From positions 1-55,491 of the forward strand of contig CALIDI010000036.1 of the NCBI GenBank assembly GCA_938023035.1: 55,491 nt of DNA, read 5' to 3'. Numbering within the stretch: position 1 is the stretch's first letter; each line of letters opens with the position of its first letter. This document shows, in pieces, positions 1 to 55,491 of the stretch. A program made the position numbers and the translations under genes. This stretch comes from an uncultured Leptolyngbyaceae cyanobacterium. GTDB lineage: Bacteria; Cyanobacteriota; Cyanobacteriia; Leptolyngbyales; Leptolyngbyaceae. The notes below the pieces were generated by a model. It made no database searches and was not told the DNA's origin. It saw nothing but the letters and a program-made list of their open reading frames with translations.

Positions 1-1
1 T

Positions 2-157
2 TTAGGCAATACGGAGCGGGGGATTCGCCGAGACCAGCGGCGACGAATGCTGGCGGTGGCGGAGGCGTTGGCTCATTACCAGCGGCAGAAGGGAGAACTG
101 GCGCTGCAAGCAGACGGGGTGGATCGGATCCTGGCCCAATCACCCCCGCGGCCCTGA
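2..157 (+). CDS. C-terminal end of an unidentified protein (cut by window edge)
   Basis: An open frame enters from the left edge and runs 51 codons to a TGA at 155-157. It reads as a charged helical tail (RRRMLAVAEALAHYQRQKGE) and ends in a proline-rich SPPRP. Codon use looks coding, with third-position G/C, but the piece is too short to assign a family. It converges on the MATE exporter gene and the two 3' ends overlap by 18 bp. The other forward frame is also open here, so frame choice rests on the protein-like helix. Confidence 0.4.
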   Translation, partial: LGNTERGIRRDQRRRMLAVAEALAHYQRQKGELALQADGVDRILAQSPPRP

Positions 158-1540
158 TGGTTTCTCCGCGCAAGGCGATTGAGGATGGTTGATCAGCCAA
201 TAGAAGCGCCAGATAAAAGCCCCGGCAGCCGTAGCGACCCCCAGGCACTGACCCACCCATAAACCGACTCCACTCCACCCAGCGTGGAATCCCAGGTAAT
301 AGCCACTAGCCAAACCCACCCCCCAAAAGGCGAAGAAGCTGAGAGCCATGGGGATACGAGTATCCTTGAGGCCACGCAGGGCACCCGCCGCAGTAGTCTG
401 CACCCCATCCAAAATTTGTGAAATGGCAGCAATGCCCAGCATTGAGGCTGCCAAGGAGACAACCTTGGCATTAGCGGGCTGCTGCACGTCTAGATAAAGA
501 CGAATGACGAGGGTAGGAAAGGCCAGCAAGGCGATCGCCATCAGCGTCATGAAAATCCCTCCCAGCGCCATCCCCACATAGGCGGCGCGGCGTACTCCCG
601 CTGGCTGTTGTTGCCCGCTCCACAGACCTACCCGGATCGTCGTCGCAAACGACATTCCCAAAGGCACCATAAAAATTACCACAATAGTCTGAAATACAAC
701 TTGGTGAGCTGCTAACACTTCTGTCCCCAGCAATCCCATGAGATAAGTGGTTGCTGTAAATAGCCCCACTTCTAATGCAAAGGCCACGCCAATGGGTAAA
801 CCCAGGCTAAACAGTTCGTGCAAGTACTTGAGGGAGAGGGGCTGAAACTGGCTAAATAACCGATAGGTTTTGAGGCGGGGCTGCCAAAAGGTGAAGAGCA
901 GCAGGCTTGCAGCCATCCCCCAGTGGGTCAGGGCACTGGCCACAGCAATGCCCGTTAAACCAAAGCCGGGTAAGCCTAAGGCACCAAAGCCCAAGATGTA
1001 ATTCGCGATCGCATTAAAGCCACTCCCGATCGCCACAATCACAAAAATTGGACGAGGTTCTGACAGGGAAGAGACCACATTTTTGAGAAGGGCAAAGAGT
1101 AGTGCTGGAAAAAATCCCCAGACCATTACCTTGAGATAGGATTCTGCCAGGTGAGCGATCGCTGTTGCCTGCCCCAAATAGGGGAGTAACCAACCCATTT
1201 GAGATAACAGCAACATCACCGGCAACGACACTAAGCCAGTGAGCCAGAGGCCCTGATAGGCCAACTGTTGAATTCGCTTTGGGTTGGCCGCTCCGTACGC
1301 TTCGGCAACTAGGGGGCTGACACCGGTAATCAGGCCAGTCGCCGAAATCAGTAACATCCCAAAGGTTGCCGCGGCCAGAGCACCACCGGCTAAAACCTCC
1401 TGCCCCAGCCAACCCATCATCACGGTATCGACAAAGCCTGTTGCGGCCTGGGCCACTTGGGCGCTAGCCAGGGGAATCGTCAACCGTGTAAATTCACGGA
1501 TTTCTGTGCGGATTGCGGGAGAAAGGAAAAAGTGCACCAT
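140..1540 (-). CDS. MATE family multidrug/Na+ efflux transporter (NorM-like)
   Basis: This 466-residue polytopic inner-membrane protein matches the MATE (multi-antimicrobial extrusion) family in length and layout: two similar halves of about six helices each. Family features visible are the N-terminal amphipathic lead into helix 1 (FTRLTIPLASAQVAQAATGF), VDTVMMGWLG, the SPLVAEAYGA loop, and the second-half counterparts GLPIGVAFALEVG and AAHQVV followed by GMSFATTIRVG. MATE proteins exchange cationic drugs or metabolites for Na+ or H+. The substrate cannot be told from the sequence. The start ATG at 1540 is followed by a short hydrophilic stretch, as is usual. It is transcribed alone, with no partner gene in the operon direction, and overlaps the gene on its 3' side tail to tail. 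Confidence 0.93.
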   Translation of the reverse strand: MVHFFLSPAIRTEIREFTRLTIPLASAQVAQAATGFVDTVMMGWLGQEVLAGGALAAATFGMLLISATGLITGVSPLVAEAYGAANPKRIQQLAYQGLWLTGLVSLPVMLLLSQMGWLLPYLGQATAIAHLAESYLKVMVWGFFPALLFALLKNVVSSLSEPRPIFVIVAIGSGFNAIANYILGFGALGLPGFGLTGIAVASALTHWGMAASLLLFTFWQPRLKTYRLFSQFQPLSLKYLHELFSLGLPIGVAFALEVGLFTATTYLMGLLGTEVLAAHQVVFQTIVVIFMVPLGMSFATTIRVGLWSGQQQPAGVRRAAYVGMALGGIFMTLMAIALLAFPTLVIRLYLDVQQPANAKVVSLAASMLGIAAISQILDGVQTTAAGALRGLKDTRIPMALSFFAFWGVGLASGYYLGFHAGWSGVGLWVGQCLGVATAAGAFIWRFYWLINHPQSPCAEKPSGPRG

Positions 1541-2051
1541 GGCAAAGGTAAGCGGGCAATCGCCCGCATTGAAAGGGTCAATCTAAGCAAAACTTAATGA
1601 CTCGCCTTCGATTGTAAGGTTTGGTTGAGAGGTTTTCCGAATTAGTAGCGGTTGCTACTGAATCTCTCTTTAAGGTCATTGGCTGACATCGCCACCTGAT
1701 TCAAGACGGGTGCCGGGGTGGAACTCCCTGGCTGGGTGCAGCGCCCGACACTCCTTACTCTCCAGATAGCTGTATCTGCAGTCTGTCAGCAAAGCTCCAA
1801 AGCAGGGCGTGCATCTCATATCATCAGAAGCCCCTGGAGATGGTGGATTAGAAACAGATGGCGTCAAAACCAACACTGATTTCAACAAAGAAGGCGGCAA
1901 ATACCCGATTGCATACCTTGCACAACTACTGTGAGCCAAAATCGCAAGGCCAAAAGCCAAAATGGTAAACACCATCACCCAAAATCACTTCACAGAACGT
2001 TGGCACCATCCAAAATCGAATCTCCGTTCACTCCTATTCAGCGCATCCCCT
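1541..2051. other. Intergenic region between MATE gene and the duplicated membrane protein
   Basis: The spacer holds the upstream regions of two divergent genes. No RNA gene or clear promoter pair is visible. It contains a short protein-like frame at 1770-1934, listed separately, with a relative near 36.5 kb. A longer upstream in-frame start for the next gene exists at 1962, but the extra 30 residues look non-coding. Confidence 0.5.
1770..1934 (+). other. Short open frame ending in a DFNKE...KYPI peptide (possible small gene or remnant)
   Basis: A frame open from just after a TAG (1767-1769) to TGA at 1932-1934 ends with DFNKEGGKYPIAYLAQLL. A second frame at 36486-36548 ends with DFNKESSKYPIKHLALLGFC. 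The two match over about 38 bp of DNA, and the amino-acid sense is kept in both. No convincing start codon or ribosome-binding site is visible here, so this may be the 3' remnant of a small gene. Function unknown. Confidence 0.3.
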
Positions 2052-2840
2052 ATGAAAATCGTTGAGCAAACCCCAACAAAAATTAGACTCAAGGCAAATA
2101 ACTTAGGCCTCCCCCTTTTTCTCACTCTGTTTGGCCTCCCCTTCTTTTTAGTTGGGTTAGCCGTCAGCCTATTTTTAGGCAAACTGACTCAACTCAAATG
2201 CAACCGGCTGGAACCGACCCAGGTCGCCTGTCAGTTGGTCTCTTCTGGTATCCTCAACACCCGCACAACTGAGATTCCGGTGGGGGCACTCCAGGGAGCC
2301 GAAATCGAAACCAGTCGAGACAGTGATGGAGATGCCACCTATCGGGTTGCTCTGATTACCCGTCAAGGTCGCCTCCCCCTGACAGATTCCTATTCTGCTG
2401 GCCTGGGGACAAACCACCAGCAAAATGTGAACCAGATTAATGCTTTTTTAAGTCGTGCTGACCAGGAAAACCTGGTGATTCAGCAAGATGACCGCTGGTT
2501 GGCCTTTATCTTTGGCGGCATTTTTATGCTTGTCGGCGGTGGGGTTACGGCTGGCGGCCTGCTCGCTCAGTTTTTGAGTGCGTGCATTATCGATAAAACT
2601 GCTGGACAACTGTATCTAGAACGCAAAAACAGCTTCCGCACCAAACGTAAAGAGTATCCGCTCCATGAGATTCAAGCTGTAGAGGCAGTAGAAGGCAGAG
2701 ATAGCGATGGGGATCCAACCTATGCCACCTATTTGATTTTGCGATCAGGAGAAAAAATTCCCCTTAAGCTGACGGGAGCCAGAAACGATCACTTTGCTTT
2801 AGCAGACGCCATTAACCAATTTCTGGCAAGACCAAGATAA
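2052..2840 (+). CDS. Membrane protein built of two similar TM plus PH-like halves, function unknown
   Basis: I choose the ATG at 2052 (262 residues), because residues encoded from the earlier in-frame ATG at 1962 do not look like protein. The chain has two matching halves. Each has a strongly hydrophobic stretch (residues about 20-43 and 149-176), a cysteine-containing strand, a basic or threonine-rich strand, then the exact hexapeptide RDSDGD followed by TY (89-94 and 216-221). Each half closes with a helix of the form VNQINAFL or LADAINQFL. The soluble parts resemble the bacterial PH-like modules found after membrane segments, but I recognise no named family. It is probably an inner-membrane protein with cytoplasmic beta domains. 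Neither start has a strong ribosome-binding site. Confidence 0.75.
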   Translation: MKIVEQTPTKIRLKANNLGLPLFLTLFGLPFFLVGLAVSLFLGKLTQLKCNRLEPTQVACQLVSSGILNTRTTEIPVGALQGAEIETSRDSDGDATYRVALITRQGRLPLTDSYSAGLGTNHQQNVNQINAFLSRADQENLVIQQDDRWLAFIFGGIFMLVGGGVTAGGLLAQFLSACIIDKTAGQLYLERKNSFRTKRKEYPLHEIQAVEAVEGRDSDGDPTYATYLILRSGEKIPLKLTGARNDHFALADAINQFLARPR

Positions 2841-2942
2841 ACCCCTTGAGTCGATGATTTTGCGCTAAGCTCGTCCGCACTCCACCGAATGCCTATATAC
2901 AGACGTATTGGCGTGGCTACATCGCTTGCTCAGTCTTTATCA

Positions 2943-3524
2943 CTACCTGACTTCAGCCCACTTCTGCCAAAAGTTCACCAGACGTCGCCAATTGGCGCGG
3001 ATCACTTTCCATTGGGCGATCGCATGCAAAATCACAAAGGCTAGAAAAGTATAGCCCAACCAAAAATGGAGACTACGACCCAGGCTAATCGCCGCATTAT
3101 TCTGAGGAAAAATATCTGGCAGCAAAATTCCAAAAAATTTAACGTTATGACTGCGAAAGGAATTCGATAGAAAATAGCCGCTCACTGGCACGGCCCACAT
3201 AAAAAAGTAAAGAGCAGAATGGAGCGCCACCCTACTCCACCAATCTGCCGAAAACTTTGGCAAGCGTCGGGTGTATTTCTTCCACCAAACCCGCAACAGC
3301 ACCAAAATTCGCCAAGTCAATAGCCCCATCACCAAGATTCCCAGAGATTTATGCACATCGTAGAAATTACCTCGAAAGGGCACTTCCCTTGGAAAACGCA
3401 CCATCACCGCACCGGTCGCAAACAAAATGAAATAGAAGGCGGCCATCACCCAGTGGATATCCATCAGGTGTTTAAAGACGGAATTAGGGCGACGCTTGGG
3501 AGAAGGGCTTGAGGCAGAATCCAT
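2943..3524 (-). CDS. Cytochrome b561-family di-haem membrane protein
   Basis: A 193-residue four-helix membrane protein with the layout of prokaryotic cytochrome b561. Putative haem ligands are a histidine in helix 1 (IHWVMAAFYF, His24), one in helix 2 (HKSLG, His58) and two in helix 4 (His153, His167). Such proteins carry electrons between quinol and an acceptor, often to remove superoxide; the partner is unknown here. A TTG eight codons upstream is in frame, but the ATG at 3522-3524 gives the normal family N-terminus. It follows clpC on the same strand, but a strong terminator lies between, so it is probably expressed on its own. Confidence 0.85.
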   Translation of the reverse strand: MDSASSPSPKRRPNSVFKHLMDIHWVMAAFYFILFATGAVMVRFPREVPFRGNFYDVHKSLGILVMGLLTWRILVLLRVWWKKYTRRLPKFSADWWSRVALHSALYFFMWAVPVSGYFLSNSFRSHNVKFFGILLPDIFPQNNAAISLGRSLHFWLGYTFLAFVILHAIAQWKVIRANWRRLVNFWQKWAEVR

Positions 3525-3544
3525 GAGTTTAAGCTGTTCATATA

Positions 3545-3574
3545 ACAAAAACGGTAGGGAGTGATCCCTACCGT
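3545..3574 (-). terminator. Rho-independent terminator after clpC
   Basis: On the minus strand a perfect 10-bp stem (ACGGTAGGGA / TCCCTACCGT) with a 4-nt loop is followed at once by TTTTGTTAT. It lies about 45 bp past the clpC stop codon and overlaps the TTG region of the b561 gene. Confidence 0.85.
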
Positions 3575-3619
3575 ACTGTTTTAGTTGAGTTTTGTGAAGG
3601 AAAACATCCTCCAGGCGAG

Positions 3620-6085
3620 CTATTCTACCGCCTGAGGCAACAGCTCTCGCCGCTCACCCGGCAAAACCCTAACATTACCATCATCAGCAACATCTACCAC
3701 CGCCGTATCTCCATCCTTAATGCGACCTGAAAGAATCTCTTCCGCTAGAGAATCTTCTAACAGTCGCATGATGGCGCGGCGGAGGGGCCGAGCACCATAG
3801 CTGGGGTTATAGCCCTCTTCCACGAGACGATCTTTGAATTTCTCCGTGACCTCCAGGGTAATACCCTGCTCTTGGAGACGCTTAAAGACATCGCGCAACA
3901 TAATGTCGGCAATCTCTTTTACTTCGTCTTTCTTGAGCTGACGGAAGACAATGATCTCATCTAGACGGTTTAAGAACTCAGGCCGGAAGAACTGTTTCAA
4001 CTCTTCGTTCACCAGCGATCGCACACGATTGTACTGTGATTCATTCGGGTCATCGGAGGCAAACTCAAAGCCCAGACCACCGCCACCCTTCTCAATGACC
4101 TTCGAGCCAATGTTCGAAGTCATGATCAGAAGGGTGTTTTTGAAGTCTACTGTGCGACCCTTGGCATCAGTCAGACGACCATCTTCCAGGATTTGCAACA
4201 GCATGTTAAAGACATCGGGGTGGGCCTTCTCAATTTCGTCGAATAACACCACCGTATAGGGCCGCCGTCGCACTGCTTCAGTTAACTGGCCGCCTTCGTT
4301 GTAGCCCACATAACCTGGAGGTGACCCAATCAGCTTCGAAACCGTGTGCCGCTCCATGTATTCCGACATATCCAGCCGGATCATGGCATCTTCTGAGCCA
4401 AAGAAGTAGGCTGCTAATGCTTTGGTCAGCTCTGTCTTACCAACACCCGTAGGGCCAGAGAAAATAAAGCTGGCAATGGGCCGATTGGGGTTCTTTAAGC
4501 CCACCCGTGCCCGGCGAATGGCACGAGAGACGGCTTTGACGGCTTCATCCTGACCAATTAACCGCTGATGCAGGGTTTCCTCCATATGCAGCAACTTCTC
4601 AGACTCGGTCTCGGTGAGCTTGTTCACCGGTACCCCTGTCCAAGATGCCACGATATGGGCAATATCTTCTTCGGTAACGACTGGCTCTTCGCCCGAACCT
4701 TCATTCTTCTTGTTTTGAGCGATCGCCCGGATCTCAGCTTTGATTTCCATTTCGCGATCGCGCAGCTCGCCAGCGCGGTCAAAGTTTTGGGAGCGTACGG
4801 CATCATCTTTATCTTTAAGAACCTGACGCAGCTCCTTATCTAGCTCCTTAGCGGCTGGAGGCAACTGAGAGTTAATCAAACGCACCCGAGAACCCGCTTC
4901 ATCAACTAAGTCGATCGCTTTATCGGGCAAATAACGGTCAGAAATATACCGATCTGAGAGCTTGGCGGCTGCTTCCAAAGCTAGGTCAGAAATTTTTAGC
5001 TTGTGATGCTGCTCATAGCGCTCGCGTAGACCCCGAAGGATTTCGATGGTTTCTTCAACGCTAGGCTCGCCCACCATCACAGGCTGGAAACGCCGCTCAA
5101 GCGCTGCATCTCGCTCGATATGCTTACGGTATTCATCCAGAGTGGTTGCCCCAATACACTGCAACTCACCCCTTGCCAGGGCAGGTTTCAGAATATTCGC
5201 CGCATCGATCGCACCCTCAGCTGCACCGGCACCAATCAGGGTATGGACTTCGTCAATGACCAGAATGACATTGCCCGCTGAGCGGATCTCATCCATGATT
5301 TTCTTGAGGCGCTCTTCAAATTCCCCTCGATACTTGGTTCCTGCCACTAGCAACCCAATATCCAGGGTGACGACACGCTTGTCTTCGAGAATATCTGGAA
5401 CATCATCGTTAGCGATGCGCTGGGCCAAACCCTCGGCGATTGCAGTCTTACCAACCCCCGGCTCCCCAATCAAAACCGGGTTATTTTTGGTGCGGCGACC
5501 CAAAATCTGAATCACCCGCTCAATTTCTTTTTGGCGACCCACCACAGGGTCAAGCTTGCCCTCTGCGGCCATTTGAGTCAGGTTTGAGCCAAACTCATCG
5601 AGGGTCGGCGTTTTTGTCCGACCCTGAGAACCACCCGAAGTCACCTCTGCGGTTTCACCCAGCATCCGAATAACCTGGGTGCGAACCTTTGACAGATCCA
5701 CTCCCAAATTTTCTAGAACTCTGGCGGCAACGCCTTCCCCTTCCCGGATTAGGCCCAGGAGCAGGTGTTCCGTGCCGATGTAATTGTGCCCCAGTTGACG
5801 AGCTTCTTCGAGAGATAGCTCTAGTACCCGCTTAGCGCGAGGGGTAAACGGAATCTCAACGGCAACGAAACCAGAACCGCGACCAATGATTTTTTCGACT
5901 TCGATACGAGCGTCTTTGAGATTAACGCCCATCGACTTTAAGACTTTGGCAGCGACACCGGTTCCTTCACCAATCAACCCTAGGAGGATTTGTTCCGTGC
6001 CCACAAAATTATGACCCAGGCGGCGGGCTTCCTCCTGGGCTAGCATGATCACCTTAATGGCTTTTTCTGTGAAGCGTTCAAACAT
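3620..6085 (-). CDS. clpC: ClpC, Hsp100 AAA+ chaperone/protease ATPase
   Basis: An 821-residue Hsp100 protein of full family length. In order it has two Clp N repeats (about 1-145, each with a [20 protein letters not shown]-type motif), a first AAA+ domain with Walker A GEPGVGKT at 207-214, a middle UVR segment ([17 protein letters not shown]), and a second AAA+ domain with Walker A GPTGVGKT and Walker [11 protein letters not shown]. ClpC unfolds proteins and feeds them into the ClpP/ClpR peptidase of the cytosol. In cyanobacteria it is normally essential and also takes part in degrading photosynthetic components. The start ATG gives the canonical [13 protein letters not shown]. It is followed by its own terminator. 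Confidence 0.98.
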
Positions 6086-6563
6086 GGCGTGTTTCTATCA
6101 CCTGCTGCGTGCCGGTACTGCTGATTTTAGCATAGAGAAACTGTCCGGCTGTTCAATCTGTACAGCAGGTTTGATTAGGGATTACCGAATGGCAATTGGC
6201 GGAAGGGGATGTGGGATCAATCGCAGCGCCACCCCACTGGATCTACCCAAGAGGTATGTCTTAGCAAAAATAAGGGTGCCAATCAAGCTGATTTTCTTAA
6301 GTTTTCCTTAATCCAGAAGGTAAGGTGCCACCCTGTTTCAGCCCAAAAGTTAGGCCAAAAGCCTGCATCTAAGGGGTTCAAGCTGATTGCTGAGTCAAGA
6401 AAAGGGTTAATGTTGCCTCGCTAGCCTCTACCTGAGGTGACCGAACTGCAACAACCGTAACGGATATCCTCTCGCCTAACTGGTCTTAGGCCGATCGCGG
6501 CTGGGTAAAGGGTAGGGCGTTTGCTCAGTCCCCAATCTGCGCAGGATCGGTCTGTGGCAAGCC
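6086..6563. other. Intergenic region upstream of clpC
   Basis: These 478 bp separate the end of the sensor kinase gene from clpC and must hold the clpC promoter, reading leftward. No confident -35/-10 pair, hairpin terminator or RNA gene was found. Short frames here have no coding character. Confidence 0.5.
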
Positions 6564-8996
6564 TTAGTGAGCAAGGCAATCCAGGAGGCCGTTTTTAGCC
6601 TGGGCAGCCGGATGGTTGATGGGGACAAAGGCATAGCCATAATGGTTGCAGTTCTTGGCAGCGACGACTTTCAGCAACACGTGTGTGGTTGCTTGCTCGC
6701 GATCGCCTCCTGAAAAGCGAATGGGGCCGGTTGCTCCTTCGGCCTGGAAACTAGAATCCGCTAGGATTTGTTGAACCACTGGGCGGTCAGTGGGTTTTTT
6801 AGGATGAGCCAGTGCCGCAATCAGGGCTTTTGTTGCGTCGTAGGCCATAGCGGTGGCAGCGTTGACCCCCTCTCCCTGCAAAACCGATTTTCCCCAATGA
6901 TGCTCGGCACTCTGCAGAAAATCTTGCTGGGTGGGGCCGAGGCGATGCCAGGGGGCGGCCACCACTAACTGCTCGACTCCGTATTCTCTGATGTTTTCCA
7001 GGGTGTCAGCCCGACTTAAACTCCAAGAGGCTAGCATCGGGTAGCGGCGGTTATTGGTTCTAATGGTGGCGACCACGTTCTGAAAAGAGGCGGCACAAAC
7101 TCGTCCATCAGGAAACAGGGCGATCGCTGTTGCTGCTTGAGCTTGGGCCTGGTTGAGATGCTCCCCTGCATTGAAGGCCACTTGACACAAGTCAAACGTG
7201 GCAGCAATCTCTCCCCCAGCTGCTCTGATGCTGATCTTAAATTGGTCGTATAGGGATCGACTGTAGGGGCTTTGAGGGTTGTAAAAAACAGCCACCCGTT
7301 GGGGGTGAGAAGATTGCTTGATCAGGTGAATGGTTAAGGCTAGAGCGCTCACTTGTGTGGTCGGCACCGTTCGAAAAAAGACGTGACCCGGCACCAAACC
7401 GTAGGGAGTGAGATCGGTCGAGGTACTACCGTAGGAGATGAGAACAAGCTGATGGGTTTGATAGATGTTTAATGTGCGGAGCGACATTTCGCTGGTGTAG
7501 TGTCCCAACACACCCAAAATCGCTGGCCTTTTTACCAGAGCTTCTGCCACCTGCTTTGCGCGTACTGGGTCATTGGCATCATCGGCAATGACAACCCGTA
7601 AGCCTCTGCCATGAATGCCTTTGGCATGATTGACTTGATCTTGAGCGTGGGCCACCCCCCGAAGAATTTCGGCGCTGAGTTCGGGGCTATTCTTAATCGG
7701 GGCAACTACTGCGATCGTATATGGAACAACTGGCTGAGCGGCCAGTCGGGCATTGTTCAGGTAAATCAGCGTCTCAGGGTCGCCCATTTGCTGCTTTCTT
7801 GCGGCTTCCAGCCAACTGATCGCGCCCTGATAATTGCCCTGCTGAAATTTTTCGATTCCCTGTTGTTTTTCAACGATTGGGATAACTGGAAACAGGCTTT
7901 CTTCTCCGCAACTGAGGAAATCTTCTAGAGTCGGTTGACAGGTTGTGGGTGGATCATCGGGTAGCGGGTTGCGCAACGATAGGAGCGATCGCCATCCAAA
8001 TACCAGTGCGATCAGGAGGCATCCCGTTGAGAGCAAGATCCCACGCCAAGGTGGCTGAGACGCTTGAGTGGTGGTAATGGCTGGAGGGGAAGCTTGGGGC
8101 ATCGTCGGATCTTTTTCTTTTGGAGATCCGGTGGAGCCTGGTTGCATAATGGCGTTGATTCTAGCCAGGATGGTTTGCACCCTGCCAGGGCGATCGCTCG
8201 GCGAGATCACCATTAAGTCATCGATTAAGCTGATCAGAGCCTGAGAGACGTGAGGAGCATAGGGGTGCCAGAGTAATTGCCCGGTTTGCGAGTCTTTAGG
8301 GAGATCGATCGGATGCTTGCCTGTTAACAGGTGGACAAATGTGCGCCCCAGGGCAAAAAAATCAGATTGCGGCACGGCCTTCCCATCTGCCTGCTCCGGG
8401 GGAGTATAACCGGCTGAGACGGTATCCGGCCCGTTGCCAAAGTCAATTAAAACCAATTGCCCGTCTGGTTTCCGCAGAATATTGGCTGGCTTAATATCCC
8501 GATGCAAAAAGCCCTTTTGATGCACGACGTACAGGATTTCGACCAGTTGCTTGAGCCATTCCATGGCAGTGGTTGCGGAAATGACACCCTGCTGTTGCAG
8601 AAACTGCTCGAGTGTAACGCCCTCTACTTTTTCCATCACCAGGCAACCCAACTTCACACTTTCGCTGGTTATAAAGGTAAAGGCGCGCTCAAGTCGGGGG
8701 ATGCCCAGATGGGTTAACTGCTGCAAAGCCGTAACTTCTTGCTCAAATCGGGCCATTGATCGTGCCCGTTGATTGTTCAGGACTTTTAAAATGGCGTGAT
8801 TGCCAGTGGCATCTATAACCTCGTAAAGACGCACATCACGGATAATGCATTGGGTAGTATCAGTGAGAAGGTCTAGAGGCTGAATCACACGGTATAAAAA
8901 CTCGTCATAAACCAGGGCAGAGCCACAGGCCCGACAATATTCTAAATGGTCGGGGTTTTGGGGGCAGGGGCATTCTGGGTTGATGCAATAACTCAT
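6564..8996 (-). CDS. Receptor-type Ser/Thr kinase fused to a periplasmic ligand-binding domain
   Basis: This 810-residue protein starts with a small zinc-ribbon-like cysteine cluster (Cys4, 9, 11, 21, 24), common in cyanobacterial Pkn2-type kinases. A full kinase domain follows (about 35-285): Lys71, HRDIKPANIL at 165-174, DFG at 185-187 and TPPEQ. After a low-complexity linker comes one membrane helix (about 319-337), a short TPR-like segment (FQQGNYQGAISWLEAARK), and a type-1 periplasmic binding fold like Leu/Ile/Val receptors (about 427-805: YTIAVVAPIKNSPEL, AEILRGVAHAQDQVN, VLGHYTSEMSLR). The kinase should be cytoplasmic and the binding domain outside, so it is a single-chain receptor kinase. 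Its start lies 33 bp after the NB-ARC gene, indicating an operon. Ligand and targets are unknown. Confidence 0.9.
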   Translation of the reverse strand: MSYCINPECPCPQNPDHLEYCRACGSALVYDEFLYRVIQPLDLLTDTTQCIIRDVRLYEVIDATGNHAILKVLNNQRARSMARFEQEVTALQQLTHLGIPRLERAFTFITSESVKLGCLVMEKVEGVTLEQFLQQQGVISATTAMEWLKQLVEILYVVHQKGFLHRDIKPANILRKPDGQLVLIDFGNGPDTVSAGYTPPEQADGKAVPQSDFFALGRTFVHLLTGKHPIDLPKDSQTGQLLWHPYAPHVSQALISLIDDLMVISPSDRPGRVQTILARINAIMQPGSTGSPKEKDPTMPQASPPAITTTQASQPPWRGILLSTGCLLIALVFGWRSLLSLRNPLPDDPPTTCQPTLEDFLSCGEESLFPVIPIVEKQQGIEKFQQGNYQGAISWLEAARKQQMGDPETLIYLNNARLAAQPVVPYTIAVVAPIKNSPELSAEILRGVAHAQDQVNHAKGIHGRGLRVVIADDANDPVRAKQVAEALVKRPAILGVLGHYTSEMSLRTLNIYQTHQLVLISYGSTSTDLTPYGLVPGHVFFRTVPTTQVSALALTIHLIKQSSHPQRVAVFYNPQSPYSRSLYDQFKISIRAAGGEIAATFDLCQVAFNAGEHLNQAQAQAATAIALFPDGRVCAASFQNVVATIRTNNRRYPMLASWSLSRADTLENIREYGVEQLVVAAPWHRLGPTQQDFLQSAEHHWGKSVLQGEGVNAATAMAYDATKALIAALAHPKKPTDRPVVQQILADSSFQAEGATGPIRFSGGDREQATTHVLLKVVAAKNCNHYGYAFVPINHPAAQAKNGLLDCLAH

Positions 8997-9006
8997 TCAG
9001 TTGCCC

Positions 9007-9032
9007 GAACTAAATTTCAGAACTAAATTTCA
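9007..9032. repeat. 13-bp perfect tandem repeat at the NB-ARC gene stop
   Basis: GAACTAAATTTCA occurs twice head to tail (9007-9019 and 9020-9032). The NB-ARC gene stop codon (minus strand TGA, 9030-9032) sits at the edge of one copy, so the duplication lies in the short spacer of the two-gene operon. Confidence 0.8.
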
Positions 9033-10463
9033 TTGCTCTGTGGCAGGGGCACTTCTACTGTTCTGCACTAGCAAGTGCTGGATACTATTCCTCACGTGAG
9101 TTAATTCTAACGACAATTGTTGTTGCGTAAACTCGTTGATGACATATTGGCGTACGACCGGCTGGAGGGTAAAGGCCGCCTCGCCCTGGATCAGCGATCG
9201 CCGTAGCAATGATTCCAGCGCATCGAGTAAGTCAGCCCCGGAGGCATCAATTAACTCTTTTAGCTCGGCAAAGGCCAGCGGTTGCGGCTGAACCGCCAGC
9301 CAATACATAATTTCTCGTTCTAGAGGAGAGAGGCTGTCAAATTGCTGGTCAAGCAAATCCACAATTTGACGAGTTGTAATGGTGGCTTGCTTGAGAAACA
9401 GCGAAACCTGACCGCCAAAGGAGCGCTGAATCGTCGCAGCAACGATTTGCAGGACCAAGGGGTTACCCTGAAAAATCTCAATTAAGGTATTCCAGTAGGT
9501 GCGATCGCCTAAGCCTTTAGCTTCTAGAAGCTGGTAGGCATCGTTCTCGGCTAGTCCCATAACAGAAAGTAAGCTCACAGGAAAATCCCTGGCTTCTAGC
9601 TCGGCAATCTCCCTAGGGGTTTCTCGTGTCGTCAAGATCAAGCAACTTTGATGACGCTCTGTGCCGATGCGTCTGAATAACTCTCGATAGTCCTCGTAAC
9701 CAGGTCGATAGGCCCCGGCGAGGGCGTGGTCTTGCATCAGAGATTCGGCATTGTCTAGCACTAATAGGCAACGATTTTGGCGTAAATCTGTAAGCAATTG
9801 TGAGATCCGATCATCTACTGCTTGAGAGAGAGAACCAATGTCTCGATTGGAGAAGGATTGAAGTAAATCTGCCAATAGCTGAGTTAGAGGAGGGGGAGGA
9901 TTGTAGGCGAGCGATCGCCAGATCACATGGTCGAACTCCTGCTTGATGGACTCCACTAATTTGATAGCCAGAGTGGTTTTGCCCATGCCACGTAAACCAA
10001 GGAGCACCACTAAAGCCGTGTGCCGTTGCAGAATGGCCTGAGTCAGAAATTTCAGCTCTGCCTCACGTCCATAAAAAGTGGTCAAGTTAGGCGCTGTCCC
10101 CAGGTCAATTTTAGTTGGTTGACCCGTCCCATTGCTGGGCGGTGGGTAGGGTAAGGCGATGTCGGCTCCCCGGTCAAACGGGGTTGACCTCAAGTCAGCG
10201 GTAGGGTTCTCAGTCGAAAGGGCCACAAACTCTGCTGGGGAGGGCGGCAAATCAGCAATTTCGCGCCAACTGAGACCCAAGTGTTCGCAAATGCGAATAA
10301 ACAGGGTTTGGGCGATCGCGTCTCCCTTAAAAAAGTTAGTCAGCGGCTGGCGACTGCACCCTACCTGCGATCGTAACTCTTGCTGAGTGAGTCCAGATCG
10401 AAGGAGGGCTTGCTTGGCCACCTGAGCCCCCTGAGGGGATGCTTTCAATGACGGTTTAGCCAT
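9030..10463 (-). CDS. Xre-like HTH plus NB-ARC (STAND) ATPase, no C-terminal repeat sensor
   Basis: I choose the ATG at 10461-10463 (477 residues); an in-frame GTG six codons earlier is less likely. The N-terminus is a helix-turn-helix of Xre type (GLTQQELRSQVGCSRQPLTNFFKG). It continues into an NB-ARC ATPase: GREAELKFL entry helix, Walker A GLRGMGKTT (about 156-164), Walker B CLLVLDNAES, a sensor-1-like LILTTRE, and a winged-helix region (LSPLEREIMYWLAVQPQPL). It ends about residue 477, with no WD40, TPR or LRR repeats, which usually follow in this class. STAND ATPases are nucleotide-switched signalling hubs. Position directly before the receptor kinase suggests a shared pathway. The role, whether stress signalling or defence, is not shown by sequence. 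Confidence 0.88.
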   Translation of the reverse strand: MAKPSLKASPQGAQVAKQALLRSGLTQQELRSQVGCSRQPLTNFFKGDAIAQTLFIRICEHLGLSWREIADLPPSPAEFVALSTENPTADLRSTPFDRGADIALPYPPPSNGTGQPTKIDLGTAPNLTTFYGREAELKFLTQAILQRHTALVVLLGLRGMGKTTLAIKLVESIKQEFDHVIWRSLAYNPPPPLTQLLADLLQSFSNRDIGSLSQAVDDRISQLLTDLRQNRCLLVLDNAESLMQDHALAGAYRPGYEDYRELFRRIGTERHQSCLILTTRETPREIAELEARDFPVSLLSVMGLAENDAYQLLEAKGLGDRTYWNTLIEIFQGNPLVLQIVAATIQRSFGGQVSLFLKQATITTRQIVDLLDQQFDSLSPLEREIMYWLAVQPQPLAFAELKELIDASGADLLDALESLLRRSLIQGEAAFTLQPVVRQYVINEFTQQQLSLELTHVRNSIQHLLVQNSRSAPATEQ

Positions 10464-10835
10464 GCAGAAACTAGAAATCACTTAACCTATTCTATCGGCA
10501 TTGGGGCAGAATCTTCCTCAGTGAATTGACTTAACTTAGACTTTATCTAGAACAAACGGCAAGTTTTTCGTTTGCCTGAAGCATTTAGGCTAATATTCAC
10601 AGGACTTTCGTTATCGATCACCCCTAAACACGGGAATAAATCCACTAAATCCTAAGTGATTGACAAAATAAAATTCATTACTTAGGATTAATTCATTCTT
10701 TTATTGGGTATCCCAGGTCTTACAACTGCCTGAAATTTATGAAGTTTCCGTAAAGTTGCTGGGCAGACTCGTATTTCCTTTCAGCTTCCGTTGATTGACG
10801 TTTGACTCCACAACCACACGCCCAACGAGGTGACT
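10464..10835. other. Divergent intergenic region with an operator-like inverted repeat
   Basis: This AT-rich spacer separates the NB-ARC gene and the PEP-CTERM protease gene, which diverge. Its one clear structure is the inverted repeat with embedded promoter at 10648-10689, listed separately. Confidence 0.6.
10648..10689 (+). promoter_or_regulatory. Candidate promoter framed by a 10-bp inverted repeat
   Basis: AATCCTAAGT (10648-10657) and its exact complement ACTTAGGATT (10680-10689) are 22 bp apart. Between and over them lie TTGACA (10660-10665) and, 17 bp later, TAGGAT (10683-10688), a good -35/-10 pair on the plus strand. The -10 overlaps the right half-site, so a bound dimer would block or bend the promoter. 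The half-site centres are 32 bp apart, about three helical turns. The pair would drive the protease gene with a leader of about 140 nt. Confidence 0.5.
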
Positions 10836-11951
10836 ATGCGATTCGTCTTTAGAAAGCTCTCACTCACGCTATTTGGAGCCGCTTTACTCGTTCTTGGTAC
10901 CGGAAGCAGAGGAAAAGCCATTATTGCCACCGACTCAAACGCTTTGTTTAACCGCGTTCTACTCCCTGGAGACTTCAGTGGTGTTGTGCAATTAGGACGC
11001 AACCCCGACCCCTTCTCCAGTGGTTTTTGCACAGCCTCCCTGCTAACAGGTGGGCAATATTTACTCACCGCTGCTCATTGTCTAACCAATGGAAGCGGCT
11101 CATTGGATTTCAATCCCACCAGCACGTTTGCCTACTTTGACCTCCCCACTGGCCCTACTTCTATCGCCGTCAATGATGTCTTCATCCACCCCGACTGGAC
11201 AGGGAATGTATTCATTGGTGATGATGTTGCCCTGCTAGCTCTTGCGGGGTTGGCCCCTGATACGGCAGCTCAATATAACATTTACCGAGGCACGGATGAG
11301 ATTGGTCAAATTTTTACCAAAGTTGGTTATGGCGAAATCGGCACAGGCGTTTTCGGAGAAGGTTTTGATGAGTTTGGCAATGCGCTGTCTAACATCTTTA
11401 ACTTGGGGTTTTATGGCTTGAATGAATTTGATGCGACAGAGGCGATTCTGCCGGGTATCTTTGCAAATTCATTTTTTAACGAAGTTCCCATACCGGTCAC
11501 TGGTAGCCAGCTTCTATTTGATTTTGATAACGGCTCTACTGTGGTCAATGCTCTGGGTGGTTTGGGGCTAGGCACTTTTGAGGTAAACACGGCACGGGGC
11601 GATTCTGGCGGGCCTGCCTTTGTCAATAACCAGATTGCAGGCATTACCTCCTACGGCCTGGATTGGTTTTTAGGGGTTGATACAGATGTTGTTGGTGACA
11701 TTTTCTTTGATGGGTTTGGATCCTTTGGAGAGCTATCTGGAGAGGTGCGGGTTTCTAGCTACGCCGGTTTTATTGATGCCGTATTGCTAGGGCAGGTGCC
11801 CTCTAGTCTGACGGGGCAGTTACCCTTTCCGACAACGCCGCCGGCGGAGGCGATTCCTGAACCGACGACCATTGTAGGCACTCTTGCCTTTGGCCGTTGG
11901 CTCTATCAGCGCCGGCAAACCTGGGGAAAGCGTCAGTCAGCCTCAAGTTGA
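10836..11951 (+). CDS. Secreted trypsin-like serine protease with PEP-CTERM tail
   Basis: The ATG at 10836 follows GAGG with good spacing (371 residues). An N-terminal signal peptide (residues 1-about 29, hydrophobic TLFGAALLVLG) precedes a chymotrypsin-fold domain. The triad is visible: His81 in LLTAAHCL, Asp130 in DDVALL and Ser257 in RGDSGGPAF. The C-terminus has IPEPTTIVGTLAFGRWLYQRR (PEP at 341-343), a PEP-CTERM sorting signal with hydrophobic segment and arginines, normally cut by an exosortase. It is probably exported and held at the envelope or released with extracellular matrix. No exosortase gene is in the window. It is monocistronic, with the candidate regulated promoter upstream. 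Confidence 0.9.
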   Translation: MRFVFRKLSLTLFGAALLVLGTGSRGKAIIATDSNALFNRVLLPGDFSGVVQLGRNPDPFSSGFCTASLLTGGQYLLTAAHCLTNGSGSLDFNPTSTFAYFDLPTGPTSIAVNDVFIHPDWTGNVFIGDDVALLALAGLAPDTAAQYNIYRGTDEIGQIFTKVGYGEIGTGVFGEGFDEFGNALSNIFNLGFYGLNEFDATEAILPGIFANSFFNEVPIPVTGSQLLFDFDNGSTVVNALGGLGLGTFEVNTARGDSGGPAFVNNQIAGITSYGLDWFLGVDTDVVGDIFFDGFGSFGELSGEVRVSSYAGFIDAVLLGQVPSSLTGQLPFPTTPPAEAIPEPTTIVGTLAFGRWLYQRRQTWGKRQSASS

Positions 11952-12471
11952 CGAAAAAGGAACTGCCAAAGCTATTAGACGCGATCGCTGTTGCGGGGCG
12001 CGGCTCTGCAACAAGTGCTGTAGAGGAATGTGTGGCTGTGCATAATAGCAACTTAGCGATTGCCAGGTTGTGAGTTGATTCAAGGTTAAAGGGGTGCAGA
12101 AGCGCTGCTCCCAGCTAAGGGTTCCACCTCTGCACTCCGTCTTCAATCAGGTGTCTATGGCCTTATCATCCGCCTGCCGCAACCTGCGGGGGCAAGGGTT
12201 TTGTCCGATAGCTGTAACTTGAGTTGTCAGAGCTACCAGGCGATAGACGGTTAGAACATCCCCTTAGAGTCACGCAGCCATCTTGGAGGATTTGCACCAG
12301 CCCATTCGCCAACGCTTCGTTTCTGGAACTTAAGCAAAGTTAACTTGACGCAAAGGCAATAGTTAAGTAGGATTTACTCATTCAAGACATCGGCAAGGTA
12401 CCCTCAACGGTGACTCTGATCCTTGCATTGAAATCCTTGCATTAAAAAACTTTTCTAACTTCCCCAGACTC
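11952..12471. other. Intergenic region before the NfeD-like gene
   Basis: This 520-bp spacer has no coding or RNA feature that I can support. A short stretch near 12270-12300 resembles part of clpC (catcttggaggatttgcacc) but is too short to call a remnant. A promoter-like pair lies near its right end and is listed separately. Confidence 0.5.
12345..12373 (+). promoter_or_regulatory. Candidate promoter of the NfeD-like gene
   Basis: TTGACG (12345-12350) is followed after exactly 17 bp by TAGGAT (12368-12373). The same -10 hexamer and spacing occur before the protease gene. The leader to the ATG at 12472 would be about 90 nt. Confidence 0.4.
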
Positions 12472-12792
12472 ATGAATAGCAGCGTGCTTGTCGTTATCTC
12501 AGTCCTGACTGGGGTGCTGTATGGTGGACTGATTGTTTTTCTGATCTTTGCAGCCCGCAAAAACATCCTAGTCAATAGTTTTGGCCAGACTCATACCCTG
12601 GTTGGCAGTCTGGGAGTTGTTCAAATTCCGTTTGATTACAACTCAAAGGGCAAAGTCAGAGTTTACAGCAGCGATTCCATGAGAGAGTGCATTGCCCTGA
12701 CGGATTATCCCCATTCCTTTGAGCATGGCGCTCGCATACTGATTCTACAAGTCAAAAATGCCTATGTCTGGGTCGTTCCAGGAGATTTTTAG
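12472..12792 (+). CDS. NfeD-like small membrane protein
   Basis: A 106-residue protein with one N-terminal membrane helix (about 5-28, VLVVISVLTGVLYGGLIVFL) and a C-terminal OB-fold-like domain. That domain has the pattern of NfeD proteins: GSLGVVQIPFDYNSKGKVRV, then a strand ending in ILILQVKNAYVWVVP. NfeD partners usually act with stomatin/prohibitin-type proteins or membrane proteases. None lies beside it, although a secreted protease is upstream and a kinase follows on the same strand. Full-length NfeD proteins also have a protease domain, which is absent here as in most short cyanobacterial forms. Confidence 0.7.
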   Translation: MNSSVLVVISVLTGVLYGGLIVFLIFAARKNILVNSFGQTHTLVGSLGVVQIPFDYNSKGKVRVYSSDSMRECIALTDYPHSFEHGARILILQVKNAYVWVVPGDF

Positions 12793-12871
12793 AATTCAAG
12801 TCTGCGCCTAAAGTGAGAGTGCTAAACCCTCTCCTCTTCTTCTGCTCTGAATCACTCAAAGGACATCACCT

Positions 12872-13042
12872 ATGCAAGCTTACCAGTATTCTCCTTCCCC
12901 TTCCCCTTCTCCACTGTCCTCTCCTCAACGATCTTTGAGCCAGCAACCATCGCGGATAAAGTTGCTGCCTCCGGTACCGCTGCCGAGAAGGAGCAACCTC
13001 CTTGACCGACCCGGTCTCGTATGTGCGCGATCGCTGTCTTAA
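12872..13042 (+). CDS. Possible small Ser/Pro-rich protein upstream of the kinase
   Basis: ATG at 12872 lies about 8 nt after AAAGGA and opens a 56-codon frame: a repeated Ser-Pro stretch (YSPSPSPSPLSSPQ), then a basic/proline region, to TAA at 13040-13042. It ends 61 bp before the chosen kinase start and overlaps a longer, unlikely TTG-initiated extension of the kinase frame. The good ribosome-binding site supports it. Low complexity and lack of known relatives argue for caution. Confidence 0.35.
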   Translation: MQAYQYSPSPSPSPLSSPQRSLSQQPSRIKLLPPVPLPRRSNLLDRPGLVCARSLS

Positions 13043-13103
13043 CTCAAAGCTATCTTCACTTTCAGGGCATAAATTCATTCTCAAAAATGATCGAGTCAGA
13101 CCT

Positions 13104-15320
13104 ATGGAACAACTCATTGGGCAAAAACTAGGCGATCGCTATCAAATCGGCTCTCTACTCGGTCGTCAGACGGGGCGGAGAACCTATCTGGCACAGGATT
13201 TACAAACTGAGTTGCCAGTTGTCATCAAACTCCTCTTGTTTGGTCCCGACTTTACCTGGGAAGATTTGAAGCTATTTGAGCGGGAAGCTGAGACCCTAAA
13301 ATCCCTTGACCATCCGGCAATTCCTCGGTACCTCGACTTTTTTGAAGTGGAGACAGAACTGGGCAAAGGGCTTGCCTTGGTGCAAAGTTATATTGAGTCC
13401 AGATCTCTCCAGGCGTGGGTGCAGTTTGGTCGTACCTTTAGCGAGGAGGACTTGCAGGCGATCGCCAGCCAACTGCTAGAAATCCTCGATTATCTCCATA
13501 GTCGTCAACCCCCTGTCATCCATCGAGACATCAAGCCTGGGAATATTTTGCTCGGGGATCGTAGTGGCAACAGCCCTGGACAGGTGCATCTGGTTGATTT
13601 TGGCTCTGTACAAACCGTCCAGCATGGCGGTACAGTGACCGTGGTCGGCACCTATGGTTATATGCCCCCAGAGCAATTTGGGGGACGCACTATCCCAGCT
13701 TCTGATCTCTATGGGCTGGGAGCCACACTGATTTATTTGGCAACTGGAAAGCATCCCTGTGATCTGCCCCATCAGGCGATGAAAATTCAGTTTAAGGAAC
13801 GGGTTTGTCTCAACCCAGCGTTGATCAATTGGTTGCAATTGATGGTAGAACCGAGCCTAGAGCTACGCTTTCAGTCGGCAAAGCAGGCATTGGAGGCACT
13901 GAAAAACTCAAGTTTCCGAGAACATATCCCAGCGATCGCCAACAAACCCTTCTACAGCAACGTAAAAGTTACCCATTCCCGGCAGAGCTTGGAGATTCTT
14001 ATCCCACCAAAGCTCAATTTTGTTGAGCGAATCGCAGCCTTGATGTTCGGATGTTTCGGAATCATAATGAGCTGGATGGGGATCAGTCTAGGAAGTGTCG
14101 CTCTGTCTAATTGGAGTACTTTCAGCTCAGCAGAAGTCTTAGTTGCGACTATAGGTGGGAGCATTTTTTTACTGTTAGGTTTGAGCGTAATTTTAGGAGT
14201 GCTTCGTTCTATTTCGCATCAGAAGCTGCACATTGCGCCCCAAAGAATTTTTTTAGAGGATCAACTCTTTGGAATCCGGGTTCCATTCAGACGTGCTATG
14301 GCTCGTTCAGCGATCACACAAATTGAGCCAGTTCATATTCGATATAGACAAGGTTCTGAAGGAACAACGGTTGCTGTGCCACCTCGCATTAACATTTGGG
14401 CAGGTATCAAAAAACTTGAATTCAGTAATGATTCCTTCAGTTCGATAGGTCGGCTAACCGAGCAAGAAGTTGATTGGTTAGTGCAGATTTTATGCCAATA
14501 CTTAGACGTGTCGCTCAAAAGGATAAGTGATGATAGCAGAGCTAGCACTAATCAAGAAAAGCCAGTGGCTCTTGCTGCAAGCGATGTAAAAACCCAGTTT
14601 TGCTACTCTACAGAAAACAGACAATGGTGCTCAACGGCTCGTGAGCAACTAGCTGAAATCAATCGTCCAGATAATGCTATCTGTAAAATCCAAAAAAATG
14701 AACAATCACTTGAAATTGATACACCTTTTGTTCTGTTTAACTCTAAAAAAACTCTTCTTAATACCATTTTACTCGGGATCTTACTAGAGTGTTTCGGTTT
14801 CTTCCCGCTGTGGATCTGTTTTATAAGAGTGATATTACCGATGATCGCCCCGTGGCTAAATACAGTTACCGCAGCCATACCAGAATTGCTGATTCCAATA
14901 TTAATCATTATTTTACTTTCAAGCATTGCTCCTATGCTTGGGTTCATCTACTGGAGCTTTCGTTCAAAGAAAAATCGTCACGAATCTGTCAAAACTATCC
15001 TCAAAATAGACCGATATAGTGTGGTTATTTGGGAGCAATTTCAGATGAAACCGTTCCAATATCGTGAACGACGTTTAGCGAAAATTCCTCGCAGCGCCAT
15101 ACAAAAATTGAAATTAGTATACAAAAAGGGCGTGAGCGCGAGCTACCACGTTTGTATCTCTGGCAAAAGTGCGGACACAAGCTTTGAAAAAAATCTCTTC
15201 GTTGGTAACCGTTCCTTCTGGCTGTCTCAACAGGAAGCCGAATGGATAGCCTACGAATTAAGTGTTTGGTTAAACTTGCCCATCACTGAAGTTGAGGTTC
15301 GTTATGGATCAGATGGTTAA
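13104..15320 (+). CDS. Ser/Thr protein kinase with two membrane/PH-like modules
   Basis: From ATG 13104 the product has 738 residues. The kinase domain (about 10-290) has a divergent glycine loop (LLGRQTGRRTYLA), Lys42 in VVIK, HRDIKPGNIL at 140-149, DFG at 165-167 and YMPPEQFGG, so it should be active. The C-terminal half holds two successive modules. Each has a pair of membrane helices (about 313-375 and 575-650), then a beta-rich part, then a closing helix with related sequence (LTEQEVDWLVQILCQYLDV and LSQQEAEWIAYELSVWL). The protein is thus a membrane-tethered Pkn2-type kinase. Its last 17 bp overlap the ancient start of a second, now broken kinase. Substrate unknown. Confidence 0.9.
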   Translation: MEQLIGQKLGDRYQIGSLLGRQTGRRTYLAQDLQTELPVVIKLLLFGPDFTWEDLKLFEREAETLKSLDHPAIPRYLDFFEVETELGKGLALVQSYIESRSLQAWVQFGRTFSEEDLQAIASQLLEILDYLHSRQPPVIHRDIKPGNILLGDRSGNSPGQVHLVDFGSVQTVQHGGTVTVVGTYGYMPPEQFGGRTIPASDLYGLGATLIYLATGKHPCDLPHQAMKIQFKERVCLNPALINWLQLMVEPSLELRFQSAKQALEALKNSSFREHIPAIANKPFYSNVKVTHSRQSLEILIPPKLNFVERIAALMFGCFGIIMSWMGISLGSVALSNWSTFSSAEVLVATIGGSIFLLLGLSVILGVLRSISHQKLHIAPQRIFLEDQLFGIRVPFRRAMARSAITQIEPVHIRYRQGSEGTTVAVPPRINIWAGIKKLEFSNDSFSSIGRLTEQEVDWLVQILCQYLDVSLKRISDDSRASTNQEKPVALAASDVKTQFCYSTENRQWCSTAREQLAEINRPDNAICKIQKNEQSLEIDTPFVLFNSKKTLLNTILLGILLECFGFFPLWICFIRVILPMIAPWLNTVTAAIPELLIPILIIILLSSIAPMLGFIYWSFRSKKNRHESVKTILKIDRYSVVIWEQFQMKPFQYRERRLAKIPRSAIQKLKLVYKKGVSASYHVCISGKSADTSFEKNLFVGNRSFWLSQQEAEWIAYELSVWLNLPITEVEVRYGSDG

Positions 15321-16718
15321 CTAAGTTTTGCGAGATCGCTACCAGATTCAATCTTTGTTGGGTCGGCAAACTGGACGTAGAACCTTTCTGGCGGAGGATG
15401 AAGAAACGATTTCACCAGTGGTGATTAAGTTGCTGTTGTTTGGGCCTGACTTTACCTGGGAAGGGAAGATTTGAAGTTATTTGAGCGGGAAGCTGAGACC
15501 CTAAAATCCCTTGACCACCCAGCCATTCCTCGATACCTCGACTTTTTTGAAGTGGAGACGGAACTGGGCAGAGGGTTTGCCTTGGTGCAAAGTTATATTG
15601 AAGCGCGATCACTGCGGGAGCGGGTACAGTTTAATCGCAGCTTTAGCGAAAATGACCTGATCGATATTGCCAAACAACTGCTAAGCATTCTGGAATATCT
15701 CCATTGTCGTCAACCCCCGGTCATCCATCGAGACATTAAGCCCAGTAACATTTTGCTCAGCGATCGCAGTGGCAACAGTCCAGGACAGGTGCATCTGGTT
15801 GATTTTGGCTCTGTACAAACCGTCCAGCATGGCGGCACAGTGACCGTGGTCGGCACCTATGGTTATATGCCCCCAGAGCAATTTGGGGGGCGATCGCTGC
15901 CGGTTTCTGACCTCTATAGCGTGGGTGCAACCTTAATTTATCTGGCAACTGGACAAGACCCAGCAGATCTACCTCAAAAAGAGATGCGGATTGAGTTTGA
16001 GCCAGTTGCAACTTTGAGCTACCCGTTTACCCGTTGGCTGCAATGGTTAACCCAACCTAACCCAGCCCAACGCCCTACTTCTGCCCAGCAGGCTCTACAG
16101 CCACTAGCACAGGGGTTGAATGATTCCCTTCCGATTCAGCGATCGTGCTTCCCTTTTGCAGCCGGGGCACATCAATTCAGTTCTAGGCTGAAACTCCAAA
16201 AAATATCCTCATTCTTTGAACTGATTGTCCCTGCTGGTAGCGTGAAACTTCCCAAAGACCCAGACAAGGCAGGGCCATGGTCCTGCTTAGGTTGTTTTGG
16301 TCATCTCTTTGTGTCGATCACGCTCATCACTTATCTAGGCTGGGGAGGGGTTGGAATTACTCTTTGCCTATCGGTAATCTTCTCCTATATTATTGCTAAA
16401 TGGTTTCCCAGAAGACATCTAATTCGTCCGTCTTTTTACAAACTGACATTAAAGCGGGAGAATCACTCTTTTATCCTTGATCTCTTGCCAAGCTTACCAG
16501 ATAAAACAATTACTCCTCCAAACCAATGTCTCGGCAGGCTCAATTCCCTGTGTGCAGGCCATGAGAATGTGCCGATGTATTGTCTCGGCCTTTATTGTGA
16601 GAATAGCTCCTTACACATTCAGGGAAGTCGTTCTGAGATTCACTGGCTTTGTGATGAATTCAATGAATGGACAGGGCTTGAGGTCAAGTATAGAGACTAT
16701 AGCCCACCAAGCGCTTGA
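15304..16718 (+). pseudogene. Second Ser/Thr kinase, broken by a nonsense codon and a 5-bp tandem duplication
   Basis: The region aligns with the preceding kinase from its ATG. M-D-Q-M-V-N-stop-V-L-R-DRYQ corresponds to MEQLIGQKLGDRYQ, with TAA (15322-15324) where the intact copy has CAA. A second lesion is GGAAG repeated in tandem at 15459-15468 (one copy in the intact gene), which shifts the frame just after TWE. Removing 5 bp restores one frame of exactly 470 codons including stop. The downstream open part (from TTG 15471) keeps HRDIKPSNIL and DFG but lacks the ATP-binding lysine, so a restart product would be inactive. The tail is shorter than in kinase 1: two membrane helices near CFGHLFVSITLITYLG and one closing module. 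It could still be a regulatory pseudokinase, but decay is simpler. Confidence 0.85.
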
Positions 16719-16747
16719 TCAGCTTTTAGCCTCAGGGGAATCGATAG

Positions 16748-17272
16748 ATGCAAATGAAAAAAAGCGATCTTTGGCAAATCCTGAGCCTGCCTCAAACCTA
16801 TGGACTCATGCTTGGAGTCAGCCTTGGGTATGGCATGCTGGTTTACTGGCTGGGCTTCGGCACCCTTGTGCTCATCCCTGGAGGCATAATTTCCCTGGGT
16901 ACTTTGTGCCTCTGGTTTTGGCAAATTTATCCATTACCTGTAGCTGCAACGCTATTAAATCAGAGTACTTTTCAAACCCACTTAGCCCAATTCAAACTAG
17001 GGCCATCTGTCTCGGCTCAGCAGCATCCTTGGCCTCAGGTTTGCCAACAAGCGAGAGAAAGCCAAGCATTTGCTGCTCAAATTGCCGCTCAGGAACCTAG
17101 TCTCATTCCTGACCTGCTGGAGGCACTGCATACTGTTCTAGCCCTGGTAGAAAAGGTTGGACAGACGCTCCAAGCCTTAGATACTGTACAGTCAACGAGC
17201 TATCGACAATTGGCTGGTGAATTTTTAGTCGCTAATGGCTTTGTTGCACGAATACCTGAATCCCTTGTGTAG
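16748..17272 (+). CDS. Two-helix membrane protein, C-terminus replaced by a MITE insertion
   Basis: The gene starts at ATG 16748 behind AGGGGAA, 29 bp after the broken kinase. The 174-residue product has two adjacent membrane helices (about 17-40 and 41-62, with GYGMLVYWLGFGTLVLIPGG) and a cytoplasmic helical part rich in Q and A. The last native codon is at 17236. The following residues, GFVARIPESLV, are read from the inserted element until TAG. Joining 17236 to 17370 restores an in-frame end of 35 residues (198 residues in all). The original family is not recognised. It may have formed one unit with the two kinases. Whether the truncated form works is unknown. Confidence 0.7.
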   Translation: MQMKKSDLWQILSLPQTYGLMLGVSLGYGMLVYWLGFGTLVLIPGGIISLGTLCLWFWQIYPLPVAATLLNQSTFQTHLAQFKLGPSVSAQQHPWPQVCQQARESQAFAAQIAAQEPSLIPDLLEALHTVLALVEKVGQTLQALDTVQSTSYRQLAGEFLVANGFVARIPESLV

Positions 17273-17369
17273 CAAGGATCGTCAACTGATCTCATTTATT
17301 GACAAAGTCTTGTGTAGTAGGCTTTTCAGCCAAAAGTCGGATTCATTATGCAACAAAGCCGTCGCTAAT
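17228..17369. mobile_element. 124-bp MITE (17237-17360) with 12-bp inverted ends and 9-bp target duplication
   Basis: The element begins GGCTTTGTTGCA at 17237 and ends with the exact complement TGCAACAAAGCC at 17360. Directly outside, GTCGCTAAT occurs on both sides (17228-17236 and 17361-17369), a perfect 9-bp target-site duplication. It has no transposase frame, so it is a miniature element moved in trans. Ends starting GGCTTTGTTG and a 9-bp duplication fit the IS903 group of the IS5 family; that assignment is from memory of the family. The perfect duplication means insertion was recent. It lies inside the coding sequence of the membrane protein. Confidence 0.9.
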
Positions 17370-17477
17370 TGTAGACGTTTAGAAGTGACCCATGGTCAAC
17401 TACAAGATTTACGTGACCAAGTTCTTCTGGCTCAGTTGAATCATCTGGATAGTGACTCTGATATGGGCCTACTCTAG
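17370..17477 (+). pseudogene. Severed 3' end of the membrane-protein gene
   Basis: After the right-hand target duplication the original reading frame resumes with CRRLEVTHGQLQDLRDQVLL and runs to TAG at 17475-17477 (35 codons). It fuses in frame to the part ending at 17236 if the element and one duplication copy are removed. It has no start of its own. Confidence 0.8.
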
Positions 17478-17800
17478 CGCCTCTGCCTGATTATTGAGGC
17501 GAACCAGACTGTTTTGCGATCGCCAACCTTGAAATCACTCTAGTACCCTACGATGGCAATCAACCCACTGTTCAAAATATGCGTGTTATGGCAGCCGTGT
17601 GATGAAGCACAGAGCACAGGGTTGGAACCCTGCCCCTAACTCCCTTAACCCTCAATGGACTGGTCTTCTAGCGATGGCGATATCTTGTCTTATGAATTTC
17701 TGAATGACCTTCGATTTGTCTAACTTTGATTGATTTGATTCACCACACTTGCACCAATTAAATCACAAAACTACGTCTCTGCTTTTCCAGAATAGAAGCC
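17478..17800. other. Intergenic region before the VWA lipoprotein gene
   Basis: It begins with a hairpin (CGCCTC, 12-nt loop, GAGGCG, about 17478-17505) without a T-run, which may end the kinase transcript. The rest shows no gene. No clear promoter pair is seen. Confidence 0.45.
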
Positions 17801-19618
17801 ATGAAAATTCTAAACATCAGAGTCATTAATTTACACAAGATTTGGCGGCTAGTCTGTTATTTACAGCAGTATATAAAGTCTAATCGCCCGATCATCTTAG
17901 GCTGTATGAGTGGTTTATGTCTGGCTTTCCTGGCTGCCTGTGTCAGTGGTTCTACTTTTACTGTTGATTCTTTTGAGACCGCAGATCGGGTGATTCGGGA
18001 GCAACTCCTGCCCAAAATTCAGGTAGAAACTGTTCATATCCCAGATGCGATCGCCCAGCGCTACACGACTCAACCAGTAGCTGATCCATTGCCCAACCTG
18101 CAAGATTTCCCCCTCTATGGGGCGCAGCCACCAGATAGAGCGAGCAACACCCTCTATCTAGAAATCTTTGGCTCAGCCGATAAGAGTAATGCCAAACGAC
18201 AGGAAGAGCGCTGGCTGGTCGATGTGGCTGAGGCGTTTAACCAGAAGCAAGCGACGACCCGTTCTGGCAAGGTTATTCAGATCGGTGTGCGCAATTTGCC
18301 CTCCGGAATTGCGGCCCGTCTTTTGACTTCTGGGGCGGCAAAACCTGCGGCCTACATCCCAACAAATGCCCTATGGCTACAAATGCTGCGTCAGCAGGGT
18401 ATCAAATTTACTTCTATTGCTCAACGGCTGGCTCCCTGTATGTCTGGCTTTGTTTTGCAAGATCAGGTCTATCGAGATCTCGCTAAAGCGGGAGAAGTCA
18501 ACTTTGAACGGGTATTAGACGCGATTCTGGCAGGCAAGTTACAGGTGGGATATACCAACCCTTACAGTAGCTCCACTGCTCTCAACTTTCTCTACACCCT
18601 GTTTTGGTATAGCGCAAATCATGCCAAAGATGGCAAGTCTTTGACTGTCAGTGATTTACAGTTGCCCCAGATTAATTCAACTTTTAGTGCCTTCCAAAAT
18701 CAAGTTTTAGTAACTTCAGCAACAACTCTAGAGCTAAAAGAAGTTTTTATTCGTGACTATCATAAACTCCAGATCATTGTCTCTGACTCACCCTCTTATG
18801 AAACCTTGAGGAAGCTTCCTGATATGGAAAACTTGATATTTATCCCCTTTGGCATTCCTCAAGAAGGAACTCTTGTTAGCTTTGACTGGAACACCCCAGA
18901 ACAAGTAGAAGCGCTTCGGCAATTCAGTCAGTTTGCCCTTTCCCCGGTTATGCAGGGATGTGCTAGAGCATTGGGTTATCAACTGCCTGCCTCAACTCAA
19001 AACATCCTCACTCCGCCTTTGCCATCGGGGCAGGTTCTGCAAGCAGCTCAATCCTATTGGAAAAAGCGCAAGGACGGAGGGCGAAGTGTCTACATGATGG
19101 TAGTAGTTGATACTAGTGGCTCTATGGAAGGAGAGCGGCTCAATGCCCTGAAACAGAGTTTGCAACGAGCACTGCAAGAAATTAATCTAGGGAATTATGT
19201 GGGATTGCTGAGCTTTAGCGATCGCCCCCACAAAATCGTGTCGCTCGCCCCCTTTGACACCTCCCAGCATCAGCGCTTGCTGGCTGCGATTGATCATCTC
19301 AGAGCAGATGGAAACACCGCCCTATACGATGGGGTGATTGTGGGTCTGGCCGAACTGATGAACTACCGCAAAAAAGACCTTGATGGCCGCTTTTATCTGC
19401 TCCTGCTATCGAACGGTGAAGTCAATAGAGGGCTTAGATTTGAGCAGGTGCAGGGGATTCTCACTGAGAGTGGTGTACGCCTCTATCCAGTCGCCTATGG
19501 TGAAGTCAACCAGCAAGAAATGAAGGCGATCGCCGCTCTACGAGAAGCTACTGTCAAATCTGGCACACCTCAAAATTTGCAAAACCTCCTGAAAGACTTT
19601 TTTCAAACTGCCCTATGA
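17801..19618 (+). CDS. Lipoprotein joining a solute-binding domain and a VWA domain
   Basis: A 605-residue protein. A basic N-terminus and hydrophobic segment end in a lipobox (FLAAC, Cys47), so the mature protein is probably anchored to the membrane on the outside. Residues about 110-415 resemble a type-2 extracellular solute-binding protein (LYLEIFGSADKSNAKRQEE, then a TNPYSSSTALNFLYTLF hinge segment). The C-terminus (about 430-605) is a von Willebrand A domain with MIDAS motif DTSGS (437-441) and the T-containing loop DGNTALYDG. The usual aspartate of LTDG is replaced (LSNGE), which weakens but does not exclude metal binding. It probably senses or captures a ligand in the envelope and contacts partners through the VWA face. 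It lies downstream of the kinase block on the same strand. Confidence 0.85.
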   Translation: MKILNIRVINLHKIWRLVCYLQQYIKSNRPIILGCMSGLCLAFLAACVSGSTFTVDSFETADRVIREQLLPKIQVETVHIPDAIAQRYTTQPVADPLPNLQDFPLYGAQPPDRASNTLYLEIFGSADKSNAKRQEERWLVDVAEAFNQKQATTRSGKVIQIGVRNLPSGIAARLLTSGAAKPAAYIPTNALWLQMLRQQGIKFTSIAQRLAPCMSGFVLQDQVYRDLAKAGEVNFERVLDAILAGKLQVGYTNPYSSSTALNFLYTLFWYSANHAKDGKSLTVSDLQLPQINSTFSAFQNQVLVTSATTLELKEVFIRDYHKLQIIVSDSPSYETLRKLPDMENLIFIPFGIPQEGTLVSFDWNTPEQVEALRQFSQFALSPVMQGCARALGYQLPASTQNILTPPLPSGQVLQAAQSYWKKRKDGGRSVYMMVVVDTSGSMEGERLNALKQSLQRALQEINLGNYVGLLSFSDRPHKIVSLAPFDTSQHQRLLAAIDHLRADGNTALYDGVIVGLAELMNYRKKDLDGRFYLLLLSNGEVNRGLRFEQVQGILTESGVRLYPVAYGEVNQQEMKAIAALREATVKSGTPQNLQNLLKDFFQTAL

Positions 19619-20164
19619 GCTTGCGTTCTAATCCAAAGAGCAATCATAAAATGCTCCAACTTCTTTATCTAAGTTGGCTTTGCTTCATCATTATAGGCGT
19701 GACTCATCAGAAACTATTTGCATCATCACCTCAGACCATATGAATTGATCGAAGTTATTGCCCCTCAGAGCAATGGCAGGTCGTTGCTAAAGTATACGCC
19801 AAGCTCTACCATCAACATCATCAGAAAAAGACACGATTATCAAAAGTTATCGTGTTCAGTAATTTTGGCTAAGAGGAACTAGCTTCGATACCGCCTCCAG
19901 AAGCAATTGCCATGCTCTCAACCTATGGGCGTTCAGCCAGAAGTCGCTGGGCAGCCTTGCAAAAGGCATACCCCCATAGCCAACTTCTAAGCTGCGACTC
20001 AGTACCAAAGGATTTCTAAAGGGGGGGGCTGATTAGCCGTTAGCGGTAACTAGGCACAGCGCTATGGGTAATAGTGCGAACTCAGAAAATCATGTCAATT
20101 TAGACTCTACCTTGATCTTCCAATCCCTCTTAACGGCCTCTATCCTCAGGTAAAACTTGCTTAG
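19619..20164. other. Intergenic region after the VWA gene
   Basis: Forty bases past the stop lies a short stem (CCAACTT / AAGTTGG, 19656-19677) followed by CTTTGCTTC, a weak terminator candidate. The rest of these 546 bp is without supported genes. A G-run of eight sits near 20023. Confidence 0.45.
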
Positions 20165-20548
20165 CTACTCAGGGCGGCTAGACAGAAATTCAGAAATTTG
20201 CCCTGAGAAGGCCTGCTGCTTTTGCCGAGTCTGCTTACGGTACAAGTACCACTGCCGAATGCCTGCCGCAACGACTAGGCCCGAACCGGTACCGGCTAAA
20301 ATGCAAAACCCAACGTTACGAATAGCCACATTGCGCTGCTGCTCTCGCAGGGCATATTGCGGTAGTGTGCTAGGCATCGTCTCGCCAATGACGTTTGGCT
20401 TAATCTGACGACTAATAACAACACTCGTGAGTAGATAAAAGACCGATCCGCCTGTAAGCATGGCGGGCAATAAAATGGATTTTACAGGGGAAGCATTCAT
20501 TGGTTTTGCTGTTAGAGAGTTTAACGGATTGATTATGGGAGGATTCAT
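20165..20548 (-). CDS. Small two-helix membrane protein, unknown function
   Basis: A 127-residue protein with two hydrophobic segments (SILLPAMLTGGSVFYLLTSVV, about 24-44, and NVGFCILAGTGSGLVVAAGI, about 78-97) around a soluble loop with basic residues, and a basic, Gln-rich tail. The layout resembles short hypothetical membrane proteins common in cyanobacteria. An internal ATG at codon 17 is an alternative start; neither has a strong ribosome-binding site. It converges with the VWA gene. No function can be given. Confidence 0.65.
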   Translation of the reverse strand: MNPPIINPLNSLTAKPMNASPVKSILLPAMLTGGSVFYLLTSVVISRQIKPNVIGETMPSTLPQYALREQQRNVAIRNVGFCILAGTGSGLVVAAGIRQWYLYRKQTRQKQQAFSGQISEFLSSRPE

Positions 20549-21324
20549 CCTGGATGTTGCTTGACGAAGGTATGAATTGCCCTCATCCTCAACCCCTCTC
20601 CTAATGGGAGAGGGCGAGTTGGGTAATTCCTATCTAGTTCAGCAACGTTCTCCCTTTACCTAAAGGCTCCAACACGCTTGCGTCGCGCTGGAGAAACCAG
20701 GAATGTTAGCGAGAACAGGCAGTTGAGGTGAAAGTCGAAACTTCACTTAAGTTTGCATTTATTCTAAAAAGATCAGAATTTCTATACCCAATGAAATCAA
20801 AGAAATTTGGTTGATCTTCATCTGCTACTCAACCTAATAAAAACAAGATGAATGCCCTGGAAAACTTTACACACATTTTGTTTTCTTTCTCCGGTCAGTC
20901 TTAGATTGGTACTGCATTCTTTAATAGGCGAATTTTCCAGTTCATGCTTGATGCGCGCGATCGCAAGAGAGCATGTCACCTTTGCCGGCCCTCATCCCTC
21001 AGCCCTTCTCCCAACCTGGAAAAGGGGAGCCGAGCCATCTCAAAGCCCTCTCCTAATTTGGGAGAGAGATTAGAGCAATCCGGGCATACCAGAAAAGGGT
21101 AAGGGCAAAAGTGACACGTCCCTGATTGCAACGTTGATTGTAGCCATATAGGCTTTCCTGAAATCCTGTAGAGCCTGCGCCATCTCAATTCATACCCTAA
21201 GGGATTTTGGACTGGTGATGAGCTTGTCAAATGATGTGCAGTTTTGGTGGGGCAACGCCCTGCCGTGCCAGGCATTCAACCAGATATCTGCCGTATGATT
21301 TGTTTCAATTGGAATCATTCCGTC
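20549..21324. other. Repeat-rich intergenic region
   Basis: It contains a small hairpin of the CCTCTCCTAATGGGAGAGG type near 20600 and a full copy of the four-copy palindromic repeat (listed separately). No gene is supported. An upstream extension of the pentapeptide gene is open from 21244 but looks non-coding. Confidence 0.6.
20967..21116 (+). repeat. Palindromic intergenic repeat, copy A
   Basis: It runs from GAGAGCATGTCACCTTTGCC to GGGCAAAAGTGACA, so its ends are inverted repeats. The inside holds CTTCTCCCAACCTGG and the conserved core GAGCCGAGCCATCTCAAAG. Related copies lie at 31684-31812, 36866-37000 and 39745-39818. Confidence 0.85.
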
Positions 21325-22035
21325 ATGAAGAGAACATTTTTAGTTTTGGTGATCGCCCTTACAGGAGTGACCCTTGCGGCTACCCAACTGCCACAGATAC
21401 GCCCCCATGTGCAGGCGGTAACCAGCCAAATTCCAACTCAGGTGCTTGACCTCAAGCCCCTTCAGCAAATCCGGCCTATGAGTGCTGTGGAGGAATTAAA
21501 ACAAACCCGAAGGTGTGTGAAATGTGATTTGCGCGGCGCTGACTTAAGTGGATTAGATCTGAGTCGTGCGGAGTTGCAGGGAGCGAATCTAATGGGGGCA
21601 AACTTGCAACGCACCCTTCTCATTAATAGTGTGATGACCCAGGTAAACCTGACCCAGGCTAATTTACAGCAGGCTAATCTCCAAGGGGCTGATTTACAAC
21701 AGGCTAATTTGGAGTCAGCCAATCTGCGCCAGGCCCAGATGATGCACGTCAGCCTTGATCAGGCTAATCTGCAATCGGCCAGCCTTGATCGGGCAGAGTT
21801 ACGCGCTGCCAGTCTGGTAGAAAGTAACTTAAAGCAGACAAAGATGCATCGGGCGAGTTTGTATGGGAGCATTCTGATTCGGGCGGATTTGGCGATCGCG
21901 GATTTAAGCAGTGCTGATCTGCGCTACGCCAATTTTCTCGAAGCTAATCTCACCCGCACCAATCTTATGAATGCACAGATGGAGTTTGCCATCCTGCCCA
22001 ATGGCACCACCTACCAGGGAACCGTACCCTACTAG
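21325..22035 (+). CDS. Exported pentapeptide-repeat protein
   Basis: From the ATG at 21325 the product has 236 residues. It opens with a signal peptide (MKRTFLVLVIALTGVTLAA). After a short spacer comes CVKCDLRGADL, the CxxC entry typical of cyanobacterial exported members. About 25 consecutive pentapeptides of the A(D/N)LxX type follow to the C-terminus (GANLM, QANLQ, GADLQ, SADLR, EANLT), which would form a right-handed quadrilateral beta helix. Such proteins are frequent in the lumen or periplasm of cyanobacteria; their roles are mostly unknown. The two cysteines may form a disulphide. It stands alone in orientation and spacing. Confidence 0.88.
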   Translation: MKRTFLVLVIALTGVTLAATQLPQIRPHVQAVTSQIPTQVLDLKPLQQIRPMSAVEELKQTRRCVKCDLRGADLSGLDLSRAELQGANLMGANLQRTLLINSVMTQVNLTQANLQQANLQGADLQQANLESANLRQAQMMHVSLDQANLQSASLDRAELRAASLVESNLKQTKMHRASLYGSILIRADLAIADLSSADLRYANFLEANLTRTNLMNAQMEFAILPNGTTYQGTVPY

Positions 22036-22074
22036 TGCAGCAACCATAAAGTTCCATAGGCTCCTTCATCCCCG

Positions 22075-22100
22075 AAATCAGCTTCAGCTGAAGCTGATTT
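22075..22100. repeat. 26-bp perfect palindrome after the pentapeptide gene
   Basis: AAATCAGCTTCAG is followed immediately by its exact reverse complement. It lies 39 bp past the stop codon. Without a T-run it is not a standard terminator, but it may stabilise the mRNA end or bind a dimer. Confidence 0.75.
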
Positions 22101-22273
22101 GTGCCCAGCTACTTGCTACGGTTTTCGTGATAATGATAAGATAGAAAGCTTTCTCAACATCAGTAGTTGATCACTTGATTTTGTCCTTAACTTTCTAAGT
22201 AAAACACTATATAAATCAGCTCATCTAATCATCTTTGCCCTATTCTCTTACTTGCTAACCTACTTGCTGTGTT

Positions 22274-23035
22274 ATGTTCCAATGTACCTCTCAACCATAT
22301 AAAATTTGCTTGCGAACCATCTTGTTGGTATGTGCGATTTTTGTCACGAATGTGAGTTGTCAGCCTCTCAAACTCCTTGGTTTGAGAGACGACAGCATTG
22401 AACTGCAATTGGGTGTTACCCAGACAGCCCCGGGTACTTATACCATCGCGGGCAATACCAACCTTCCAGAAAACACCCGCGTGGCCGTTGCGGCGGTTCG
22501 CTATCTATCCCTAAAACAGGAGCAACTTCCAGCCGCTGCCACCAAGCCAACCTACTCGATTCTGGCCTACCAGACGGCTCAGGTTAGCCGTGGTCAATGG
22601 CAAGCTCAACTCAATCTCTGGCAAGTAGGGCCGAGTGGCCAATACCAGGAAGCCTGGCAAGCAGAACAGGCCCAACTCAAGCTATCTTTGCAGCCTCAGG
22701 CGGAGGTTCTCTTTTTAGCGATGCTCAATCCCGGTAGTGAGGTAGATCAGTTGCCCCTCCTTGAGAAACGACTGCGCGAGAAAAAGCTGAAGCTAGATGG
22801 CAAGCTTGTTTACACCACTCCTGAAGGGCAGCAATACATTCTGGTGCGTCACAGCCAAATGGTTGCTTTACCTGTTGGGCAAACACGCCCACCTATGTTG
22901 CGGCCAGAAGCAGAAAACGGCGGGTGGGGGCGACGCTATTTAATGCCAGGCGAACCACAAAACCCCTATTTGCTAGAGGCTCCCACCGCACGAAAAACGG
23001 ACGCCCCCTACCGGCGAGATGAGTTTTTACGCTAA
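22274..23035 (+). CDS. Lipoprotein of unknown function
   Basis: A 253-residue protein with an export signal: basic start, hydrophobic core (ILLVCAIFVTNVS) and a cysteine at 29 in VSC, a plausible lipobox. The mature part begins with a beta-rich segment (IELQLGVTQTAPGTYTIAGNTNLPENTRVAVAAVRYL) like an Ig-type fold. It continues with a Gln-rich middle and a proline/arginine-rich tail (GRRYLMPGEPQNPYLLEAP). I do not recognise the family. The tail-to-tail neighbour is the large DUF4347 gene; 37 bp separate them with no visible terminator. Confidence 0.75.
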   Translation: MFQCTSQPYKICLRTILLVCAIFVTNVSCQPLKLLGLRDDSIELQLGVTQTAPGTYTIAGNTNLPENTRVAVAAVRYLSLKQEQLPAAATKPTYSILAYQTAQVSRGQWQAQLNLWQVGPSGQYQEAWQAEQAQLKLSLQPQAEVLFLAMLNPGSEVDQLPLLEKRLREKKLKLDGKLVYTTPEGQQYILVRHSQMVALPVGQTRPPMLRPEAENGGWGRRYLMPGEPQNPYLLEAPTARKTDAPYRRDEFLR

Positions 23036-23072
23036 TCAGGTGGCTATGACGATAGGTTACAGTGGCTATCTT

Positions 23073-26000
23073 CTAAACAGTTAACTCCCAATTAAGGTCG
23101 ATGACTGGGTCAAAGTAGCCGATGCCAGGGAATGAATAACTGCTATCGGCGTAGCGCACAATTGTTTCTCTGGTCTCTTGATTTCGCCAGACGAGGTCTA
23201 ATCGGCCATCTCCATTTATGTCGGATGCCCCCGCTAAGCGCCAGCGTCGGTCTTGAATCTGTAAAACTGATACTACGCGATCGCGGCTTGTGCCCACCAT
23301 TTCCCAGGTGACCACTTCACCGGTTACCGGGTTATACCACAAAATATCTGTAAACCCATCCTGATTAAAGTCTCCAACTCCAGCGACATACCAATTTAAG
23401 TTAATGACTGATGGTAGAGAAATAACACTTTTGCGGATTTGATTGTCTATCTCCCAAACAACATTTTCTCCTGTTTCAGGGTTGCGCCAGAGAATATCGA
23501 CTTGATTGTCTCCGGTAAAATCCTTAACCCCGGCGATCGCCCAGTTCAAGTTAATCACTGGATCTAGAAAAATGACTGACTGGCGGTTGAGGTCATCCAT
23601 CAACCAGACTACATTTTCTCCGGTAACGGTATTGCGCCAGAACCAGTCAGCTTTGCCGTCGCCGTTAAAGTCTCCTGTAGCTTGTAGGTTCCAGATGGGT
23701 AATGGTTGGAGCGGCAGAATTGTCAGTTGTTTGTTAAGATGGAAGTCATTGAACTTCCAGACTGCAATTAAACCATTCGCTTTGTTTGTCCAGATTAGAT
23801 CGGCTCTGCCATCTCCGGTCACATCTTGAGGACTGACAACGGTGATTTCAAAAGATTCTGTAAAGGTGTTAAGAGTACTATCGGTCACTGTGATCGCGAG
23901 GGTCAACTTGTCGCCGTTGGTTAGCAGCAGGCTTTCAGTTGGCTTGAGCTTGAGGGTATAACCACCCGCACCGTTATCAATGACTTCAAATCGATTATCA
24001 TCTATGGCAAAGGTGAAGGTGTCGTTTAAGTCGGGATCTTGGATAGTCAGAATCCCAATAGTTGCTCCTGGCAAGCGGTTTTGAATGGTTTGTTTGGACA
24101 GGGCCAACCCACTGGGGGGATCACCCACTGGGGCAACCATTAATGTAAAGCTGTCTGTATTACTGGCTGTTCCGTCGTTGACCGTCAGGGTAATGGTGGT
24201 GTTGCCGTTGGCATTTGGTGCAGGAGTCACTGCGATCGCCCGATTACCATTTGTGCCCGTCAGCGTTAACCCATTTGCAGGTACTAGGGTTGGGTTGCTA
24301 GATTCCGCCTCCATGGTAAGAAGATTGGCACCTGTCTCAAAGTCAAAGATGCCAAAGTTGAGGGTTTCTGTGGTGCTGTCTTCCTCAATCGCTTGGTCGG
24401 CAATCCCCAATCCACTAACCTGTAGGGTGACATTAGCGATCGCGGCTGCACCATTTGTGTCAGCAGTATTATCACCCAGAAACAGCAGATTCGGAATCTC
24501 GTAAACATCCAAAAATGTTGGAAAAACGGAAGCTGCGCGATAGTCTCTTAGCCGCCCTTCCAAAATTGTCGCGCCATTCGCTAAGAGGGTATAGGTATTG
24601 TCCTTAACAGCCAGGCTGTAGGTCACCAGACTGCCATTATCGACGAAGATTCCACTCTCTGCCTGGGTAAACAGGGTGCGGGTATTATCGGCGGGCGAAG
24701 CATCGGGTTCTAGTCCTGGGTTAACCTGGGTGGTACCATCCTCTTGGGCAAAAATGCTCAATGTCGTTGCATTCACGCGGTTAAAGCCTAGCTCAATCGC
24801 CCGACTAGCATCGTTACTCACGACAATGACGCTGAAGCCGGCTCGATCCGGTTTTCCATCCCCGTTGCGATCGGCTCCTGACAACACCTCACTGATCACC
24901 TGAGTCGTAAAGTTGATCACAAAGCCCCGATCCGTATCCAGGGTGTCCGGGGAAAGTGTGCGCGAAATCCCAGCCCGATCAAAGGGGAAACCTACTGCCC
25001 CCACTGTGTTGTAGGCGATGACGGTGCTGTTACTAGCTGCGTTAAATGCCGTCCAACTCTGACTGGCAGGCGATTGGGTGCCACCGAGTAAAACCGTGCG
25101 GACACCGATTAAGGGCCTATCATTCACCCCGATAACCGTGACGGTTTTGGTAACAGGGGTACTGATACCACCCGCCCCATCGTTTAAGACAAACGTGATG
25201 GTACGACTGCCATCACTCAGATTTTGCGAAACATTGTCATAGCGAATCGCATCCAGCAAATTGGCCACATTCGCCGGGTTTGCACTTGCGTTTAAGGTGA
25301 CGACTAAATCATCCCTCCCAATCCCACCCTGGTAGGTGCCAATCTCTGTACTATTGACTAAAATTCGACGACCGTTTAGGGTCACGCTTCCTGTGGTGCT
25401 CACCGTCAGCCGGTCAGAGGCCAACCCGCCGCTGGTGAAGCTGACTCTGAGACTGCCTGCATCGAAGTTCAGCGAGTCGGAATCGGTGACGATCGCCCCT
25501 GAGGTCAAGGCAACCGCTGTAGCATTTTCGGTGTAGTTAATTCCATCTCCTGGTAGGGTCAGGCTTGGCGGCGCGTCATTCAGGTTATGCTGGTAATCTA
25601 GAAAAACCAGGCTGTTTGTCTCGATTGCCCCTGCTTCTACCTCCAGTAGCCAGTTTCCGTTAGCCCCGGTCAAGTCATCGGAGGCAGCTACATCGGCCCC
25701 AGTCAGTTGGTTCAGAAGATGGACAAAAGCCTGTCCCAATTCCCCTGCGGCAACATGACAACCGTAAAGGAGAATATCCCCCGCCTCTGTCAGCGCCTGT
25801 TGCCAAATTGCCAGCTCTGCCACACGGGTTTGCAAGTCATTGGCGGTCACCCATGCTCCCCCCAGTTGTAGACCTCCTGGGGTACCGTGAGACAAGATGT
25901 GAATGCTCTCGACGTTTTGGCGACCTACTAGCGTCTGCGTAATCTGGGCGATCGCATCCCCCAATGGATCGAGCTGGTACACCTCAATCGCTTCGTTGAC

Positions 26001-26177
26001 GCTATCTAATAAAGCCCAGCCATCGGCGACGGCAGCGTCAATAAACAGGAGAGAAGACGCTCTCAGGGAAGTGCTTGCATCCAAAGATGGCATGACTGCA
26101 AACGCCGAAGGCTCATAGGGGCGAAACATATCCACTGGAGCCGCGATCGCGGGATTGGGTAAAACGGGGGAAATCAT
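23073..26177 (-). CDS. Large DUF4347 / cadherin-like / FG-GAP surface protein
   Basis: A 1034-residue protein. Residues about 40-195 form a DUF4347 domain (IHILSHGTPGGLQLGGAWV, DILLYGCHVAAGELG). Bacterial Ig/cadherin-like repeats follow (NDAPPSLTLPGDGINYTEN, SRTITFVLNDGAGG, TITLTVNDGTAS), with an inserted calcium-dependent region containing DRNGDGKPD. The C-terminus has five FG-GAP/VCBS repeats of the form (T/N)GDG.(A/L)D..WRN..TGE.VVW, probable calcium-binding beta-propeller blades. There is no cleavable signal peptide, which fits type I secretion of such proteins. Proteins of this group are thought to act in adhesion or the outer surface. It is transcribed alone. Repeats make recombination within the gene likely. 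Confidence 0.88.
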   Translation of the reverse strand: MISPVLPNPAIAAPVDMFRPYEPSAFAVMPSLDASTSLRASSLLFIDAAVADGWALLDSVNEAIEVYQLDPLGDAIAQITQTLVGRQNVESIHILSHGTPGGLQLGGAWVTANDLQTRVAELAIWQQALTEAGDILLYGCHVAAGELGQAFVHLLNQLTGADVAASDDLTGANGNWLLEVEAGAIETNSLVFLDYQHNLNDAPPSLTLPGDGINYTENATAVALTSGAIVTDSDSLNFDAGSLRVSFTSGGLASDRLTVSTTGSVTLNGRRILVNSTEIGTYQGGIGRDDLVVTLNASANPANVANLLDAIRYDNVSQNLSDGSRTITFVLNDGAGGISTPVTKTVTVIGVNDRPLIGVRTVLLGGTQSPASQSWTAFNAASNSTVIAYNTVGAVGFPFDRAGISRTLSPDTLDTDRGFVINFTTQVISEVLSGADRNGDGKPDRAGFSVIVVSNDASRAIELGFNRVNATTLSIFAQEDGTTQVNPGLEPDASPADNTRTLFTQAESGIFVDNGSLVTYSLAVKDNTYTLLANGATILEGRLRDYRAASVFPTFLDVYEIPNLLFLGDNTADTNGAAAIANVTLQVSGLGIADQAIEEDSTTETLNFGIFDFETGANLLTMEAESSNPTLVPANGLTLTGTNGNRAIAVTPAPNANGNTTITLTVNDGTASNTDSFTLMVAPVGDPPSGLALSKQTIQNRLPGATIGILTIQDPDLNDTFTFAIDDNRFEVIDNGAGGYTLKLKPTESLLLTNGDKLTLAITVTDSTLNTFTESFEITVVSPQDVTGDGRADLIWTNKANGLIAVWKFNDFHLNKQLTILPLQPLPIWNLQATGDFNGDGKADWFWRNTVTGENVVWLMDDLNRQSVIFLDPVINLNWAIAGVKDFTGDNQVDILWRNPETGENVVWEIDNQIRKSVISLPSVINLNWYVAGVGDFNQDGFTDILWYNPVTGEVVTWEMVGTSRDRVVSVLQIQDRRWRLAGASDINGDGRLDLVWRNQETRETIVRYADSSYSFPGIGYFDPVIDLNWELTV

Positions 26178-27096
26178 AAAAATCTCGAAAAGGTAGGGTA
26201 ATACATCTGACAGGTCTGGTTCTTTTAATCGTCTGGCTGGATTGTTGAGCTGGGGTAGAAACTAAATAATTCACCTTGCCAACTCTTTCATACACGCTCC
26301 CCGCCGCGATCGCTTGAGAGACTCAGCCGTCTTCACAAAAGCAACACCAGAATAGCCTTGTTGTACCGCTCTGCATAACCACCGACTATCCTATTGCTCC
26401 GGCAGCAATTGAGCGTGCACTTTTGCCGCTGAAACCTACAGCAATTCCAGCCCTCTTTTCGCAACTTTCATTGCCGGGTTCATAGGTCATACTGCTCTCC
26501 TGAAGAGCGCTGAATTCTTTGTAATTCAAAAGGGGCAGTTGATTACAGTAAGTAGCCGGGCGCAATTAAATTGAAGATGACTTCGGATGTAGCGAGGAGC
26601 ACCTCTGCCCCCCGTTTCAGCCGTAGGCTTTCCGACCAAAGCTACCTATCATAGAAATCATGGGGGTTATAGAGTCTGACCTGAGTTAGGAGTCAAACCA
26701 ATTGAAGCAGAATGCTGGTAAATCTGGGTGACGACGCCAAAGTTATTGGCAACCGCTCAACTGGAATGTTTTATCCCGGTTGACTGAACGAATTGTGACA
26801 ACTGAACGTTTTATCCGGATCCTGGGTCTTAACTTTTAGTAAAAATAAAATATTGCTCCAGTTGTAGACGGCCCATTTCGCCCATGAGCAAACAAAAAAC
26901 TTCAAACTCAATGTGGCGCAACTAAATTCTTAGTCATGGCATCGCACCCAAGTAAAAAGCTAACCTCGGCTTGGTGCTTAGACATTGCCCTGCTGCAAAT
27001 GTTCTTACTAGAGCCATCCATATCATCAGCTTCTATCCGACCTCCATCTGGGTGCAGCTTATGTTCTAGCCCCATAACCCTAACCAGGAGGAATCT
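26178..27096. other. Long divergent intergenic region
   Basis: These 919 bp separate two divergently read genes. Apart from the direct repeat at 26758-26818 I see no gene, RNA or repeat. A frame at 26936-27136 overlaps the next gene's start and lacks coding character. Confidence 0.5.
26758..26818. repeat. Imperfect direct repeat, possible regulator sites
   Basis: CAACTGGAATGTTTTATCCCGG (one form, 26758-26779) and CAACTGAACGTTTTATCCGG (26799-26818) share 18 positions and start 41 bp apart, about four helical turns. They lie roughly 280 bp before the GlsB-like gene. Confidence 0.5.
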
Positions 27097-27381
27097 ATGG
27101 ATCTTGAGCCGATTCGCACTGTTGTTCAGTTTTTGATTGCTTTTGCCTGTGGTCTAGTCGCTAATATCTTAATACCCCGACAGGTTCCGGGTAAGGTTGC
27201 TGGCTTATTTGGAGTTGGCTTAGTTGGTGTTTTGCTCGGTGATTTAGGCTATCGGCTTCTGCGCCAGCAAGCCAGCTCCGATATTCTGGTGCTGCACTGG
27301 AGTGTGCAGAATATTCCCATCATTCCGTCCATTATTGGCTCAGTAATTGTACTGTATCTGTTGACCAGCTTTCTTCGTTAG
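27097..27381 (+). CDS. GlsB/YeaQ/YmgE-like small membrane protein
   Basis: ATG 27097 follows AGGAGG with good spacing. The 94-residue product has three hydrophobic segments: FLIAFACGLVANILI, GLFGVGLVGVLLGDLGY and a C-terminal IIPSIIGSVIVLYLL. The glycine-rich middle with GLFGVGLVGVLLGD fits the GlsB/YeaQ/YmgE (transglycosylase-associated) family of stress-linked inner-membrane proteins. Here it carries a C-terminal extension of about 25 residues. The biochemical role of the family is not known. Confidence 0.75.
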   Translation: MDLEPIRTVVQFLIAFACGLVANILIPRQVPGKVAGLFGVGLVGVLLGDLGYRLLRQQASSDILVLHWSVQNIPIIPSIIGSVIVLYLLTSFLR

Positions 27382-27514
27382 GGAAGGTACGGCAATTAAG
27401 GCAACTAAAAAAGGAGATCGCACCATAAATCTAAATCGCGACCATCCTATAAAACGGGCCGCAAGTCATTGCAGCCCACTATCCTTGAAGCTAGTTCTCC
27501 AACTTGTCAGCAAC

Positions 27515-28156
27515 TTAATCCAGATAACCCATCAGCGTCGCTGGCTCAGGGTCAACAATATCGTTAGGAGCAATAGGACGATTACCCGGCAAAATACTGG
27601 CTTCGAGCAATGCCGGATCACTGGCCATGACAGGACGACCCGGCAGCCCAGATTCGCCAACCATGACAATATCACTAGCAAAAATCGGGCGATCGCCTGG
27701 TAATAGCTCCATAACAGTCAAGTGACTCGCTGAAATCGGGCGACCATTCAGAAAAGAGCCAACCAATTCCAAATGGCTTGCAGCCACAGGGCGGACTCCC
27801 GCGATCGTCATTGTATTAAAAACTTCAATTTCACTTGGCATAACAGGACGGTTCATAATCATAGCCGTTGGTTGATGGAGTTGGAGCGCTGTTTTCTTAG
27901 AAGCAGCAGAAGATGACTCGACCTTCTGCGCTGGCTTTGCTTCGACCTTCACCAACTCCGGTGCAGGCTCACTAACAGCGGCAGAGCCATTTTCATCACT
28001 TGCAGCAGTACTACCCATAGGTTTTTCCTCAGCTTTATCAATCACTTTTTCTTCTGACGCAGAGGTTTCAGACTGAGCAGTTGAGCGAGCACGGGCACTA
28101 CTCGTATGCCTACGACCACCTGTCGAGCTCGTCCCTGTCGGCTTACCGGTTCCCAT
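27515..28156 (-). CDS. Protein with about six RP(I/V)xAS-type repeats, downstream of prk
   Basis: A 213-residue protein. The first half is low complexity: Ser/Thr/Ala/Glu rich, basic at the start (GRRHTSSARARS). The second half (about 100-205) holds roughly six units of 17-19 residues with the pattern RP(V/I).AS.L......LPG(N/D), for example RPISASHLTVMELLPGD, RPIFASDIVMVGESGLPG and RPVMASDPALLEASILPGN. No signal peptide or membrane helix is seen, so it is probably cytoplasmic. I do not know a characterised member. It lies 234 bp past prk on the same strand, but a strong terminator separates them. Confidence 0.75.
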   Translation of the reverse strand: MGTGKPTGTSSTGGRRHTSSARARSTAQSETSASEEKVIDKAEEKPMGSTAASDENGSAAVSEPAPELVKVEAKPAQKVESSSAASKKTALQLHQPTAMIMNRPVMPSEIEVFNTMTIAGVRPVAASHLELVGSFLNGRPISASHLTVMELLPGDRPIFASDIVMVGESGLPGRPVMASDPALLEASILPGNRPIAPNDIVDPEPATLMGYLD

Positions 28157-28350
28157 ACCTAACCCACCTGCAATTAGCTAAACCTTTAGAGGGAGTCGTT
28201 CGAATAGAACAAGACCTAACCCCTTTGTTACACCTATCTATCAGTTTTTACGAAGCCTTCGTCACACATTATAAGGGTAGAAGAAGACACAAAGCCCCCT
28301 ATCAATCACTGGAATTCCTTATCCAGCTAATTGTCTCAACTAATAGGCTT

Positions 28351-28382
28351 ACCAAAAGTAAAGGGGGGCTTACTCCCCCCTT
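28351..28382 (-). terminator. Rho-independent terminator of prk
   Basis: On the minus strand AAGGGGGG, a 6-nt loop and CCCCCCTT form an 8-bp stem, followed by TTACTTTT. It starts a few bases past the prk stop codon. Confidence 0.8.
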
Positions 28383-28390
28383 ACAACAAT

Positions 28391-29395
28391 CTAAACGCTG
28401 GCCACAACCCTGGCCTCTTTTGCCGTCAACCGCTCATAAGTTGCTCGCATTTTTAAACCCGTTAAGACCTGAAACAGTCCTGTTCCATTCGCAGAACCAG
28501 GATACTCCCGATGCTGTAAAAGTAATTCTGTCAATTCACCGTTATATTTGGTCGAAGTGTTGCTAAGGTGCTGCTCCAAATAAATCACTTCTTCCAGCTT
28601 GTCGAATTGACCGTCGACCTCCAGTACAGAGACACTATGACCATAGTAAGAATCTGGCCCATAGTGCATTCGAATACCTGGATAAGAGCAGGTCAGCTTA
28701 CGACCACAGGGAATCCAATCAATAGTTGACCCCTCATCAAACAGGTAAGCTGGCTCAAACCCTTCAACTCCATCCCGCTGAATCATCTGAACCCGCAGAA
28801 CCTTACGCTCCTTATCATCTTTAATGAGCTGAGTAGGTAAAACCTGCAATACCACATCAGCAAATTCTTTTTGAGGATCGATGTAAGCCTTAAAATCAGG
28901 ACGCCGTGCATTAATCGCCGCTAGCACATCCTCGTAGGTGTGGCCGCGTTCTGCCATATCACGCTGGATCTTCCAGGCAATCTTGACTTCATCGCTAATG
29001 TCTAAGTACACACTAAAGTCAAGCAGACCCCGTACCCGCTCATCATAGAGCGGATGTAACCCTTCAATTACAACAATATGATTAGGCTCAATCACCTCTG
29101 GTGGGTCAATCATGCCTGTCTCATGGTTGTAGATTGGCTTGTTAATAGCCTCCCCGCTCTTGAGCGCCTTAATCTGCTCATACATGAGATCGAAATTATT
29201 CGCTTTGGGATTTAGAGCCGTAACGCCTAATTCCTTACGCTGCTTTCGATCAAGGCTATGGTAATCATCCAGGCAAATCACCGTGACAAGCTCTTCACCA
29301 AATAAATCTTGAATTCGGCGCAAAAACGTGGACTTGCCGCACCCAGAATCTCCGGCAACGCCAATCAGAACCACGCGGTCTGGCTTACTGGTCAT
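28391..29395 (-). CDS. prk: Phosphoribulokinase
   Basis: Calvin-cycle enzyme that phosphorylates ribulose 5-phosphate to ribulose 1,5-bisphosphate for Rubisco. The 334-residue chain has the P-loop GDSGCGKS, the regulatory cysteines Cys19 and Cys41 (VICLDDYH), and a second pair, Cys230 and Cys236 (PCGRKLTC). This is the thioredoxin/CP12-regulated arrangement of plant and cyanobacterial enzymes. Substrate-site signatures HETGMIDPPEVIEP and VVIEGLHPLYDERV are intact. It is divergent from petH across a 528-bp spacer and is followed by its own terminator, so it is probably monocistronic and light regulated. Confidence 0.98.
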   Translation of the reverse strand: MTSKPDRVVLIGVAGDSGCGKSTFLRRIQDLFGEELVTVICLDDYHSLDRKQRKELGVTALNPKANNFDLMYEQIKALKSGEAINKPIYNHETGMIDPPEVIEPNHIVVIEGLHPLYDERVRGLLDFSVYLDISDEVKIAWKIQRDMAERGHTYEDVLAAINARRPDFKAYIDPQKEFADVVLQVLPTQLIKDDKERKVLRVQMIQRDGVEGFEPAYLFDEGSTIDWIPCGRKLTCSYPGIRMHYGPDSYYGHSVSVLEVDGQFDKLEEVIYLEQHLSNTSTKYNGELTELLLQHREYPGSANGTGLFQVLTGLKMRATYERLTAKEARVVASV

Positions 29396-31162
<1,767 letters not shown>

Positions 31163-31227
31163 TCATCCACAATTGATGTGTTGTAGAGGGCTTTGAGAGC
31201 ATTCTCTCGAGCTTTTTGTTAGTTTCG

Positions 31228-31257
31228 GCAGAGTCTGTTAAGGCTCTGCTTTATTTT
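31228..31257 (+). terminator. Rho-independent terminator after petH
   Basis: GCAGAG and CTCTGC (31228-31233, 31244-31249) form a stem with a 10-nt loop and are followed by TTTATTTT. It lies 66 bp past the petH stop codon. Confidence 0.75.
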
Positions 31258-31683
31258 GTGGGTTGCATGGTGTTAGTCTCGTCTAATTTCCTCAAGCTAG
31301 CGCGCTGTCGTTGACCAGGAATAATGACTGGGGAAAAGGGTTGCAATGCGGAGGGAATAGGTTGGCTCGCTTTGTCAAAGGCTCTACGTGCAGAAGTTGG
31401 TGTAAATGTCGTAGCCGATCGCCCTAAAAATAGCCAGCCGACTAGCAAAGGGTGCGTGTCTGATAGAGGGCTGCATGATTATGCTGGGCGCTCAATGTTT
31501 AATATTTTCCCTTTGATAAGTTATTTCATATACAGAAGCTGAGTAGTTCTCAGCAAATAGTAAGGTTTAATGTACTTTGAGACACCTCTACTCCATTGGG
31601 TAGATTTTGGAGTTTCATTTTTTTAATTTCAAATAGAAAAATCAGACTGATAGTTGAGTTCCGCTGCCGAGCTTTATCGCTTC

Positions 31684-31812
31684 GAGAGCATATTGCCTGG
31701 CCATCATCTTCCAGTTCCTTCTTCCAATCTGGGAAAAAGGGAGCCGAGCCATCTCAAAGTCCTTCTCCGTCAATTGTAGGAGCGGGGTTTGGGTGAGGGC
31801 AAAGGTGACATG
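31684..31812 (+). repeat. Palindromic intergenic repeat, copy B
   Basis: It has the conserved core GAGCCGAGCCATCTCAAAG (31741-31759) and the right end GGTGAGGGCAAAGGTGACAT. The left end is eroded (GAGAGCATATTGCC in place of GAGAGCATGTCACC). Confidence 0.8.
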
Positions 31813-32490
31813 CATTCTTATTGCTTCTGTTTGAGGTTCGTGCCGATTTGGCATATTTCACTGGCATGATTGGTTCCTGATGCGTCATTAGGCTCTCCTA
31901 GGATGAGGGTGATAAGTCAATGCGATTGCTGAAGCAGATTTGACTGTTCTGAGGTTTTGTTGGGCATGAAAGACTTGCCTAGGAAGCTCTCTCACTGGCA
32001 GATGAAAGTGCCTTTATTAGCTGGTTGTTGAGTCAAGTCGAGGTCGTAGACCTTGTGTGGATATGAGTGTGTGGATATGAGGTGTAAGTTCCATGTGTTT
32101 TTGCTGAGGCGATCGCGATTTTTCTGAATCAATTTCTACAAAATCCTACGTAATTTCTTGTACTTTTCAACTGCGATTTGCATGGAACTGGTGGGTATTC
32201 TGAAATCGTCGCTACTTTAGCTGTATGACTCTTTATTGAGGTCGTTCTAATTGATAATTTTCCAATTTGATTCATGCCCAATCTTACTCAGAGTTGAGAT
32301 TTAACCCTGAGGCGATCCCCTTTTAGCTGAGTTAAGATTGAAGTCTTTTGGGGTTGAGAGTGCCACTCTAGATTTTGCCACACGTTGATTAATTTCCTGG
32401 ATTAAGACAATTTATATCGTTATTAGTGTTCACCTGTTTCTGTACTGGGCTAATGAATCTAGGCAGAATTATTGATAGGAGGTTGCCTGA

Positions 32491-32592
32491 GTGATCATGC
32501 AAAGTTTTCCTTTATTGCGTTGGGTTTTTGCTAGTAAAAATAGCTCATCCTTTTTGCCAATTGAGAAAAGTTGTGGGGTCGTGCCGCCCTGA
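32491..32592 (+). CDS. Possible 33-residue peptide with a perfect Shine-Dalgarno
   Basis: AGGAGG at 32477-32482 is followed after 8 nt by GTG, with an ATG two codons later. The frame runs 33 codons to TGA at 32590-32592 (MIMQSFPLLRWVFASKN at the start). It stops 10 bp before the palindromic element. The ribosome-binding site is among the best in the window, but the peptide has no recognised relative and the surroundings are non-coding, so it may be chance. Confidence 0.3.
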   Translation: MIMQSFPLLRWVFASKNSSSFLPIEKSCGVVPP

Positions 32593-32602
32593 TGCCTCAA
32601 GC

Positions 32603-32711
32603 TTAATACCAATCAAGGATAAAGCATGATGGTTAGCAACTCCTCTCAATCCTTGTAGGAAAAGGATTTCAAGTTTTGGGTTATGCTTGTGCTCATTTGT
32701 GATTGGTATAA
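32603..32711. repeat. Palindromic element with TACCAATCA inverted ends (MITE-like)
   Basis: The left end TTAATACCAATCA and right end TGATTGGTATAA are inverted repeats (9 bp perfect, one extra base in the left arm). A second stem lies inside (AATCCTT / AAGGATT). The 109-bp unit would fold as a nested hairpin. It has no coding capacity and no clear target duplication. ATACCAAT ends are seen on small mobile repeats in other cyanobacteria. Confidence 0.5.
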
Positions 32712-33279
32712 GGTTGACAATATTGAATTCTTCTCTGCAAATGTTTTCCTAAAAATTTCGTAGATATGGATTGGGGCAAGCTTACCCAGTCTCAGTGATG
32801 AGTTAAATTAAGCCAGTTAAGCACTTTTTATGCAGGGCAATCTTGAAACAAATATTTGGATTGGTGCCTCCCCTGCAAAGAGCAATGACGAAGTCCGTGC
32901 GGTTGCCATTACCTTGATTTCTCGCTCAAAATAAAGCAGGCTGTTTTCCCAAAGGTAAAGGAATTTTTGAACTCAAGTCTGTCTAAGCTGAGATTTACAT
33001 GCCCAGAGATCTATTGGTTAGCTATGAACCTATAGAGTGTTAAGCTTTGCATTCTAATAAGACCAACCAATCCGCAGGTATTTTATTACCCTGGTACTTC
33101 CTAATCTACAAAGTTATCTCCGAAAAGCTGTTGATTCCCAGTCTAGATTTGGTTTAGACCCAAATTCAAGCGATTGAGGTTCTTTGTTTCTGGTGTCTAG
33201 AGACTGAAATTTCAGAAACTTTGAATGCTTTCAGTCGCCTGCCTTACTTTTTATCATTCACTACTGGAGATGACTTAAA

Positions 33280-34590
33280 ATGAGTGGAAAACCTGTTAGA
33301 CCTCTACGGGTTCTTTATGTAGCAGGCCCAGGAGATATTATTGGGACTTACCGTTACTGGGAAAAACAACAGGATGATCCTGCCCAGGTTTCAGTGACGT
33401 ATTCTGGACAGTTTTATGATGTTTGCCAGAATTTAGGTGCTACTGGATATGCGATTGCGACTCGACCCCAAAAAGCAGTTTATAAAGCTGGAAATTTCAT
33501 TCTTGAGCATCGCCCCAGGCCTCTCATACATGCGCGAGGCTTACTTTATCATCTAGGATTGCTCTGGTACAGTCTTGGTATTCTTATTTCTGCTCTGCGC
33601 TGGCGGATTGATCTGGCGGTAGTTGCAAATGGTACAGTGCACTGGTTTGTGTTGTTATTAATGCCCCTTTTTGGCATCAAAATTGTGCCCTCGTTGCACT
33701 GTGTTTTGTGGCTAAAACATCAACCGATTAAAAAAAGTCAGCGCATTCTTCTGGTGCTTGATCGCTATCTGTTTCAAAAAAGTACAGCGATTCTGGCAGT
33801 TTCTGCTGAGATTTTGCAGCAGGTAGCAACCGTTATTCCGGCCAATAAAGGATTCCGGCAGGTCAATACTCCTAAGTTGGTGGAGTTTCTCCCGCTCTAT
33901 CGCGTTCATGAGTTTAATGATGTTCAACCAGTTAATTCTCACCGGCAGCCCTTTCGGGTTTTGTTTGTTGGGCGCATTGAACGAGATAAAGGTGTTTTTG
34001 ATCTGCTGCAAATGGCAGAGCAGCTTGTACTCCAGGGGCGCTACCCGATTTATTTTGATGTGTGTGGAACTGGCTCAGATCTGAATCGATTGCAGCAAGC
34101 TGTTAAAGCGCTGGGGTTGGAGGCTGCTTTTACTTGTCATGGCTATTGTCAGAAAGTTCAACTGCGGCGTTTGTTTAGCCAGTCTCATGTGGTGATTGCT
34201 CCTACTACTACCCGATTTGTGGAAGGGTTTTGCAAGGTGGTTGCTGAAGGAATTTTAGTTGGGCGTCCGGTGTTAACTTCTCGCGTTTGTCCGGCTTTGT
34301 CTTACGTTCGGCCAGGGGTTGTCGAGGTTGAGCCTGATAATGTGCCCCAGTATGTTGAGGCTTTGCTCAAGCTTTATCAGGATAAAGAATTTTATGAGCA
34401 AAAGCGGCAAGGTTGTCTGACTGTGCAAAGCCCCTTTTACAACCGTCAGCACAGTTGGGGTTATCAACTAGAGCGGGTGATTCGTCAAGCCTTTGCGGCT
34501 GAGGCTTGGCGCCTGGCTTCAGCCCGGTTGATAGCGCCTGGTCAAGTCGATTCAACGGTAGTTGTGGAATCGGGTTTTTCTTTTAAGTGA
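33280..34590 (+). CDS. Glycosyltransferase family 4 (GT-B fold)
   Basis: A 436-residue glycosyltransferase with two Rossmann-like halves. The N-terminal acceptor half starts RVLYVAGPGDIIGTYRYW and contains a long hydrophobic stretch (LGLLWYSLGILISALRW, near 90-108) that may touch the membrane. The C-terminal donor half has the GT4 signatures RVLFVGRIERDKGVFDLLQMA, CGTGSDL and EGFCKVVAEGILVGRPVL (the E-x7-E motif). It probably adds a sugar to a lipid-linked or envelope polysaccharide. No other polysaccharide gene lies beside it, so the product is unknown. It is read alone after the 2.1-kb gene-poor region and converges on the VMAP-type ATPase gene with a 20-bp gap. Confidence 0.9.
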   Translation: MSGKPVRPLRVLYVAGPGDIIGTYRYWEKQQDDPAQVSVTYSGQFYDVCQNLGATGYAIATRPQKAVYKAGNFILEHRPRPLIHARGLLYHLGLLWYSLGILISALRWRIDLAVVANGTVHWFVLLLMPLFGIKIVPSLHCVLWLKHQPIKKSQRILLVLDRYLFQKSTAILAVSAEILQQVATVIPANKGFRQVNTPKLVEFLPLYRVHEFNDVQPVNSHRQPFRVLFVGRIERDKGVFDLLQMAEQLVLQGRYPIYFDVCGTGSDLNRLQQAVKALGLEAAFTCHGYCQKVQLRRLFSQSHVVIAPTTTRFVEGFCKVVAEGILVGRPVLTSRVCPALSYVRPGVVEVEPDNVPQYVEALLKLYQDKEFYEQKRQGCLTVQSPFYNRQHSWGYQLERVIRQAFAAEAWRLASARLIAPGQVDSTVVVESGFSFK

Positions 34591-34610
34591 GTGGCAAGTC
34601 GGTGGCGCGA

Positions 34611-35996
34611 CTATAACCCCAACCGCCCTTGCGCATATTTCTGTACGAGTGGATGGAGCATATAGTAAAAGTTCTCTAAAACCAGTAGCGATCGCCAGAG
34701 CAGCTTTTGCAAGCATTGATCCAGTTGTTCGTTAGAGAGAGGGGCTGTCACTTCAGTCAAAATTCGGGTACGGGGCATGGGTTCGCCTATGCGGGCAAGG
34801 CAATCGACGATGATTTGCTCTTGGCGAGAGAGTTGGGCCAACTGTTGTTCTAGCACCTGGCGAATCTCACCAAAGATGGCGGTTTCTGTGGCGTGAACGG
34901 CCAAAAATCGATCGATCGCTCCCGCATAGAGATCTTGAATCTGGCTAGCAGCCGCATTCAACGCTAGAGGATTGCCCACGTATAGACGAATCAGTAAGCT
35001 CCAGTCGCGATCACTACCCGACAGGTCAAATTTACTTGCCAGCATTTCCCTGGCCGACTCTTCCCCTAGTTCTTCTAACCAGTAATAGTACACTGGCGAA
35101 CTATCACCACTGCCTGCTAAGGTCGATGTTGCTTGGGGCCGCTCGCGACTGGTCAAAATCACGCAACTGTTATGATAGGCTTCGCCTAAACGTCGAAGAA
35201 AAGAACCATAGGCCTCATATTCTGCTGAGTATTCCTCTGAGCCACTTGGTAGCAACCGTTCTAGCCCATCTAATAGGATCAGGCAGCGATAATTTCGCAG
35301 ATAGTACCAGAGGTTCAGCAACAGGTTGGAAGACCAGGGGGGGTTCCCAGGCAGCAACTCCTGGAGGGTTTGTAATAAATCTTCTAAAAGCAGGTTTAAA
35401 CTGGGCTGATTGGTTAGCGATCGCCAGATGACCGCATCAAAATCACCCTGATGCGCAATGTGTTGCCCCAGCCGAATCCCCAAGCAGGTTTTACCAATCC
35501 CGGCGATCCCGAGCAGAAAGATCAGGCGGCAGCGGTCTAGCTCAATCCGTTCCTGGAGTTCGGCGATGTCGCGATCGCGACCACAAAAAATACCGACATC
35601 GGGGGCCATTCCCCAATCAGTCTGAGTTCTATGCTGCGGTAAGGACAACCCCCGCGGCTCTGATACGGGCAGCGAGGGCATAGAAGGCACAAATGATGAG
35701 GCGATCGCTGGCAGCACCGCCTGAGCCTTGGCCGCATAGGCCCGTTGAATCGGGCCTTGTAAATCCTTCATTCGAATTGGTTCCCCGACTGCATCACGCA
35801 AATGCTTCCAGAGAGTTGGCCCCACATTTCGCATCATGTGCTCAAGGCTAATCCCCAAATCATAGACCCGGTGAATTTCTTTGTAGCTTTTGCCTTGCCA
35901 CGCGCCTTGAAAAATTTTGCGCTCTAGGTCATTCAGTCGATGACCTCGCTGAGCAAGCAAGGTCTCGACAAACTGAAGGGCCTCGTCCATATTCAT
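34611..35996 (-). CDS. VMAP-type HTH plus NB-ARC (STAND) ATPase
   Basis: A 461-residue protein. The N-terminal 95 residues (DEALQFVETLLAQRGHRLND, FQGAWQGKSYKEIHRVYDLG, VGPTLWKHLRDAVGEPIRMK) match the helix-turn-helix that begins many vWA-MoxR-associated (VMAP) and cyanobacterial WD40 NLR-like proteins. An NB-ARC ATPase follows: GRDRDIAELQ, Walker A GIAGIGKT (163-170), Walker B CLILLDGLER, sensor VILTSRERP, then a winged helix (LSRQEQIIVDCLARIGEPM). It stops there, without WD40 or TPR repeats or an effector domain. It is a paralogue of the Xre/NB-ARC protein at 9030-10463 with a different DNA-binding-type head. Role unknown: signalling, transcription control or immunity are all possible. Confidence 0.87.
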   Translation of the reverse strand: MNMDEALQFVETLLAQRGHRLNDLERKIFQGAWQGKSYKEIHRVYDLGISLEHMMRNVGPTLWKHLRDAVGEPIRMKDLQGPIQRAYAAKAQAVLPAIASSFVPSMPSLPVSEPRGLSLPQHRTQTDWGMAPDVGIFCGRDRDIAELQERIELDRCRLIFLLGIAGIGKTCLGIRLGQHIAHQGDFDAVIWRSLTNQPSLNLLLEDLLQTLQELLPGNPPWSSNLLLNLWYYLRNYRCLILLDGLERLLPSGSEEYSAEYEAYGSFLRRLGEAYHNSCVILTSRERPQATSTLAGSGDSSPVYYYWLEELGEESAREMLASKFDLSGSDRDWSLLIRLYVGNPLALNAAASQIQDLYAGAIDRFLAVHATETAIFGEIRQVLEQQLAQLSRQEQIIVDCLARIGEPMPRTRILTEVTAPLSNEQLDQCLQKLLWRSLLVLENFYYMLHPLVQKYAQGRLGL

Positions 35997-36250
35997 TTGC
36001 GGTTCAGGGGTAGATACACCTCTTTAGTCTAAGGCTGAACTTTCCTGAACTTTGCTGTAGTTTGGGCTGAATTCAGTTTTGCCAGATTTGGGCCGATCCT
36101 TGACATAACTGAATTGGAAGTCCCTGGATTTCTTGGCAGAGTAGGTCTAGAGCCGTAATGCAGCCCTAAAGAAAAAATTCTGATTTTGCCATTACGCGCT
36201 CTAGTTAAGACTAATGCCTGTGTCACAAAGACACCTTAAGGAGTTCTCTA

Positions 36251-36548
36251 ATGTTGCCATTCCTATTGCAAGCTCTAATGCTAACCCCTGTCTTGATTGC
36301 ACTGACAACTTATCCATCCAGCACGCTGACTGGACATCTTCGATCACGCCACAAATCCGAAATAACGGATAAATTGCGGCGATTCGCTTGTTCGGGTTCC
36401 TCAACGCTCTGTTCGAGTAGTAGAGATCCGATTAGCCCGACCTAAGAACCATCCATACAGGATTCAGCCACCAACGGCTGCTCCCGATTTCAACAAAGAA
36501 TCCAGTAAATACCCGATTAAGCACTTGGCGCTGCTAGGCTTCTGCTAA
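36251..36548 (+). pseudogene. Possible frameshifted small secreted protein (DFNKE type)
   Basis: AAGGAG lies 8 nt before ATG 36251. This opens a 64-codon frame that starts with a hydrophobic segment like a signal peptide (MLPFLLQALMLTPVLIALTT) and stops at 36445. The next forward frame, open from 36366, gives protein-like sequence (RVVEIRLARPKNHPYRIQPP) and ends with DFNKESSKYPIKHLALLGFC at 36548, the same motif as at 1878-1934. One frameshift between about 36366 and 36440 would join a signal peptide to this tail, giving a secreted protein near 100 residues. This is inference. The first frame alone may also be a real gene. Confidence 0.35.
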
Positions 36549-36865
36549 TCAATGGTAAGAACCCACAGGGCAAGCCCCAGCAGGTATCTTGCCCCAAAAG
36601 GCGGGGAATAAACCCAAATAGATTCAAAACCCCAGACGGGGCTAAATACACTTCACGATTGGCTAAGGCCGGGTGATCCCCAATTCACAACCTATGCACA
36701 CAAGGTGAAGACTGACGCAAATTCAAAGCGGGTGGGGGCTTTCTCCAGGTACTTCAATCTAGGCGCCTAAATAAAGATGTGGCTACAGCAGGAAAAACCT
36801 CAAGCGCTAAAGAACATCAACAGTCAATCGTAGAAAACCAGGATTGCTCAATGCCTTTAACAGGG

Positions 36866-37000
36866 GTGCATGTCACTTTTGCCCTCACCCTAAATCCCTC
36901 TCCCAATTTGGGAGAGGGACTTTGAGATGGCTCGGCTCCCCTTCTCCCAACCTGGGAGAAAGGGCTGGCGGATGAGGGCCTGCAAAGGTGACATGCTCTC
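36866..37000 (-). repeat. Palindromic intergenic repeat, copy C
   Basis: It is inverted relative to copies A and B: GGTGCATGTCACTTTTGCCC at the left, CTTTGAGATGGCTCGGCTCC core, and GCAAAGGTGACATGCTCTC at the right. The ends pair as GCATGTCAC / GTGACATGC. Confidence 0.85.
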
Positions 37001-37050
37001 TTTGATAATCAGATTCGTTCATTGCATCGACGAGAATTGGGAGAAAAACT

Positions 37051-37284
37051 ATGAGCCTGAACAATCGCCGCGGTTTTATGTTTCGCTGGGTGGGTCGATT
37101 CATTAAGTACTATCTGCTGGGAGTCTTCGGCTTTGCGGTTGTGTGCGCTGTGGCTTTTGTGATGGATTTATTCCCACTGCTGTTGCCCTTTCTGCCCATG
37201 CTGATTGAATTAATCGTTCGATTGGCGGCCTTGCTCCTCATTTTTATTGCAATTGTAATTGTGATAGAGTCCCTTCATTACTGA
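37051..37284 (+). CDS. Small two-helix membrane protein
   Basis: ATG 37051 follows GGGAGA at suitable spacing. The 77-residue product has a basic N-terminus (NNRRGFMFRWVGRFIKYY) and two hydrophobic helices: LLGVFGFAVVCAVAFVMDLF and a long C-terminal LIVRLAALLLIFIAIVIVIE. It is probably an inner or thylakoid membrane peptide. I do not recognise it. It begins 50 bp after the palindromic repeat copy C, which therefore lies in or just before its leader. Confidence 0.6.
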   Translation: MSLNNRRGFMFRWVGRFIKYYLLGVFGFAVVCAVAFVMDLFPLLLPFLPMLIELIVRLAALLLIFIAIVIVIESLHY

Positions 37285-37694
37285 TGCTGCTGCAAACGTT
37301 CCCAGTCGGCCCTAGTGTTCTGTCAGGAAACTTATGACAGGTTCGCAGACCCTCAAGACTTAGCCCTAGCTTTGCCCCGACGCATGGGTCGGATGCATCA
37401 TTTGCATCCAAAATGATGAAGTCGTCAGCGGGCTGCTAGGGGCTTCCCTAGGATTTCCCCGGCTCTCTGGCTGGTATCTTAAAAGCGTCTGCAAAGGGAT
37501 GAGACAAAGGAGTGACCGCTTGCATCCTCCGGGAAGACGAAAGCTCCCCGTTTCCTCTTCCTGGGAAGGCGCTACCCAAAGGCAACTTTGCCACCCTCCG
37601 CTTGATTGAGGTTTTGGCTTGGCCCCCAAACCAAAAATTGGCACAGCAAGCGGTCAATCTCGAATATCCTGATTTGACCAACCTTGGGTCAAGC
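37285..37694. other. Intergenic region downstream of the ferritin-like gene
   Basis: Frames on both strands here (37448-37681 and 37512-37862) are mutually exclusive. Neither has a ribosome-binding site or a recognisable family, and the second runs antisense into the ferritin-like gene. I call no gene. No terminator with a T-run was found. Confidence 0.5.
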
Positions 37695-38368
37695 TCAGAC
37701 TTTAATAATCCAGGCGTTACGGTTTTCTTTGTTTACAAAGGAGGCGGGCACAACAGGGATGGAGACACCCAGGGCGTTAAATGCCGCCCGGATTGCCGTC
37801 GCATGGGCAGACTCGTTGGTTCCAATGCTGCCAGCGGCAACGACCAGATTAGGGGTCTTTAGCTGGGCGGCTTCGGTTGTATAGGCGATCGCGGCATCCA
37901 CTTCTAAAGCCAGTGCCAACTTGGCAATATTCACATCGCTATTAATGTTGCCCTCCCCTGCCTTGATATAGGAAGACACATCATAGCTTTGCTCCGCTTT
38001 GACTGGCATCCCCCCTAAACTTTGAATCACTGAGGTCAATAAATCCCGATGTTTTTATGATCATTTTGATTGGCCAGAGCAACTGCCAGTACAGCTTTAC
38101 CCACATTGGTATTGGTTAATTTACCTGCGGCAAAACTATAAGCCCAAATCGCTTGATGTTCGTAGAACAACGCCGTATTGAGAACTTTAATGTCACTTTG
38201 GCTATTTTGCTGATTGCGTGATTGTGCGTTGGCTTGATTGGCCAATAATGGCACGCCTAACACCCCCGCAACTCCTGTGATTGTGCCAGCGACCAGAGTT
38301 TCGCGGCGAGAAAAACCTCGAGAACGACGCCCTGCTTTGGATGGGAAGTCAAATGGCTTAAAATCCAC
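37695..38368 (-). pseudogene. Ferritin-like domain protein with Tat-like signal, one-base frameshift
   Basis: The first frame (from 38368) has a twin-arginine-type signal (FSRRETLVAGTITGVAGVLG, then ANA). The start of a ferritin-like four-helix domain follows (LNTALFYEHQAIWAYSFAAG, ALANQNDHK). It stops at IGIY, while the next frame continues with TSVIQSLGGMPV to the end (WIIKV). On the minus strand the break lies in CATAAAAACATCGG near 38049-38056. One extra A in this run gives NDHKKHRDLLTSVIQS, a normal family helix, and a single frame of exactly 225 codons including stop. Related proteins are periplasmic and of unknown role, with E-x2-H metal-type residues. A sequencing error in the A-run is the main alternative to a true pseudogene. 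Confidence 0.85.
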
Positions 38369-38759
38369 GGTCTTAGGTCTCCTAAAGTGAGGAACAGCAT
38401 CGCTGACTAATCGGCAACACCATCGATGTCATCGTTTGTCATCTATAAGCGTGTACGCTAAGAGAAAACAATCGGATTCCTTTGGGGGATGATTTTGCCT
38501 GGTACGGCAGTGCCAAAAGATGCAGGACGACCATAGAGACGCAAGAACCCCGAAGCCATTTTTCCTGATTGATTGACACAATCTGGACACCGGGGGGCTG
38601 AAACCGCTGAGACCTCAATGAAGTCGCCTGCCGCTGCCTCTCTACTCTTACCGAAAACCTGCGTAGGTGGGTTTTGCCTCTATAGGTTCGGCTTCCAGCC
38701 GTCAGCAAAAAACGCTCTGTCAGTCAACGAGGGTGAAAGTTGGGGTGATCCAATCTTTG
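38369..38759. other. Intergenic region with a dispersed repeat
   Basis: It contains the upstream region of the ferritin-like gene and the end of the moxR gene. The one clear structure is the 66-bp repeat at 38640-38705. No gene is supported. Confidence 0.55.
38640..38705 (+). repeat. 66-bp dispersed repeat, copy 1
   Basis: It runs from CTCTACTCTTACCGAAAACC to GGCTTCCAGCCGTCAG. It matches the reverse complement of 46632-46697 along most of its length and contains the stem ACCTGCGTAGGTGGGTT. Confidence 0.8.
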
Positions 38760-39671
38760 CTAGTGAATGGGAACGGTATCTAATAGATTTTGCACAATCG
38801 CCTTAGCACGTTTACCCCCAGAAACGATCATCCGGTGGGGTAGAACATAGGGGGCTAATGTTTTCACATCATCGGGAATGGCATAGTCCCGGTCTTCCAT
38901 AAACGCATAGGCCTGTACAGCCCGATGCAGGGCAACCGCTCCCCGTGGGCTGATTCCTAAAATGACATCTTCTGGGCGATCGCGCGTGGCTCGAACTAAG
39001 TTAAGCAGATACTGCTGCAAGGATGTCTCTACGGTGACTTGGGCTGCCAATTGTTGCAACTGGTGAATCTCTTCCAAGGAAATGCAAGGCTGCAAGTCTT
39101 GTACCGAGGCATCTGTTTGTAAGCGCTGGAGCATTTGTAACTCTTCAGCTTCGGTGGGGTAACCCAGGGAGAGGGAAAGGGCAAAGCGATCCATCTGGGC
39201 TTCGGGGAGAGGAAACGTTCCTTGGTACTCAACTGGGTTTTGGGTCGCAATCACAAAAAAAGGATTGGGCACCTTGCGAGAAATGCCATCAACGGTTACC
39301 TGGTGTTCTTCCATGACCTCTAAAAGAGCGGACTGGGTACGAGGAGTCGCCCGGTTAATTTCATCGGCCAGTAACACATTGGCAAACACTGGCCCTGGCA
39401 TAAACTCAAACTCGCCACTGCGGGGATTCCAGATATTTGTACCGGTGATGTCGGTAGGCATTAAGTCGGGAGTACATTGCACCCGCTGAAACTTGCCATC
39501 AATCGACTTTGCCAGAGTTTTGGCCAATAGGGTTTTGCCAACGCCGGGGACATCCTCTAGCAAAATATTTCCTCCCGATAACAGGGCCACAATTACTAGT
39601 CGAATGGCTTCCTGCTTACCGACAATGACCTTACCTAAGTTGTCTGATAGCCGCTGAATTCGATCGCGCAT
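38760..39671 (-). CDS. MoxR-type AAA+ ATPase
   Basis: A 303-residue AAA+ ATPase of the MoxR class. Signatures are ILLEDVPGVGKTLLAKTLA (Walker A, about 36-54), FQRVQCTPDLMPTDITGTNI, VLLADEINRATPRTQSALLE (Walker B, about 100) and ATQNPVEYQGTFPLPEAQMDRF (sensor 1 region). MoxR ATPases act as chaperones that insert metals or assemble complexes, usually with a VWA-domain partner encoded next to them. No VWA gene is adjacent here; the only one in the window is about 20 kb away. It seems to be monocistronic. Confidence 0.93.
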   Translation of the reverse strand: MRDRIQRLSDNLGKVIVGKQEAIRLVIVALLSGGNILLEDVPGVGKTLLAKTLAKSIDGKFQRVQCTPDLMPTDITGTNIWNPRSGEFEFMPGPVFANVLLADEINRATPRTQSALLEVMEEHQVTVDGISRKVPNPFFVIATQNPVEYQGTFPLPEAQMDRFALSLSLGYPTEAEELQMLQRLQTDASVQDLQPCISLEEIHQLQQLAAQVTVETSLQQYLLNLVRATRDRPEDVILGISPRGAVALHRAVQAYAFMEDRDYAIPDDVKTLAPYVLPHRMIVSGGKRAKAIVQNLLDTVPIH

Positions 39672-39744
39672 AGCCCTCTCCGTGGCAGTCTTTTTCTAGT
39701 GTGCCCAGATTTCGACTCGATTGGGCGACAAAATCAGAATGGGG

Positions 39745-39818
39745 CGCCTGTCACTTTTGCCCTCACTCTGAGCTGGCTCGGCTTGGGGGATGAGGGCCTG
39801 CAAAGGTGACAGGCTCTC
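39745..39818 (-). repeat. Palindromic intergenic repeat, copy D (internally deleted)
   Basis: Both ends are kept (GCCTGTCACTTTTGCCCTCA and CAAAGGTGACAGGCTCTCTC), but the middle is reduced to AGCTGGCTCGGCTTGG. Compared with copy C, one A-T pair of the end stem is replaced by C-G on both sides. Confidence 0.8.
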
Positions 39819-39904
39819 TCAAAATGCCCTCAAAGCATGGATCTTGATTGATCCATTTGCCAACCCTATCCAAGGGGTTCTAGGTGGCGCTCTGGTGTGG
39901 AGGC

Positions 39905-40852
39905 TTAGACGGAGCTAAGACGACTGAGTAGCGATCGCGCAGTCTCGCAATCTGCCTGAATCTGGGCTTTCAAGTCATTCAAAGATGAAAATTTCTGCTC
40001 TGGCCGCAAGAATTTCTCTAGCTGAACGATAAGCGTTTTACCGTAGAGATTTTCATCCCAATTAAATAGATGGACTTCGGCTACCGGAGTCGTGCCATTA
40101 AGGGTGGGACGACAGCCCACATTCATGACGCCGATGGCTGATTGCCGCGGAAGCTGGGCCTCGTCTAGGGCAGGAGTACAGATTTCAACCTGGACGGCAT
40201 AAACACCGGTATGGGGCAAAAACTTATTGTCGGGGAGGCGCAAATTCGCCGTGGGAAACCCCAGAGTTCTTCCAAGTTGTTGGCCAACGACTACTTCACC
40301 CATGAGCGAGTAGGGACGCCCCAAAAGGCTGTTAGCTATGGCTAAGTTGCCCTGCTCTAATGCCTGGCGAATCGCTGAACTACTAATGCGATCGCCCGAT
40401 TGCTTCTCCAACCCTGCAATCATTACCTCAACCCCATGACTCGCCGCGATCGCTTGCAGGTCCTGAGCTGTGCCTGTGCGCTGGTGACCAAAACAAAAAT
40501 CAGCCCCCACACTAATATGAGTTGCTTGCAACCCACCAATTAAAATCTGCTCAACAAACTCTGCGGGCGATAGCCTGGCTAACTTCCAGTCAAAGGGCAG
40601 TAGCACCAATTGCTCAACTCCAAGCTGCTTCAACTGCAACACTTTTTCGTGGGTAGGGGTTAACAATTTGCGGGGCTGACCGGTGAAAAACTCCTTAGGA
40701 TGGGGCGAAAAGGTGAGAACTGTGCTGTGAGATCCTGACACCTGCGTAATCGGGTCGATAACCTGCCGGTGACCGCGATGAACACCATCAAAATTACCCA
40801 GGGCAAGGGCCGTTGGGGTTAATGCTGTCTGAAGTGATGAAGTCATCCACAC
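39905..40852 (-). CDS. ribF: Bifunctional riboflavin kinase / FAD synthetase
   Basis: A 315-residue enzyme that converts riboflavin to FMN and then FAD in the cytosol. The N-terminal adenylyltransferase part has LGNFDGVHRGHRQVI (HxGH-type nucleotide site), VLTFSPHPKEF, SVGADFCFGHQRTG and ISSSAIRQALEQGN. The C-terminal riboflavin kinase part has GRTLGFPTANLRLPDNK with the PTAN metal/nucleotide motif, and VAEVHLFNWDENLYGKTL with the catalytic-region acidic residues. Length and order are standard. It is divergent from the ABC exporter gene. No FMN riboswitch was recognised upstream. Confidence 0.96.
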   Translation of the reverse strand: MWMTSSLQTALTPTALALGNFDGVHRGHRQVIDPITQVSGSHSTVLTFSPHPKEFFTGQPRKLLTPTHEKVLQLKQLGVEQLVLLPFDWKLARLSPAEFVEQILIGGLQATHISVGADFCFGHQRTGTAQDLQAIAASHGVEVMIAGLEKQSGDRISSSAIRQALEQGNLAIANSLLGRPYSLMGEVVVGQQLGRTLGFPTANLRLPDNKFLPHTGVYAVQVEICTPALDEAQLPRQSAIGVMNVGCRPTLNGTTPVAEVHLFNWDENLYGKTLIVQLEKFLRPEQKFSSLNDLKAQIQADCETARSLLSRLSSV

Positions 40853-41187
40853 GCTTTACATTTTGACATATCTTTTTGTCAGAATCATCTAAATCCCCCA
40901 TTAATCTGGCTCAAGATCGTGGATTAAGTAAATGGCAGAACTGAAGGTGCCATCCCAGAGGCCCTAGGGAAACCAGAGTTATTCCTCTATACGCGCTGTG
41001 TCGCTACAGTTAAAGGCTCAGGGTTGTGTTGCTCATCCCGACCAATCTAGCCTTTTCAGGCTTTCTGAATGCCCTCAGGGCGATTAGTTCTGTACTGTCT
41101 GAAAGGGGTGCAGTCAACCCCAGGGTTTGCCGGTTGAAAGGGACGCGCTACAGTTGAAAGGCATTGCTTTTTCTCTATTTAACCTGC
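40853..41187. other. Divergent region between ribF and the ABC exporter gene
   Basis: A 335-bp spacer with a small stem (GCCCTCAGGGC near 41070). A short frame starting in the spacer at 41127 runs into the exporter gene and has no coding character. No gene is supported. Confidence 0.5.
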
Positions 41188-43002
41188 ATGACCTTTCCCA
41201 CCGCACCAGCCCCTGCCAAAGATCGTGCCATTCGGGAAACCGATTGGCGCTTGTTTCTGCGTTTGGCTCCCTATGGGCTACGCAATCGGAAATTGCTGAT
41301 TTTGGCGATGGTGCTGTTAGTACCCGTGTCGGTTGCAGGAGCGATGCAACCCATCCTGGTTGGGCAGGCCGTTTCCTTTATTCGGCAGGAACCGACCACC
41401 TGGGAGTTTTTGCAAACGGTCACCCTCAGTGCTGGCATCAATATTCTAGCGGGGTTATTGCTGTTAACCCTGCTGGTGCGAGGTTTGTTAGATGCTTGCC
41501 AGGGCTTTTTGGTACAGAAGGTGGGACAAAATATTACGGCGGAAATTCGAGAGGACTTGTTCGACCATGTGACTTCTCTAGCCGTTCGTTTTTTTGATCG
41601 CACCCCCGTTGGTAAGCTGATTACCCGCTTGACCAGTGATGTGGAGGCGTTAGGCGATGTCTTCTCAACAGGAGCCATTGGCATTTTGGGCGATCTGTTC
41701 TCGATTTTGATTTTGGCGATCGCCATGTTTGTTCGCCAGTGGCAATTGGCCTTGTTGTTGCTTGTCATGCTGATACCCGTCACTCTGTTAGTAATTTATT
41801 TTCAGCAACAGTTTCGCAAGGCCAACTATAAAGCCCGCGAAGAGCTGTCCCAACTGAATGCCATGCTGCAAGAAAATATGGTGGGAGTGGGAGTGGTGCA
41901 ACTCTTTCGGCGAGAAGCGTTCAATGCCAACCTGTTTCGCCAGGTAAATCAGCACTACATTAAGCAAGTAGACCGTACTATCTTTTATGACTCGGCCATT
42001 TCGGCCACCCTAGAGTGGATTTCTCTAGTAGCGATCGCGGCAGTGCTATGGGTAGGGGGCGCTTTGATTGTTGGCAAAGCGCTCACCTTTGGGCAGCTAT
42101 CCGAGTTCATTCTTTTTGCCCAGCGCCTGTTCGACCCGTTACGCCAATTTGCTGAGAAGTTTACCGCTATTCAAGCGGGTTTAACCGCCGTTGAGCGCGT
42201 CAGCGACATTCTCAATGAGCCGATTGAAATTCGTGATGCCGAACATCCGGCAACTCTGAATGCTCGACAAGCTGCGGGCGAAATTCGCTTTGAGCATGTC
42301 TCCTTTGCCTACAAACCGGATGAATATGTTCTGCGAGATCTCAACTTTACGATTCATCCCGGTGAGAAGGTCGCTCTAGTGGGGCCAACGGGGGCCGGTA
42401 AAAGTTCCATCATTCGTTTGCTGAGCCGGCTCTACGACCCCAGCCAGGGGCGCATTCTAGTAGATGGTGTGGATATTCGTCATTTGCCCCAAACAGAGCT
42501 ACGTCGGCATATGGCCGTGATTTTGCAGGATGGCTTTATCTTTGCTGGTGACGTTAAAAGCAATATCACGCTGGGCGAAGACTATACCCTGGAGGAAGTT
42601 AAGCTCGCGGCTCAAAACACTAATGTTGCCGACTTGATTGAGCGACTCCCCCAGGGCTATGACACCCTCCTGCGAGAACGGGGCACTAACCTCTCTGCTG
42701 GGCAAAAGCAACTCCTTGCCTTTGCCCGAGCTGCCATTCGAGAGCCGCGTATCCTTGTGTTAGATGAGGCTACGGCTAGCCTAGATGTAGCCACAGAGGC
42801 ACGGGTGCAGGCCGCACTGGAGAACTTGCTGGTGGGCCGCACGGCGATTATTATTGCCCATCGCCTTTCCACGATTCGCAATGTTGATCGAATTCTCGTT
42901 TTGAAGCGGGGCGAATTAGTCGAAGCGGGTAGCCATGAGGAACTCTTGGCGTTGGGAGGCCTTTATGCCAGCCTTTACAAGTTACAAATGCTGGAAGACT
43001 GA
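41188..43002 (+). CDS. ABC exporter, fused membrane and ATPase domains (MdlB/MsbA type)
   Basis: From ATG 41188 the product has 604 residues; an in-frame TTG at 41164 is less likely. A six-helix exporter membrane domain (about 25-320) is joined to a nucleotide-binding domain (about 340-600). That domain has Walker [12 protein letters not shown]-loop VILQDGFIF, signature [14 protein letters not shown], Walker [13 protein letters not shown] and switch IIAHRLSTI. It works as a homo- or heterodimer that exports lipids, peptides or drugs. The substrate cannot be read from sequence. It is followed after 17 bp by hisF on the same strand, so the two are probably co-transcribed. Confidence 0.93.
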
Positions 43003-43019
43003 TAGGGAGCAGAAGCGCC

Positions 43020-43787
43020 ATGCTAGCAAAACGGATCTTACCCTGCCTGGATGTGAGAGCAGGGCGTGTGGTTAAGGGGGTTAATTTTGTTGATTTGCGC
43101 GATGCTGGTGACCCAGTGGAGCTAGCCCAGGCTTATAACGATGCTGGGGCAGATGAGCTGGTGTTTCTGGATATTACGGCGACCCATGAAGACCGGGATA
43201 TTATCTTTGATGTGGTGTATCGCACGGCTGAGCAGGTTTTTATTCCCCTGACGGTCGGGGGAGGCATCCAAAACTTAGAAACGGTTAAACAATTATTAAG
43301 GGCTGGGGCCGATAAGGTAAGTATCAACTCGGCTGCGGTGCGCAATCCTGATTTTATCAATCAGGCGAGCGATCGCTTTGGGGCGCAGTGTATTGTTGTC
43401 GCCATCGATGCCCGTCGCCGCCGTGAGCCAGAAAACCCTGGTTGGGATGTATTCGTGCGGGGGGGGCGAGAGAATACCGGCATTGATGCGCTTACCTGGG
43501 CAGAGACGGCAGCCCAACGAGGCGCTGGCGAACTGCTGGTAACGAGCATGGATGCCGACGGGACTCAGGCCGGTTATGACCTAGAACTGACGCGGGCGAT
43601 CGCCGAGCGGGTCGAGATTCCTGTAATCGCATCGGGGGGAGCTGGCACCTGCGCCCATATCCATGCGGCCCTCACAGAAGGCAAAGCCGAAGCGGCTCTA
43701 CTAGCTTCCCTATTGCATTACGGGCAACTTACCGTGGGGCAAATCAAGTCCTACCTGGCCGAACAGCAGGTACCCGTGCGCCTATAA
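43020..43787 (+). CDS. hisF: Imidazole glycerol phosphate synthase cyclase subunit
   Basis: A 255-residue TIM-barrel enzyme of histidine synthesis. With HisH it converts PRFAR and glutamine-derived ammonia to imidazole glycerol phosphate and AICAR. The start [21 protein letters not shown] carries catalytic Asp11, and the second catalytic Asp is in VVAIDARR. The phosphate loops GGGIQNL and ASGGAG and the PVELAQ and SMDADGTQ segments are intact. The start lies 17 bp after the ABC exporter stop, with AGGGAG before it. HisH is not in the window, as is normal for scattered his genes of cyanobacteria. Confidence 0.98.
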
Positions 43788-43879
43788 CTGGGGATGATTA
43801 ACCGCCGAAGCGTAGCAAATACAACAAAATCTTGAAGAGAGAGCACCAAGATTGAGGGGAATGTTACAATACTCAACAT

Positions 43880-44152
43880 ATGCTGCTAATTATTGTTGCG
43901 ATTGTCATTTCCCTAGTTGCTTGGTCGCTGCATTTGATGCAGCAGGCAATCGAGCAACGTGAATTTTCGTTGATGCTTGCCGGTACTCTAGTTGCTTTTT
44001 CAGCGGCAGCAATGATGGCTGTTTACTTTCTTACTAGTAGCTGCCTCGCTTATTTTTCAGACCCGACTCACACCTTTACTAGCCCATCATCTTCTGAAAC
44101 CGTGATTTGGGTCTTCCCTTCTGAGGTTGGCACTGATTTACTCGTTGAGTGA
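43880..44152 (+). CDS. Small two-helix membrane protein, unknown function
   Basis: A 90-residue protein. The first helix starts at the N-terminus (LLIIVAIVISLVAWSLHLM) and the second covers LMLAGTLVAFSAAAMMAVYFL. A polar Ser/Thr-rich tail ends in WVFPSEVGTDLLVE. TACAAT lies only about 10 nt before the ATG, and no ribosome-binding site is clear, so the start is uncertain. It sits 92 bp downstream of hisF on the same strand. It is not recognised as a named family. Confidence 0.55.
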   Translation: MLLIIVAIVISLVAWSLHLMQQAIEQREFSLMLAGTLVAFSAAAMMAVYFLTSSCLAYFSDPTHTFTSPSSSETVIWVFPSEVGTDLLVE

Positions 44153-44518
44153 GATCGCTTGATACCTGGTTAATTTCTTTCACGGTGGGAGTACCCTACT
44201 TTTGCCAGCTACACTACCCTGGAGGAAGCATAGAGCACTCCATCTTCCTTGTTTGAATGCCCGGCAGGTCTACATCCTTTCTCCCAAAATGGGTAAGGAT
44301 TTAGGGTGTAGCTTGCTTCCCGCAGAGTGGGTTACGAAAATTGGGATGTACTCCTCGCAGTTGAAAGTCGGGGAAAGGCTCCTTGGCTGTAGGAGCAAAA
44401 TGCTCCCCAACCCGCAAAACATCACTACAGTGCCAGAGTGAAGAGTCGCCTACCGTTCAGGTGCACTGAAGCCCCAGCCTACTGAAAAAGGCTTGTTTCA
44501 AATTTTACACAGCCGTAC
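44153..44518. other. Intergenic region, no gene seen
   Basis: It contains a short stem (GCTCCTTGGCTGTAGGAGC near 44370) and no T-run. A frame at 44202-44441 has no ribosome-binding site or recognisable product. Nothing else is supported. Confidence 0.5.
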
Positions 44519-45331
44519 CTAGCGGGGTTGACGCATCAAAGCACTCCAGGTTTCGGTTCCAACAACTCCATCGACCTTTAGATTAAAGCGCCGTTGGGCT
44601 TCTTTCACAGAAGCTTGAGTTCCCTTACCAAAAATGCCGTCAATCGCCCCACGATAAACCCCAATTGCCCTCAACCGCTCTTGCAGACTGACAACAGCAG
44701 GGCCGCGCATACCGAGCCTGAGAATTGGGAAAGCTGGAGCTGTGGTTGGATTGTGGGCTGGCTTTGCGGGAGTTGCTGGCTCAGGGGCTGCGGGCGAAAC
44801 TGGGGCAGGCTGTTGGGGCTGAGCGATCGCGGGATTGGCTGGCTCAATACCTGGCATTGGAAAATCTACCGAACTCCCTGAAGAAGAGGCTGGCGGTGCT
44901 TGGCTGGGCGAAGTCGCTACCTGATCGTCGGGTGCTGCTGGAAACAACCGCCCCCAAGTCGCATTCCCTGTAATGCCATCGGCTTTTAGACCCGCCGCCC
45001 GCTGAAATTGTTTCACAGCTTGAGCCGTTGCTGCATCATAAACCCCGTTGACCGTTCCTGGATAAAATCCCAACAGCTTGAGGCTGGCCTGTAACTCTAC
45101 TACGGCTTCACCGCGACTTCCCAACTTCAGTACGGGTCGAGTCGGCAGGTTCGCGATCGGTGGAATCTGATATCCTGCTGGCGTCACTGCCGCTGGCTGA
45201 GCACTGGCAATCAAGCCTAATAAGCGGCCCCAAATTCCCAATCCAACTAAAAGAGTACAACAGACCAGCCAAAATCGATAGGATGAATTTGACAGAGTTG
45301 GTCGTCTCAGGGAAGTCAACATTGGTGGCAT
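44519..45331 (-). CDS. Membrane-anchored protein with two peptidoglycan-binding domains
   Basis: A 270-residue protein. One N-terminal membrane helix (WLVCCTLLVGLGIWGRLLGLI, about 21-42) is followed by a PG_binding_1 domain (about 66-125: LKLGSRGEAVVELQASLKLLGFYPG, AVKQFQRAAGLKADGITGNATW). A Pro/Ala-rich linker leads to a second PG_binding_1 domain (about 200-268: LRLGMRGPAVVSLQERLRAIG, KVDGVVGTETWSALM). It has no catalytic domain. It probably stays tethered to the membrane and holds or senses the cell wall. It is transcribed alone, divergent from the ADP-ribosylglycohydrolase-like gene. Confidence 0.9.
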   Translation of the reverse strand: MPPMLTSLRRPTLSNSSYRFWLVCCTLLVGLGIWGRLLGLIASAQPAAVTPAGYQIPPIANLPTRPVLKLGSRGEAVVELQASLKLLGFYPGTVNGVYDAATAQAVKQFQRAAGLKADGITGNATWGRLFPAAPDDQVATSPSQAPPASSSGSSVDFPMPGIEPANPAIAQPQQPAPVSPAAPEPATPAKPAHNPTTAPAFPILRLGMRGPAVVSLQERLRAIGVYRGAIDGIFGKGTQASVKEAQRRFNLKVDGVVGTETWSALMRQPR

Positions 45332-45730
45332 CCTTGGTCTGGATAGGGTTCGAGGGATGAATCAGGGCTGGGTTCAAATGCTAACGATACTAACCCCGGA
45401 AAGTCAGAACTAACCCCGGAAAGTCAGAAAAATTTTTCACGAGGTAGCGATCGCTACGCTAGGAGTAGTGCTTCAAAACAAAAAACCAGGCTAGCCATAC
45501 TATATGTGAGTTGCCTGCAAAAACACGTCTGGTTTCCTTAAATTTCATTGAATTTTTGGAGGACGGCAAGTGGGCTAATCTCGTTTGAGCTGCTTTAGCT
45601 TTAGAGAGTCGCTAAAATTCTCACGGGATGTGAACAGACACCTTGTCCAAGGGCCAGCCTTAGGGCTTTGTCCAGGGAGAAACCCTGGGTTTCAATCTGG
45701 CCTTTGGCTGAACTACTGAGGGCACAACCT
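45332..45730. other. Divergent intergenic region with a tandem repeat
   Basis: Its main feature is the 20-bp tandem repeat listed separately. An in-frame upstream extension of the next gene (from 45668) does not look coding. No RNA gene seen. Confidence 0.5.
45389..45428. repeat. Perfect 20-bp tandem repeat
   Basis: ACTAACCCCGGAAAGTCAGA occurs twice head to tail, 58 bp before the start of the peptidoglycan-binding gene (minus strand). It lies in that gene's promoter area. Confidence 0.85.
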
Positions 45731-46516
45731 ATGAAATATCGGGTGGTGAGTCGATTTGAAGGGGCAATTTGGGGGGCTGCACTTGGAGAAACGCTGGGAG
45801 CGATCGCCCCTGAAATGCAGCGAATATGCTCATATCCACGGCTCTACTTCTCCCCTGACCCACGGGGGGCAGCAGTGCAGATGCCCCTCAACGCCAATTT
45901 GCAAGAAAATGCCCGACGGTTGCTAGAGTTGGGTGAATGGGTGCCAAGTCAGAGTCAGCCGCCTGCTGACTTAGAAAGTCCCACGGCGCTGGTGCTGGCA
46001 ACCTTGCCACTCACCCTGTTTTGCTACGATCAGATTGACCAGTTGCAACGGCATCTTAGCCAGACAGCGACTCAGTGGCAGGTGCCACTCCAGTCGCAAG
46101 GCGGATGGCATAAGTTAAGTCACGCGATTGCTCTGCTCTTGGAAGAGCAACTGCCCGATCAAAACTTTGTCGATGCCTTGAAGGCTGAGGATGCCCAAAC
46201 CACAGGGTTGGCACTTCACTACTTTTTGCAAACCCCAACTGACCTAGCGATCGCCCTACGACGGGCCGCCACCAGTGAAGCCGCACCCCTTCTTTGCCCT
46301 CTTATCGGGGTGCTTGCCGGGGCTTGGAATGGCCTTGCTGGCATACCCTTGCACTGGGCCATGGGCATGCAGGCATCTAGCAGTGGGAGTGCTCTCCGAT
46401 CAGAGATTCGAGACCTGGCAGAGCAACTCTTCTGCGCCTGGGCTGGGATTGCCAAGGGGGGCAAAGCAGAGGCTACCCTCGCCGTCACCGCTCTCAACGG
46501 GATCCGCCCTCGCTGA
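45731..46516 (+). CDS. ADP-ribosylglycohydrolase-like protein
   Basis: From ATG 45731 the product has 261 residues. The start RFEGAIWGAALGETLGAIAP has the form of the first helix of ADP-ribosylglycohydrolase-fold proteins (F.G...G...GDALG). The chain is helical throughout, with LCPLIGVLAGAWNGLAGIPLHW as the second family-like element (G.LAGA..G..GIP..W). The acidic metal ligands of active enzymes (GDA, DTD) are not evident: GET stands in place of GDA. It is therefore a divergent and perhaps non-catalytic member. It is read alone, and the upstream gene is divergent. Confidence 0.7.
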   Translation: MKYRVVSRFEGAIWGAALGETLGAIAPEMQRICSYPRLYFSPDPRGAAVQMPLNANLQENARRLLELGEWVPSQSQPPADLESPTALVLATLPLTLFCYDQIDQLQRHLSQTATQWQVPLQSQGGWHKLSHAIALLLEEQLPDQNFVDALKAEDAQTTGLALHYFLQTPTDLAIALRRAATSEAAPLLCPLIGVLAGAWNGLAGIPLHWAMGMQASSSGSALRSEIRDLAEQLFCAWAGIAKGGKAEATLAVTALNGIRPR

Positions 46517-47029
46517 GTAGTATTAAGTGCATCACTCCTGGCCGCACGTACTCATACCGAAGGACAGGGAATGGTGACACTCCCTGTCGGGAAAACAGAA
46601 ATGAGGCGTGTTGACTGGCAAAACTTTTTTACTGACGGCTGGAAGCCGCGCCTACAGAGGTAAGACCCACGCAGGTGGGTTTTCGGTAAGGGTAGAGGGT
46701 CGGCGGCGGCCAACTTCGTTGTTATTGATCAACTCCTGAGTCAGATGTTAAGCGTGGGTATGGCTACAATAATCAACAGTTCAGCGCACATTTCCATGGA
46801 TTTACATAAGCGCATCTGTAAAAGAAACGGTAGAAATCAGAAAGGTTCCTGAAGAGGTTTCTATAATTTAGGTGGGCGAATTTAGTCGGTCGCTATTGTT
46901 ATTGGTTGCCATTGTTCGCCGATTGTCTGCAATTGCTGCCTTCTTGGGTTAAGTAGTTGGCACCGTGGAGAATACTTCTGAGTCAGCTATTTCACAAATA
47001 TTCTGTGTCCCTAAAACGCCCCATTGCCT
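46517..47029. other. Intergenic region upstream of the 7TM-HD gene
   Basis: It contains copy 2 of the 66-bp repeat and the promoter area of the following gene. No gene is supported. Confidence 0.55.
46632..46697 (-). repeat. 66-bp dispersed repeat, copy 2
   Basis: Starts CTGACGGCTGGAAGCCGCGC and ends TTTCGGTAAGGGTAGAG. It is the inverted counterpart of 38640-38705. The inner stem ACCCACGCAGGTGGGT is well formed. Confidence 0.8.
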
Positions 47030-49393
47030 ATGCGACTGCTCTGGCATCCTGCTCGGCTACTCACCCAGAGTCGCTTTTTGAGTAAATCTGTTTCTCGTAG
47101 GTTGCTACAAGCGCAGTTTGCTTTTTGGCTGGCGCTTATTTTATTGACGGCAGCATTAGGGCATCGTTTTTATAACGCTCCTCGCCTAGATGTCGGTAAG
47201 GAATCACCCCAAACCCTCTATGCACCTGAGAGTGTCGTTGTAGAAGACGTTCGGGCGACTGAAGAAAAGCGGAAGTTAGCTCGTAAGGATGCGACCTCTA
47301 TTTGGATTGCGAACCCTGAAACGAATGAGACGGTGCTGCAAAAATTGAGAGAGTTACTCAATCAGGGCAGTCAGATTCGTCAGATCACCGCTGATTTTCC
47401 CTTCGCGAATACTAGTTTGCTATCGACGACTTCCCAAATTTATCTGCGACAGGCTCCGAATGAAGAGTGGCATAAGATACAGCGCATCGCGACTTTAGGC
47501 GATGCAATCCTGTCAAGACAATCCCCCGATAATGACCTGACACCGGAACAGCAGCGGATATTGTCAGAGCTGGCAAATTATCGCCGAACGGAGGGTTTGA
47601 CCAAGCTATACGCCCTTTTGCAGGTTGTTTCTCAGGCTCGACAAAACTATGAGCTGGCTGTCAGTGCCCCTCTTGTGTTGGAAGGTGATCGCGGAGCGGC
47701 CTTAACCGGAGCCATGCTAAACCTGAGCGATCAAGATTGGCAGCAGATGCAAGTCCGTCTGCAACGGATTACTCAGCGTATGCTTGCCCAGGGCATTACC
47801 CCTGGGTTAGATCGAGATGCCCTGGAGCATGCCATTCGCCTGAATGTGAGGGATGAGGTGCCCAGAACCGTCGAGCCACTGGCAACTCAGCTTTTGGCCG
47901 CTGTCCTACAACCAAACCTGATGCGCGACGAGGAAAAGAGCCGCCAAGCGGCAGACAAAGCAGCCCAGCAAATTCCGCCTGTGACAGTAACGGTTCGTCG
48001 GGGGGAACCAATTATTCGAAGTGGGCAAGTCATCGGTTCCGGTGAATTTGCCCTGCTTGACCACTTTGGTATGAGTCGGCGTGGCATTGACTGGCCAGGG
48101 CTAGCTGGGTTGGGTGGGCTGGTCGGTGCGGCGATTGGGGCCTACGCCGTTGTCGTCTGGCGATTTCGTCTACCCCAACGTCAGCGGGATCAAGTGCTGT
48201 TGGTGCTGTTAGCCCTGAGTACCCCTATGGCAATGCTACTCCGGTTGCCTCCAACGAATCTACCTGCTGTTGGTCTGCTGGTGGGTACTTTCTATGGGGC
48301 ACCCTTGGGAATTGCAGTGCCACTGCTGTTGGCTATTCTCCTCCCAATTGGCATGACGGTGCCCTGGACTAGCCTGGTCTCTAGTGCCCTCGCGGGAATT
48401 CTCTGTGGCTTTTTGGGCAGTCGCGTGCGATCGCGGGAAGAGTTAGCATGGCTAGGAGCGACTGCCGCGATTTTGCAAGGCGTTGTCTATCTGGTGCTGA
48501 ATTTGCTGGCAAGTGAAGAGTTGAGCAAACTCCCGGCTAATGCCGCCATGCACAGCCTGATGGGGTTAGCCTGGTGCATTGTGGCGATCGGCATCAGCCC
48601 CTACCTGGAGCAAGTGTTTGACCTTGCTACCACGATTCGGCTAGTGGAATTGGCAAACCCCAATTGCCGCCTGCTCAAGCGTCTGGTTTCAGAAGCTCCG
48701 GGTACCTTTCAGCACACCTTGTTTGTGGCAACCCTGGCCGAAGCAGCTGCTCGGGCACTGGGCTGCAATGTTGAGCTGGTAAGAACTGGAACCCTGTACC
48801 ACGACATTGGCAAAATGCATGACCCCCAGGGCTTCATTGAAAACCAAATGGGTGGCGTTAACAAGCATGACGAAATGGATGACCCCTGGAAAAGTGCAGA
48901 GATCATTAAAAAGCACGTGACCGAGGGGTTAGTGATGGCGCGCAAATGTCGGCTTCCCAGTGCGGTGCAGGCCTTTATCCCAGAGCATCAAGGGACGATG
49001 CTAATCGCCTACTTCTATCACCAAGCTCAACAAAGGGTGGCACAAAATCCACAGCATTTAAACCTGCCGCCCCTGCGGGAAGCCGATTTCCGCTATGACG
49101 GCCCCGCTCCGCGAACGCGGGAAACAGGTATTGTAATGTTGGCAGACTCCTGCGAGGCCGCGCTGCGATCGCTCAAAGATGGCACCTATGATGAAGCCAT
49201 GAACATGATTAACAAAATCTTGAAAGCCCGTTGGCAGGATGATCAACTGGTCAACTCTGGCTTAACCCGCCAGGATTTGTCAAAGATCGCGACTATTTTT
49301 GTCGATGTTTGGCAACAGTTTAACCACCGCCGGATTGCTTATCCCAAGCTGGCAACCGTACCCAAGCCAGCAGTGGGTGAACCGGTTCGATAG
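47030..49393 (+). CDS. 7TM receptor with HD phosphohydrolase domain (PgpH type)
   Basis: From ATG 47030 the product has 787 residues. A first membrane helix (AQFAFWLALILLTAALGHRF) precedes a large extracytoplasmic 7TMR-HDED domain (about 60-300, APESVVVEDVRATEEKRKLA). Seven hydrophobic segments follow (about 315-500), then a cytoplasmic HD domain with FQHTLFVATLAEAAARALG, LYHDIGKM and PEHQGTMLIAYFYHQA. PgpH of Listeria, with this architecture, hydrolyses cyclic di-AMP. The same activity is likely here but not proven. It may set second-messenger level in response to the envelope. The next gene starts 32 bp later and may be co-transcribed. Confidence 0.93.
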   Translation: MRLLWHPARLLTQSRFLSKSVSRRLLQAQFAFWLALILLTAALGHRFYNAPRLDVGKESPQTLYAPESVVVEDVRATEEKRKLARKDATSIWIANPETNETVLQKLRELLNQGSQIRQITADFPFANTSLLSTTSQIYLRQAPNEEWHKIQRIATLGDAILSRQSPDNDLTPEQQRILSELANYRRTEGLTKLYALLQVVSQARQNYELAVSAPLVLEGDRGAALTGAMLNLSDQDWQQMQVRLQRITQRMLAQGITPGLDRDALEHAIRLNVRDEVPRTVEPLATQLLAAVLQPNLMRDEEKSRQAADKAAQQIPPVTVTVRRGEPIIRSGQVIGSGEFALLDHFGMSRRGIDWPGLAGLGGLVGAAIGAYAVVVWRFRLPQRQRDQVLLVLLALSTPMAMLLRLPPTNLPAVGLLVGTFYGAPLGIAVPLLLAILLPIGMTVPWTSLVSSALAGILCGFLGSRVRSREELAWLGATAAILQGVVYLVLNLLASEELSKLPANAAMHSLMGLAWCIVAIGISPYLEQVFDLATTIRLVELANPNCRLLKRLVSEAPGTFQHTLFVATLAEAAARALGCNVELVRTGTLYHDIGKMHDPQGFIENQMGGVNKHDEMDDPWKSAEIIKKHVTEGLVMARKCRLPSAVQAFIPEHQGTMLIAYFYHQAQQRVAQNPQHLNLPPLREADFRYDGPAPRTRETGIVMLADSCEAALRSLKDGTYDEAMNMINKILKARWQDDQLVNSGLTRQDLSKIATIFVDVWQQFNHRRIAYPKLATVPKPAVGEPVR

Positions 49394-49425
49394 AATAGAA
49401 GGAATATGTTACAAATTGTTGCGTC

Positions 49426-50190
49426 ATGAAGCTCACTCGGATTGACCTGAATAGCTGGATCTTTTACTTCGCTGACAAGACCATTCTGGTCGATCCTTGG
49501 CTGGTTGACCCTTTGGTTGTGGGTGCTCCCTGGCTATTTAAGGCTTACCATACGGTTCCTCCCATTTACACCCCCACATCCCTGCCTTCCGTCGATTTGA
49601 TTTTGCTTTCCCAGGGGTTGGATGACCACTGCCATCAACCGACGCTAAAGCAGCTTGACCGAGCCATTCCTGTTGTTGCCTCTGCAACTGCTGCTAAAAC
49701 AGTGCGCAGACTCGGCTACACCCGGGTAACCGAACTGGCCCCCTGGCAAACATTTCATCTTGATGCGTTGCAAATTACCGCTGTGCGGGGTGCTGAAATT
49801 CAGCCAGGTCAGGTAGAAAACGGTTACTATTTGATTGATGCAGGTCGCTCCATTCGTCTCTACTATGAACCCCACCAAGCAGCCGCTGCCGAGGTGAAAG
49901 CAAGATTGGGTGGGGTCACGGTTGCGATCGCGCCCATTGTGGGCCAAATTTTTCCCCTCCTGGGGCAGGTGATTATGGGGCCAGAGCAGGCGCTCCAACT
50001 GGCGCAGATTGTGCAGCCGCGCTACTATGTGCCGACCACACTGGGCGATATCCAGGCCACTGGCCTACTACCCGGATTGATTAAAACGGTTGGCAGTATC
50101 CCAGAGTTTCGCGATCGCCTGCTGGCTTCCGGCCTAGAAACGCAATTGCTACTGCCTGCCCCTGGTGAGACCCTAGAAATTGCTGCCTAA
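49426..50190 (+). CDS. Metallo-beta-lactamase-fold protein lacking the HxH metal motif
   Basis: A 254-residue protein with the beta-lactamase fold: opening strands WIFYFADKTILVDPWLVDP, then VDLILLSQGLDDHCHQPTLK, which occupies the position of HxHxDH. Here the first two histidines are Ser and Gly (SQGLDDHCH), although DH is kept. It continues with VVASATAAKTVRRLG and ends VPTTLGDIQATGLL. Members of this UlaG-like branch in photosynthetic organisms often keep only part of the metal site. It may be a hydrolase with one metal or a binding protein. It follows the 7TM-HD gene after 32 bp on the same strand. Confidence 0.85.
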   Translation: MKLTRIDLNSWIFYFADKTILVDPWLVDPLVVGAPWLFKAYHTVPPIYTPTSLPSVDLILLSQGLDDHCHQPTLKQLDRAIPVVASATAAKTVRRLGYTRVTELAPWQTFHLDALQITAVRGAEIQPGQVENGYYLIDAGRSIRLYYEPHQAAAAEVKARLGGVTVAIAPIVGQIFPLLGQVIMGPEQALQLAQIVQPRYYVPTTLGDIQATGLLPGLIKTVGSIPEFRDRLLASGLETQLLLPAPGETLEIAA

Positions 50191-50502
50191 AGGCATTGCA
50201 AAATACCCCACAAGACCCGTTTGCGAAACCTGCCCAAAGGACAGATGCCGCCAAAGCATAGCTTAGTGTTCTCTAGGCCTCTGTAGTAAAGTTCCTAGCT
50301 TCGCAGATAATTCAATCTCCACACGATGCTAAGGCAAGACCCCAAACGGTTAAAAAACCGCTACGCTGATTGTCCCGTAGGCGGCTTTCGTGGCGCTCAC
50401 CACATCGAGGGACCCCAAACGGTTAAAAAACCGCTACGCTGATTGTCCCCCAGCCCTGTAGGATGGATAACTGTAAAGAAAATCTAAAATTCTCTCAGTC
50501 CT
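50191..50502. other. Intergenic region before sat
   Basis: It is dominated by the 39-bp direct-repeat pair. TAGGAT at 50459-50464 is a possible -10 for sat, but no -35 at suitable spacing was found. Confidence 0.5.
50338..50449. repeat. Identical 39-bp direct repeats separated by 34 bp
   Basis: The unit starts GACCCCAAACGGTTAAAAAA and ends CTACGCTGATTGTCCC. It occurs at 50338-50376 and 50411-50449 without a mismatch. Each has an internal stem (CGGTT / AACCG). The 34-bp unique sequence between starts GTAGGCGGCTTTCG. Repeat and spacer sizes are CRISPR-like, but there are only two units and no cas gene in the window. Confidence 0.85.
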
Positions 50503-51687
50503 ATGAGTCATCCCGATAGCATCGCGCCCCATGGTGGCACATTGATTCAACGGATCGCATCCCCTCAGCAGCGTGAAGAATTCCTCAGCAAGGCGGACTT
50601 CTTACCACGCGTACCGTTGGATGCACGAGCCGTATCGGACTTGGAGATGATTGCGATCGGGGGGTTTAGTCCCCTAACCGGGTTTATGGAGCAGGCGGAC
50701 TATCACCGCGTCGTCAACGAAATGCATCTGGTCAATGGGTTACCTTGGTCGATTCCAGTGACTCTGTCCGTCACAGAAGCCATTGCCGAGCCTCTGCAAA
50801 TCGGCAGCCTAGTGCGGTTAGATAACCCGACTGGTCAATTCATCGGTGTGTTGGAGTTGACCCAAAAATACACCTACGACAAACGCCACGAGGCTCTAAT
50901 GGTGTATCGCACCAACGAGGAAAAGCATCCTGGGGTCGCCGTTGTTTATAACCAGGGCAATATCAACTTGGCAGGCCCAATCTGGCTGCTACAACGGGAG
51001 GCAGATCCTCGCTTTCCTACCTACCAGATTGACCCAGCGGAATCCCGCGCGCTCTTTCGTGACAAGGGTTGGAAAACGATTGTCGGTTTCCAAACGCGTA
51101 ACCCCATTCACCGCGCCCATGAGTACATCATCAAATGCGCCATGGAGATAGTTGATGGTTTATTTTTGCACCCCCTAGTGGGGGCCACCAAAGAAGATGA
51201 CATCCCCGCCGATGTCCGCATGCGCTGCTATGAAATTATGCTAGAGCATTACTTTCCCCATGAACGGGTGATTTTGGCAATCAACCCGGCAGCGATGCGT
51301 TATGCTGGCCCCCGTGAGGCGATTTTCCATGCGCTGGTGCGTAAAAATTATGGCTGTACTCACTTCATCGTGGGGCGAGACCATGCCGGTGTCGGTGACT
51401 ATTACGGCACCTATGACGCTCAACATATTTTTGATGAGTTTAGTCCTGGGGAATTGGGCATTACCCCCCTCAAATTTGAACATGCCTTCTACTGCTTACG
51501 CACCAAGCAAATGGCGACGACAAAAACCAGCCCCAGCACTCGCGAAGAACGAGTGCATCTATCTGGGACGAAGGTGCGAGAAATGTTGCGTCGGGGAGAG
51601 ACTCCGCCCCCAGAGTTTTCTCGCCCAGAGGTGGCCCGTGAGTTAGCCCAAGCCATGAGGATAACGGAGCCATCTTACGAAATCTAG
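50503..51687 (+). CDS. sat: Sulfate adenylyltransferase (ATP sulfurylase)
   Basis: A 394-residue enzyme that makes adenosine 5'-phosphosulfate from ATP and sulfate, the first step of sulfate assimilation. Visible signatures are [17 protein letters not shown] in the N-terminal domain, the active site [12 protein letters not shown], the [17 protein letters not shown] segment and [17 protein letters not shown]. It is the homo-oligomeric single-chain form without an APS kinase domain, the usual type in cyanobacteria. It is read alone; the 39-bp repeat pair lies just before it. Confidence 0.98.
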
Positions 51688-52315
51688 CGTTTGCTTCAAT
51701 TCCCGACTTGAATCAAGCGACATTTCCATTCCATAGCGAGTATTTGTGCCCGTGTGCTTGTCCGGTAGCGCTGACAATACTGGGCGAAAAGTACCCACGG
51801 TTTGGGCAGCCATCCCTGCTTTATCAACAGGTTTGGCTGTTTTGGTTCATTCAGACGTCCATATGATGCCGACATGCCAGGAGTTTCAACAACTTTCTCC
51901 TAAAATGAAAATGACCGACCCTACAGAAACCAGAATTCTCGACGTGCCCAGTGGTATAAATGAGGAACCTCTAGCCAGAAATATCTAAAAAATCGTGACG
52001 TGAGCGAGGGGCCGTGACATTTGTGTCCCAATCAACTCAGCCGATACCGCTGACTTATACCCTTGGTTCCTTGAGAGCTAAACTTCCCTCGCGAGAAAAA
52101 CCTTTCACACAATCTGCGATGCTCACGGTTCCGCTCAAGCCAATCAACCCTACATCCGTATCATTCCGGAGCGGTGCTTCTAATAGGAGTAATATTTTCT
52201 AACTAAAGTTTTAAAAGCATACTAGACTGAGGTTCAGAATCATAATAAGATTCACATTTGATTACGGGTCATTCGGATCGCAGTCATATCATTTGATTAC
52301 CTGAGGCAAAAAATC
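51688..52315. other. Intergenic region upstream of mreB
   Basis: Two short forward frames with non-ATG starts (51746-51988 and 52014-52202) have no ribosome-binding site or recognisable product, and I do not call them. The AT-rich end (52200-52310) probably holds the mreBCD promoter. Confidence 0.55.
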
Positions 52316-53353
52316 GTGGGCTTATTTAATCGGTTCCATCTTTCCCGCGACATGGGAATTGACCTGGGCACAGCTAATACCCTGGTTTATGTTTCGGGCA
52401 AGGGTATTGTATTGCAAGAGCCTTCTGTTGTGGCGATTGACCAGGATGAAAAAGTGCCCCTAGCTGTTGGCGAAGATGCCAAGCGTATGCTGGGGCGTAC
52501 TCCAGGTAATGTTGTGGCTTTGCGACCCTTGAGAGATGGCGTGATTGCTGACTTCGACACAGCAGAGCTGATGCTCAAAAAGTTTATCTCGCGGGTGAAT
52601 GATGGCAAGACTCTGGTTTCACCGCGAGTGGTGATTGGTATTCCCAGTGGCGTTACGGGAGTTGAGCGGCGTGCGGTAATGGATGCAGCTTCCCAGGCGG
52701 GTGCGCGAGATGTCTATCTGATTGATGAACCTGTCGCTGCTGCAATTGGCGCTGGTTTGCCGGTCGCCGAACCGACTGGCAACATGATTATTGATATTGG
52801 TGGTGGTACCACGGAAGTGGCTGTGTTGAGCTTGCAAGGAACGGTATTGAGTGAGTCTGTGCGAGTGGCGGGTGATGAATTGAGTGATGCCATTATCCAA
52901 TACATGAAGAAGGTTCATAACCTGGTTATTGGTGAACGCACTGCTGAAGATATTAAAATTACTGTTGGGTCTGCCTACCCAGTGGATGACAATGCCACGA
53001 TGGAAGTGCGCGGTTTGCATTTGTTGTCTGGCTTACCTCGAACTGTAACGGTGAAGAGTGCAGAAATTCGCGAGAGTATGGCAGAGCCTCTGGCCGTAAT
53101 TGTGGATGCGGTGAAGCGTACCCTTGAGCGGACTCCCCCTGAGCTGGCGGCTGATATCATTGATCGGGGGATTATGTTGGCCGGCGGTGGTGCTTTGCTG
53201 AAGGGTCTGGATACATTAATCAGCCATGAAACTGGCATTGTTGTGCATGTGGCTGCCGATCCATTGAGCTGTGTTGTTTTGGGTACAGGTCGGGTTCTGG
53301 AAAACTTTAAGCAACTGGAGCGCGTCTTCAGTGGGCGATCGCGCAATTTCTAG
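52316..53353 (+). CDS. mreB: Rod-shape actin-like protein MreB
   Basis: A 345-residue bacterial actin. The GTG at 52316 is chosen because it gives the conserved lead [21 protein letters not shown]; an ATG at 52352 would remove the membrane-touching N-terminus. Nucleotide-site motifs are [18 protein letters not shown] (phosphate 1), [33 protein letters not shown] (phosphate 2) and [13 protein letters not shown] (adenosine). MreB forms membrane-bound filaments that direct cell-wall synthesis with MreC and MreD, which follow on the same strand. Confidence 0.98.
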
Positions 53354-53496
53354 AAATCCTGTGTGGGAACCACAGGTTGAAGTCGAGCTTGTCAGTGATT
53401 TCTCTAGACAAGCGATTAATTTTGATTGCTACTATCAGTAAGGAATGGCCTGCTCAGTCTTCCTGTTTACTCTTCCTGATATAGGGTGACTTTTTA

Positions 53497-54291
53497 ATGT
53501 ATTCCCTACGCCGCTGGTGGGATCGACATCGAACCTTTTTAGTGCTGGCTAGTCTGGCACTAGGTACTGGAGTTTTTCTGCAACAGACTGGTGGCGGTAT
53601 TATCTACGAAGTGTATCGACTTTTGGCGCAACCATTTCATGCAGGTTCGCGATCGGATTTGGTTTTACAAGATGCCCGCTTGCAAGAGTATCAGCAGCGC
53701 CTGGAAGAATTAGAAAGTCAGAATCAGCAACTGAAAGAGTTGTTAGAGTTTAAGGGCAAGATTCCTAAGCAAGGAATTACCGCCCAAGTGATTGGCAGAA
53801 GTGCGGATCATTGGTGGCAGCAGTTGCTATTAGGGCGAGGCCGGTCTGATGGAGTCCAGGTTGGGGATGTGGTGATGGCTCCAGGGGGACTGGTCGGTCG
53901 AGTTTTTGAGGTCACTCAGGGGACTTCGCGAGTGCTGTTGTTGAGTGATCCTTCTAGTCGGGTTGGCGTGACGATTAGCCGCAGTCGCTTTATGGGCTAT
54001 ATGCGAGGCACATCAGCAAACCGGGCGGTGATGGAGTTTTTTGATAAGGTTCCCGATGTGCAACGCGGCGATATGATCGTAACTTCAGGGTTTAGTTGCC
54101 TTTTTCCGGCAGGCTTACCGATTGGTCGAGTCGAGTCTGTGGATCTGAGTAAAAGCCCAGCTCCAGAGGCAGTGATTACTCTCTCATCACCAGTGAGTTC
54201 TTTGGAGTGGGCGATGATTTACCCGCGCAGTCAGTCTCAGTCGTCAGAGGCTTCCTGTGATGCGACGGTTTCTCCGCGATCGCCAGGCTAA
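53497..54291 (+). CDS. mreC: Rod-shape protein MreC
   Basis: A 264-residue protein with one N-terminal membrane helix (FLVLASLALGTGVFLQQTGG), a coiled coil (about 67-90, LQEYQQRLEELESQNQQLKE) and a C-terminal beta-barrel domain with conserved features (DGVQVGDVVMAPGGLVGRV, SRVLLLSDPSSRVGVTISRS, QRGDMIVTSGFSCLFPAGL). MreC links MreB filaments inside the cell to wall enzymes outside. It starts 143 bp after mreB and is probably in the same operon. The length is standard. Confidence 0.96.
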   Translation: MYSLRRWWDRHRTFLVLASLALGTGVFLQQTGGGIIYEVYRLLAQPFHAGSRSDLVLQDARLQEYQQRLEELESQNQQLKELLEFKGKIPKQGITAQVIGRSADHWWQQLLLGRGRSDGVQVGDVVMAPGGLVGRVFEVTQGTSRVLLLSDPSSRVGVTISRSRFMGYMRGTSANRAVMEFFDKVPDVQRGDMIVTSGFSCLFPAGLPIGRVESVDLSKSPAPEAVITLSSPVSSLEWAMIYPRSQSQSSEASCDATVSPRSPG

Positions 54292-54422
54292 GGAGGTTTC
54301 TAGCAAACCAGCGAATGATGGTTTATTTCACTTGGGGCGATCTGATAAAAGTAACACTGTGAACTGACCTTCTTTCCAGGCAATGATTCCACCAAGGTTT
54401 TAAGGAAGTTTATCTGGCAGCG

Positions 54423-54989
54423 ATGAAAAGTGACTTTGCTAACAGCACCCTGAGAAAAAAAATATTCACTCCAACGGTATTAAATGGTTTGGTGACTGCT
54501 GGCTCAGTTCTGTTGTGTCTGCTGATTCTTCCAACTCGGCTGCCAGGTATGGAGTTGGCTGGAATTGGGCCAAACTGGTTGCTGATTTGGGTTGTGGTTT
54601 GGAGTGTCAAGCGATCGCCCCTACAGGCCGCTCTAGCGGGCGTTACCCTGGGGCTGATTCAGGATGGCATGACCTCTGCTCACCCTACTCATGTTTTTAG
54701 TCTCGCTTTGGCAGGTGTCTTAACGGCTCTGATTCGCAAAGAGCGCTACCTCCAGGAAGACTTCATCTCGATCGCCCTCATCACCTTTGGCATGGCTGTC
54801 ATCGCTGAAACAGTCACGGCCATTCAATATAGCCTGCTGGCCAATCGGGAGCGCTCCCTGGTTGAGATCTGGAGCTATCACCAGTTGATTGCCCTTAGCT
54901 CTGCCATTCTCAGTAGCCTCTGGGCACCAGTTGTTTACTTTCCCCTCAATCGTTGGTGGCAGTATATCAATAACCAACAACTTTCCTGA
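54423..54989 (+). CDS. mreD: Rod-shape protein MreD
   Basis: A 188-residue inner-membrane protein with about five hydrophobic segments (VTAGSVLLCLLILPTRLPG, NWLLIWVVVWSV, AALAGVTLGLIQDGM, VFSLALAGVLTALI and ISIALITFGMAVIAETVTA). The fold and the position as third gene of mreBCD identify it, although MreD sequence is weakly conserved. The motif LGLIQDGM fits the family segment (G...GL..D). It starts 131 bp after mreC with no terminator between. Confidence 0.92.
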   Translation: MKSDFANSTLRKKIFTPTVLNGLVTAGSVLLCLLILPTRLPGMELAGIGPNWLLIWVVVWSVKRSPLQAALAGVTLGLIQDGMTSAHPTHVFSLALAGVLTALIRKERYLQEDFISIALITFGMAVIAETVTAIQYSLLANRERSLVEIWSYHQLIALSSAILSSLWAPVVYFPLNRWWQYINNQQLS

Positions 54990-55491
54990 TTTGAGAAGGC
55001 GACCAATCCCATTTTGAGCCGATTTCCCTCAGTTCTCTTTAAGCGAAGGAAGATTGTAGAGTGGTTGGCGATGCATCGCTTTACCCTGGGCACAGTCTAA
55101 AGGGTCAATTTGCAGCATTTCTCTGTTCGTCGCATTGCCTGTAATAGGATCGCTTCACTAGGTGCCTTCAATCTATTAGCACCAACTCCATCCGTCGCGA
55201 CCGTAACGGTATCACCTTTATTCAGTCCACCCTGACTTCTAGTGGACGAAGGCATCAGTCTGGCTACCCTCACCCCAACCCCTCTCCCAGAGCGGGAAAG
55301 GGGGCTTAAACCCTTTCCTGAGTCGATTACTCCGATTGCAACTGGGGCTGATTTTTTCTCAGAGCAGGAGAGGGGCTTTGAGCTGTTTCCCGCTTTGCCC
55401 TGATGGGAGCAGGGGCATAGCCCTGGCGGGCATTCAAGCAAGGGCTATGCGGATGGCTGAGGCTAGTCCAGAAATTTCTGCCATTTGAGTC
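54990..55491. other. Right-edge intergenic region
   Basis: It contains a G/C-rich inverted repeat tract (CCCCAACCCCTCTCCCAGAG, then GGAGAGGGGCTTTGAG, about 55270-55375) of the kind found in many cyanobacterial spacers. The frame on the minus strand that crosses it (55097-55441) is created by this tract and reads like its usual false translation (LSRSGRGVGVRV). No gene is supported up to the window edge. Confidence 0.6.

Follow-up and report, generated by a model that had tools for sequence, protein, structure and literature searches.

A MITE with IS903-group ends interrupts a probably decaying membrane-protein gene in a Leptolyngbyaceae cyanobacterium

We consider it highly probable that, in the DNA stretch of an uncultured Leptolyngbyaceae cyanobacterium analysed here (55,491 nucleotides, hereafter the window), a transposase inserted an IS903-type MITE of 124 bp into a host gene that is probably decaying. 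Judging from its ends, the length of its target-site duplication and the length of related ISs, the element is a MITE with ends of the IS903 group (IS5 family). The insertion is real and well supported, yet ordinary, i.e. a further member of a known MITE type. As read from the sequence, the host gene carries two lesions: the MITE itself and an in-frame TAG stop that the earlier note on this DNA had missed.

The MITE occupies positions 17237–17360 (no strand assigned) and is delimited by perfect inverted ends: the left arm GGCTTTGTTGCA at 17237–17248 on the forward strand matches the right arm at 17349–17360 (TGCAACAAAGCC, or GGCTTTGTTGCA on the reverse strand) at 12/12 positions. Both sides are flanked by perfect copies (9/9) of the 9-bp target-site duplication GTCGCTAAT at 17228–17236 and 17361–17369 (forward strand). 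The element, its ends and its duplication are thus confirmed to the base as the earlier note described them. When the window was scanned for inverted repeats with exactly matching 12-bp arms at most 300 bp apart, five inverted-repeat starts were returned, and only the element at 17237–17360 has identical flanking 9-mers. Bacterial MITEs are a few hundred bp long at most. Repeats, frame list, database matches and window scan together show that the element (42% G+C) has what defines a bacterial MITE: it is short, it has terminal inverted repeats and a target-site duplication, it lacks a transposase frame and it has related copies in other genera. A scan of 17150–17850 found one promoter-like site, upstream of the element (shuffle mean 1.3), and no terminators.

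The host gene is now read as a forward frame at 16748–17272, which encodes 174 amino acids, i.e. 163 native residues followed by 11 residues and a stop from the MITE. The duplicated target corresponds to codons 161–163 of this gene, so the insertion lies after codon 163. When the flanks are joined without the element, the first stop appears after 198 codons, and by that count 35 residues are lost. Homologs from four genera (L192–L195) align without interruption through both the insertion point and the place of the TAG stop, and their proteins end 53–63 residues past the former and 18–27 residues past the latter. On the 3′ side of the MITE, the window retains 35 codons of the homologous region (17370–17474), which resemble the C-terminus of the four relatives, then the TAG (17475–17477) inside a region present in all four homologs, then 21 further homolog-like codons (17478–17540) and the next in-frame stop (17541–17543). 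A tblastn search with the last 75 residues of the homologs against 240 window bases gave E values of 5e-15 to 1e-8, to be read loosely with so tiny a subject. Because the homologs run past the 198-codon stop and the window keeps such a remnant, the 198-residue frame is itself truncated. The earlier note had held that removing the insert restores this frame exactly and that 35 native residues were exchanged for 11: the frame is indeed rejoined and the exchange is right by frame count, but the native length is not recovered, since the homologs are 18–27 residues longer, and the second stop removes ∼21 residues more. Leaving out an insert to restore a frame therefore need not recover the native gene; here, it was the homologs that exposed the second lesion.

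The alignment of homologs took four of the seven homolog rows besides the window. L196 (E 6e-4) was left out, as were L197 and L198, which are second pieces of already represented genomes; among the four, L195 is incomplete, its contig starting within the gene. Homologs of the host gene were detected in five of 57 other genomes and none was detected in the remaining 52; in the one genome of the same genus, no match to the element and no homolog of the gene were detected. The product appears by eye to be a small membrane protein because of a hydrophobic stretch, and searches with part of the interrupted protein and with two homologs matched no Pfam family.

The two lesions bear directly on the fate of the gene. 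An in-frame stop lies 35 codons past the insertion, which suggests that the gene is decaying and does not encode a new chimeric protein; decay is probably likelier than a useful new tail, and the host gene has presumably lost its function. It is quite improbable that the insertion yields a functional altered membrane protein with an 11-residue tail, or a second product of 80 codons. Both frames are present: an ATG formed at the left junction opens an 80-codon frame (17235–17477) that remains open across the whole element and runs into the native tail, and in MITEAba12 there is a precedent for host proteins fused with element residues, as reported in PMC6382973. Against this, the C-terminal region is conserved in the four aligned relatives, the second stop shortens the remaining tail and the frame across the element lacks conservation, being broken by stops in five of the nine members of the 118–125-bp type. 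A coding frame inside the element, although open in the window, was rejected on the same count, and the 80-codon frame is probably due to chance. We give hardly any credence to the proposal that no transposition took place and that the element is a chance inverted repeat, a native structured RNA or a regulatory element. Its DNA folds better than shuffled sequences do (z = −4.0, 0/200 shuffles equal), but its strongest helix is formed by the terminal repeat itself, and a native element is contradicted by the 9-bp duplication, by related copies flanked by duplications of their own and by the continuous homologs. A conserved RNA structure was likewise dismissed as adding little: RNAalifold on nine members gave 29 pairs, three with two-sided change, and again the terminal repeats formed the strongest helix.

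An alternative that differs from the preferred explanation in the order of events alone is that the gene was already a pseudogene through its in-frame stop, and that the MITE then hit neutral sequence. This order is plausible, albeit clearly short of probable. The stop sits inside the conserved C-terminus and the neighbouring second kinase copy is frameshifted too; however, the 163 codons 5′ of the MITE form an open frame, the frame between the MITE and the stop is kept, and the order of lesions is not readable from one genome. In the preferred reading of MITE insertion into a probably decaying gene, a transposase would bind the ∼12–17-bp ends, insert the element and leave the 9-bp target duplication; the landing site would be the position after codon 163 of the small membrane-protein gene, which adjoins a VWA-domain gene; and translation would enter the element for 11 codons and then stop, so that the conserved C-terminal region would be lost. 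The perfect ends and perfect duplication suggest that the insertion is recent.

The downstream neighbour at 17801–19618 (forward strand) contains a VWA domain identified by Pfam. By eye, a similar gene adjoins the homolog in three of the four relatives (i.e. L192, L194 and L195) and is absent beside the L193 homolog. In L193 (1315–3174), the homologous region forms the C-terminus of a protein of 619 aa; by eye, the N-terminal part of that protein resembles a CHAT-type domain, a possible clue to what the interrupted protein does. Upstream, the window contains a Ser/Thr-kinase-like gene (13002–15320; kinase by eye) and a second copy of it (15304–16718). This second copy is frameshifted near 15462–15465, with its N-terminal part in another frame, so this neighbouring gene also looks decayed.

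The MITE belongs to a family with members in several other cyanobacterial genomes. A single match lies in its own genome (4.75 Mb in 62 contigs), and BLAST found matches in six of 97 genomes including its own, i.e. in five of the 96 others. A sequence-only profile built from nine members matched at least 19 of 388 genomes, own included, with at least one to four matches in each (a place matched on both strands is sometimes counted twice); as at most nine candidates per genome were scored, these counts are lower bounds. No match at E 0.01 was found in the plasmid and phage collections. The nearest copy (L002) comes from a different genus within the family; it is identical at 118 of 124 positions and has its own duplication, GTTGTAAAA. 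By contrast, a conserved gene at 3620–6085 of the window (ClpC-like by eye) is 80% identical in the two hosts (2458 bases compared). The MITE copies thus differ far less than their hosts do, which, going by this one gene, points to horizontal transfer or a common recent source. Among 22 distinct family places with recognizable ends (at most three mismatches per 12-bp end), the 9-bp duplication is exact in 12, has one mismatch in two and two mismatches in one, and is missing in seven; ends and duplication were picked jointly by the script, which biases this count towards finding a duplication. The count excludes repeats (L216, L233 and L234), a place without a pair of ends (L232), places with a four-mismatch end (L218, L219, L227, L228 and L235) and a copy split by another element (L009/L067). 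In the latter (L067 1501–2776, genome G026), the related MITE is divided by another element, apparently IS630-like, which has two transposase-like frames and by eye sits beside a TA. That the gene is continuous in relatives and that related copies elsewhere have their own duplications bears out the insertion event proposed in the earlier note.

The earlier note had linked the end sequences to the IS5/IS903 group. The 9-bp duplication fits this assignment, as do two related ISs with ends similar to those of the MITE, neither from the genus of the window host but both from its family: L205 (1063 bp, 311-aa frame, duplication AGTAGAAAT) and L201 (1061 bp, 309-aa frame, duplication TTTATAGAC). Both match the IS5 transposase model NF033579 (NCBIfam) over its cut-off, and L205 also matches Pfam PF13737 and PF01609. 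A search of 58 genomes with PF13737 gave matches in 17 (above the cut-off in 15), whereas 14 control genomes gave none, and these two loci are the ones with exact 9-bp duplications among the 15 PF13737 loci checked for ends. In the genome of the window, PF13737 detects a 5′ (N-terminal) fragment at one end of each of contigs C38 and C59, both slightly under the curated cut-off (27.5 vs 28.1 bits), and NF033579 matches weakly (29.3 bits vs a cut-off of 140, over 43 residues). The IS 3′ ends with GGCTTTGTTGCA lie at the ends of contigs C41 and C47, and all four IS ends run off their contigs. The left flank on C38 and the right flank on C47 are both GTGCTTCCC, a 9-bp duplication, so a single IS copy probably bridges these two contigs; the flanks on C59 and C41 do not match each other. 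The left arm of the MITE matches the IS 3′ end at 16 of 17 positions and its right arm matches the C59 5′ end at 15 of 17.

A genome search for the 124-bp sequence and for a full IS with the same ends, as suggested in the earlier note, thus yields one MITE copy and the IS ends. We did not find the interior of the IS in the assembly, the usual outcome when repeats collapse. The active transposase elsewhere in the genome, as claimed there, thus stays putative: of a matching IS, only the ends are assembled, two of them with a common 9-bp duplication. The simplest reading is that the MITE was mobilized in trans by an IS903-group transposase, and its ends, its duplication and the ends of the partner ISs suggest that a resident IS supplied it. 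Derivation of the MITE by internal deletion of a parent IS was rejected, as no examined IS resembles it beyond the ∼17 terminal bp.

Nezha is among the known cyanobacterial MITEs. In open-licence PMC texts, a search for MITE, Leptolyngbya and transposase returned no paper, from which we make no claim that the element is unpublished; a search for the 12-bp end returned one relevant paper, that on MITEAba12 of Acinetobacter, the other three being human or mouse studies by title and abstract start. The 12-mer GGCTTTGTTGCA occurs 29 times in the text of that paper (PMC6382973). MITEAba12 is 113 bp long without known coding sequence, has 16-bp ends and generates 9-bp duplications (found in 36 of 90), is present as a single copy in the parental genome together with an ISAba12 with matching ends, and has fused a host gene to 31 element bases with a premature stop (PMC6382973). 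The window MITE resembles it in being non-coding, in its 9-bp duplication, its single genomic copy, its IS-like ends and the premature stop in its host gene. It differs in length (124 vs 113 bp) and in its cyanobacterial host, and movement has been observed for MITEAba12 (PMC6382973). The IS903-group elements of Paracoccus are 1050–1054 bp long with 9-bp duplications (PMC3281130). The window MITE shares the end type and the 9-bp duplication with the IS903 group, and the related ISs L201 and L205 are ∼1060 bp long with an IS5-family transposase; unlike these ISs, it has no transposase, and only the ends are in common.

Exact ends of this type spaced 110–140 bp apart were found in at least 122 pairs (99 distinct sequences) in at least 119 stretches, among the matches listed from Acinetobacter, other Proteobacteria, Bacteroidota, Cyanobacteria and others. 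Among the 122 pairs listed, the 9-bp duplication is exact in 48, has one mismatch in six, two in two and four or more in 65, and one pair lies at a contig edge; re-paired flanks agree at one mismatch or fewer in 0 of 1956 cases. We scored similarity to the core of the MITE against 300 shuffled cores: 12 of 13 cyanobacterial-titled elements outscore the best shuffle and none of 36 Acinetobacter-titled elements (34 loci) does so, both sets being hand-picked from 80 titles among the matches listed. The 14 best core scores among the 99 distinct elements listed all belong to cyanobacterial records. These scores separate the cyanobacterial family from the Acinetobacter elements despite their common ends; in so far as the 36 elements are MITEAba12, as presumed from record titles, the core of the window MITE is unrelated to it.

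Our results describe a family of cyanobacterial MITEs that has ends of the IS903 type, target duplications, a likely helper IS and near-identical copies in different genera. Tentatively, we regard it as a real possibility, if not yet a probability, that this family is patchy, apparently low in copy number and maintained in different cyanobacterial families mainly through horizontal transfer; it would be cross-mobilized by any resident IS903-group element, sharing only ∼17 terminal bases with its helpers while its own core stays recognizable across cyanobacteria. Two short Acinetobacter contigs (L131 and L145) contain two elements of this end type apiece. Two contigs titled Halobacteriales archaeon (L082 and L168) likewise contain elements with these exact 12-bp ends, a finding that may reflect either a binning error or wide spread.
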